A DNA stretch of 64,000 nt. Origin: Tillus elongatus. Lineage: Eukaryota > Arthropoda > Insecta > Coleoptera > Cleridae. Below the pieces are notes generated by a model. That model saw nothing but the letters and a program-made list of their open reading frames with translations, was not told the origin of the DNA and made no database searches. This document shows, piece by piece, positions 1 through 64,000 of the stretch (its first letter is position 1; each line of letters starts with the position of its first letter). The position numbers were made by a program, and so were the translations under genes. The stretch covers positions 15,263,471-15,327,470 of the forward strand of contig OZ023267.1 of NCBI GenBank assembly GCA_964006375.1. Direction: 5' to 3'.

Positions 1-4
1 TGAC

Positions 5-391
5 TTGATTCTCGAACCATTGGTTTTCATTACAAATAACATATTTAAGACTGGGGTGTTCCCTTCTATATTTAAGCCGGCAATAATTAAAGCCCTTTAT
101 AAATCGGGCAGTAAAACTGACATTACAAACTATCGTCCAATATCCCTAATTTCCAACTTGGCAAAAGTCATAGTAAAACTCATAAAGCAGAGAATGATTA
201 GTTATCTGGATAAGCATCAAGTCATCTCAATGAAGCAGTACAGGTTTCGAGCGCGTCAACTGATGATGCAATAGAAAATCTGACGACAGATCTGCGGGGA
301 AGAAAACAAATAATAAGAATCAAACCCTGTAAAAGTAGCGAACGCACTGTAATGTGTGGTGTACCTTAGGGGACAGTACTTGGTCCAATTC

Positions 392-471
<80 letters not shown>

Positions 472-1330
472 CAGTCTGTTAGAGATTCCACTTACAGGTA
501 ATGTATCCGGCTTTGCGGACGACACGGCTATATTTTACTCAGGAGATTCTTGGGATAGTGTCAGGCATGAAGCTGAGCAAAACCTTAGGGTGATAAAGAC
601 ATGGTACGATGGGAAACAACTCACAATTAATTTATAGAAACATGCTTTATTGCGTTTTCTTCCAGTGAGGTCAGAAAACCTCAGTTCAACTCTCTAAGAT
701 ATAACTTACGGGGCAATTGCTATGAAATAGGATCTGTAGAGTCAACTAAATACCTTGGAGTTCATTCGTTGATTCTCACTTAAAATGGGAGACGCACATA
801 ATGAGTTTTGTTGGTAAACTTCGGTATCTGTCGGCGCGTTTAGGGAAGTTGAGTCAAGTGTTAGGATTTGCTTGTTTAAAAATAATTTATCAGGCTCTGA
901 CCGAATCACTCATTCGATATGGCATAGTTGGTTGGGGTGGCGCTGCGGAAACATACCTAAAACCTTTGGAAGTTATGCAGAAAAAAATCATTAATATCAT
1001 CATGCATAGACTTAGAACATACCCAAGCGAGTCCTTGCATAGAGAGAGTGAGTTACTTGATATGATCATCCGCGACTGTGCCCAATCACCAGGGGCATAT
1101 TCTGAAACATACTAACAAGATTTAAGGACAAACGTTTTGAAAGAAGGGCAGGGGGATACCAAAAGAAAACTCATCTTACAACTGGCTCAACGAATAAAGT
1201 GCGGAATCTACAAAAAAATTAAAAGACCTCCTGAAAAAAGAGAGCCATGGTTGCGATGACAAGGCAGACATCTCATTTGGACTGTGATGACAATGATTAC
1301 GGCATTGAAATCAGATTAGTTGGATTGTTA
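5..1330 (+). pseudogene. Non-LTR retrotransposon reverse transcriptase relic (Jockey-like)
   Basis: Three separated blocks read as one non-LTR reverse transcriptase (RT), the enzyme that copies LINE RNA into DNA at a nicked target. Residues from 5-274 carry the motif NYRPISLISNLAKV. The block near 361-396 reads VP-stop-GTVLGPILL, with the usual Gln codon changed to TAG. After a (TA)n array, 509-529 gives the catalytic GFADDTA box. Positions 801-1115 give a C-terminal connection region including LIRYGIVGWGGAAETYLKPL. Frames change between blocks and several stops are present, so the copy is dead. The 5' end lies outside the window and the 3' limit is approximate. Clade is uncertain; the motifs fit the Jockey superfamily best. 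Confidence 0.85.
397..468. repeat. (TA)36 array inside the LINE RT
   Basis: Pure TA dinucleotide array. It interrupts the RT between the GPILL block and the following NSLLEIPL block, where related RTs encode a short Ile-Tyr-Ile stretch. This suggests expansion from a coding seed rather than insertion. Confidence 0.95.
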
Positions 1331-1881
1331 CTTTAGGTACTCTGACATTTATAAGTATCTAAAACAACACCCAGTGACCCAATCATATACTTTTTATGTA
1401 TTTGCGTTTGACGCAAGTCATCTTCCATAGCCGCCTTGTGCATAATTTACTAACACCTAAAATTACACTCTCTAATCGCTACCTTTGAACAATCGCGTGC
1501 TACTTATATACGTCGTCACTAGTTGTTACATTTTACATCTCTTCGCAATACTAAAATTACTGCTAAAGACCTGGTTTCACCTGGTATTTTTAACAATTAT
1601 CATAAAATGTTAATTAGGAAATTCACCGTATGTCGTGCCACTTTTTTCGAGAACTTTGGTTAACTCTTCTAGACTTATAAATATAATATATAACAATCTT
1701 ATTCTAAATAAATACTAAGAGGGAGAGAGGCTACTGATGAGAGTCTTTCATAAAGATATAGGGTTTTTAAAAGATTTCAACCTTTAGTAAATTTTCTCAA
1801 GTTGCCCGTTTTTTCGAATTAACATAGGGATTTTCGTTTATTGTAACCAATCATTTGCAAGAAAATTTTACTTATCTTTTC
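1331..1881. other. AT-rich stretch with no recognised gene
   Basis: No convincing reading frame or repeat family was recognised. The first part may be LINE 3' untranslated sequence. Confidence 0.4.

Positions 1882-4095
<2,214 letters not shown>

Positions 4096-4185
<90 letters not shown>
4096..4185. repeat. (TA)45 array between mariner copy A and a PLE tail
   Basis: Pure TA array. The left neighbour is the mariner right end, the right neighbour a Penelope-type tail starting AGATTTCCGCGGTC. Confidence 0.95.
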
Positions 4186-4187
<2 letters not shown>

Positions 4188-4464
4188 ATTTCCGCGGTCT
4201 TTTATGTGAGATATACTTGATTTTCGGGTTGAACCGCGTCTAGAGTTTATTAAAACTGGACGTTTCCGCTCCTATTTTGGAGCTATTTTCAAGAGGTAAA
4301 GGAAATATAAAAGGACATGAACTACTCCTTAGAGCGGTGGACAAAGGTTTGTTGCCTTGTTGCAGCTCGATTGCGGGGCCTCAATCTGCCTACTCCCCAA
4401 ATCTCGCCGGAAATCGTCTCTAAGACCTTGTAGGGGAGTGTAGGCAGATTGAGGCCTTAGAGTT
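4186..4464 (-). mobile_element. Penelope-like element tail fragment
   Basis: Matches the tail next to the GIY-YIG copy at 19622 and the palindrome at 37671: the same CCGCGGTC start, the GGAGC stem-loop followed on the minus strand by GAAACGTC (about 4255-4298), and the CCTCAATCTGCCTACTCC repeat. The stem-loop resembles the hammerhead-type motif of Penelope terminal repeats but is degenerate here. Confidence 0.7.
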
Positions 4465-5062
4465 CATGTATATTTCTTTTGCAAGTGGCTTGGATGAGTT
4501 CCTTAGGCAGGAAATTTGACCCAGGTTTTCCCGCAAGATGCTGTGTTTTCCTTCGGAACAAAATTATACCTTCGCAAATAACAAAGCAAGGGCAACCAAA
4601 TGTGGTACGCGTGTTTGTATTATAAAGGGCGCATCATGTGGCAAAATTAGGTCTGTAAGTTTAAATACAAAAAAGTTATGGGCATTTAAAGAAAATAAAT
4701 TTAAGGTTTTCTTCAAAATGTCAAAGTCGCGATTTGAAACGTCAAAATTGGCAACATTTAGGCAAAGAACCTGAAACAAATACGAATTATGTAAAGAAAA
4801 TGTCATAAGAAGGGTGTTCTGCAAACGCTTAAGTTGCAGTTTCAACCGCCATTGTCCTTCGTTTTACTAAAATATTTACAGAAAATTAATTTCAAATAGA
4901 CCCTTTCCTTGATGCTTTGGTGGTAGTTTATGGTTTAACGGTCTATAATTTTTAGCTAATTTTTGTAGAAAAAAATACATTAACGAGGGGACCGCGCCTT
5001 TTGAATTTTAAAAATATTTCTTCAAATGAGTGCAAACTAAAATCCATATCCATATTGTTATA
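4465..5062 (+). repeat. HTA element, right flank followed by a second left-flank module
   Basis: Begins in the right-flank block (GCAAGTGGCTTGGATGAGTT), passes AACGTCAAAATTGGCAACAT, and ends in the variant left-flank block near 4985 (GAGGGGACCGCGCCTTTTGA). The terminal GCGTCCAGA end and TA array are missing. Confidence 0.75.
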
Positions 5063-5591
5063 ATTACTACACACCTCTATCTATATATTTTTGAAAATCT
5101 CTGTTATAAAATATGTTTCGTAACTTTCATAACATGATGCGAGAGCTGTAAGCTTGCATTGTTTGGAAATACGTTATCATAGTAACAACGATCCAGTTAC
5201 GGGACCAGGTGGGTATGTAAATTCATGTGCGAATAACGCCTATTCTGGTACGGGCCAGTGTGCATAGAGAAGACGGTTATACAAGCGTTTGTTCTATTCT
5301 TTCTTCGTGGCCAAACCTGCTGCTGATATGGACTAACAACTAGTCTTACCGGTCTTCTTGCAAACGTCCCGTACGGGAAAACTGCAACGTTCACATACTA
5401 CATCATCCAGTCCAATAACAATCATGGTAATTGTAACCCCAAATCTGAACTCTCCACTTTTCACCACGTGTGTTAGATTTTATTGTTGTTTATAAAGTTG
5501 TTTTCTTGCGAAGCATGTGGGAAAATGTAGAACGTATCTGAAAAAAATCGTAGAAAATAATATAATTTGCTAAATCACGTCGATGAAAAAT
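5063..5591. other. Stretch with no recognised gene
   Basis: Short frames are present but none has a recognisable domain. No clear repeat match within the window. Confidence 0.4.
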
Positions 5592-5912
5592 ATCTGGACG
5601 CAGCAAGTGCGTTATGGTAATGAATTTTCATCAAAATGTTTTGAATAGCAAATATGTGTTTTTTTTTAAAAGAAAGCACGTCCCAAATTTGCTTACTAGT
5701 CTAACCTGTATAGGCGAAACAATGTACCATATTTCATCAAAATAACTTTATTGTTTGAAAATGTACAAAGATTTTCCGAAATAAAACTTAAAATGTTCCC
5801 TAAAAACTTGTTTTCCGGCCAACGAACCTCACAGGTTAATAGAAAATTGAGCTATGCAAATTTGAAGCATTTAATGAAAATTCGCTACCATAACGCACTT
5901 GCTGCTTCCCAA
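5592..5912. repeat. 320-bp inverted-repeat unit of the HTA family
   Basis: Starts CTGGACGCAGCAAGTGCG and ends in its complement near 5880-5912 (CCATAACGCACTTGCTGC). The interior (CAAATTTGCTTACTAGT, AACTTTATTGTTTGAAAATG) recurs in other HTA copies. Such a short element with about 34-bp inverted ends could move on its own as a MITE. Confidence 0.8.
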
Positions 5913-5995
5913 ATTTCTTTTCTTATAAACATTATTGTATTATATTTCGATTGAAAATGCAATAATATAAGGCTTGTTCGATTAAAAAAACTCGG

Positions 5996-7128
5996 GACGC
6001 AGCAAGTGCGTTATGGTAGTGAATTTTCTTAAATATGTTTTTATTGCAAATATGTCTGTTTTCTTTTTATTTAAGAAAGCAGGCATAAATTTTGGTTACC
6101 AGTATAACCTATATAGTAAAAACAATGTGCCATGTTTCATAAAAATAACTTTATTGTGTGAAAATGTACAAAAATTTCCAAAAGTAAACTTAAAGTTTTC
6201 CCACAAAAACTCGTTTCTTGGTCAACCTTATAGGTTAATAGCAAATTGGGCTATTCAAATATGAAGCATTTGATCAAAATTCGCTACCATAACGCACTTG
6301 CTGCATCCAGAATTTCTTTTCTTACAAACATGCATTATATTTCGATGGAAAATGCAAAAATGCAATAACATAAGGCGTGTTTGATTAAAAAAATAAGAAA
6401 ATTTGTATCACCAACGACTTATGGGCCACCCAATGATTGTAGAAATATTGTTTTAAGATGTAGCTCAAGACACCCTATAATTAATATATAAAAAAATTTT
6501 CATATCTTGTATAATAACGGATATATTGAGCTTTATTGATTTTTTACGAAAATTCGACAAAAATTATATACCATTAAACGATAAACTCTATAGCTAAGGC
6601 TACTGCCAAGCATCAGAGAAAGGGTCTATTTTAAATGAATTTTCTGGAAACATTTAAGTAAAATGAAGGACAATAACAGTTGAAACTAAGACTTCAGGGT
6701 TTGTAAAACATTCTTCTTGAGACATTTTCTTTCCATAGGCCGTACTAGATTCAAGTTCTTTTCCTAAATGTTGCCAATTTTTGTCGTTTTAAATCGCATC
6801 TTTGACATTTTGAGGAAAATCCCAATAATTTTTTTTTTAAATGCCTATAACTTTTTTGTCTTTTGATCTACAGAGCTAAGTTTTGGTAGGTAGCTTACGT
6901 ATAATGATATAAACCCGCGTACCAAATTTGGTTGCCCTCACTTTGTTAATTTTGGAGATCTAATTTTTTTACAATTTTTTTCGAAAGAAAACTCAAAATT
7001 TTCCGGGAAAACCTGGGCCGATTTTCCTGGCTAACGAATTTATCCAAGCCATTTGTAAAAGGAAGGTACTCACCAAATTTAATCAAAATCAGCCCATAAT
7101 TTTTTGAGTTATCGGTGTGATACATACA

Positions 7129-7212
<84 letters not shown>

Positions 7213-7342
7213 ATATAAAAATTGAAACTGACCCCGGATATGTGTTCTGGGGGGCCTAATTAGCGCTCATTTGAAGAAATTTTTTCAAAATTCAAAAGTC
7301 GGGGTCTCCTCATTAGTGAATTTATTTAAAGAAAATTCACTA
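5996..7342 (-). repeat. HTA element, complete reverse copy
   Basis: Order along the plus strand: GGACGCAGCAAGTGCG end, the 320-bp inverted-repeat unit (to about 6310), the middle block (CACCAACGACTTATGGGCCA, AGGACAATAACAGTTGAAAC), the right flank ending GAGTTATCGGTGTGATACAT, a TA array, the left flank (GACCCCGGATATGTGTTCT), and the terminal hairpin at about 7315-7342. One of the best copies for deriving a consensus. No coding frame of note. Confidence 0.85.
7131..7209. repeat. (TA)n array inside HTA copy
   Basis: Pure TA array between the two HTA flanks, in its usual family position. Confidence 0.95.
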
Positions 7343-7351
7343 AAAAGAAAG

Positions 7352-8802
7352 AAAATATGTATCACCAACGACTTATGAGCCAGCCTGTGAGTGTAGACAT
7401 AATTTTTTCAGATGTAGCTCAAGACACACTATAATAAACGTATACAATTTTTTTGGTCTCTTGTATAGTAACGGATATATTGAGTTTTATTGATTTTCGC
7501 TAAAAATTATATACCATAATATAGCATCAGAGAAACGATCTATTTGAAATGAATTTTCTGGAAATATTTTAGTAAAATGAAGGACAATGAAGGTCGAAGG
7601 TGATTTCAGTGTCTGTAAAATACTCTTCTTGCGATATTTTCTCTGCATAACTCGTATTGGTTTTAGGTTCTCTGTCTAAATGTTGCCAATTTTGACGTTT
7701 AAAATCGCGACTTTGACGTATTAAGGAAAACCCCAATTTTTTTTAAATACCTATAACTTTTTTGTTTTTTAATTTACAGATCTAAATTTTGGTAATTTAC
7801 TTTTAATTATATAAACCCACGTACCAAATTTGGTTGCCTTTACTTTGTTAAGAAAACGCAAAATTTTCCGAGAAAACCTCGGTCGATTTTTCGTTTTTTT
7901 TGTGTAACAAACTTATGCAAGCCACTGGCAAAAGGATTTTACTCACCATATTTGAGAAAAATCGGCCCATTATTTTATGGGTTATCGGTGTGATGCATTG
8001 TTTCCAAGATACAAGGTGATAATTTTTTTGTAAAATAACGATTTTTTTTAATAATTCAAATATCTCCTTACTGATTGTTTTGAAATTTGGCAGCGTTGTT
8101 TGTAGTAATAATGGGCTGATTTGACCCTAATTAGATAAAGATTGTTAAGTCCATTGGCATTAGGGGGGACACCCCAACAAAAATTATTGTTCGTGTTTGT
8201 GATTTTCTGTATGAAAATGGACATGCCATAAAAAGGTTTTTTATTTTTTATCGTGTAAACGATTCAAGATAAGGAGAAATTTCAAGAGACAAAAAACTTG
8301 TAGTTTTAGTTTCTTTATCTCAAAATAATATACAAATCATATTGCAGTCAGTGGCGTACATTTTTATGTCACTGAATTTTGTTGAGGTGCCCCCCCTAAC
8401 GCCAATGGACTTAACAATCTGTATCTAATTAGGGCCAAATCAGCCCATTAATAATACAAACAACGCTGCCAAATGTCAAAACAATCGGTGAGGAGATATT
8501 TGAATTATTTTTAAAAAATCGTTATTTTACAAAAAAAACTAACACCTTTTATCTTGGTAACAATGCATTTTAGCACCTATGTTTATGGGAACTTCTTTTC
8601 ATAAAATGACCTGGGAAATCAACCCCTTAAATATTGCCTCATCTTTTTTTAAACACCTTGTATATATAGACATATAACAATTGAAAGTTACCCCGAATAT
8701 GTGTTCTAGGGGACCTATTTCGCGCTCTTTTGAAAAAAAAATATTTCAAAATTAAAAGTCGCAATCTCCTCCTTAGTGAATTGTTTAAAGAAAATTCACT
8801 AA
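7352..8802 (-). repeat. HTA element, reverse copy split by a palindromic element
   Basis: Starts in the middle block (CACCAACGACTTATGAGCCA), reaches GTTATCGGTGTGATGCAT at 7993, is interrupted by an inverted-repeat insert, and resumes near 8660 with only a vestigial TA tract before the left flank and a hairpin at 8774-8802. A tandem neighbour of the copy at 5996-7342. Confidence 0.8.
7993..8575. mobile_element. Non-autonomous inverted-repeat element (about 195-bp arms)
   Basis: The left arm (from ATGCATTGTTTCCAAGATAC) and right arm (ending ATCTTGGTAACAATGCAT) are imperfect complements over about 195 bp, with a loop near 8190-8370. It carries no open frame and sits inside an HTA copy, so it is the younger of the two. 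The ends ATGCAT are palindromic, so the target duplication is unclear. Confidence 0.8.
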
Positions 8803-9300
8803 TACAAGGTTGAGGCTATCAATTCGGTCTTATGTATCTTTTTTAGCAAGTCTCTTATATCTACATATTACGCTATCAGACAGTTTTCTTTTTTTTTATC
8901 CGCTTTCTCTCCTGTTTAGTCAAATTTTATACATGACGTACTTGTGAATAAATAATTCACAATATTAGACTATAATTTTGTACCATTTGTTGTAAAGTAA
9001 ACGTTTATTTCACAAACATGATAATCGCTGGCTATTTCGTCTTTGATGCGTGACTCGTGTGTAAATATTCCGAACATAAAGAGTGAAATTATGTAAATGC
9101 ACAGAATGACCTGGTTTTCGTACAACAAATGGCGATGCTCATGTTCGCAAGAATGTGATCTCTGCCGCGTAATTTGATAGGTGCAGCAGCTATGGAGCCG
9201 TTGACCTTTATATCCGACCCGCTAGACTCAAGACTAAATGTTCCGAAAGTGGTAACAGGCATAATAGCAGGTGCACATCTAGTTGACTAATGAATTAACG
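8803..9300. other. Stretch with no recognised gene
   Basis: No domain-bearing frame or in-window repeat was recognised. Confidence 0.4.
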
Positions 9301-9816
9301 CGAATTTTTCGTCAATACACTATTTAATTCGTAATTTCAGAAATGGGAAATTTCCAGTTTGTTATTAGATACTCTTTCTGATACCAATATCAAACAGAAA
9401 GCAACATCACACCAAACACCACAAAAATAATAACAAAGAGATATTCGCTAGATACGTATTTCGGCAACGAAGTTGTCTTCATCAGTAGCTGTCTGTAGTT
9501 GCATGAGCGAAATCACCCTATTCATATACTTAAACTACGCATGGTATAATACCGGATGATGAGATACCGGATAATGCAATATCGGATGACGCAACCTAAG
9601 GACTATTGTTGCGCCAGTGGACCTAACCAACCGGCTGTTGTGTCGATCTTAAAAGCAATCATGGATTATTTTGCGCCAAATCAATAAGTGTGAATCCACT
9701 GGACAACATCTGAATTTGTTAAATTTTGTGAGTTCACTTTGCGGAATTCTAAACTTCCCAAAGATCTAAGTCATGTGCTCTTTGAATCTGGTTGTTATTG
9801 ATCTCAGCGTTTGCCT
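9301..9816 (-). mobile_element. Penelope-like element tail (probable)
   Basis: Defined mainly by the hammerhead-type motif at 9449-9488. On the minus strand, the sequence upstream of it has scraps that resemble a degraded C-terminal coding region (for example RFKEHMT in one frame near 9750), but stops break it. Limits are approximate. Confidence 0.45.
9449..9488 (-). ncRNA. Hammerhead-ribozyme-like motif
   Basis: The minus strand reads CUGAUGA, a short CAAC/GUUG stem, GAAA, then AUACGUAU followed by C. This gives the conserved core boxes, a self-complementary stem III, and a cleavage triplet AUC. Hammerhead motifs with a tiny stem III are known from Penelope-like terminal repeats and can act as dimers. 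Activity here is inferred, not shown. Confidence 0.6.
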
Positions 9817-9828
9817 AATATAGATCGT

Positions 9829-10034
9829 AAGCGCCTCCGTAGCTGTGCGGGAAAGTCGATTCAGACTTTCCAATACGGACTCGGGGGACGACGGTTCGAG
9901 ACTCACCGGCGGCGAATGATTTATCAAATCACTGTCGTCGTTGAGATCGAGCTCAAGGTGGAGGGTAGGTTAGTTTATATGAGCAAAAAGGGTCAGCAAT
10001 GGCCTAATTGCCAGTAAGCATCTTACCTTTTTTT
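9829..10034 (+). mobile_element. tRNA-headed SINE with perfect 12-bp target duplication
   Basis: The head resembles a tRNA, with an A-box-like CGTAGCTGTGCGG and a B-box-like GGTTCGAGACTC. The 3' end is T-rich. The direct repeat AATATAGATCGT flanks it exactly (9817-9828 and 10035-10046), the hallmark of LINE-mediated insertion. It would be transcribed by RNA polymerase III from the internal promoter. Confidence 0.85.
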
Positions 10035-10099
10035 AATATAGATCGTCTCGCAACTATTACAAGAGATTTGATAAACGCACTATCCTTGTCATACGTCAT

Positions 10100-10473
10100 T
10101 AGTCGTAAAAAAAATTCGATAATGAGGAGACCGCGACTTTTGAATTCTAAAGAGATTTCTTCAAACGAGCGCTAGTTAGGCCCCCTAGAATCCATATCCG
10201 GGTTACTTTCTGCTTACATACATACAGAGTGACGCATTTCTACGGTAAAGCTCAATATAATTGTTATTATGCAGGATACGGGAAAAAATTGTATACGTTA
10301 CTTATAGGGTGTTTTGAGCTGCATCCTATAAAATAATTTTGACAATCACAGGGGGGCCATAAGTCGTTACTGTTACCTACATATTTTTCTTGAACATTCC
10401 CTATTACATTTTTGCATTTTTCATCGAAATATGATGCATGTTTGGAAAAAAAATGGTGACGCAGTATGTACGT
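10100..10473 (+). repeat. HTA element, 5' piece, split by LINE copy 1
   Basis: Variant left flank (GAGGAGACCGCGACTTTTGA), CATATCCGGGTTACTTTCTG, middle block (GGGGGCCATAAGTCG), then the start of the 320-bp unit at 10456 (GACGCAG), where the LINE interrupts it. Confidence 0.75.
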
Positions 10474-11940
10474 AGAAACATTCCAATGGCCGAGGAGGTA
10501 AATATCTTGGGGTCGTATTGGACTCTAAGCTAACCTGGAATGGTCACGTTGAAAAAATACTGTGTAAGGCAGTCATGACCTTAGCTGTCACTAGGCGGCT
10601 ATATGGAAAAACGTGGGGACTAAGACCTAGTATGGCCCACTGGCTGTACATAAGGGTGGTCAGACCATCGTTAACATACGCGGCACTGGTCTGGTGGCCT
10701 AAGGTGACACAATCCAGTGCCAAACAAAAACTAGGCAAGATCCAAAGGATGGCTTGCCTAGGCATCACAGGGGCCACGTCTTCAACCCCAACAGCCGCTA
10801 TGGAGGTGTTGCTGGGTCTGCCCCCCTACACTTAGTTATTATGGGGGAAGCCAGGCTAGGACTATACAGAGTAGCCTGCAATGGTAGACTGAAAATCAAC
10901 CCAGGCTTCAGGGGCCACTGCAAAATTCAGGAGATCGTGAAGGAGCCCATGCTTGAAATGAGATCAGACTTCGCGAGCCCGCGAATCTGCAGGGAAAACA
11001 ACTTTAACAGACGCGCTCGTCTGGTTCACGGACAAATTCGGCAGGGAGCGTGTGACGGGGGCAGGTGTTTATTCGGAAGGACCAAGGGTAAATCATAGTA
11101 TTTTCCTCGGAGCCCATGCAACGGTCTTTCAGGCCGAAATGTACGCCATCCTGCACTGTGTGCGTGAGAACAAGAGGAGCGGCGCCATCCTGCACTGTGT
11201 GCGTGAGAACAAGAGTAGCAGCTACAACAACAAGCGGGTCGTTAAGGCCCTAAGTAGCCCAAGGGTAAATTCCTGACTGGTGAGTGAGTGCCGAGACGAG
11301 ACGAGCGACCTGGCTGGGCAGAATGAGGTCACCTTCATCTGGGTGCCGGATGTCAAAGGCAGTGAAGAAGCTGACAGTCTCGCGAAGAGAGGGCCAGCAG
11401 AACAATTTATGGGACCGGAACCGGCTCTGGGCGTGACAAAGAGCACTGCCAAGGGAGCCATTAAGTCCTGGGTCAGAAACAAAATGTGTGCTGGGCAGTG
11501 TGTCCAGGGCTCAGACATGGGTAGTCAATAATTGACGAACCCAGTTCAAAGAGAGCTGTAGAGCTGCTAAATCTTAGCAGAGGACAGCTCAGAAACATAA
11601 CAGGTCTCTTGACGGGACACATGGACGTCAAGGAACACCTGTATAAAATGGGGCGGTTCGAGGGGGACCTCACATGCAGACCCTGCGGCGAGGGGGATGA
11701 ATCAGCCCAGCACATCTTTTGCGAGTGTAAAGCCCTGGACCGCAAAAGACAACTGATCTACGGTCAGTCTAGACCGGAGAGAGGGCATTATAAAACTTCA
11801 CCCTACCAATCGCTGTGCAGACTAGTTCAAGGCACAGTGATTTTGGAATGGGTGGAGTAAAAAGACTAAGGGCATGCACAATAAGCCAAAGGTTGCAGTG
11901 CTATCGGGGCGGCAAATCCGCGGACGCGCCCTGAGGGAGA
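10474..11940 (+). pseudogene. RNase H-bearing LINE (I/R1/LOA-like), copy 1, 5'-truncated
   Basis: The C-terminal part of a LINE polyprotein. 10518-10835 is the RT thumb/connection (KLTWNGHVEKIL, YAALVWWPKV). Next comes an RNase H domain with a damaged first site (WFTDK for the FTDGS of other copies), AEMYAIL, and VPDVKGSEEADSLAKRG in place of the usual GH...GNE...AD. 11609-11860 holds a zinc-knuckle-like CRPCGEGDESAQHIFC. Frameshifts separate the blocks. A 39-bp tandem duplication occupies about 11146-11224. The tail resembles that of copies 3 and 4. It is G+C-richer than its surroundings. Copies of the same family are at 22027, 29855 and 57303. Confidence 0.9.
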
Positions 11941-12198
11941 AACCAAAGTGCGTTTTGGTAGCGAACTTTCATTAAATGCTTTAAAATTCAATAACTCAAT
12001 TTGCTATTAACCTAAGGTTCGTCGACCAGGAAACGAGTTTTCTCGGACACATTCTACGTTTATTTTTGGAAAATGTTTGTACATTTTCAAACAATATAGG
12101 TTATACCGGTGACTAACTCGATGCGTGCTTGCATTAAAGAGACATATTTACTATTAGAATTTTTTTTACGAAAATTCATTTCCATAACGGACTTGCTG
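11941..12198 (+). repeat. HTA element, 3' piece, after LINE copy 1
   Basis: Resumes at AAAGTGCGTTTTGGTAGCGA and ends CCATAACGGACTTGCTGCG. Together with 10100-10473 it makes one HTA unit interrupted by the LINE. Confidence 0.75.
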
Positions 12199-12889
12199 CG
12201 TTCAGACTTTTTTATTATATTATACGATTAAGATATTTACTGTAGTTTTGCCAATTGTGTTAAAATAAAGTAAATTAACTTTTTCATTGAATAAACCACA
12301 ATCTTGTGCGGCTAGAAGCCCCCCCCCCCCCAGTATAAAACATAAATAAACCTCCTAAAACTTAAACCACCTATGTAGTTATTATGTGTCTATATATGTT
12401 AGAAGTGTGCACGCACCATTAAGCTGATTTTGTCTTGAGGCTTAGTTATTGCACCACGTGGCAATTTTGCCTTTTATCATTATATTGACCTAAATTTGCA
12501 ACAGGTCCCCTTCCCCCTCCGTCCTAAGTGTTCGCTGCCATTGACCGAATGATAAACAAATGGCAAGCTGGTTATGTTGCTCAAGCCTTCTAGATACGCA
12601 TGTTTGTGGATAACTGTCGAAATTCGTTGAATTTGTGAAGCATATGAATGGGTTAATTTCACCGTTATCTGCTGTTTTTATCCTAGTTACATATGATTTA
12701 TTATTATTCTGATTTTGTTCACAAAACAGTAAAAACAAAATAACAACCACATGGATGGAAAATTTTAAGAACCAGATGTTTGTATTGTTTTTGAAAATAC
12801 CAACAGCTAAAAATAAACATAATTGGTATTTTAAGTCACAAAATTTTATATGTGATTATTTTTCATTTGTTCATTGTTCTTGCCCTTAC
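12199..12889. other. Stretch with no recognised gene
   Basis: Includes a run of 14 C at about 12318-12331. The short frames have no recognised domain. Confidence 0.4.
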
Positions 12890-13005
12890 TTGATTAAATC
12901 GTTCCATACTGAATATCGAAGTAGAGACTTCTCCCGCTACACAAGTGCTTGCTTTTTCCTCTGCAACTAGTTTCGTTTCTTACGGCATCGTTAGGCAGGA
13001 GAAAA
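12890..13005 (-). mobile_element. Penelope-like tail fragment, degenerate hammerhead motif
   Basis: Resembles 59930-60045 (GTTCCATACTGAATA, CTTTTTCCTCTG). The minus strand gives UAACGAUGCCGUAAGAAACG followed by AAAC, a decayed version of the ribozyme-type stem-loop. Confidence 0.5.
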
Positions 13006-13339
13006 TTGAATTTGTTTATATGAATTCGTGACAACTATAAATAAAAATCCCGTGCTACGTTAGCATGTGTTGATTTTTAAAAAATTTAATACAAGATCCT
13101 GCTTCAACCTAAAAAAATATTAGCAGGTCCTGGTGAGATAAAAGTAAACTTGGTAAATAAGATAGATGACAACAATCAACAATCAATATAATATCATAAG
13201 AAAGAACAGTTTAAGTCTATTAGGACTAGATCTGGTTGAATAATGCACTTGACTTCAGGAATTTCAGGAGCTGAATATACTTTTCTCTGCTGGATCCTAG
13301 AAGATCGGTCAAGTTGTTTGGTATGTCCATTTGCTTCGT
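13006..13339. other. Stretch with no recognised gene
   Basis: No family match seen. The last 80 bases may be very diverged LINE sequence leading into the next feature. Confidence 0.35.
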
Positions 13340-13491
13340 ATAATGGATCCCACATCTGGGGTGCAGCTGCCGCTTCTACACTCGCTATCCTGGACTCCCT
13401 TCAAAAGAGAGCTATACGTCTCATCGGTGACCCTACCCTCACCCAAAGGCTGCCATCACTTGCCCACTGACGTGCCGTTGGTGATTTCTCT

Positions 13492-13542
<51 letters not shown>

Positions 13543-13815
13543 GCACGGGCACTGCTCAGAGGAGCATTCCTCCATAGTTCCCCCACCTGCTGCCCCCAAC
13601 AGATCTACCAGGGAAACAGAGCGAATGCACCCTTTTACTGTCCAGGTCACCAGACATAGAACATCTTGTTATGCCCGCTCTTTTGTCCCGAGGACTTCCA
13701 AGTTGTGGAATTCCTTGCCGGCACATGTTTTTCCTTCTCCCCCGAACACCCACAGTAAGATAGTGTTTAGGCTGTAAGCCATAGCGGTGTGTTGTTGAAA
13801 TTAAAAAAAAAACTA
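13340..13815 (+). pseudogene. LINE B, 3' coding fragment
   Basis: SHIWGAAAASTLAILDSLQKRAIRLIGDPTLTQ and, after a TA array, FVPRTSKLWNSLPAHVFPSP match the C-terminal region of the LINEs at 46712 and 50390. Ends in an A-rich tail near 13800-13812. Frameshifted and 5'-truncated. Confidence 0.85.
13494..13540. repeat. (TA)n array born inside LINE B
   Basis: Sister copies read TTTTATAGATATCTGCACGG (minus strand of 47002-47030). Here the same point has become a 47-bp TA array while both flanks remain aligned. Confidence 0.9.
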
Positions 13816-14119
13816 GGTGGCGACACGTCCACCACTCACTTAGTGTTGGAAGGCTGGCTACCATAGCCGTATTACTTTATAGGTGTATTTTCGCTGCAAT
13901 TAGTATGCCGTACTGAGCCTATTGAGCTAGAATCTTTAATCTTGAACCATTGTAACACATATGTAAACGCAGCGTGGGTAGTAAATAAAATAAAAATAAC
14001 ATAATGTATTTCGCGGCTAACTACAAGTTGGTTTTAAAAAACCTTTTTCGTTGTTTTGTTTGCAAAAACTAGTTCGATTGGGTGACTAAAACAAAAACAT
14101 CCAAGCAATTAAAAGGAAA
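13816..14119. other. Stretch with no recognised gene
   Basis: AT-rich; no recognised frame or repeat. Confidence 0.4.
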
Positions 14120-15470
14120 ATACCTGCCATACTTACCAGCTGGTAAATAAATAATTTTTTTTTAGAAAACTTTTGTGATTTTAATGAAATTTGTAACACA
14201 ATTTTTTCAAAGAGACCTTTAATACATTCATAAGAGAGTCTATGTTTCTTTATAAAAGGTAAGTTGTTTACCCTATAAGTGTAGAACCTCGGTGGTTCAG
14301 AGGTAAGAACGTGTGCTTCTGAACCGAAGGGTACTGGGTTCAATCCCAGCGTACTCCTTTCACTTTTTAAGTACAAACTGTAACATTAAGATCAACCGAG
14401 GTTCTGGCATTGTATTTGAGCAAGTTGAATGTCTGCACGTTCCGCCCTTCGGAGGGGGCGTAAAGCCGTCGGTCCCGTGTCCATGCGATGTTGGACACGT
14501 TAAAGATCCCTACCCTCCTTACAGAAAGGCAGGGGTCCGGCAAAATTTCCAGGATAGTGAGGTGAAACTGCTCCCTGGCGTCGGTGATTGGCCATAGTCG
14601 CGGAAGTAGGCCGACGTTAAAGAAAAAAAAATCCCTATAAGTAGATAGTGGGTAAAGGAATTCATAATGGGAGAGTTGTGTGCTATAAAATTTATTTGAT
14701 GTTTTATTAATTTGATTGCCAATATAAGTAATATTTGACAATTCATGCAGGTCTTTGATTTTTTCATATCTATTTTTGTTGAGGGCTAGTCGCAAACACT
14801 TTTTGCAATCTCTGTAACTTGAGCACGTGTGTTTTTGACGCACTGCACCAGACGGGTGCAGCGTAAGTCAATATGAGCCTGATTATGGTTTTATACAATA
14901 ATAATTTGTTTTCAGCCGTAACTTTGCTGTTTCTGTGCATAAGGGAATAAAGTAACCTAAGTGCTCCGTCAGTCTTGTGGAGTGCATTTTGAATATGAAA
15001 TTTATAAGTCAAGCCTCTGTCAAGTGTATTTTATCTTTTGATTCAATGTGATTATTTGCTGGCTAATTTTTAATGGTTGAAATATTTTTGTGTTTTTAAT
15101 TTTTTTGGTAAACACCATAGCTTCGCATTTAGAGGGATTTACATTAATTTTCCAAAGATTAAAATATTTTTCCAGGAGGTTAAGATTAATCTGAACTTGT
15201 TTAGCTGCAACTATTGCACTGAATGAGTGTGCATAAATTGCAGTGTCATCTGCAAATAATGCGGTAATAATATTCTGAAACTCTGGTATATCATTTATAT
15301 AAATTATAAAAAGTTTTGGTCCGATAATTGATCCTTGAGGGACTCCTTCATTAATAATTTTGATTTCAGATGTAGGTTAATTTATAAATACAGAGAATTT
15401 TCTGTTACTGAGATAGCTATGTAAGAGCTTAATGAGGTATTGCGAAAAGCCGCATTTCATTATCTTATAT
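14120..15470 (-). pseudogene. Jockey-like LINE, interrupted by a SINE
   Basis: Read on the minus strand. The RT core has GVPQGSIIGPKLFIIYIND (about 15290-15350) and ALFADDTAIYAHS (about 15230-15270), followed by a connection region (RLILTYAAPVWCSASKTHVL, 14770-15012). The C-terminal part (ELSNITYIGNQINKTSNKFY) reaches 14640, where a SINE splits it; the remainder lies left of 14281. Stops and frameshifts are frequent. The limits at both ends are approximate. Confidence 0.8.
14281..14632 (+). mobile_element. tRNA-headed SINE with 10-bp target duplication
   Basis: Head with A-box-like TGGTTCAGAGG and B-box GGGTTCAATCCC, a G+C-rich body (AAGCCGTCGGTCCCGTGT) and an A-rich tail. The direct repeat CCCTATAAGT flanks it (14271-14280 and 14633-14642). 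Inserted into the LINE at 14120-15470. Confidence 0.85.
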
Positions 15471-15483
15471 ATTAGACCCACAC

Positions 15484-15527
15484 GGTTCAGAGGCACACCT
15501 TCTTACCACTGAACCACCGAGGCTCTA
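15484..15527 (-). mobile_element. SINE head fragment
   Basis: The minus strand gives GAGCCTCGGTGGTTCAGTGG, matching the head of the SINE at 14281. Only about 45 bp remain. Confidence 0.6.
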
Positions 15528-16186
15528 ACTTAGCTGTTTAAACGATCGGAAAAATGAAGCGATACCTTTTTAAAACTAAATTTTTGAATATGTGCTAATT
15601 TTTCATTACCATTGTTAATACAATTTTGTTGCAGTAGATCATAAACATATAATGTAAAATGAAAAAAATCATGACCTAATTCAGTATGGAAGTAATTGCC
15701 AACAATTTGTTGCAATCAAGTTACATTTTATTAAACATCACGTGTTTGTGTGTTGCATGACAAACATCAGGGTACGTGCCATTAATAATTGATACACAAA
15801 CGATTGATATAGAGAAATTGTCAACTACGTGCAGAAAAGTCACTACAAAACAAATTTATTTAAGAAAGGAGGATAAATAATTCAGTTGAAAAATTACCAA
15901 CCATTAGATACTAAAATGTGGGGAGTTTGGGGCATAATTTATAGGCTTTTCAAGGAGGTACATTGCCACGCAATGTACCTCCTTTTTGTTGTACTTATGT
16001 TGTCTTTGTTAAATTGTGCAGATCTTAGTGAATTTTTGTAAACAATGTCGCTTTTAGACAGGTATTGTGATACGTTTGAAAAAAATCATCAAATGAGAGT
16101 GTTTTAAAATCACTACCACACAAATTTCAAGACAGATCTTTTGCGACAGTGCTTTAGATACAAGGTAGAAAGTAGGTAGAAGGTAA
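15528..16186. other. Stretch with no gene; holds one perfect hairpin
   Basis: A 14-bp perfect stem with a 5-base loop lies at 15952-15984 (AAGGAGGTACATTG / CAATGTACCTCCTT). Nothing else was recognised. Confidence 0.4.
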
Positions 16187-16515
16187 AAAATGAAGAAGTT
16201 TATAGATCCAATGAAAATTGTTTCCTATGCCATTCGATCACGGCCTACTAAAACTATTTTCATATGTCAAACATTATAAAACGTTTAAGGGTTGGTTTTA
16301 GGAAAAAATACGTACGCCAGTCTTCAAAACTGTTCCCTACCAAATCTCATCGATAAATAACTATTACGACGAACTATGAAAGTCAATAACAACATCTCAA
16401 AAGTTGAAGAAAAAAAGTTTATAAATGCTGTGGCATATGAAAATAGTTTTAGTAGACCGTGGCCGAATTGCATAAGAAAGAAATTTCACAGGATCTATAG
16501 CCTTCTTCATTTTCA
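16187..16515. mobile_element. Inverted-repeat element, about 75-bp arms
   Basis: The arm from ATGAAGAAGTTTATAGATCC to ACTATTTTCATATG pairs with 16434-16515 (CATATGAAAATAGTTTTAGT to CTTCTTCAT). The arms are imperfect and the loop is about 150 bp. No coding content. Confidence 0.7.
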
Positions 16516-16574
16516 ATTTTTTGAGATCTCGTTAAAAAAATCGCTTTATAAATACAAAAGTTACACATGCGCTA

Positions 16575-16957
<383 letters not shown>

Positions 16958-17339
16958 CTAAGTGAGATTTTCTTTATTAAAATTCGTTAAAAATATCAAA
17001 ATTGTTTTCGCGGAAAAACTTTTATGGCCCTGTATCTTAAGGAACAAATTAGCCTTCCGCAAATCATCAAAAAAAATGTTTACACCCTGTATAGTTTAAC
17101 TTTTTTGCATTTCTCAAGACAAAAAGCCAAAAGGCACTTTTAAAAATGACGAAATTTATACCTTCGATACAAAAAAGTTTTGGATTTCTCTCCAACCGAT
17201 GATTAATAGCTCTAAATTAGAGCTCATAACGTTGACATTAGTTTCTGAATAAAACCGCATAGTCTTCTTATGCCGTGCTAGGACGCCTAGAACCCATATC
17301 CCGGGTCAGTTTAAATTGTTATATGTTTATATATAGTAT
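16958..17339. other. Stretch without a gene; diverged HTA left flank at its end
   Basis: From about 17268, GGACGCCTAGAACCCATATC and the following block resemble the HTA left flank leading to a TA array. The rest is unrecognised. Confidence 0.45.
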
Positions 17340-17530
17340 ACACACCTTTGTGGTGCAATGGAACGAGGGTTTGGCTGCCTCACGGAGTGTCGGGGTTCGA
17401 TTCCCCGTGGTGGCAGTTTCTGTCATTGTGTGTTGGGTGTGTGCCCGTTGTCTTTTATATGCAACCTCCCCCCGCACAAGCTGCTCCAATCTTCTGGACG
17501 GGACGGTGTCATTTATGTAGTGTATAAGAA

Positions 17531-17534
<4 letters not shown>
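17340..17534 (+). mobile_element. tRNA-headed SINE, third type
   Basis: Head with A-box-like TGGTGCAATGG and a clear B box GGTTCGATTCC. The body continues GGGTGTGTGCCCGTTGTC and ends in AAGAAAATAA directly before a TA array. No target duplication was seen. Confidence 0.7.

Positions 17535-17615
<81 letters not shown>
17535..17615. repeat. (TA)40 array between SINE and HTA
   Basis: Pure TA array joining the SINE tail to the outer end of an HTA copy (CTGGCCGCAGGAAGTGCG). Confidence 0.95.

Positions 17616-19137
<1,522 letters not shown>

Positions 19138-19207
<70 letters not shown>
19138..19207. repeat. (TA)35 array outside the HTA hairpin
   Basis: Starts at the last bases of the HTA hairpin (TTCACTAATATA), so this array is at the element boundary rather than inside it. 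Confidence 0.95.
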
Positions 19208-19209
<2 letters not shown>

Positions 19210-19500
19210 TTAAAAATTGTGGTATAGCCGTCGACTGCTAAATAAAGTCTCTTTATTAATTATTGAGCTTTCAGAAAAATTTATTCCATTATCAAGACTG
19301 CAACATGGAAAGAAAAAAGTTTATAATGTACATAGGAAAAATACTTGCATATTTTTTGTGTAAAATGTAAATTTTTTTCTTTGCATGTTGTAGAGTTGAT
19401 AATGGAATAAATTAATTCGAAAGCTCGGTAATTAATAAATAGTTTTTATTTTGCAACTGACTATCCTGTCCATCCCACAATTTTTAAGAAATTAATAATA
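19208..19500. mobile_element. Inverted-repeat element with ribozyme-like stem in each arm
   Basis: TTCTTAAAAATTGTGG at the left pairs with CCACAATTTTTAAGAAAT at the right; the arms are about 130 bp. Each arm has a motif like UUGAUAAUGGAAUAAA...GAAAGCUC, a weak resemblance to Penelope hammerhead-type stems. Flanked by TA arrays on both sides. Confidence 0.6.
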
Positions 19501-19518
19501 TTACTCTCACAAAAACTG

Positions 19519-19625
<107 letters not shown>

Positions 19626-19710
19626 CATACTTGGTCCTCGGGTTGAACCGCGTCCAGAATTTATGAAAACTCGACGTTTCGGCTCCTGTTTTGGAGCCAT
19701 TTTCAAGAGG

Positions 19711-19920
19711 TAAAGTAAATATGTAAGGACACTCTAAGGCCTCAATCTGCCTACTCCTTAGAGCGGTGGACAAAGGTGGGTAAAGGAAATATATAAGGAC
19801 ACTCTAAGGCCTCAATATGCCTACTCCTGAGAGTGGTGAACAAAGGTGGGTAAAGGAAATATGTAAGGACACTCTAAGGCCTCAATCTGCCTACTCCTTA
19901 GAGCGGTGGACAAAGGTGGG
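19711..19920. repeat. 70-bp tandem repeat, three units, in PLE tail
   Basis: Units start at TAAAG 19711, 19781 and 19851. Each contains a self-complementary ACTCTAAGG...CCTTAGAG pair. The same unit recurs at 37790-37980 and, inverted, at 38160-38370. Confidence 0.9.
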
Positions 19921-20525
19921 TTGGGTTGTTGTAGCTCTATTACGGGGCCTCAATCTGCCTACTCCCCAAATCTCGCCGGAGATCGTCTGTGAGGTCTCAG
20001 TGTGTTCAACCCTAGGCATCAGAGAGATCTGGCAGCTCGTTGCAAGTCTTGTCTTATATATGTCGTTCCGTCTACCTGCTTCGTTATCAGTGAAAGTAGT
20101 GGGGTCAGCGGTACTTAGAGAATGAGGACAATTAAGAGGGTCACCGGCATTTGTTGAGGCAGATAATGGGGAAATAAAATTGTCTGTGGAATTTATTTTG
20201 TGTGTTTGTAAAGAAGATATAATAGGTTTCCAAATAGTCGGAAGGCAAAGATCATCATCTCTCTTATTTAAACAATCGGGACGTTTTTCAATCTCGATTG
20301 CTTCGCGGATAATTCTCGTTTTAACGTTGTAAACCGGTGCTATTGTTTTCGCATTATCGAAGTCTATTTTGTGCCCTGTATGAATATGATGCATGGCCAG
20401 CGCCGATGAGGGGTCGGATTTTCTAACTGCGAGGGTGTGTTCATATATTCTATTGTGGATGCGTCTATTTGTTTGTCCTACATAGGTTCGGGAACAGTTG
20501 GAACAAGGAATTTCGTAAACTTCGT

Positions 20526-20526
<1 letters not shown>
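19891..20526 (-). pseudogene. GIY-YIG endonuclease domain of a Penelope-like element
   Basis: The frame opens at the TA array with [20 protein letters not shown], the GIY-YIG signature (VYEI then YVGQT), followed by [10 protein letters not shown] with the expected Arg and Glu. EAIEIEKRPDCLNKRDDD matches the C-terminal part of these proteins. In Penelope-like elements this nuclease nicks the target DNA for reverse transcription. The cysteine pair CSNC before the motif is typical of Penelope. No internal stop occurs over about 210 residues, but the N-terminal RT is gone and the 3' end of the frame runs into tail sequence. Confidence 0.88.

Positions 20527-20528
<2 letters not shown>

Positions 20529-20600
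<72 letters not shown>
20529..20600. repeat. (TA)36 array between PLE nuclease and HTA
   Basis: Continues rightward into impure GTATATGTATATATATGCAT and a GT run (20627-20642). The left side is PLE coding sequence, the right side the HTA right flank. Confidence 0.95.
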
Positions 20601-20606
<6 letters not shown>

Positions 20607-20640
20607 GTATATATATGCATGTAGGTTGTGTGTGTGTGTG

Positions 20641-20926
20641 TATCACACCGATAACTCAAAAAAGAAAGCGCTGATTTTAATGAAATACTCCTAGGTGCCG
20701 TCCTTTTGTTAATGGTTTTTTAGGTTGTCCTTTGAAAACAACTTTATATCCGAAATTACCAAAATTAGGGTAACCAAATTTGGTAGGTAGGTTTAAAGGT
20801 TAAATTGTATACCAAAATTTAGATCTCTACATTACAAGAAAAAAGTTATAGGCATTTAGTTTTTAAAATGCTTGGTGCCAGATCATATCCATGAAAATTC
20901 ACTGCCATAACGCACTTACTGCGTCC
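20641..20926 (+). repeat. HTA element, right half (short subtype)
   Basis: Begins ATCACACCGATAACTCAAAA and ends CCATAACGCACTTACTGCG. The left half is replaced by the PLE on the other side of the TA array. Confidence 0.8.
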
Positions 20927-21599
20927 AGACTTTTTAAATAGTGTCTAATTTAAGATACCCCGTACGTTTGGTTCGTAACAAGGATTATTAATTGTCATTA
21001 GTATTTTAATATCAATAAAAAAACATCTATAAGGATTTCAACTACAGCTCCACCGGAAGGCGTGCATGTGTAAACGCAATACTGTACTTGTAGGCTAGAG
21101 GAAGGGACCGAATGCTGGATGCTGCAATATTTACTTATGGTGTACAGAGTGTTCTGCCAGGAGCATGACAGATGTAAAGGGTTAAAGTGGAACATTTTGT
21201 GTGGTGTTTGCGTGAGTGTATGTATATATAGTCAGAGTTTGATTGTGGGAATGCATTAAAAAGGTCGTGCTTGATTGCCCCTATCAGATATAAAACATCG
21301 CCCGCACGCCGCGCTATGACATGCGCCCCTAACCCACTATCACAGCCATTACCCACTAATACACAAGCATATTGCATGTGTCTAAGTGCGCCACTGATTA
21401 TTATTTATACCTTATGCTCACTCAAACGTTTATTCCCTATAATTTGTTCAATTGGTAAATGCCTCACTAGAATACGAAGAGTTTACCCAAGTTGCAAAAA
21501 GCAAAAAAATGAAAGTAAAAATATTGTTGCTTAAAATGTTCAATAGCTATACTCATTAGAATCATCTAAAGCTAATTATTTAAATAACAATGTTTGGCA
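20927..21599. other. Stretch with no recognised gene
   Basis: Several short frames, none with a recognised domain. Confidence 0.4.
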
Positions 21600-21885
21600 G
21601 CGTCCAAATAAAAATGTTTAGCCGACTTCCTCAAGTCACTACTAATTTAGAGCAACTTCCACTCAATAACCGTCGAAAATCGCTTCTGTCTTTTAAATTT
21701 CTGAAACAGTCTGCGGTCGCTTGGTGGCAGATCTGGCGAATAAGGTGGATGTTCTAGTTAGAAGCCAGCGCTGCTGATGGAAGATTCTGAGATAACTGAC
21801 TGTAATTTTTTGCCCTGTTTTGATGGAAAAGTAACCCCTTTTTCAACTTTCCACGACGTTTTATTTCTTATTTCGTTACTTACCG
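21600..21885 (-). pseudogene. Classical mariner transposase fragment
   Basis: The minus strand reads LEHPPYSPDLPPSDRRLF, the third catalytic block of DD34D mariner transposases (Asp in PPSD), with decayed sequence before it where the second block is expected (KGVTFPSKQG). A different mariner lineage from the DD41D elements here. Frameshifted on both sides. Confidence 0.75.
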
Positions 21886-22026
21886 CCACTTAGTTATTCA
21901 ATTTGCAAAATTCTGACCATTTATTGTGGAACCTTTTGGTAAATTTTCCTTAAAAAATGAGTACATTTTCACTATGAGACCTTTAAATAATTGCTCTAAA
22001 TGAGAGTGTTATATACCCCATTTTTT

Positions 22027-23385
22027 CCGCCTTAGTGCTCGCCCGCGTCTTTGCCGCCCCGACAGCATCGTAGCCTTTGAGTTATTGTGCATGCCCTTTG
22101 TCTTTTATACTCCCCGTATTCTAAAATCACTGTGCCTTGAACTAGTCTGCACAGCAATTGGTAGGGTGAAGTTTTATATTGCCCTGTCTCCGGCCTAGGC
22201 TGTCCGTAGATCAGTTGTCTTTTGCTGTCCAGAGCTTTACACTCGCACAAGATGTGCTGTGCTGATTACACCCCCCCCCCACGCCGAGTCTGCATGCGAC
22301 CCCCCTATTTTATGCAGGTGTTTATTGACAGCCATGTATCCCGTCAAGAGTCCTGTTATGTTCCTGAGCTGTCCTCTTCTAAGATTTAGCAGCTCCACAG
22401 CTCTCATTGAACTGGGTTACCCAATTAATGACTTGTTTGAGCCCTGGACAATCTGCCCAGTATACCTTATGCTCTTCCCTGACCCAGGACTTGATGGTTC
22501 CCCTGGCCGTGCCTTTAGATACGCCCAGGACCAGTTCTGGCCCCATAAATGGTTCTGCTGACCCTCTCTTCGCGAGACTGTCAGCTTCTTCATTGCCTTT
22601 GACTCCCGAATGACCCGGCACCCAGACGAGGGTGACCTCATTCTGCCCAGCTAGGTCGCTCGTCTCGTCTCGGCATTCAGTTACCAGCCTGAATTTTAGC
22701 CGTGGGCTACTTAGGGCCTTAAGGGCTGCCTGACTGTATGTGGCTATGAGGATCCGCTTGTTGGTGTAGCCCCTTCTCTTGTTCTCTCGCACGCAGTGCT
22801 AGATGGCGTACATTTCGGCCTGAAAGACCTTTGCATGAGCTCCGAGGGAAATACTACGACTTACCTTCGGTCCTTCCGAATAAACGCCTGCCCCCGTCCC
22901 ACACTCCCCGGCGGATCCATCCGTGAACCTGATAAGCGCGTTCCGTGGTAGTCCCGGCGTCTCCGCACGCCATGCTTCGCGGTCGGGGATTACCACTATA
23001 AACTTGATATCCCTACAGATTCGCGAGCTCGCGAAGTCTGGCCTCATTTCAAGCATGGGCTCCTTCACGATCTCCTGAATTTTGCAGTGGCCCCTACAGC
23101 CTGGGTTGGTCTTCAGTCTATGATAACTAAGTGTAGGGGGGCAGATCCAGCAACAGATCCATGGCGGCTGTTGGGGTTGAAGTCATGGCCCCTGTGATGC
23201 CGAGACAAGCCATTCTTTGGATCTTGCCTAGTTTTTGTTTGGCACTGGATTGTGTCACCTTAGACTACCACACCAGTGCCGCGTATGTTAACGATGGTCT
23301 GTACACCGCCCTGTCCCTAAACATGGAACGGAGCCACCTGCAGCAGGTCTCCTCTATTCCCCGCTCCCTGACAACTGCCAGTAAC
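22027..23385 (-). pseudogene. RNase H-bearing LINE, copy 2, internally deleted
   Basis: The RNase H domain shows FTDGSAGECGTGAGVY (22799-23068) and AEMYAI; a frame change follows, then TYSQAALKALS (catalytic Asp changed to Tyr) and VPGHSGVKGNEEADSLAKRG (22379-22792). The tail has the cysteine-rich block near 22240. At about 23302 the frame jumps from sequence matching 57520 in copy 4 straight to RPSLTYAA, so the RT catalytic centre is deleted. Confidence 0.9.
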
Positions 23386-23810
23386 AAACCTTGTTATAGT
23401 ACCTATTTATGTTATTCTGCCTCTAAATTTAGTACCTACGTTATAAGTAGTCGTGATATAATATTTGTTGGGTTAATAAGCAGCTGCTGTATTATTGATT
23501 GTCCCAGTCCTTTTATATTTATCATAGGAGATACACCCTTCACTTTGAATTAAACAATTTTCCTTGTAAATTTTCGAGACCGAATATTTTTAGCGAATAT
23601 TTATTAACCGAAAAATTTTTATCAACGTTTTGTGCTCTTTTTAGTTTCCTGATGATAAAACAAATTACCTCTCTATGACTCAAATCTAGTTCTGGATCTG
23701 GTCCGGAGCCCTCAGGATATTAAACTTTCTTTAAAAAATAATTTTAAATTTTAAACATATCATGATGAACAATTGTCAATTATGTGAAAACTAATTGACA
23801 TAAAATAGAT
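23386..23810. other. Stretch with no recognised gene
   Basis: No domain or in-window repeat seen. Confidence 0.4.
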
Positions 23811-24665
<855 letters not shown>

Positions 24666-24680
<15 letters not shown>

Positions 24681-25402
24681 TTTGTGACGTTTTTGTTCCT
24701 CCAGTTTGTGCTTGGCTGCTTTAGCATCGTTAACTGCCTTAGCAATACCATCAGCACCACCACCCAGAGCACCAAGAGCTGATAGACCACCAAATATAAG
24801 AGGTAACAGTGAAAGGAAGCCTCCGCTTTTAGGTATTGGAATAACTTGAGGGTTCAGCACATTCTTACGCCCACCAATCTGTTTAAAAATTGCATGAGCG
24901 ATATCAAACACAGCATTCTCTGATGGAATAATGTTTCTGTCTTTTATAACTTCCATAATCAGACTAAGAATGTTTTTAAAGGGAACTTTCTTCTTCGGTT
25001 TTGAGTTGGATACATCAAGACCCATGACAAGCTTTCTTTTGCATACAGACTTGGAGAATACTTCTCTGGCTTCACTGTTGGTGTCTGTATGCAGTATGGA
25101 CAAGTTTCACCAAGTAAGGGCAACGACAATCAATGAATTGAAGCTTTCTTTTAATTTTAATGGTGTTAGTAACGCTCCAAGCGGCTAACTTTTCACCAAA
25201 ACTTGCGTCCTTTGACTTAACTCTCTCCCAAGCTCGGTTCTCCAACACTTCGTCGGCTCGATGCCCTTCACTTAATTTTTTTGATTAAGAGTAAGCGATG
25301 TCGTAGTCTCGACAAGCACGATCTAAAGGATTGATACCTTGATCACCTTTAGCAAGACGTTCTTTAAGTTTAGTGCCCGGATCACAAAATTGATAACCAG
25401 GT
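24666..25402 (-). pseudogene. Virus-like phospholipase A2 domain plus hydrophobic protein module (broken)
   Basis: Read on the minus strand. From 25400 a region has a calcium-loop-like CDPGTKL and an active-site-like CRDYDIAYS, the pattern of the phospholipase A2 domain in parvovirus VP1 proteins, which I also recall in Polinton/adintovirus-type elements. The catalytic His is Tyr (25303-25305) and a TAA stop follows at 25285-25287. At 25141 a 112-bp segment flanked by the direct repeat AAGCTTTCTTTT shifts the frame. The second block (24666-25103) has a basic stretch (SNSKPKKK) and a Gly/Leu-rich hydrophobic segment (LSALGALGGGADGIAKAV), then a charged helix. Role in a virus: membrane breach and a core or minor capsid protein (inference). 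Densovirus relic is the alternative. Confidence 0.6.
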
Positions 25403-25918
25403 ATATAGTTATTATGCAAGATACGAGAAAAAGTTGTATACGTTAATGATAGTGTGTCTTGAGCTGTATCTTATAAAATTATTTTGACAATCACAGGGTG
25501 GTCCATACGTCGTTGATGATACCTACAATTTTTTTGCGATTACCCTTATATTATTGCATTTTTGCATTTTTTATTGAAATATGATGCATATTTGTAAGAA
25601 AAAAGTGGAGACGCAGTAGGTGTGTTTTGGTAGCGATTTTCTTTCTATGCTTCAGATCTCAGTAGCTCAATTTGCTATTAACCCAAGGCTTGATGGCTAG
25701 GAAACCAGTTTTCTCGGAAACATTTTAAGTTTATTTTAGAAAATTTTTTGTACAGTTTCAAACAATCAGTTACTTTGATAAAATATGGTACATTGTTTCT
25801 ACTATATAGGTTATAGCGGTAACCAGATTGACCCGTGCTTGCATTAGAGACATATATTTGCTTTTAAAAACATTTTAATGAAAATTTACTTCCATAACGC
25901 ACTTGCTGCGTCCAGATT
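25403..25918 (+). repeat. HTA element, right part of the copy carrying the virus-like module
   Basis: Resumes at TTATTATGCAAGATACGAGA, passes the middle block, and contains a diverged 320-bp unit ending CCATAACGCACTTGCTGCG. Confidence 0.8.
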
Positions 25919-26096
25919 TTTTTTAAAGCTAATAAGACTTGAACTAATGTCTTACCAAAATTTGCAGGATGCGATAGCATGGATCTGTGTCAAGCCGGGA
26001 AATTTTGGTGCTTACCTCGTATCTAAACGTTTACAGAAAATCTTTGGGCGAGTTGAATAGAAAGGCTTGTTCATTCCAAACAAATGTTTTATTTCT

Positions 26097-26143
26097 TGTC
26101 CCGACGCGTTTCGGCCTTTTTAACTGGCCATCCTCAGGGGAAT
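26097..26143 (-). ncRNA. Hammerhead-ribozyme-like motif, left arm
   Basis: The minus strand gives CCC then CUGAGGA, a GGCC/GGCC stem II, GAAA, the self-complementary ACGCGU, and C, then GGG, which can pair with the leading CCC as stem I. All core boxes are present. The tiny stem III suggests activity as a dimer, as known for Penelope-type motifs. Confidence 0.65.
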
Positions 26144-26247
26144 CTAAAATTTACAAAAGGCTTGTCAGAAAAACTGAGTTTTCCGGTAAGCAGTCAGTTT
26201 TTCCGGTAGGAAGTCAGTTTTTCTGACAAGCCTTTTGTAAGTTCTAG

Positions 26248-26295
26248 ATTCCCCTGAGGATGACCTGTTAAAAAGGCCGAAACGCGTCAGGACAA
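26248..26295 (+). ncRNA. Hammerhead-ribozyme-like motif, right arm
   Basis: CUGAGGA, stem II GACC/GGCC with one mismatch, GAAA, ACGCGU, C. Opposite in orientation to the motif at 26097-26143. Confidence 0.6.
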
Positions 26296-26339
26296 GGAAT
26301 AAAACATTTGTTTGGAAATAAGAGCCTTTTTATTCGACT

Positions 26340-27444
26340 AACCCAAAGATGACAACCCCAAATAGTTTGACGTTTATGAAGAATATGTTTACAGAAAAAA
26401 ACTATTATTCATCGGTGGCGTCGTGGGGCTGTTAGGCCACTTAACGGGACGACAAGCTATATAAACATATTTCTTCTTTACCGCCAACGATTGGTGTAAA
26501 GTTATAATTATAGGCTGACGTTAAATTGTTAAATAAACAAATAAACACATAAATAATGAATAAAAGCTCGTCAACAATACTGATTACTACGTAGTGAACC
26601 TACTATATTTACAATGTAACAAAATAGCTTTTGCCTATAAACAATAATTTTAAGTACTGATGAGTCTACATAAATTGTATTAGCACCGACAAGTATTCTT
26701 CAAGATGTAAAGAACGGTACCTCATAGTTTGTAAGCCACTAGAGTAAGTCAGTAAGTTGCCCTGTCGGCGAATGCACTGCTGAAGTTTCATTTCTATCTC
26801 AGATCACACGTCGAGAGCATCAGGAATTACAAGTCGAAAACGTTGAACGAACGAGCGAAGCTTCCAAAACCAGTCATCATCGAGCCGAAAGCTCGAATAA
26901 AGAGCGGAAGTCCAAGCTATAAACCGCTCGTACTTCCGTCCGCACTTCGCCAGAATTAATTTTATCGTATGCAATATTTGCGGGCCCGCTTCTCATTAGA
27001 TAATTTTGATATGGTTTTCTTCCTCTAACATTCTAACCGCTCTGTTCTATCTGCATCAGTGAATTCGTATAATATGCGGGGAATGGCAATTTTTAAAATG
27101 ACGGTTAAAAATGCCACACCCTCATAGCACTGGTAAAAGTGCTTTAGTTTTACCTTTGTTTAGACGTTCATTCGACCACGACACGACGGTCTGTTCTGCA
27201 TATTTAAATGTTCGCTCGCTATTTATGTTGTCCCTGTCTGTCGTCTATAAACCTGCACGGGTTGCTGGCGAATATAAATGGTGTTGTTTTTTTAATTTCC
27301 TGTGTATTATGCCCCAAACGGCATGTTATTTGAGGTACCTACTTTTAAACGCGTATGTTACGTTTGCATTATAATCTTAGATAAGTTAGAAATTCTTTTA
27401 AAAACAAGCTTTTATATTTTAGGCGTACTAAAACGAAAAAAAGT
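26340..27444. other. Long stretch with no recognised gene
   Basis: No frame with a recognisable domain; AT-rich with scattered short frames. Confidence 0.4.
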
Positions 27445-28188
<744 letters not shown>

Positions 28189-28194
28189 AAAAAC

Positions 28195-28490
28195 CTAATT
28201 TATGAAAACATTACCTAGCCCACTGTATTTCACCAGTGAATAGTTTTAATTTGATACCCATTTCAAAGGGGGTGTTGAGAAAAAATAATCCGCCATCTTA
28301 CGTCTAAACGCCAATTTTAATTTAAAAAGCATCACCTAACCTACTGTATTTTACTCACGCCTTTTTATTTGATAACCATATCCAGGGGGTTGTTGAGAAA
28401 GATATATTACAAGACGTATTACCTCGGCCGTCATTTTGAATTTATGAAACGGTTACATCGCCTACAGTATTATATTCGTAAAACACGTAA
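28195..28490. repeat. 121-bp tandem repeat, about 2.4 imperfect units
   Basis: Units start near 28195, 28316 and 28437. Shared signposts are CACTGTATTTCACC / TACTGTATTTTACT / ACAGTATTATATTC and a GGGGGTGTTGAGAAA or GGGGGTTGTTGAGAAA block. Diverged; function unknown. Confidence 0.75.
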
Positions 28491-28497
28491 CAAACGA

Positions 28498-28738
28498 ACA
28501 AAATTAGCTAAAAATTATAGACCATTAAACCATAAACTTAACTAAAACTACTGCCAAAGCATCAGAGAAACAGGGTCTATTTGAAATGAATTTTCTGGAA
28601 ATATTTTATTAGAATGAAGGACAATGACGGTTGAAGCTGAAACTTAAGGGTTTGTTGAACACTCTTCTTGAGACATTTTCTTGACCTAACCCGTATTTAT
28701 TTCAGGTTATTTGCCTAAATGTTACCAATTTTGACGCA
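28498..28738 (-). repeat. HTA middle-block fragment
   Basis: GCATCAGAGAAACAGGGTCT and AGGACAATGACGGTTGAAGC match the middle block of longer HTA copies. Confidence 0.75.
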
Positions 28739-28907
28739 ATCAGTAGTAAAAGGAATCTTCCCAGAATTCTTGCAAATTGAGTGGAGAAATGTAGGCAATT
28801 TTAAATATTTCACAGAATATTGACGAAATCATTGCTTGAAGCTTTTTTAATAGTTTTTGAGCTTAGAATCGTTCATCAGTACTCCAAATTTAAATCAGTT
28901 ATATTCT

Positions 28908-29854
28908 ATAATTTTTCCAAGGTAAAAAAGAACAGAACAAGGCTATACTCCAGACTGAATTTATTTAGTAAAAGCCGTGGAGTCAAGGAGCCCGGAAATG
29001 TTACTTGTTCTGTGCTGTTCGGCACGGCCGGGTAGATGTCAATGTCACTTGTCTGTCACTTGTCACTTTTAGCTAAAAGTCGTAGTTCATTTGTTTGCCC
29101 CCTTCCCGTTCACTTCAGATATTCGGTTTGTAACTGTCCTCCACTTCAAATGCGAAAATTTGTATTTGTATTGCCGTTTGTCCATTGCTGTGATTTGAGG
29201 TTTTGATGCTTCTAATTTTGCCTTCACCAATATAGCGCAGGAAAACAAAAGCGACAGTCGATGAAAACAGCCACTATGATAGATTTCTTGTAAAGTTCAG
29301 TTCCTGTTATAAAAAACAGAACGTAAGTATGTTTAGCGATTTTGGTTTTATTCTTTATAGGTATCATAGGTTTAACTCAGTGTTTTTCTCTGAAAGTACT
29401 GCTCTGGTTGTGTAGCCTCTCTTGACAGCTTCTCTATCTATTTGTTTAAATACCTTAGATTGTGGTGTATCAGTGCACTTTTAAACTTAATTTACACGGG
29501 TTTCTACCCGTTTTTTGCTATTTTTACTGCTTTTGCATTGTTGTTTTTGCTGCTTGGAGGTACCTCGACCAAGCTTTGGACATTTTGATGTTTTTAACTT
29601 CTCAACTTTCAGCTTTGATTTTATAAATGTAACTGTTGAAGAGCATGTTAGCGTTGACTTTGGTTTCTGTTTAGGCTTTGCTTGTAAGACTGTTTAGAAT
29701 TTTGTAACTGCTTGTGTCGTGTGATATTTGCCGACCTAACAGAAACTTTGTTTTTGCCACAACCACCTTTTGTAATGTTTCAGCAAGCCCCTGAGGATGG
29801 CCAGATATATGGGCCGAAACGTGGGGCTTTTACTAAATAAATTCAGGCTGGAGT
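28908..29854. mobile_element. Element with inverted ends and a hammerhead-like stem, host of LINE copy 3
   Basis: The arm GGTAAAAAAGAACAGAACAA...AGTAAAAGCC (28921-28978) is complemented by 29821-29850 plus 31606-31632: the right arm is cut in two by LINE copy 3. At 29788-29828 (plus strand) CUGAGGAUGGCC...GGCCGAAAC is hammerhead-like but lacks the CGUC cleavage end. The loop (28985-29785) has no recognised gene. Confidence 0.65.
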
Positions 29855-31597
29855 ATAGCTTTGAGGTACAGGGCTATGCGGACGACATTGTCATCATAGT
29901 CCGAGGAAAGGTCACACAGGCAGTGTGGGAGCGCAGGCAGAATGCACTGAGAGTGGTGGAAGGGTAGACGGTTGATCAAGGGCTCGGGGTGAGCCCCGAG
30001 ATAGCAACCGTCATGCCGTTTACGAGGAGGAGGAAGTGCGACAGCCACAGAACTCTAATTCTATACGGTAGGAGCGTTCCAATGGCCAGGGAGGTAAAAT
30101 ATCTTGTGGTCGTATTGGACTCTAAGCTAACCTGGAATGGTCACATTGGAAAAATACTGCGTAAGGCAGTCATGACCTTAGCCGTCACTAGGCGGCTATA
30201 TAGAAAAACGTGGGGACTAAGACCTAGTATGGCCCACTGGCTGTACACAAGGATGGTCAGACCATCGTTAACATATGTAGCACTGGTCTGGTGGCCTAAG
30301 GTGACACAATCCAGTGCCAAACAAAAACTAGGCAATATCCAAAGGATGACTTGCCTAGGCATCACAGGGGCCATGTCTTCAACCCCAACAGCCGCCATGG
30401 AGGTGTTGCTGGACCTGCCCCCCCCCCCCATCACTTAGTTATTATGGGGGAGGTCAGACTAGGACTATACAGACTAGCCTGCAATGGTAGACTGCAGATC
30501 AACCCAGGCTTCAGGGGCCACTGCAAAATTCAGGAGATCGTGAAGGAGCCCATGCTTGAAATGAGGTCAGACTTCGCGAGCCCGCGAATGTGCAGGGAAA
30601 ACAACTTTACAGTGGAAATCCCCGACCGCGAGCCATGGCGGGAGGAGACGCCGGGCATACCAGGGGACGCGCTCGTCTGGTTCACGGACGGATCCGGCGG
30701 GGAGCGTGGGACGGGGGCAGGTGTTTACTCGGAAGGATCGAGGGTAAGTCATAGTATTTCCCTCGGAGCCCATGCAACGGTGTTTCAGGCCGAGATGTAC
30801 GCCATCCTGCACTGTGTGCGGAAGAACAAGAGGAGGGGCTACACCAACAAGCGGATCCTCATAGCCACAGACAGCCAGGCAGCTCTTAAGGCACTAAGTA
30901 GCCCATGGGTAAATTCCTGGCTGGTGAGTGAGTGCCGAGACGAGACGTGCGACCTGGCTGGGCAGAATTAGGTGACCCTCATCTGGATGCCGGATTACTC
31001 GGGGGTCAAAGGCAATGAAGAAGCTGACAGTCTCGCGAAGAGAGGGTCAGCAGAACCATTTATGGGACCAGAACCGGCTCTGGGCATGTCAAAGAGCACT
31101 GCCAGGGGAGCCATTAAGTCCTGGGTCAGAAACCAACACAAGGTGTACTGGGCGGACTGTCCAGGGCTCAGACATGGGAAGTCAATAATTGACGGACCTA
31201 GTTCAAAGAGAGCTGTGGAGCTGCTTAATCTTAGCAGAGGACAGCTCAGAAACACAACAGGTCTCTTGACGGGACACATGGCTGTCAAGAAACACCTGCA
31301 TAAAATGGGGCGGTTCGAAGGGGACCTCGCATGCAGACTCTACGGCGAAGGGTAGGAATCAGCTTAGCACATCTTGTACGAGTGTAAAGCTCTGGACCGC
31401 AAAAGACAACTGATCTACGGTCAGTCTAGACCGGAGACAGAGCAATATAAAACTTCATCCTACCAATTGCTCTGCAGACTAGTTCAAGGCACAGTGATTT
31501 TGGAATGGGTGGAGTAAGACTAGGGGTATGCACAATCAACCAAAGGTTGCAGTGCTATCGGGGCGGCAAGGCCGCGGACGAGCCTTGAGGGAACAAA
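29855..31597 (+). pseudogene. RNase H-bearing LINE, copy 3, 5'-truncated
   Basis: Starts within the RT at the YADDIVIIV catalytic box (about 29874). The RT connection reads on to YVALVWWPKVTQSS (29989-30438). RNase H follows with FTDGSGGERGTGAGVYSEG, AEMYAILH, TDSQAALKAL and DYSGVKGNEEADSLAKRG (the His of the usual GH is Tyr-Ser here). 30972-31355 and onward give the zinc-knuckle region with in-frame stops. Each broken block still reads long, so decay is modest. The 3' end has an A-rich tail before AACCTTGTTCTG. Confidence 0.92.
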
Positions 31598-31639
31598 AAA
31601 AATAACCTTGTTCTGTTCTTTTTTACCTTGGAAATATTA

Positions 31640-32327
31640 CTAACCCAGATGTTCTTACGTTCAGAAATTACATATTCAATAATTATTCTTTTTTCTCTAA
31701 GGTTCAAGACATTGTCAAAAAACTACATATACATGGACACAATGAATGATTATTATCACAATTTTGCAAAGCTACATTACGTACTCAATTTATGTTATTA
31801 ACGTCTCAATCATGGTTGGTACAACAGGGCGACATCGCATTTGGATTACGGGGAAGAGTACATTTATTTAAACCCTAATTATTACATGTTATTAAATTAA
31901 ATGGGCTATATGTTCACTATTATTCCGGTTTTGGTAAAATTATTATTCTAAACTTTTTACAGTTATTATATTACTTTCTTCTGGGAAACATTCGTTAATA
32001 GTTCTTCTTTATAAGTACATACCTTCTGCGAATCGAATTCATAATATCTCTTTTATATTCCATCCTAATTGCAATAAGCTTTAGTCTTGTTACATTTAGT
32101 TCATTTTTAAATTATTTAATGCCTGATGTACCTAAGTTTGTAATTGTAATTGTTATACAATGTTTACAATATTTGTTCTGATGATGTGTAGAAATGTGAT
32201 GAATTAGGTATATAATCAAATCTATCATTTTAGTCTATAATAAGATTCCATTATAAAAACCCATTCAATTACCGTAAAAAGAAATGGCTTCAGCGAAATG
32301 AGAATTACTAATGTAAAAAGTTGGATA
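31640..32327. other. Stretch with no recognised gene
   Basis: AT-rich, no domain-bearing frame. Confidence 0.4.
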
Positions 32328-32329
32328 TA

Positions 32330-34223
32330 CAGGCTGGTCCGTAATTGTATGTCGCAAAGTCCATCACGGCAATTAGCATGAAAAAAAAATGAAACTTTTC
32401 TTAATGCACTTTTGATCAGTTCAGCCGATTTACAAAGATACGGTCCTGGAAAGTTCTTAAGAAAAATTAGAAATTTTATGATAATTCTGAAATGGTTCGG
32501 AATAAGAACTTTATATCTGCAGGTGTAATTAAGGTCACTAGAAGACTCAATTTGATAGTATTTAAAAAAATAATTAAACGCCCAGTGGCGTAGTAATAGG
32601 AATTGTGTTATCAGCTTTGATCAAAAAAATTATATATTGCGCTTTTTGTGACTAGCCTGTATATTTTTTGAAATATGTAGTATATTGGCTGCAAAAAAGG
32701 TCTCTTGTGATTTTTTATATGAGGTGTAATTTTCGAGATAACTGCAGTTTACGGTATCTGCGCAATTTCTTCCCGATAAGGTAACGGAACATTTCAAATG
32801 ATATAACATAATCCTCAAACTATTACCTATTAATAAATGTATTGACAAAATTAGTTACAAATAAGGTTACGATGATAACACTACAAATCACAATAAATGT
32901 CGAAAATGTTAGCCGTCAGACTGTAAACAAGCTTCTGTTCGCATTCTCCAGTTCCATCTCATTCTTTGAAATATCAAGGGGGTATTTCTAATAGATTCTA
33001 ATACTTCATCAATTTTTTGCCAAATCTCTTCTCTACTATATGATTCGGTGGGATAACCCAAGTTTTTAGCGTATCCCCGTATGCAAAAACCAATAGAATT
33101 TAGGTCTGGGGACCTAGGTGGCCAGTGAACGGGTCCACGATTACCTATCCACCGATTTTGCAACATGGTTCTTAAGAACCCTCTTACTACCCTGGTATTG
33201 TGGGCAGGATGGCCATCCTGTAAATACCACATTTGCATTCTTATATTTAGCGGAATATTTTCAAGCATTTGCGCTAAAATTTCCTGAAGAAATTCGTAGT
33301 ATATCGAGGCATTCACCCTATTAGATAATTGGGTCCTAATAGATAATCGCCCACAACATCAGCCCACACGTTTATTGAAAATCTACGCTGATGATGAATT
33401 TGTAAAAACTTATTTGGATTTCGCACCGACAATACATGTTCATTGTGAATATTAAACATGCCGTTGTTGGTGAACATAGCTTCATCAGTCGATAATATAA
33501 TGTTAATAAAGAAGTTATTTTCATCAAAATTTTGAAGAAAGCACCTGGAAAACTTTAGTCTTGCAACTTTATATCCTTCATATAATGCCTGGATCGGTTG
33601 GATGTGAAACGGTTGTAAGTGGTGCTCTCTTGGTATACGTGGACGACTTTGGCCAACAATATTACTGACTGGTCTGGAGCTGACTCGAGGATTATTTTCA
33701 ATGAGGTTAAAAACTTGTTCATCCCTGTTAGGAGTTATTCTAGTTCGTGGTCCCCCGGCATTACTATTTTACTTTGCAATCCCATTTTTACAGAAACTTC
33801 GATCGACTCGGTAAAATGTTCGTCTATCTGGTTGACGTCTCTTAGGGTATTTTATAGAATAAACATGTTTTGCTTCTTCACCATTTCCATGAGCTTGACC
33901 CAAACACAAATGCATGTCTTCTTATTCGATGGATGTGAAATTATTCACTTCAAATAATACTATAGTTGAGGCATCATTATAACTAAAACTATAAAATAGC
34001 TTACCTGCCATAACATTTAATTTTTCATATCCGACACCCACTTACTAACAAATTTGTGGCAATAGTATTTCGTTCCTTTATCGGGAAGAAATTGCACAGA
34101 TACCGTAAACTGCAGTTATCTCGAAAATTGCATCTTATATAAAAAAAATCACGAGGGGCCTTTTTTATTTTTCATGCTTATTGCCGTGATGTACTTTGCG
34201 ACATACAATTACGGACCAGCCTG
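32330..34223 (-). mobile_element. Mariner-type element, copy D, with a nested end
   Basis: Outer ends CAGGCTGGTCCGTAATTGTA and TACAATTACGGACCAGCCTG. Inner inverted repeats (32690-32785 versus 34073-34165; GATAACTGCAGTTTACGGTA / TACCGTAAACTGCAGTTATC) show long terminal repeats. On the left the outer and inner parts are separated by about 300 bp that ends GACTAGCCTGTA, so a short element or partial copy appears nested there. The target TA is clear on the left and mutated on the right. Confidence 0.75.
32909..33520 (-). pseudogene. Mariner-type transposase, copy D (inactivated)
   Basis: The minus strand gives STDEAMFTNNGMFNIHN (first Asp, about 33450-33500), then a frameshift near 33320, then YLQDGHPAHNTRVV (second Asp) and WPPRSPDLNSIGFCIRG, where the third Asp is Gly. 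Similar to the intact transposase at 40303 (FTNNGMFNKQN) but a separate subfamily. The N-terminal region further right (to about 34000) is too broken to call. Confidence 0.85.
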
Positions 34224-34224
34224 T

Positions 34225-34904
34225 GTAGTATATAAACTAAAATTATTAATCGAAAAACAACCTATTCTCTCATTAACCTAAAATAAAAATAAATTGATAT
34301 GACATATGACGCTACATAAACCGCGCTATTTTGGTCTAAGAATGCAAATAACATAACAAACCAATAGCAATTTAATTTCTGACCACGTGACACGTGACCA
34401 AGAATCGTCTCGTTGGTCATTTCAGAATGACAAATCTATAGACAAATCTCCCTAGATTAAATTTACAAAAAATGTTATAATTGTAAAAGTGTTATCCAAC
34501 TTATAAGGTTTTTATTTAGTTATTGTTTGGATCACAACTTAAAATCAGGCTTAAACTGTTAAGCTGCCGATTTATATAGCTTTCATATGGCTTTTTGTAT
34601 AACAAATCAATTCTAGAAATAAATATTACCGTTAATTTTCCTAACGAGGGAAAGTTCCCAAGTTTGTGTAATAAAATATTGAAACTCACAACTCTGGCTG
34701 TTTCAATTAATTAGGCAGATTTTCTAGCTTTCCAACATTCAAAGAAAACAAACCAAGACATCTGTTATGGCATCCGCTGCGACGCACCTTACACAACGGA
34801 GAGTGTCGTACCTTTTAAAATTCTTTAATTCGCCTTAAAATTAATATATGGGAAGATCTTTGAATGCTCTATATATGTGAAAAATTCCATTCCACTCACT
34901 TTAA
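34225..34904. other. Stretch with no recognised gene
   Basis: No recognised frame or repeat. Confidence 0.4.
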
Positions 34905-35095
34905 TAATTTAAAAAATATATAGTTTTTAAAAAGTTTTCCCCGATTTTCCACCGGAAAAACTTAAGCTTAAAAGCTGATTAACGAACTCGACCTTGGTTT
35001 TCGCCCAAATCAGAATTTTGCCAAGTTTGATTGAAATCAGTTTAGTATTTTCTGAATTATTGCTCGGATACATATATACACACACACACACACTA

Positions 35096-35103
<8 letters not shown>
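34905..35103 (-). repeat. Diverged HTA right flank
   Basis: AAAAAGTTTTCCCCGATTTT and the GAACTCGACCTTGGTTTTCG block resemble the flank before TA arrays; it ends in a CA run (35078-35092). The segment 34918-34950 also appears as a spacer at 39108-39137. Confidence 0.55.

Positions 35104-35173
<70 letters not shown>
35104..35173. repeat. (TA)35 array at 3' side of a LINE
   Basis: Pure TA array; the neighbour to the right is the LINE 3' end. Confidence 0.95.
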
Positions 35174-35176
<3 letters not shown>

Positions 35177-36540
35177 GTCAATATGCAAATACACAGTTTC
35201 TAAACCATTTACGTCTTGCATAACAAGATAAACTATAACTATGGTGTACACCTATAATTCTACAATCTCACTTATTGCACACATCAAATCAATAACAATA
35301 CAAAACATAATTTCGTCAAGCTTAGATTATATTTCAGGCTTCACAGGCAGTCCATCAATTGTACGAAACTAATATCAAATTCAAATTTATTCTGTCTATT
35401 CCAAATTCACATCTGATTCAGTACAAGTAATTTAGAGACCCAACAAAGTCAACAGGTCAGGCATGTATATGTTCAGTCAATGCGTTCTTAAATGCTCTTA
35501 AATTCATGTTGAAGATGTCAACATGCTTACACAGTCTGTTATAACTTGTGCACATTCTATAAATCGGAGAACTGAACAGACTATTCGTTCTGCACCCTGG
35601 TATATAAAACAGCTGCTCCAGTCAACTATCCCTCTGAGGAACCCTAAACTGAATGCTGCCCAAAAATTCAGAAAAATTTACCAAGTTCCTCACGATTTTA
35701 AACAAAAACACCAGGTCAGCAACTATGCACCTGCTCTGAAGACTGATTATGTCAAACACAGCAAGCAAACTCACATAGGGTGTAAAATTGGGATAAGATC
35801 CAAAAAACTTAAAATGCAGAAAACGAACAAACCTCCGCTGAACTTGCTCCACCACATCAGAATGAACCTTGTAAAAAGGATTCCACACCACCGACAGATA
35901 CTCCATTTTTGGACGTATATATGCATTAAAAAGAATTTTAAGTGTTTCAACTCTACTGAATCCTATCGAGTTTCGCACAATAAGGCCCAATGTTTTCAAC
36001 CCCGATGCAGCAATTTTTCCCACGTGCTTCGCAAATGATAATTTAGTGTCAAACTCAATTCTTAAGTCACCAAACTGGGTCCTACGCAAACGTTGGTCAC
36101 CTCCAACAGTATATTGGTACTCAACAGGAGCAAGACGTCTCGTGAAAGTAGAAACAAAACATTTCCCAATATTCAGGAACATTCTATTCTCAAAACACCA
36201 TTCAGACAGCGCATCAATGCTCCTCTGTAGTTCCTCACAATCACTAATGCTAGAAATAACACGAAAGATCTTTAAATCATCAGCAAACAACAAACAACGG
36301 GAGTCAGCTATACTTTTCGGCAGATCATTCACAAACAATAAAAACAATAAAGGTCCCAAATTTGACCCCTGGGGCACCCCAGAGGGTGACGAAAACAATG
36401 AGGACTCGCTTCCACCATAAACCACATATTGTACCCTTCCAGTCAAATAAGATGCAAATAACTCCATCAGGTCTAGAGAAAACCCACACATATAAAGCTT
36501 CTTCAAAACAACCTTGTGGTCCACCTTATCGAATGCCTTC

Positions 36541-36543
<3 letters not shown>
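35174..36543 (-). pseudogene. Jockey-like LINE reverse transcriptase between two TA arrays
   Basis: A long frame (35622-36524) opens just inside the right TA array with [17 protein letters not shown] (motif A), then [20 protein letters not shown] (motif B) and [10 protein letters not shown] (catalytic motif C), then the thumb (TKLSFAKHVGKIAASGLKTL) and RPKMEYLSVVWNPF. One TGA at 35622-35624 interrupts it; the same frame continues (GCRTNSLFSSPIYR) to a stop near 35461. The RT N-terminus and everything upstream are missing exactly at the TA array. Only one nonsense codon over about 350 residues implies a fairly recent copy. Confidence 0.9.

Positions 36544-36634
<91 letters not shown>
36544..36634. 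repeat. (TA)45 array truncating a LINE
   Basis: Pure TA array. The left side is RT motif A, the right side an HTA left flank in reverse. Confidence 0.95.
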
Positions 36635-36637
<3 letters not shown>

Positions 36638-36765
36638 TCTAACGGCCCTTTGTTTTGGGTTCTAGGGACCCAAATTCGCGCTTATCTGAAGACATTTGTT
36701 CAAAAGCTTTTCATCATGACATCCCTATTAGCGAATTTTTCTTAATCAAAATTCGCTAAAAAAAA
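36635..36765 (-). repeat. HTA left flank and hairpin (reverse)
   Basis: TTGGGTTCTAGGGACCCAAA, TCGCGCTTATCTGAAGA, and hairpin TTAGCGAATTTTTCTTAATC with its partner AAAATTCGCTAA. Confidence 0.8.
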
Positions 36766-37385
36766 TTTCTCAATGAACATTCTCTAAAAAAATAAGGGAA
36801 GACAATTAATAATCCGGTAAGTTATCAATGCTAAATAAATAGTCCCTGTTTGAACGAACATGTTAAAAGCCAATATAACCTCGTTTGAAGAAAATTACTA
36901 GCGATGTTACTGTAAGTTAAACAAAATTTTGAAAAAAATGGTAAGTCGCGGCTAGGCGTCAGATTACTACATCCCATAATGGCAAATAGGTCAATGTTAT
37001 ACACCTTGAATGTAACCTGAATAAGAGACTACCATATTATTATATAAGCAGGATGACCTTTTGCAAGCGAATTTCGTTTAAGTATGTAAATCGTGGAAAT
37101 TAACAAATATTATCTTATTTTATCATTATCAATGTTCATCGAAAGCATAATATCTGACCTTACTTATATAATGATTTATTGGATGTAACGGTATTCCAAA
37201 ATAGCAAAATAAAATAACAAGCACACCTACAATACCATGGTCATCCTGTTGAAGATTCAGTTACAGAATTCAAGGCTTGTATGTTTTCGTTGACGTCGTC
37301 GACTTATTCTGCGATTATAGTGTCTTCTTCTTAATTTCTTTTGCCATTATGTAAGTTTATGGTAAAAAATCATTTTGTTTTAAGA
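36766..37385. other. Stretch with no recognised gene
   Basis: No recognised frame or repeat. Confidence 0.4.
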
Positions 37386-38435
<1,050 letters not shown>

Positions 38436-39032
38436 GGAAATAACAATTTTACAACAACAAATATAGGTCTGTAAGTTTAATGTCAAAAAAGTTATGGGCA
38501 TTTAAAGAAAAAAAATTGGGTTTTTCTCCAAACGTCAGTCGCGATTTGAAACGTCAAAATTGGCAACATTTAGACTAAGGACCTGAAACAAATACGTATT
38601 ATGTAAAGAAGATATCACAAGAAGAGTGTTTCGCAAACCCTTAAGTTTCAGCTTCAACCGTCATTGTCCTTTATTTTACTAAAACATTTCTAGAAATTTC
38701 ATTTCAAATAGACCCTTTCTCTGATGCTTTGGCGGTAGTTTTATTTAGGTTTGTGGTTTAACGGTCTATAATTGTGCGCAAATTTTCGTAGAAAAAATTC
38801 GTTAATGGAAAGACCGCCACTATTGAGTTTTTAAAAGATTTTTTTCAAATGAGCGCAAAGTAGGCTATATATGGGTTTAGTTTTAGTTTTTATCTGTTTA
38901 CATATATACAGGGTGACGTATTTCTACGGTAAGGCTCACTATAATTGTTATTATACAAGATACGAGAAAAAATTGTATACGTTAATTATAGGGTGTCTTG
39001 AACTGCATCTTATGAAATTATTTTGACAATCA

Positions 39033-39054
39033 CCTGACCTGACCTGACCTGACC
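39033..39054 (-). repeat. (TCAGG)4 tract, first
   Basis: Four CCTGA units on the plus strand, i.e. TCAGG on the minus strand. Other HTA copies read CAATCACAGGGTGGTCCATA here, so the tract is specific to this copy. Confidence 0.85.
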
Positions 39055-39166
39055 CATAAGTCGTTGGTGATACCTACATTTTTTTTTCGAACACCCTTAT
39101 ATTATAGTTTTTAAAAAGTTTTCCCCGATTTTCCAACTGCATCTTATGAAATTATTTTGACAATCA

Positions 39167-39188
39167 CCTGACCTGACCTGACCTGACC
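39167..39188 (-). repeat. (TCAGG)4 tract, second
   Basis: Identical tract in the duplicated segment 39138-39238. Confidence 0.85.
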
Positions 39189-39643
39189 CATAAGTCGTTG
39201 GTGATACCTACATTTTTTTTTCGAACACCCTTATATTATTACATTTTTGCATTTTTTATCGAAATATGATACATGTTTGTAAGAAAAAATCGAGACGCAG
39301 CATGTGAGGTTTGGTAATGAATTTTCGTTAAATGCTTCAAATTTTAATAACTCAATTTGCTATTAAGCTAATGTTTGTTGGCTGGGAAACCAGTTTTCTC
39401 GAAAACATTTTAAGTTTATTTTCAGAATATTTTTTTACATTTTCAAACGACAAGTTATTTTGCTAAAATATGGCACATTGTTTCTCCTATATAGGTTATA
39501 CTGGTAACCAGATTGATGCCTGCTTGCATTAGAGAAACAGATTTGCTATTAAATACATTTCTTTGAAAATTCACTTCCATAACGCACTTGCTGCGTCCAG
39601 AACTTTTTTTATTATTGAATAACCTTTGTTGCAACCCAGTATA

Positions 39644-41789
39644 CCGGGTGTCAACGAATTTATTAGACAAGCCATAATTTCTATAGTATTAGGTGTATCA
39701 AAATGAGATTCGGTACAGGCAAATGGTACGTGAAGAGGATAGTTTTAGCATATTTTTCACTTTCCGCTCACTTCCGGTTTTACCGGAAATGGTCCAGGTT
39801 TTGAATTTTTAAATAGAACACCCTGTATATTTTCACATTTTCGGATTTCTGAGACAATTATTAATCAGAATGTGATATTTTCAAAAGTTTTTACGCCTAC
39901 TTGATTTTGAGACACTTTTAATATTGCATCTAGGTGGACATGATCGGACCAAAACTAATCTAAGTACCTTAGGTGATCTCAGAAAACTACAATCGCAAAG
40001 TTTTAGTGACTAGTATGATAGATATGAATAAGACAAGTTGGCAAAATTACATTTTCGTTTTTATTATTATTTATCAAATGGCGACACTTTTTTGACAAGC
40101 ATTTTCCGAAAAAAGGATTTTTGACGAATATAACGATGATAATTTATTTGCGATTGGATAAACAAATTTAACAAACTAACAAGTTAAGAAAAGAAAAATC
40201 AAGAGAACTAACAAAGTTAACAAAAAATAGCAACATTAACTAATAACTTCAACGACGAACTTAAATTATTTGAAATTACAATATCCGATTTTATTAAAAT
40301 TTTCACTGCAGTAATTGTTCAAACTGCATTCCTTCTTGTTCACGACACATTTCAGCCCGTTCAATTGTTTCTCTACACACGTTTTCTAACATTTGAGGCG
40401 TTATACTTCTAAATGCGTGTAGAATTCTTTCTTCTAAGATTTCAAGAGTGGCTGGAGCAGTTGCATAGTATACCCTTTCTTTAACATACCCCCAAATAAA
40501 GAAATCGAGCACAGTGAGATCCGGTGAGCGTGCAGGCCACCGTACGGGACCATTGGTTGCAATGACTTGATTATTAAAATGTTCTGTTAAGTAATTAAGA
40601 ACTTCTCTGGCATTGTGAGGCGGTGCTCCATCTTGTTGGAAGTAAATTCGCCGTAAAACTGCTAAAGGTAGATTATCAAGATGATCTTCGATTTCATTTT
40701 GAAGAAAACCTAAGTACCTAACCCCTGTTAACTGACCTTGAAACAATATTGGCCCAATTATTCTGTTTCGAATGATACCAGCCCAGACATTGACGCCAAA
40801 CCTTTCTTGAAAATTGCCCTCTCTCATTTGGTGTTGATTTTGTTGGGCCCAGTACCGAGTATTTTGCTTATTGAACATACCATTATTTGTAAATCGGGAT
40901 TCGTCGGAAAATAGAATGAAGTTGATAAAATTTGGGTTAACTCTTTGATTTTGAAGCAGCCAATCACAAAACAATACCCGTCTATCGCCATCGTCACCAT
41001 ACAAATGTTGATGTATCTGATACTTAAATGCTCGATACCCGTGGTTTTTCAGTATTTTTCTTGCCGATTCATGACTTATCTGCAGTTCTCGACTAATTTC
41101 TCTTAAAGAAACCGTTTTATCAACCTCAACCATGGCAAGAACGTCAATCTCAGTGTCTTCATTTATGATAAACCTCTGTTCCGCATCTCGATTTCCTCCT
41201 TGTCTGAAACGATTCTCAACATACGGAAAATATTGATGGGATGGATGTTGCCGATTGGGATATCTGTGAGCATACAACTCGGCAGCATTCCTTGAATTTC
41301 TATGACACTCTCCAAATATTAATAACATGTCCACTTTCTCACTTTGAGTATACATAATTGTGACAAGAAATTAAACTGAAATTTAACTAAACTTAAGTAA
41401 CTTCTATGTCTGTTCAAAAAGCGTATGTCACTGTCATTGTGAAAATCAGTGTTTTGGTTACCAAGGAAGTCTCGATGAAAACAACGGCAAAATATAGATA
41501 TATGCAATATTAAGTGGCTATAAAAAAATCAAGTAGGCGTAAAAACTTTTGAAAATGTCACATTCTGATTAAGAATTGTCTCAGAAATCCGAAAATGTGA
41601 AAATATACAGGGTGTTCTATTTAAAAATTCAAAACCTGGACCATTTCCGGTAAAACCGGAAGTGAGCGGAAAGTGAAAAATATGCTAAAACTATCCTCTT
41701 CACGTACCATTTGCCTGTACCGAATCTCATTTTGATACACCTAATACTATAGAAATTATGGCTTGTCTAATAAATTCGTTGACACCCGG
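39644..41789 (-). mobile_element. Well-preserved DD41D mariner transposon
   Basis: The ends CCGGGTGTCAACGAATTTAT and ATAAATTCGTTGACACCCGG are exact complements, flanked by TA at 39642-39643 and 41790-41791. Terminal inverted repeats run about 265 bp (39644-39908, 41525-41789), and I counted two mismatches between them. They include CTTCCGGTTTTACCGGAA. With an open transposase this is the youngest-looking DNA transposon in the window. Confidence 0.93.
40303..41355 (-). CDS. DD41D mariner-type transposase, intact frame (350 aa)
   Basis: Catalyses cut-and-paste transposition by binding the terminal repeats and cutting at TA targets. Residues 1-60 form a DUF4817-like helix-turn-helix (VDMLLIFGECHRNSRNAAEL), residues 75-115 a second HTH (SLREISRELQISHESARKIL). 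The catalytic triad is Asp151 (LFSDESRFTNN), Asp242 (FQQDGAPPHN) and Asp284 (RSPDLTVLDFF), with 41 residues between the last two. The DD41D spacing fits the rosa-type mariners. The start at 41355 matches the start of the related transposase in copy A. The frame has no stop or frameshift and ends about 660 bp inside the left element end. Whether it is transcribed is unknown. Confidence 0.93.
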   Translation of the reverse strand: MYTQSEKVDMLLIFGECHRNSRNAAELYAHRYPNRQHPSHQYFPYVENRFRQGGNRDAEQRFIINEDTEIDVLAMVEVDKTVSLREISRELQISHESARKILKNHGYRAFKYQIHQHLYGDDGDRRVLFCDWLLQNQRVNPNFINFILFSDESRFTNNGMFNKQNTRYWAQQNQHQMREGNFQERFGVNVWAGIIRNRIIGPILFQGQLTGVRYLGFLQNEIEDHLDNLPLAVLRRIYFQQDGAPPHNAREVLNYLTEHFNNQVIATNGPVRWPARSPDLTVLDFFIWGYVKERVYYATAPATLEILEERILHAFRSITPQMLENVCRETIERAEMCREQEGMQFEQLLQ

Positions 41790-41924
41790 TATATCCAACC
41801 GCCTGGATTAATACATGCAGGTTGGTGTTTTATTTGTTTATTTATCATTTTGAAATTGAAGTTAGTTATAAAATTGTACCTGTCAAGCAGACAATAGCAT
41901 GTGGAACACGATGACATTAGATCT

Positions 41925-42480
41925 AGTATAGTGCTGCTTCTAGAGTGCCACGGGGGTCTATTACAGGTCCCTCACTTTTAAATATATTTATAGACGACAT
42001 TACATGATCTCTGTTAACCATCTTTTATATACCGATGATTAAGCTTTTTCATACTGTCTCATATCAAGAAGATTGTCGTGGTTTGCAGTGGGAAGTATCA
42101 ATGTCTCCAAATGTCTTGTATAATCGCACCATCGTATAAAAGACCACTTGCTGTATCCTAATAATATCGGCGATGGAGTTTAAAAAAAATCAGCACTGTA
42201 AGAAACTTTGGAATCATTTTTTATCTGCGGTTGTGTCTTAATAACCATATAGAAAAAATATTTTAAACTATTGTACGACTTTCTGGTATATCGTTCGTAA
42301 CCGTAGGCAGTTTTCATATGGAGTTTTACTGAGATTGTTTAATGTCCTCAGTTCAACGTTCAATTCAGTTCAACAAGCTAACTTCAGAATTTAATTCCAT
42401 AGGCTAAAGAAGTTTTGAAATATGTAGCTATTTTTATATTGATCAACGCTTTTGTTCGTTCGGGAATTAGTACAGGCAAT
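41925..42480 (+). pseudogene. LINE reverse transcriptase fragment
   Basis: SRVPRGSITGPSLLNIFIDDI (motif B, first residue near 41942), then a decayed catalytic region (IPMIK for YADD), and RNFGIIF...NNHIEKIF downstream. Many stops. Clade not assigned. Confidence 0.7.
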
Positions 42481-42495
42481 AGAGATTTTTTTCTG

Positions 42496-43907
42496 CATTA
42501 AACTACAGGAGTTATTTTTTTTTTTGATAGATAGGTTCAGAATGACGTACTGAATGTAAAAACACAAAATCCTTACAAATTAGGAGGGCGGAAGTGCCGC
42601 CATTTTGAGAAAAACCGTTTCGACCTATATCTCCGTAACCGTGCACTTTAGACCAAAAATAGTAATGACCTTTATTGTAGATAATTGCATTTTTGTTAAA
42701 TATTCTTCTCATCTTTTTTGTTCAATTTTTTTTTTGGTATCACACACCGTTTACAACTTATACGACTATTAGCATTCATTTATTGACTTTTTTACCTATA
42801 TCTGTTAATAATTGTTTAAAAAATAAAATGCTTATAACTTAACTTTTCAATCGACAAATTTTCTAGAACCTTTACTTAAAACTTTTTTTTCTAAAATTAT
42901 TATTAGTGCATTCACTAATGAGGAGACCCCGACTTTTGAATTTTGAAAAAAAATTTTGAAATAGGCGCTAATTATGCCCCCTAGAACACATATCCGGGGT
43001 CAGTTTCAATTTTTATATGTATATATAAATATAACTCAAAAACGAATGGGCCGATTTTAATTAAATTAGGTGAATACCTTCCTCCTGTAAGTGGCTTGGA
43101 TAAGTTCGTTAGCCAAGAAAATCGGTCCAGGATTTTGTGTTTTCTTTCGAAAAAAAAATCATACCTCCGGAAATAACAAAGTAAGGGCAACTAAATTTGG
43201 TACACGGTTTTATGTCATAGGTAAATTACCTACCAAAATTTAGGTCTCTAGGTTCAGACACAAAAAAATTATAGGCATTTAAAGAAAAATAAATTGGGGT
43301 TTTCCTCAAAACGTCAAAGTCTCGAATTAAAACGTCAAAATTGGCAACATTTACGCAAAGAACCTGAAACTAATATAAGCTATGGAAAGAAAATGTGTCA
43401 AGAACAATGTTTTACAAAGCCTGAAGTCTTAGCTTCAACCGTCATTGTCCTTCATTTTACTAAAATATTTCCAGAAAAATTTGTCGATTGAAAAGTGCAA
43501 CATTTAACGCGTTATAACTTTGAAAATATTGATTTTATAAAAAAAAGTTTTTAGTAAAAATTGTAGAAAATTTGTCGATTGAAAAGTTAAGTTATAAGCA
43601 TTTTATTTTTTTAACAATTATTAACAGATATAGGTAAAAAAGTCAATAAATGAATGCTAATAGTCGTATAAGTTGTAAACGGTGAGTGATACAAAAAAAA
43701 AAATTTAACAAAAATGCAATTATCTACAATAAAGGTCATTACCATTTTTGGTCTAAAATGCACGGTTATGGAGATATAGACCGAAACAGTTTTTATCAAA
43801 ATGGCGGCACTTCCGCACTCCTAATTTGTAAGGATTTTGTGTATTTACATTCAGTACGTAATTCTGAACCTATCTATCAAAAAAAACTCTTGTAGTTTAG
43901 TGCATTA
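42496..43907. mobile_element. Foldback element with about 370-bp arms, holding an HTA piece
   Basis: The left arm 42496-42870 (TGCATTAAACTACAGGAGTT to TCGACAAATTTTCTAG) is complementary to 43550-43907 (AGAAAATTTGTCGATTGAAA to CTTGTAGTTTAGTGCA). A sub-arm repeat (GTCGATTGAAAAGT) recurs at 43483 and 43575. The loop contains HTA sequence 42905-43490. No coding frame. Confidence 0.85.
42905..43490 (+). repeat. HTA element lacking a TA array, inside a foldback element
   Basis: CACTAATGAGGAGACCCCGA, CATATCCGGGGTCAGTTTCA, a vestigial TATATGTATATATAAATATA, then the right flank to about 43490. Confidence 0.8.
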
Positions 43908-44387
43908 TGGACAAGAGTAACGGGCTCCTCTATTGCATGTACTAAATAGAACATTATTCTCTTATTTGGTACCTTTATATGAAAGTCATGAAAAGAAGTG
44001 AAAAAAGTAAAACGAGATTTTTCAAATATTTTGCGTTTACTCTATGGTTGGTATGCATCTATTAGATAGCCACACAATATTTCGGAAATATTATCTCTTA
44101 GCGGTGAAGGCAATTCCATTCAGTTATATTTCTCAATAAAGTGATATGTGTTTCTTTTTGTAGATTTTATTTAGCTTTATTTTTATAACGAATCATATAT
44201 TTGCCATAAAAAAGTATCTTCTTGCCGTTAACTGGCTTTGGCTATTACATTGTAGTATTTTTTAAATAAATAAATAACAATTCAAAACTTTTAAATTGCT
44301 TGACTTATAAGAACTAAATAAATGAATGAGTGACATTTTCTTTTACTAAAAATTGACATCAGAACTAACTTTTCCAGAAAAAAAAAT
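43908..44387. other. Stretch with no recognised gene
   Basis: No recognised frame or repeat. Confidence 0.4.
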
Positions 44388-46030
<1,643 letters not shown>

Positions 46031-46711
46031 GGTTACGAATTTTATGAATGGTATTATATGTTCGTTAACACATGATATAAAGTAGTTCTGCTCGTAGCTT
46101 TAGCTCATATCATGCAATTTTTGTGACACGTTTTAATTCCATATCAATAATGACCATTGTTTTGATCGTTGGTTGCCTTGGTTCTTCATGCAATTTATCG
46201 CCAACACTATGTACAAAAAATGTGCGTCGATTCTGGCTATTTCATTTTCCATTAGAAAAAGGCGGACTTTTAGCCAATGCAATAGAAGCGTATATAAATA
46301 TTTCATGTCCAGCAACTACTGCACGAAACACAATTTAGGTTAATGCAAATTCGATTTTTCATCACGACAATTGAAGTTATGTTCACTTCCGTGGCGCCAG
46401 TACATTTATTATTTACTGCAATTTTACAATATTCGACAAATGAACACAAAGTATCAATATAATAGAACATTTCAACTTTACGAGGGTGTATTAGAAAGTT
46501 CGTAGCTTACTCTGGAAGTGTGTGTGTGTGTGGGTGCTATCGCATTTTCTTACTGTAGAAGCAAACGGCATAATCTCTCATTAATGGAATCTATTGTCCT
46601 GAGAATAAATGTCAGCTATTTTGGGAAGAAATGCTTATTAATATTTGGCAAAATACGTCGCAAGTTATACAGCTTATTACATTGACATATTTTTTTTAAA
46701 ATATTCCAACA
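46031..46711. other. Stretch with no recognised gene
   Basis: A GT run at about 46519-46532 and a mariner-like TACGAGGGTGTATTAGAAAG near 46480 are the only notable pieces. Confidence 0.35.
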
Positions 46712-47449
46712 ACACAACACAGGGCTTACAGCCTAAATACTATCGTACTGTGGGTGTCGACAAAGAGGAAAGAGGCAACTTGTTAATTCTGGACTTGAAG
46801 GTTTGGAGGTCCGGAGGAGAAGGAAAAACATGTGCCGTCAAGGAATTCCAAAACTTGGAAGTCCTCGGGACAAAAGAGCGGGCGTAACAAGATGTTCTAT
46901 GTCTGGTGACCTGAACAGTAAAAGGGTACATTCGCTCTGTTCCCCTGGTAGATCTGCTGGGGGCAGCAGGTGGGGGAACTATGGAAGAAAGCTCCGCTGA
47001 GCAGCGCCCGTGCAGATATCTATAAAAGAGAGAAAGAGGTCACCAACGGCACGTCGGTGGGCAAGGGATGGCAGCCTTTGGGTAAGGGTAGGGTCACCGA
47101 TGAGACGTATAACTCTCTTCTGAATGGAGTCCAGGATAGCGAGTGTAGAAACGGCAGCGGCACCCCAGATATGGGAGCAGTATTCGAGGGTAGGTCTTAT
47201 TTGTGAAGTATATAAGGCCTAGAGATTAGCTGGTGAAAAGTATTTGCGAGCCCGGAAGAGGAAACCTAATTTCCTAGCAGCCGCTTCTGCAATTGATGTG
47301 ACATGTTGGTGCCAATTGAGATTTCGATTCACAAAAATGCCAACTAGTGAAAAGGACTCATTACTTTGAATAACTTGCTTGCTCATTGTGATGGGTCTAG
47401 GGCTGGTGTATCTCTTATGAGATAGAAAGCAAGACTGAGATTTGGTGGA
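46712..47449 (-). pseudogene. LINE B, 3' half
   Basis: The minus strand gives the thumb (NWHQHVTSIAEAAARKLGFL), SHIWGAAAVSTLAILDSIQK and FVPRTSKFWNSLTAHVFPSP near the 3' end (46740-46931). Ends AGGCTGTAAGCCCTGTGTTG. Upstream it breaks off at about 47449 directly against a truncated mariner end. Confidence 0.88.
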
Positions 47450-49364
47450 GTTACGTCCAGAGAATTTTTTTTAAGAAACGCTGAAACACGTCAATTTTAA
47501 TATTGAGGTGGGCATGTTTCGACATGAAACTCAACTTTGTCACATCAACCCCTTAAGGGTAGTGATAACAACCCTTATATTTTAAATAGGGAACATGGGT
47601 CGACTGTTACATCATTTGAAAGCTCTTTCTCTTTTGAATTCAGTACACACATTTTTTTGGAAGTTTTATCAACTCGTTTAAAAATTATTCACAGTTGGAG
47701 TTGCAAGAACGTATTTCATTCATTGTGATAAAAATGTACCAATTAGTCAATTTTTCGTTAAAAAATACTAAAAAACAAAACCAAACGTTCAAAAATGTTT
47801 ATTCAGTTAAGTAAGTGTTCAAATTGTTGACCACCAGCTTCCATACAAAAGTAAAAATTTTGTTCAAAACGAGCTCTGACATTCTGGGACATTTGTAGAG
47901 TTATTAGACGGCATTCTGTAACAATAATCCTAATTCTTCCAGAGACTGTGGTTCTGTTGCGTAAATACTACTCTTTAAATGGCCCCAAAGAAAAAAGTCT
48001 AAAGGAGTTAATTTCATTCCTCCATTCATTAAAGGAGTTAAATCCGGTAACCTAGGGGGCCACTCAATAGCACCTCTACGCCCAATCCATTGTCTTGGAA
48101 ACTCTCTGTTCAAAAACTTCCTAACACGTTGTAAAAAATGCGGAGAAGCTCCATCTTGTTGAAACACTAATTGATTTTCTTGATAGCGATCATCATTTTC
48201 AACTATGTCAATTAGTACAGGGTAAACGATATATTCTAGTAACTCTAAACACGTTTCGCCACTTAAATTGCCATCAAGAAAAATTGGTCCGATTAAACGG
48301 TCTCCAAAAATGCCAGTCCAGACATTCAATTTCTGTGGAGTTTGAGTGTGGACTTCGTGAAAATTTATTGGATTATTATCTGCCTAATAACGACAATTAT
48401 GACGATTGACTGTAGAGTTTAATAAAAACATACACTTGTCTGAAAAACAGATATTGAACAGAAAGTTCCCGTTATCAGCTATTCGTGCAGTCATAACTTC
48501 ACAAAACTCCAGCAAATCATCTTCATTAAGTTGTTGTACAAGATGAATTTTATACGGGTGAAATTTATGATGCCTCAATATTCGCTGAATAGTTCTTCTT
48601 TTGATGTTTGGAACAGTGGCCAATTTTCTCGTGCTCAAAGTTGGCTCTGCAGCAATTTGTCCTAAAACTTCAATCACAGCAGTCTCATTTCTAACCGGAA
48701 ATTCACGTTCAGGATTCCGTTCTTTGTTGGCTACTGAACCACTTTGTCGAAACTTTGTAACTAACTCCAGAATGTATTTTCTGATAATATGTCTGTTCGG
48801 ATGTCGTTCATTAAACAAATTTGCGGTGCGGTTGGCACAGGCATCGTTTTTGAAAAAAAGAGTAATTATTTCAATTCTTTCTTCTACAGAATACACCATT
48901 GTGAAACTAATTTTCGGTAGTACTATCAAGTATCAAACCGACCGATAAACTGAAATAATAAACCGCATTTCTCTCATTCCGATAAGAAATATTCTAATAG
49001 TCAATTTTTTGTTTACAAACCAACAAAACATTGACTATCAGCACATTTCTTATCGGAATGAGTAAAATGCGTTTTTGCATCTTCAACTGTGTATAATTTT
49101 TAACCAAGTTAAAAAAACTTCCAAAAACTTAGTGTGCTGAATTCACAAAAGAAAGAGCTTTCAAATGATATAACACTCGACCCATGTTCCCTATTTAAAA
49201 TATGAGGGTTGTTATCACCACCACCATCACTTGAGGGGTTGATGTGACAAAGTTGAGTTTTATGTCAAAACATGTCCCCCTCAATATTAAAATTGACGTA
49301 TTTCAGCGTTTCTTAAAAAATAATTCTCTGGACGCAAATCGGTCTGTTTCGTTTTCAATGCGCC

Positions 49365-49368
<4 letters not shown>
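47450..49368 (-). mobile_element. Mariner-type element, copy B, left end clipped
   Basis: The right end is perfect (CATTGCGCC-type complement, TTTTCAATGCGCCACCC before TA). The left end begins at about ACGTCCAGAGAATTTTTTTT, lacking the first 35 or so bases, at the junction with LINE B. Same family as copy A; both long inverted repeats are otherwise present. Confidence 0.88.
47904..48929 (-). pseudogene. Mariner-type transposase, copy B (inactivated)
   Basis: N-terminal helix-turn-helix (MVYSVEERIEIITLFF) and FSDKCMFLLNS (first Asp) are in the 48384-48929 segment. A TAG (Trp in copy A) stops the frame at about 48384; the same frame then continues through FQQDGASPH (second Asp). The third block carries a 30-bp tandem duplication (48001-48040) that reads LTPLMNGGMKLTPLDFF, so the last Asp is displaced by ten residues. 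Three residues are missing after NEDD relative to copy A. The C-terminus is frameshifted near 47930. Confidence 0.9.

Positions 49369-49448
<80 letters not shown>
49369..49448. repeat. (TA)40 array between mariner copy B and HTA
   Basis: Pure TA array with mariner on the left and HTA left flank on the right. Confidence 0.95.
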
Positions 49449-49453
<5 letters not shown>

Positions 49454-49580
49454 ATTAACTGACCCTGGATATGCGTTTCGGGAGCCCTAACTCGCGCTCA
49501 TCTGAAGAGATTTTCCGAAAGTCTTACCATCGATACCTCTCTATTAGTGAATTTTCTTAATGAAAATTCACTAACAAGTA
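49449..49580 (-). repeat. HTA left flank and hairpin (reverse)
   Basis: ACTGACCCTGGATATGCGTT, CGCGCTCATCTGAAGAGATT, and hairpin TTAGTGAATTTTC / GAAAATTCACTAA. Confidence 0.85.
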
Positions 49581-50389
49581 ATAGGCTTAGTATCTTATGT
49601 GAATCACCTATAAATTAGATGCAATAAGCCGCTAAACATAAACTTATGTATTTCGTTAATGGTACTAAATTTAAAATAATTTAATGCCTCACTTAGTTTT
49701 TAAAGATATTGCACCAGGATTTTTTAATTAAATTCGATAGCTTTCTATTAAAAAGCTTCGTGCTTTAACGATTTAGCATTCCTAAAAAACTCGCATCTTG
49801 AGTTTAAATTAAAAATATCTATTCAGGGCGCTCTTTTCGAGGTTAGTTCTAGACAAAAAAAATGGTAACACTAAAAAAGCAGGTAAAAGCCGTGATTTGA
49901 CCAGTTTCAGACATAGTAGAAGGGTTGGGACTAGTAGGTAGAAACGCAGCTGGAAACAGAGAGAACGATTCTTTCCATCTAGATAATTATTAGATGCACC
50001 TGTGCAATGGCTGATGTTACGCAACCCTTTCCCTGATGAGATGACGGGCGAATTCTTTAATGTAAAAGGGTGAGCCAAAACTTCCTTCAATCTAAGTCTG
50101 TTTATTTACCAGAAATAAACTAGGTCAAGCCAGTTGGCACTCTGTATTCGTCGTCTATGTATGTATCGAACCTTGGCAGGTGTTAAATCTAACTCTTAAT
50201 TCCTTGCTACTGTGTTATACCTACAATATGACACATAATAATTTTAACCAACGTCGGAGGCAATGGAAAAAGTTTCGAGTTTATTTAAATATAAAAGACT
50301 GAGAAAATATAAGTCTGGACGCAAAATGTCCGTTATGGCAGCAAATATTATTATTTTTTTTATTATTATTTTAGTTGACACACCACGAG
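49581..50389. other. Stretch with no recognised gene
   Basis: No recognised frame or repeat. Confidence 0.4.
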
Positions 50390-52025
50390 TGCACACAGCC
50401 TAAATACTATCATACCATGGGTGTCGACAAGGAGGAAAGAGGAAACTTGTTAATTCTGGACTTGAAGATGTGGAGGTTCGGAGGAGAAGGAAAAACATGT
50501 GCCGGCAAGGAATTCCACAACTTGTAAGTCCTCGGGACAAAAGAGCAGGCATAACAAGATATTCTATGTCTGGTGACCTGGACAGTAAAAGGGTTCTGTT
50601 CCCCTGGTAAATCAGTTGGGGGCAGCAGGTGGAGGAACTATGGAAGAAAGCTCCTCTGAGCAGTGCCCGTGCGGATATCTATAAAAAAAGAGAGGTCACC
50701 AACGGCACGTCGGTGGGCAAAGGATGGCAGCCCTTAGATGAGGGTAGGGTCACCGATGAGACGTATAGCTCTCTTCTGAATGGAGTGCAGGATAGCGAGT
50801 GTAGAAGCGGCAGCGGCACCCCAGATGTGAGAGCAGTATTCGAGGTTTGGCCTTATTTGTGAAGTATATAAGGTATAGAGATTAGCTGGTGATAAGTATT
50901 TGCGAGCCCGGAAGAGGAAACCTAATTTCTTAGCAGCCGCTTCTGCAATTGATGTGACATGGTGGTGCCAATTGAAATTTCGATCCACAGAAATGCCAAC
51001 AAATGAAAAGGACTCAATACTTTGAAGAACTTGGTTGTTCATTGTGATGGGTCTAGGGCTGGTGTATCTCTTATGAGAAAGAAAGAGAGACTGAGATTTG
51101 GTGGGGTTGAATTGTACAAGATTTATACTTCCCCAGTCTAATATTTTTTGGAGATCCACGGAGACAGAACCCTCCATGAGCCTGCGCTCCTCACTTAATT
51201 GGGCTAAAGGCTTAGAATATTGTATATTTGAGTGGAAGGTGCTGTCGTCCGCGTAACTGTAAACTGGGTTAGATGTGCTAGAGAGGAGGTCATTGATGTG
51301 GAAAAGAAACAAAGTAGGGGCTAAAGCTGAACATTGAGGAACTCCTGCATAAATTGGATACAGTTTAGAGGAATGGCCATCAACGACAACAGAAATGCTC
51401 CGGTTGGAGAGGAAATTTGCTGTCCAGGTACAGAGTTTTGGTGGTAGGCCATATGCTGGAGGTTTATTAAGCAGCGCTGCGTGCCAGACCTCGTCGAATG
51501 CTTTGGATATGTTTAGAGCGACAATCTGGGAATCACCGTGTAGTTCCATAGACTTGTTCTAAGAATGGGTGACAAAGAAAGGAGGTCGGCAGTCGATCTG
51601 CGCTGACGGAATCCATGCTGCCTGCCATGGTTTAGACTGTGTTTTTCAAGAAATTTTAGTAATTCGGTGTTTATATACTTTTCCATCACATTATAGACGA
51701 CTGAAAGGAGAGAAATAGGCCTGTAATTGCTAGGAAGCGCTTTGGATCCTTTCTTGGGGACGGGTTGTACTTGAGCAGTTTTCTAGTTACTAGGGAATAT
51801 GCCTTTATTGTAAGATGTCTGAAACAGACGAGTCAGGACAGGAGCAAGTTCTGGTGTGCATGTTTTGAGAACAATTGTTGGGATTTTGTCAAGGCCAGAG
51901 GCTTTCCTGGTATTAAGAGAAGAGAGCATCTTTCGTATCTTTTTAGATATGAAAATGATATCCGTCATTTTATGCGCGACATTGGGGACTGTATATGGTC
52001 ACAGAGAAACATCAATACTTCAACT
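50390..52025 (-). pseudogene. LINE B, longest copy (reverse transcriptase)
   Basis: The minus strand starts near 51985 (MTDIIFISKKIRKMLSSLNT), continues RKASGLDKIPTIVLK, a TAG at about 51783, SNYRPISLLSVVYNVMEKYI, another TAG near 51560, then a 271-residue open block (50734-51549) with ALNISKAFDEVWH (motif A), AGVPQCSALAPTLFLFHIND (motif B), YSYADDST (motif C), the thumb and SHIWGAAAASTLA. The 3' end is frameshifted. Both stops fall where Trp would fit. Endonuclease and ORF1 are absent. Clade unassigned within the Jockey-like group. Confidence 0.92.
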
Positions 52026-52069
52026 TGACGAGAAATACATACGTTCCCTCTGAAACGTACACACAATAA

Positions 52070-52225
52070 GTTTGCTATTTCCGAAAATACAAAAATTTTC
52101 CGAAAGAGAACCCGAAAACTTCTTCCAATTTTCCTGGCTAACGAATTTACCCAAGTCATTTAGTAGAGGACACGCGTACCCAATCTCATAAAAATCGTTT
52201 CATCATTTCTCTATTTATCGTGGTA
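52070..52225 (-). repeat. HTA right-flank fragment
   Basis: TTTCCGAAAGAGAACCCGAA and TTCCTGGCTAACGAATTTAC match the block before TA arrays. Confidence 0.6.
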
Positions 52226-52254
52226 AAATATATAAGTGAGAATATTGATTCTCG

Positions 52255-52415
52255 GTAAGCACACTTGGAGAACCTAAATCACCACAACACATTTAAAAAA
52301 AACTTGACGATCGTTTCACTAACCAAGTCATCAGAGGATGAATAATTCTTATTCAGAAACGATCCACAGGTTTTTTTTAATGTGTTGTGGTGATTTGGGT
52401 TCTCCAAGTGTGCAT
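52255..52415. mobile_element. Small palindrome with hammerhead-like stem
   Basis: ACACTTGGAGAACCTAAATC...TTTAAAAAAAACTTG pairs with CAGGTTTTTTTTAATGTGTT...GGTTCTCCAAGTGT. The loop carries CAGAGGAUGAAUAA...UUAUUCAGAAACGAUC (52330-52363), a near-hammerhead core. Confidence 0.7.
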
Positions 52416-52439
52416 ATCAGTGCTCATCACAGGTTCCTA

Positions 52440-52725
52440 TCTTCACTTATTGATTCTCGGGTTGAACGTCGTTCAGAATTTGTTGAACACGCGATTTGGG
52501 CTCCCGTTTTGTAGTGACACTGAGGAAATACTAAGGGAAATTATTTTTAAGGCATCAATCTACCGATTTAGATCGGCGGACAAGGGTAGGTTGGATTGTT
52601 GCAGTTCGATTTCAGTGCCTCAATCTACCGACTCTCCAAATTTCACTGGAAGTCGTCTCTAAGAGTCATCAACACTAGACCTGAGGGAGATCTGACTGCC
52701 GTTTGAAGGTGCTTTGGTGTTTATA
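52440..52725 (-). mobile_element. Diverged Penelope tail
   Basis: TTGATTCTCGGGTTGAACG, GGCTCCCGTTTTG and the CCTCAATCTACCGACTCTCC block parallel the PLE tail at 19622 with many substitutions. Confidence 0.65.
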
Positions 52726-53374
52726 AGAAGATAGCAATGATAAATATCGAATTTGGGACACACTGTATGTGTTAAATTGTTTAAATGTATGTCGGTGATT
52801 AACGTAAAAACAAAAATAATTACTAAATTCAATGTTTATCAAAGCAAAAACCAATTTGCCCTTCACCAGATTCATTATCGAGTGGAATCTTTTCGTACAA
52901 AATTAGTAATCGCTGAGTAACATTGTTAAAAAAAAAACATCCAGGTGAAGCATTCTGCATATTTATGTGTGTGTGTGTGTACGAATTGTACGATGTTTGT
53001 CGTACGTTTTGTGTCAAGGTTGGTACGAATGCTAATTTGATTGCCATTTCTATATGTGAACAACACGCAAAATAGAAAGGTGTCAGTGTACGAATGTAGA
53101 ACAAGGCTCTCATTTGGCATATTTTAACATATGTCACTAAATTATTATTCATTTTAACCTTAAAGAATTTGCGTACCTAATAATTAGAAGTCGTAAATTC
53201 CAAATAATGTTGATTAGACAAAAACCAATGAAATTATCTTATCAATGGATTTGTGTCGAAACTTGAATTTTTACTAATGGTAATGGTCTTGCCATACGAG
53301 GACAATTCAAACCTTATCAGCAGTTTATTCGCTTTTCAGGCAATATAAAGTATGAACTAAAATAATTATCAATC
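52726..53374. other. Stretch with no recognised gene
   Basis: A GT run at 52966-52980; nothing else recognised. Confidence 0.4.
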
Positions 53375-53893
<519 letters not shown>

Positions 53894-54345
53894 TGAACCG
53901 TAACAAAACGTAAATTTGTCCCGAGATTTAAAAGCTCACAATAAATCTAAAAACTTTTTAAAAAGGCTTAAAGAGCTACCCTCTAGAATTTAAGCTGAAG
54001 ATAAAAATGGAAGTAACAGCACACAGCACAAACATTAGCAAGCCATGCAGCTAAGAAGAAACTGAATGAGAGTGAAATTGGAAACGGATTTTTTATTTTT
54101 AATGAAAATTGAAAACGCCAAAATGGCGTTGTCTACTTACTTGTCCATTACTAAACTGGACTAAAAAACTATACAGCTGAATGTCCAAGGTACACGTTTC
54201 ATCTGTTGCTGTAGGATGGATCCACTGGAGTCAGGGGTGTTACTAACACGAACAGAAGCAAGATTGCCCTGAGGATGACCGATTAACAAGTCGAAACGCG
54301 TCTGGACAAGGAATAAACATTTGTTTGGAAAGAAAAAGCCTTTTT
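53894..54345 (+). mobile_element. Probable Penelope-like tail
   Basis: Identified by the ribozyme-like motif at 54265-54308 and the following AAGGAATAAACATTTGTTTG, shared with the palindrome at 26052-26339. The upstream part has no clear frame. Confidence 0.5.
54265..54308 (+). ncRNA. Hammerhead-ribozyme-like motif
   Basis: CUGAGGA, stem II GAC/GUC, GAAA, self-complementary ACGCGU, then C. The core boxes are complete; same type as at 26248-26295. Confidence 0.6.
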
Positions 54346-54472
54346 ATCCCACTCACCCAAAGAAAACAAAAGTAAATAAAATATAGAAAACATTGCTTCA
54401 GTGAGTGAGTGTATAATTGGGGATGACCTCAAACACCATAGGCTTTTTTAAAATTTAAAAGAACAAAAGTTC

Positions 54473-55358
<886 letters not shown>

Positions 55359-55512
55359 AAATGTTTTAAAAGTATATGCTAAAAAATCGGAATTATTTTC
55401 TTTTAGATTACCCGACGAATAAAAGTTATTACAAGGGCTTGAGTCACCACAACCCCTCCATTGCGAAACTTTAATTTAAAATTACGGTTAGTTAATGCCC
55501 ATAATAAGCCCA
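55359..55512. other. Spacer between two oppositely oriented HTA copies
   Basis: Unrecognised sequence. The two neighbouring HTA copies face each other hairpin to hairpin across it. Confidence 0.5.
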
Positions 55513-56824
<1,312 letters not shown>

Positions 56825-57302
56825 TTTTTTCTTTGGTTCTAGTAAATTAAACGGGTTCCGCGATATAAATTTATTGGGAAAGTTTGAACCCTCAGCTCTC
56901 CTCAGGGAGTGCAACTTCGTATAAGGGTAAGTTGCATTAAATCAACTTATTTTTAGATCCTATACAAGTAGGTACATTGCGTCGGTTATCATACGGAACA
57001 TCCTGTATTTAACTGTTTCCAAAACACCTTGTATACATTGCAAGTGCTATTATAGCAGATAAGGGATCGCGACTGCAAGACAAGAAATTCACCTGCCCTC
57101 AAACTCCACTCTATAATCATTAATTTTCGATTTTAATTTGAATACGCAGGTGCACCAACCCCTGTGTAAGCCGATATGCCAGCGTTAACTAAATGCGGCC
57201 TATCTTTAGTTTAATTCCTGTGTTATATATAATTTAAAACTATTTATTAATATTATCCGTAGTCAGTTTAATTAACAAAGTTCTTTATTCAAATATCTCT
57301 AA
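56825..57302. other. Stretch with no recognised gene
   Basis: No recognised frame or repeat. Confidence 0.4.
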
Positions 57303-59402
57303 GGCATTACAGGGGATATTAAGCTTAGACCTGCCAGAGCAGGATTCTCAACAGAAACAGCACTGCACCAACTGGTGCTGAAACTGGAGAATACGCTGGA
57401 GAACAGGGAGGTGGCGCTGGGGGCCTTCCTAGACATAGAGAGGGCCTTCAGCAACACCTCGTTCGGATCGGTTCTGGCAGCTGTCCGATAGCGTGGAATA
57501 GAGGAGAACTGCTGCAGGTGGATCGGTTTCATGCTCATAGACAGAACGGTGTTCACCTCACTCGCGGGAGGGACTCTGCTGGCGGTGGTCGCGCGGGGTG
57601 TCCGCAGGGGAGCGTTCTGTCTCTCTTGCTCTGGTGCCTAGTCGTGGACAGCCTGCTGAGGAGGCTCTAGGGAGGAGGGTATGAGGTACAGAGTTATGCG
57701 GACGACATTGTCAACATAGTCCGAGGAAAGGTCACACAGTTATGGTGGGAGCGCATGCAGACTGCACTGAAAGTGGTGGAAGGGTGGACGGTTGGTCAAG
57801 GGCTCGGGGTAAGCCCCGAGAAAGCAACCGTCATGCCGTTTACCAGGAGGAAGTGCGACAGCCACAGAACTCTCACTCTATACGATAGGAGCATTCCAAT
57901 AGCCAGGGAGGTAAAATATCTTGGGGTCGTATTGGACTCTAAGCTAACCTGGAATGTTCACATTGGAAAAATTCCGCGTAAGGCAGTCATGACCTTAGCC
58001 GTCACTAGGCGGCTATAAGGAAAGGCGTGGGGACTAAGACCTAGTATGGCCCACTGGCTGTACACAAGGGTGGTCAGACCATCGTTAACATACGCGGCAC
58101 TGTTCTGGTGGCTTTAGGGGACACAATCCAATGCCAAACAAAAACTAGGCAAGATCCAAAGGATGGCTTGCCTGGGAATCACAGGGGCCATGTCTTCAAC
58201 CCCAACAGCCGCCATGGAGGTGTTGCCGGACCCCCTCCCCCTACACTTAGTTATTATGGGGAAGGCCAGGATAGGACTATGCAGACTAGCCTGCAATGGT
58301 GGACTGAAGATCAACCTAGGCTTCAAGCAAAATTCTAGAGATCGTGAAGGAGCGAATGCTTGAAATGAGGTCAGACTTTGCGAGCCCGCGAATCTGCAGG
58401 GAAAACAACTTTACAGTGGAAATCCCCGACCGCGAGGCATGGCGGGAGGAAACGCCGGGCATACCACGGGACGCGCTCGTCTGGTTCACGGAAGGATCCG
58501 GCGGGGAGCGTGGGACGGGGGCAGGTGTTTACTCGGAAGGACCGACGGTAAGTCATAGTATTTCCTTCGGAGCCCATGCAACGGTATTTCAGGCCGAAAT
58601 GTACGCCATCCTGCACTGTTTGCGGGAGAACAAAACAAGGGACTACACCAACAAGCGGATCCTCATAGCCACAGACAGCCAGGCAGCCCTTAAGGCACTA
58701 AGTAGCGCACGGGTAAATTTCTGGCTGGTGAGTGAGTGCCGAGACGAGACGAGCGACCTGGCTGGGCAGAATGAGGTGACCCTCATCTGGGTGCCGGGTC
58801 ACGCGGAGGTCAAAGGCAATGAAGAAGATGACTGTCTCGCGAAGAGAGGATCAGCAGAACCATTTATGGGACCAGAACCGGCTCGGGGCGTGACAAAGAG
58901 CACTGCCAGGGGAGCCATTAAGTCTGGGTCAGAAACCAACACAAGGTGTACTGGGCAGACTGTCCAGGACTCAGACATGTGAAGTCAATAATTGACGAAC
59001 CCAGTTCAAAGAGAGCTGTGGAGTTGCTAAATCTTAGCAGAGGACAGCTGAGAAATACAACAGGTCTCTTGACGGGACACATGGCCGTCAAGAAACACCT
59101 TCATAAAATGGTGCGGTTCGAAGGGGACCTCGTATGCAGACTCTGCGGCGAGGGGGAGGAATCAGCCCAGCACATCTTGTTTGAGTGTAAAGCTCTGGAA
59201 CGCCAAAGACAAGTGATCTACGATCAGTCTAGACCGGAGACAGAGCCATATAACACTTTACCCTACCAATCGCTGTGCAGACTACAAGGCAGACTACAAG
59301 GCACAGTGATTTTGGAATGGGTGGAGTAAGACTAAGGGTATGCACAATCAACCAAAGGTTGCAGTGCTATCGCAAGGCCGCCGACGAGCCCTGAGGGGGA
59401 AA
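57303..59402 (+). pseudogene. RNase H-bearing LINE, copy 4 (longest)
   Basis: Starts within the RT: GFSTETALHQLV and GAFLDIERAFSNTSFG (motif A, about 57340-57470), a frameshift before RRGAFCLS (motif B region), YADDIVNIV near 57695-57720, then the thumb (GVVLDSKLTWNVHIGKI). RNase H 58344-58982 has FTEGSGGERGTGAGVY (Glu-for-Asp-Gly change), AEMYAILH, TDSQAALKAL and VPGHAEVKGNEEDD. The zinc-knuckle block CRLCGEGEESAQHILFEC is intact (58946-59329). Ends with the family tail near 59400. The richest copy for classifying the family (I/R1/LOA-like). Confidence 0.92.
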
Positions 59403-59552
59403 AGTGTTTCGGTCTCAAGAACATTTTCGATGGCCCTCAGTAGAGAGGAAATGTCTTTTATCCTAGCGGCCTGCAATTGTAACACTGTGCCTGAGCTTGA
59501 TAAAGTATCTCCTGGGATCTTATTTAAACAAGATGCGTCATTTAGATCCAAG
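59403..59552 (-). other. Unassigned open segment, possibly an exon or element scrap
   Basis: The minus strand reads about 50 residues with good composition (GDTLSSSGTVLQLQAARIKD, then an amphipathic stretch ISSLLRAIENVLETE). The plus strand is also open. No family recognised and no neighbouring exon seen, so a chance frame is possible. Confidence 0.25.
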
Positions 59553-59602
59553 TAAGAATTTAATTTCCTTTAAATGTAAAGCAAATTAAATTCTTACTTG
59601 GC
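59549..59602. repeat. Short palindrome
   Basis: CCAAGTAAGAATTTAATTT pairs with AAATTAAATTCTTACTTGG around a 16-base loop. Confidence 0.85.
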
Positions 59603-59689
59603 ATGTTTCGTTATTATTAGGGACTCCTACAGCAGCTTATAAGTAATCATGCTAAAACACATTGCAAACCAAAGAGTTTAAGGCTTTAA

Positions 59690-60060
59690 TTTAATTCGTT
59701 AATTGTTACTAATGATTTTACGTTTTCGTGGTCAGCTTTGATTGAAATCCTGAATGGTTTCCCGGTTGCTACGCCGTGTTCGAACTCAATGGGTTGCTAC
59801 CTACTAAGTGGGTTCGAACACGACCTAACAGCCGAGAAGCCATGAACCATAAGTAAATTCAGACACGGCATAACAGCTCGGAAACCATTCAAGATTCCAA
59901 TCGTTGATTGGTGATTCCCTAACTTGGTGAAACCGTTCCATACTAAATACAGACGTAGAGAGTTTTTCTCTGCCTTCACAAATGCTTGTTTTTTTTTCTC
60001 TGGGACGGGTTTCGCCTTTTACGGCATCGTCAAGCAGCAGACATTTTTCTAATTATGTTA
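59690..60060 (-). mobile_element. Penelope-like tail fragment
   Basis: Contains inverted repeats (ATGGTTTCCCGGTTG / CGGAAACCATTC) and, at 60000-60043 on the minus strand, UUGACGAUGCC...GGCGAAACCCGUC, a near-hammerhead stem. Related to 12890-13005. Confidence 0.55.
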
Positions 60061-60389
60061 TCATGGCTGGAGAGGGAATGTTCTGGCTGTTCACCAACCT
60101 TTTTAGTAAATTAATCTTTGCCGATTTTTTACATATACCGAGTCCGACATAATATTTGGAATAATGGAAATAACTGTAAAGAAAAAAAAATGATAACAAA
60201 ATGTTTCGTAATAAAGTTGTGATACTACTATCTGTGCGACCTTGAATTTTTTGACAGCTTAAATTGTCACCTTCGCAACACCCAACATTTTGTTAAATGG
60301 ACACATATGTATTTATTATTATTATTTGGAATCTACCAATTATTCTGCATAATAATAATAATTATGATAATAATAATAATAATAATAAT
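60061..60389. other. Stretch without gene, ending in a TAA microsatellite
   Basis: A TAA-type microsatellite spans about 60350-60390. No coding frame recognised. Confidence 0.5.
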
Positions 60390-61590
60390 TTTTCAGGGGG
60401 ACTCCCTGTCGCCGGTGTGGTTCTGCTTGGCACTGAACCCCATGTCGACTGTCCTAAACAAAACTGGAGCCGGGTATAGACTCAATATGAAAAACCGAAG
60501 AAGAATATCCCACTTACTATACATGGATGATCTTAAATTATACTCTGAGACACAAGATTAGCTCCACTCACTGATTAATACTGTTATAATCTTTATCAAT
60601 GATATAAAAATGTCGTTTGGAGTCGACAAATGTGCTATAATTAACGTCAGGAGATGGCCAGTCGAAAGTGACCGACATCCCTTCTGCGATATAGAACAAC
60701 TACCGCCTGAGGAGACATACCTAGGGTATCCTCAAAACCAGCTTGTGGACCATAGCGAAAGTTCCAGGAGAAATATAGGAAGCGAGTCACGAAGCTCATA
60801 AATACTAAGCTTTCCTGAGGTAACCTCTGTGCTGCTATCAACTCATGGGCGGTACCAGTATTGACATACTCTTTTGGAGTTGTCAAATGGTCTAACACCG
60901 ACTTGGATGAACTGGACAGACTCACGAGAAGGCTTCTTACGAAATTTTGGTGCCTTCACACCAACTCATCTGTTAGAAGACTGTATACACCTCGGAAAGA
61001 GGCGGCAGAGGGTTAATCCACATAAAGAACCTATGTTTTAAGCAAGAAAGAAACATGCGACAACGTTTTCTTGCATCGCAGGATGAACTGATGAGGTTGG
61101 TGGTGTGCGAGGATAAGGATTGTACTCCACTTAGGCTGGGTCAGCGCAACTATGAGTTGGACGCCCCGGCTGACCAGGACGGTGTAGTACAGTGGGGCGA
61201 CCAGGTTATGCATGGAAGGTACCCCCAAACACCTGCAGACAGATAGTGTTGATAAAACCTCTTCGCTTATATGGTTGGTCGAGGGGCAACTCTACCCGGA
61301 GACAGAGGGTTTTGTGATGGCCATTCAGGATAAGGTTATAAAAACTAAAAACTACGAGAAGCATTGCCTAAAATTAGAAGTAGTGGAGAAATGGCGAAAA
61401 TGCGCAGTTGTTGGAGAGACCATTGAACACGTCATGGCAGCATGTCCTGCTCTCTCAGACTCAGCTTACTTAGGCAGACATAACCAGCTCGCCAAGATCA
61501 TCCATCAACAAATCGCTTTGAAATACAGCCTCCCAGGGCCCGATCTAGCTTTTTCGCCGCCCCGGGCAAAAATAATATTTGCCGCCCTTT
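60390..61590 (+). pseudogene. R2/R4-like LINE, RT C-terminal half (clade uncertain)
   Basis: Begins GDSLSPVWFCLALNPMSTVL (motif B) and HLLYMDDLKLYSETQ (catalytic MDD motif), then a stop and KMSFGVDKCAIINV. After frameshifts, 61055-61607 reads LGQRNYELDAPADQDGVVQW and IEHVMAACPALSDSAYLGRH, the zinc-finger-like region before the endonuclease of R2/R4-type elements. It ends before any endonuclease domain. The YMDD box and this C-terminal motif separate it from the Jockey-like and RNase H LINEs here. Confidence 0.78.
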
Positions 61591-62204
61591 ACAATGATAC
61601 TTTATAAGTCATAAACATTTTATTCCAGAGGTGGGATGGTGCAAATTGCGACTTAAAAAAAGAGGTTATTATTTTGACCCGTATGTATCCAATGTTGTTG
61701 GAATTGAATAATATTCACATATGTTTTTGAAGAGTATACTAAATTTCATGAGTATATGTATGTATGTAGCTGTTTTTTAAGAAAGTCCGGACTGGACTAA
61801 AACAATTATTTTTTATCGATTTATGTATCTTTTAACTTAGATAACAGTGAATATTTTTCATCAAAATCGGTTTAGAAGTTCAAAGATGTGGGCCAAATGT
61901 TATATGAAGTCGGTTTATGTTTATGTAACTTTTGTTACATCGACTATGCAGTTTGGATGAATGGAAAAAAACAAAAAAAAAAGATTTTTTTAAATTTAAT
62001 ACAAGTAAAAAACTCAGTTATGTAGAGCCGCAAAACGAATTCGTCATTCTTAAAAGATAAACAAATTAAATTAAAGCACTTTGTTTCGGAGAATATTAAA
62101 CTCTGTCAAGTAACTAAAATAATTTTCTTCGCACTTTTTGTTCTGCAAAATCTTTAATAATTTGTGATAAGTTTATACTGTCACAAATCTTATGTTCTAT
62201 TGAA
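61560..62204. other. Repeat-derived stretch, no gene
   Basis: GCCCGATCTAGCTTTTTCG and GCCGCCCCGGGCAAAAATAA are similar to the last 50 bases of the window (GCCGCCCCTCATTTTTGCC), so a repeat may have both ends here. Confidence 0.4.
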
Positions 62205-62397
62205 ATCAATTTTTCTCAAAAGATAAAAAAGCTACGATAACCAAATTTTGTAAGTAGGTTTATGATGTAAAAAGTAATAAACTGTATACCACAATTTAAA
62301 TTTCTATGTTACAACAAAAAAAGTTATAATAAAATATTTGGTGAGAGATCATTTCTATGAAAATTCACTACCATAACGCACTTGCTGCGTCCAGGCT
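62205..62397 (+). repeat. HTA right-half fragment (short subtype)
   Basis: GGTGAGAGATCATTTCTATG and CCATAACGCACTTGCTGCG match the end at 63090-63131. Confidence 0.75.
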
Positions 62398-62517
62398 TTT
62401 ATGGTTTTTTTTATATCAAACAACCAGATAAAAATTATTAATAATACTGCCGTCATAGGGTAAACCCCTTTTATTTGACTTTGAAACAAAATTATAGAAA
62501 AGTTCCATTGAAATAAA

Positions 62518-63133
<616 letters not shown>

Positions 63134-64000
63134 TGTTTCTAGATCAAACTAAGAACCAATAATTAATTAATAAATAGGTAGGTAGATACTTAGTAAATTC
63201 ACAATTCACACAGGCACTTTAATATATGTACGATTTATTTATCACCAACTCACCAGCAACCACTATTCTACTTCAGAACACAACTTACACACTTGGCATA
63301 TAACTATTATATGAACCTTATGAAATATAAAATAGAAAAACACTTTAACACTTCTTTATTCTTTATGGTGCACTATTGGCGCTATTTGAGTTTCTGTAAT
63401 ATTGAATATTGAATTGTACTGTAAACTTATTATGACATACTATCTTCTCATTCCATTCATCATTCATCTTATTAACACTTGCCTTCATAGGCATGTCCAA
63501 ATATAAAGAAAGCAAAAGTAATTCCAAGAAGTAATAAAAAATGGGTTAAACTTGTCTGCCTAGCTTATTATTGAATATTTGTGGTGCTACCACAGCATAA
63601 GAAGACTTCCTTCACTATGCTGTGGTGCTACTGACCTTCCCTTGTTCCCTGTTTCCTTCATTCCCAGTGTATTATTTAAGACAGCGTTAAGAAATTTATA
63701 CTCAGCACCGTAATACATATTGGTCCCTCTACGAATTTACAGGGGCTAAAAACATTTTTTTTGTCGAGAATGGAACTTTTTACTGTGCTGTTTTACAATA
63801 TTTTGTGAATTGTGTTTTTAAAAAAATATATTTTTTGCTCTAAATTTTTTAGTAAGAATTTTAATTTTGCTATTTTTGCCGTATAAAATTCACTACATTC
63901 GACTTTCGCTCTTCATTTATCTACAGTGTTGAGCAGTGTATTTTTTATAAGATTTTTCTCCATACAACCGCCCTCAATTTTGCCGCCCCTCATTTTTGCC
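63134..64000. other. Stretch with no recognised gene
   Basis: A short inverted repeat (ACCACAGCATA / TATGCTGTGGT) lies at about 63590-63628, and the last bases repeat the GCCGCCCC motif seen near 61555. Nothing else recognised. Confidence 0.4.

What the first reader, a model, noticed from the sequence alone, without database searches (positions are those of the whole stretch)
24666..25402. Virus-like phospholipase A2 and hydrophobic-protein module captured inside an HTA copy
HTA sequence stops at about 24680 and resumes at about 25403, while the homologous HTA at 38880-38960 is continuous there. Between them lie two blocks with the calcium-loop and active-site pattern of the parvovirus VP1-type phospholipase A2 and a Gly-rich hydrophobic segment with a basic leader. 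Such modules belong to densoviruses or Polinton/adintovirus-like elements. It is broken by a stop, a His-to-Tyr change and a 112-bp insertion. Capture of viral gene pieces by a rolling-circle-like element would be notable.
Basis: partly seen in the sequence, partly recalled or inferred. Interest (0 to 1): 0.85.

Follow-up and report, generated by a model that had tools for sequence, protein, structure and literature searches.

The report
Stray viral-transposon gene scrap
A 611-base scrap of a virus-like transposon's phospholipase gene is stuck inside an unrelated repeat in an animal genome, most likely as a one-off patch of a broken chromosome; the gene and this kind of patch are both already known.

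Summary
An HTA repeat stops at 24682 and resumes at 25402. Between them, on the minus strand, lies a broken parvovirus-type phospholipase A2 (PF08398, E 2.9e-7) plus a Gly-rich hydrophobic stretch. The two "blocks" are one gene: residues 23-226 of a 273-aa ORF in a Maverick/Polinton-type element of about 11.2 kb, found in at least 39 other places of this genome, with integrase, A32-like ATPase, protease, double-jelly-roll capsid, long TIRs and 6-bp target duplications. Phospholipase A2 in insect Mavericks is published (PMC5803895). The window holds only the inside of that gene: no element ends, no target duplication. About 40 bp of HTA is missing and the joins share 1 and 3 bp. Each join was found exactly once in 1.72 Gb. 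This fits end-joining "filler" repair; nothing shows that HTA captured and spread the piece. The internal insertion is a later 100-bp repeat with a 12-bp duplication. HTA looks DINE-1/HINE-like. The locus is ordinary. The donor family, in which I found no PolB although PolB Mavericks abound in the genome, is the more interesting side finding.

The parts
23817..24682 (+). 5' part of the HTA copy (HINE/DINE-1-like; 5' inverted repeat about 23817-23828, then a TA microsatellite)
24682..25040 (-). C-terminal block of the phospholipase gene fragment (residues 107-226 of the 273-aa ORF of L019); 92.8% identical to L019 4793-5151
25029..25040 (.). first copy of the 12-bp duplication flanking the secondary insert
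25041..25140 (.). 100-bp secondary insert (hairpin-type repeat), not matched in any of the 39 other copies scored
25141..25152 (.). second copy of the 12-bp duplication
25141..25404 (-). N-terminal block: phospholipase A2 domain (residues 23-110 of the ORF); 91.7% identical to L019 4541-4804; broken by a stop and by changes at the active site and calcium loop
25402..25926 (+). 3' part of the HTA copy, ending in a 5-bp stem-loop and a T run (similarity to other copies ends at 25916-25926); shares 3 bp (25402-25404) with the fragment

Best explanation
The piece is an internal fragment (611 bp before its own later insertion) of the phospholipase A2 gene, probably a minor virion protein, of a Maverick/Polinton-type element that is abundant in this genome. 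A double-strand break inside an HTA copy was sealed by end joining with this fragment as filler DNA, or by template switching onto a Maverick copy, with loss of about 40 bp of HTA and joins at 1 and 3 bp of microhomology. The scrap then decayed and took a 100-bp repeat that made a 12-bp target duplication. Shown: identity of the donor gene, breakpoints, missing HTA bases, microhomology, each join found once, decay. Inferred: that a break was the trigger, the end-joining route, and the virion role of the intact protein.
For: Same-genome donors: 39 other places scored, 84-95% identical per block (40 of 4205 candidates scored). In 20 of the 39 that I fetched, 20 of 20 continue into donor sequence on both sides (two of them, L009 and L011, only over a short stretch on one side); the window has none. 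The ORF is open over 273 aa in 4 of 5 copies looked at (L016, L018, L019, L023; 208 aa in L020). HTA sites without the fragment: of 12 copies fetched from the 39, 9 have 39-41 bp between the two breakpoints, one 26, one 46, and one 404 with a separate insertion (three alignments broke off a few bases from the breakpoint and were corrected by hand). Microhomology T and TAT, no target duplication, no element ends. Whole-genome pattern scans with up to 3 mismatches in 24: each join 1 exact match; other matches 6 (right) and 37 (left), against 2 and 49 for the backwards control.
Against: One to three bp of microhomology is close to chance by itself (the numt study counts a single base as blunt joining). 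The exact donor copy was not found (best 95%, over one block only), so end joining and template switching cannot be told apart. The empty sites are paralogous HTA copies, not the same locus in a relative. No reads were seen. The 6 right-side near matches exceed their control of 2; three of the six were read and show no chimera, three were not read.
Confidence: 0.82

Rival explanations
1. HTA, a HINE/Helentron-like element, captured the gene piece during rolling-circle transposition, as Helitrons capture gene fragments.
For: HTA has HINE-like ends. PMC4067079 (passages) holds it likely that HINEs capture host sequence at some rate. Capture by filler DNA would leave similar joins.
Against: No second copy with either join was found, so no transposition after the event is seen, and HTA lost about 40 bp at the joins.
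Confidence: 0.08
2. A whole Maverick inserted into this HTA copy; two later deletions removed both sides and left only the middle of one gene.
For: Maverick-type elements with 6-bp duplications occur in this genome (2 of 2 copies read to both ends).
Against: Two independent deletions would have to end inside HTA with a net loss of only about 40 bp and leave one 611-bp internal piece; no Maverick flank remains in the window.
Confidence: 0.08
3. The module is an endogenous densovirus (parvovirus) piece.
For: The domain matches PF08398 and the model of an intact copy resembles densovirus phospholipase domains.
Against: The DNA is 92-93% identical to a gene that lies between a Maverick-type ATPase and protease; the 120 listed relatives are 249-330 aa proteins with PF08398 as their only precomputed domain.
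Confidence: 0.01
4. The chimera is an assembly artefact.
For: No reads were available.
Against: Both parts have diverged by 5-10% from the nearest other copies scored, and the fragment carries its own insertion with a duplication, so this looks like an aged locus.
Confidence: 0.01

Closest known systems
Insect Maverick CAP protein with phospholipase A2 domain (Sf Maverick 1 and 2; PMC5803895, passages read)
   Same: Short Maverick ORF with an N-terminal parvovirus-VP1-type phospholipase A2, in elements that also have ATP, INT and PRO genes
   Different: Here only an internal, decayed piece outside any Maverick; in the local donor family I found no PolB, which the Sf Mavericks have
Filler-DNA repair of double-strand breaks (for example numts in primates; PMC2567098, abstract and passages)
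   Same: Non-self-mobile internal piece, target deletion, short microhomology, no target duplication
   Different: The filler is Maverick DNA, not mitochondrial DNA; inferred from paralogous empty sites; the numt study saw deletions in only 41 of 90 insertions
DINE-1/HINE non-autonomous Helentrons (PMC4067079, passages)
   Same: HTA: inverted repeat at the 5' end and subterminal at the 3' end, 3' stem-loop, T-rich flanks, microsatellite
   Different: By eye the 3' subterminal repeat lies about 25 bp from the end, nearer than the 38-60 bp given for mite HINEs; autonomous partner not tested

Membership tests
Maverick/Polinton (donor element) | Retroviral-type integrase | tested here: met
   L016 copy: PF00665 5.7e-12, 46.2 vs 32.6 bits; C-terminal chromo match below cut-off
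Maverick/Polinton (donor element) | A32-type packaging ATPase | tested here: met
   L019 copy: PF04665 1.1e-8, 35.3 vs 22.8 bits
Maverick/Polinton (donor element) | Cysteine protease | tested here: met
   L019 copy: PF02902 3e-5, 24.4 vs 20.7 bits. The ORF is also listed in L016, L018 and L020, but not in L023
Maverick/Polinton (donor element) | Double-jelly-roll major capsid protein | tested here: met
   L019 copy: PF21738 5.2e-77
Maverick/Polinton (donor element) | Long terminal inverted repeats and 6-bp target duplications | tested here: met
   L016+L044 and L023+L046: repeats of about 570 bp, 99.5 and 96.5% identical; duplications AGCATT and GTCACG. That 6 bp is the family mark is recalled
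Maverick/Polinton (donor element) | Protein-primed DNA polymerase B | tested here: not met
   Longest ORF 401 aa in L016+L044; no PolB match among 17 protein entries scanned from four copies' loci (about 12 distinct genes). Small or broken frames were not scanned. PolB matches in open frames of about 1040 aa lie elsewhere in the genome. I therefore call the donor Maverick-type, not a full self-synthesising Polinton
Parvovirus-type phospholipase A2 (PF08398) | Profile match above curated cut-off | tested here: met
   Window block 2.9e-7; L019 ORF 1.7e-11
Parvovirus-type phospholipase A2 (PF08398) | Calcium loop and His-Asp active site | tested here: not met
   Kept in 20 of 20 aligned sequences; lost in the window piece, which is a dead fragment of the family
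Densovirus/parvovirus insertion | Phospholipase domain inside a VP or next to an NS gene | tested here: not met
   Neighbours in donor copy L019 are Maverick-type genes
HINE/DINE-1 (HTA) | Short subterminal inverted repeats and 3' palindrome | tested here: met
   TAGTGAATTTTC exact in 6 of 8 other left ends and its complement exact in 3 of 7 other right ends in the window, the rest and the finding's copy with mismatches (by eye); stem ACGCA/TGCGT folded for this copy only
HINE/DINE-1 (HTA) | Autonomous Helentron partner with Rep/helicase | not tested
   PF14214 search not answered
Filler-DNA end joining | Target deletion, no target duplication, microhomology, unique site | tested here: met
   microhomology is only 1 and 3 bp

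The most novel reading that the evidence does not exclude
The donor family is a distinct lineage of about 11.2 kb Maverick-type elements with integrase, capsid, ATPase, protease, a phospholipase/membrane-active fusion and a KilA-N/DUF3627 gene but no PolB. It may be copied in trans by the PolB-bearing Mavericks of the same genome, that is, behave as a packaged satellite of them.
Probability: 0.3. Interest if true: 0.45.

Novelty: new member of a known kind. Interest (0 to 1): 0.17.

Why it matters
Little for the locus itself: it is one more inert scrap of a mobile element, probably used as repair filler. It is a caution that 'gene capture by a rolling-circle element' needs a junction-uniqueness test. 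The donor elements matter more: recent, near-identical insertions with virion genes but, as far as seen, no polymerase of their own, in a genome with many open PolB frames.

Tried and rejected
Densovirus origin: rejected by the gene order of donor copy L019. Spread of the chimera by HTA: not seen in four junction searches. Other Maverick pieces in the window: blastn with L016 and L044 hit only 24682-25404; L009 also hit HTA-type repeats that lie beside it; tblastn of nine L016 proteins hit only this locus. One IMG/VR scan found one distant relative, L029, not pursued. PHROGs gave only weak matches. Model of the L019 protein: mean pLDDT 71.4, blocks of 79-96 for residues 21-110, low for much of 171-273. 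Foldseek gave 0 PDB matches at E <= 0.001 and 5 BFVD matches at E <= 0.001: one entomopoxvirus phospholipase-like protein, two uncultured-densovirus proteins, two without a name. Phmmer against PDB sequences gave parvovirus VP1, best 8.5e-4. Codon positions: the window blocks differ from L019 at 16, 7 and 25 first, second and third positions; donor copies L010, L011, L012, L015 at 6-9, 4-10 and 21-27; L016 and L018 at none. This fits donor lineages under selection plus later decay here, but is too small for a date. Host not identified: the four named relatives among the 120 listed are two beetles and two Rickettsia records of beetles, the latter perhaps host contamination (that both hosts are beetles is recalled).

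Full report
What is there. The window lies at G000:C6:15263471-15327470 in a 1.72-Gb genome. HTA sequence ends at 24682 and resumes at 25402. Between them the minus strand holds a parvovirus-type phospholipase A2 piece (PF08398, E 2.9e-7, above cut-off) and, in another frame after a 112-bp gain, a basic then Gly-rich hydrophobic stretch.

Donor. Searching the same genome gave 39 other places among 40 candidates scored of 4205. I fetched 20 of the 39 with about 10 kb each. In 20 of 20 the similarity runs on into donor sequence on both sides (L009 and L011 only over a short stretch on one side); the window has no such flank. Six of the 19 others match L016 over a stretch longer than 4 kb at 98-99.4% (L018, L019, L020, L021, L023, L025). 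In L019 the window piece falls wholly inside one 273-aa ORF: 25404-25141 matches L019 4541-4804 and 25040-24682 matches 4793-5151, residues 23-110 and 107-226. L019 also encodes an integrase (PF00665), an A32-like ATPase (PF04665), a Ulp1/adenovirus-like cysteine protease (PF02902) and a double-jelly-roll capsid protein (PF21738, 5.2e-77). Two copies read to both ends (L016+L044 and L023+L046, 11,250 and 11,186 bp by coordinates) have inverted repeats of about 570 bp beginning AGTAGG and 6-bp target duplications AGCATT and GTCACG. No PolB gene was found: the longest ORF is 401 aa, and no polymerase matched among 17 protein entries scanned (about 12 distinct genes); small or broken frames were not scanned. 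PF03175 matches above cut-off, many in open frames of about 1040 aa, lie elsewhere in the genome (77 of 809 candidates scored). A KilA-N plus DUF3627 ORF of 312 aa is open in L023; L016, L018, L019 and L020 list only a 129-aa ORF there, in L019 matching DUF3627.

The protein. 2927 proteins match the L019 ORF at E <= 0.001 among 4858 candidates; 120 of the 120 listed carry PF08398 and are 249-330 aa long. In 20 of 20 aligned sequences two calcium-loop glycines and the His-Asp pair are invariant. The predicted structure is confident in the phospholipase part; its matches at E <= 0.001 in BFVD include an entomopoxvirus phospholipase-like and two densovirus proteins, and there were none in PDB. 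In the window the His reads Tyr, a calcium-loop Gly is changed, and there is a stop. It is a dead fragment; intact copies exist elsewhere. The likely role of the intact protein, a membrane-breaching virion component, is inferred from parvoviruses and from the published Sf Maverick CAP (PMC5803895, passages).

How it got there. Twelve of the 39 HTA copies from the left-junction search were fetched. Between the equivalents of 24682 and 25402 nine have 39-41 bp, one 26, one 46, and one 404 with an unrelated insertion. The window lacks this stretch. The left join shares 1 bp (T) and the right join 3 bp (TAT) between HTA and donor. There is no target duplication and no donor end. Pattern scans of the genome, up to 3 mismatches in 24 bases, found each join exactly once; further matches at 2-3 mismatches were 6 for the right (backwards control 2) and 37 for the left (control 49). 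Three of the six right-side near matches were read and are not chimeras; the rest, and the left-side ones, were not read. A once-found internal fragment with target loss and microhomology is what filler-DNA end joining leaves (compare PMC2567098, abstract and passages; by its rule a single shared base counts as blunt). Capture followed by rolling-circle spread is not seen.

HTA. Among eight other left ends and seven other right ends in the window, the 5' repeat TAGTGAATTTTC is exact in six and its complement near the 3' end exact in three, the rest differing at a few bases; flanks are T-rich, and the finding's copy has a TA microsatellite and a 5-bp 3' stem-loop. This agrees with HINE/DINE-1 elements (PMC4067079, passages). 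An autonomous partner could not be sought.

The secondary insert. 25041-25140 (100 bp) is flanked by a 12-bp duplication (25029-25040, 25141-25152) and is not matched in the 39 other copies scored. A longer relative (339 bp, L024 3857-4195) sits in donor copy L024, also with a 12-bp duplication, TTAAACTAAACT, and a long internal inverted repeat. It is a later, unrelated insertion.

Verdict. Phospholipase A2 genes in Mavericks are in print. The listings of two searches of the held library for Maverick with KilA-N or without PolB showed no paper on a PolB-less, KilA-N-bearing Maverick; I read only listings and a few passages, so this is far from exhaustive, and Starrett et al. on adintoviruses was not held.

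Noticed in passing
L023 8962-9900; L016 9084-9473; L016+L044 as a whole: The donor Maverick-type family (about 11.2 kb) carries a KilA-N/DUF3627 gene (open over 312 aa in L023; only a 129-aa ORF listed in L016, L018, L019, L020) and no PolB was found, although PolB loci abound in the genome. Six of the 120 listed protein relatives sit on contigs of 10.3-10.9 kb, which may be similar elements.
   Followed up: partly
window 25041-25140; L024 3857-4195: Hairpin-type repeat inserted with a 12-bp target duplication in both places; family not identified. Weak relatives at window 59891-59979 and 12870-12915.
   Followed up: partly
L035, within 258-661: Another HTA copy carries an unrelated insertion of about 360 bp in the same stretch; by eye it looks like a tRNA-derived SINE (recalled motif).
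   Followed up: no
window 26040-26350: Imperfect palindrome of about 310 bp (86% between arms), with pieces also at 54261-54363.
   Followed up: no
genome-wide, PF03175 matches: Some PolB matches lie in opposite-strand pairs about 12 kb apart (for example C5:117391400 + and C5:117403353 -), as if paired or palindromic Maverick insertions.
   Followed up: no
both ends of the donor phospholipase protein (L019 4475-5293): Conserved GxGLYLK-type repeats near the C-terminus and a GxGxxN motif near the N-terminus in the alignment of 20 sequences; role unknown.
   Followed up: no
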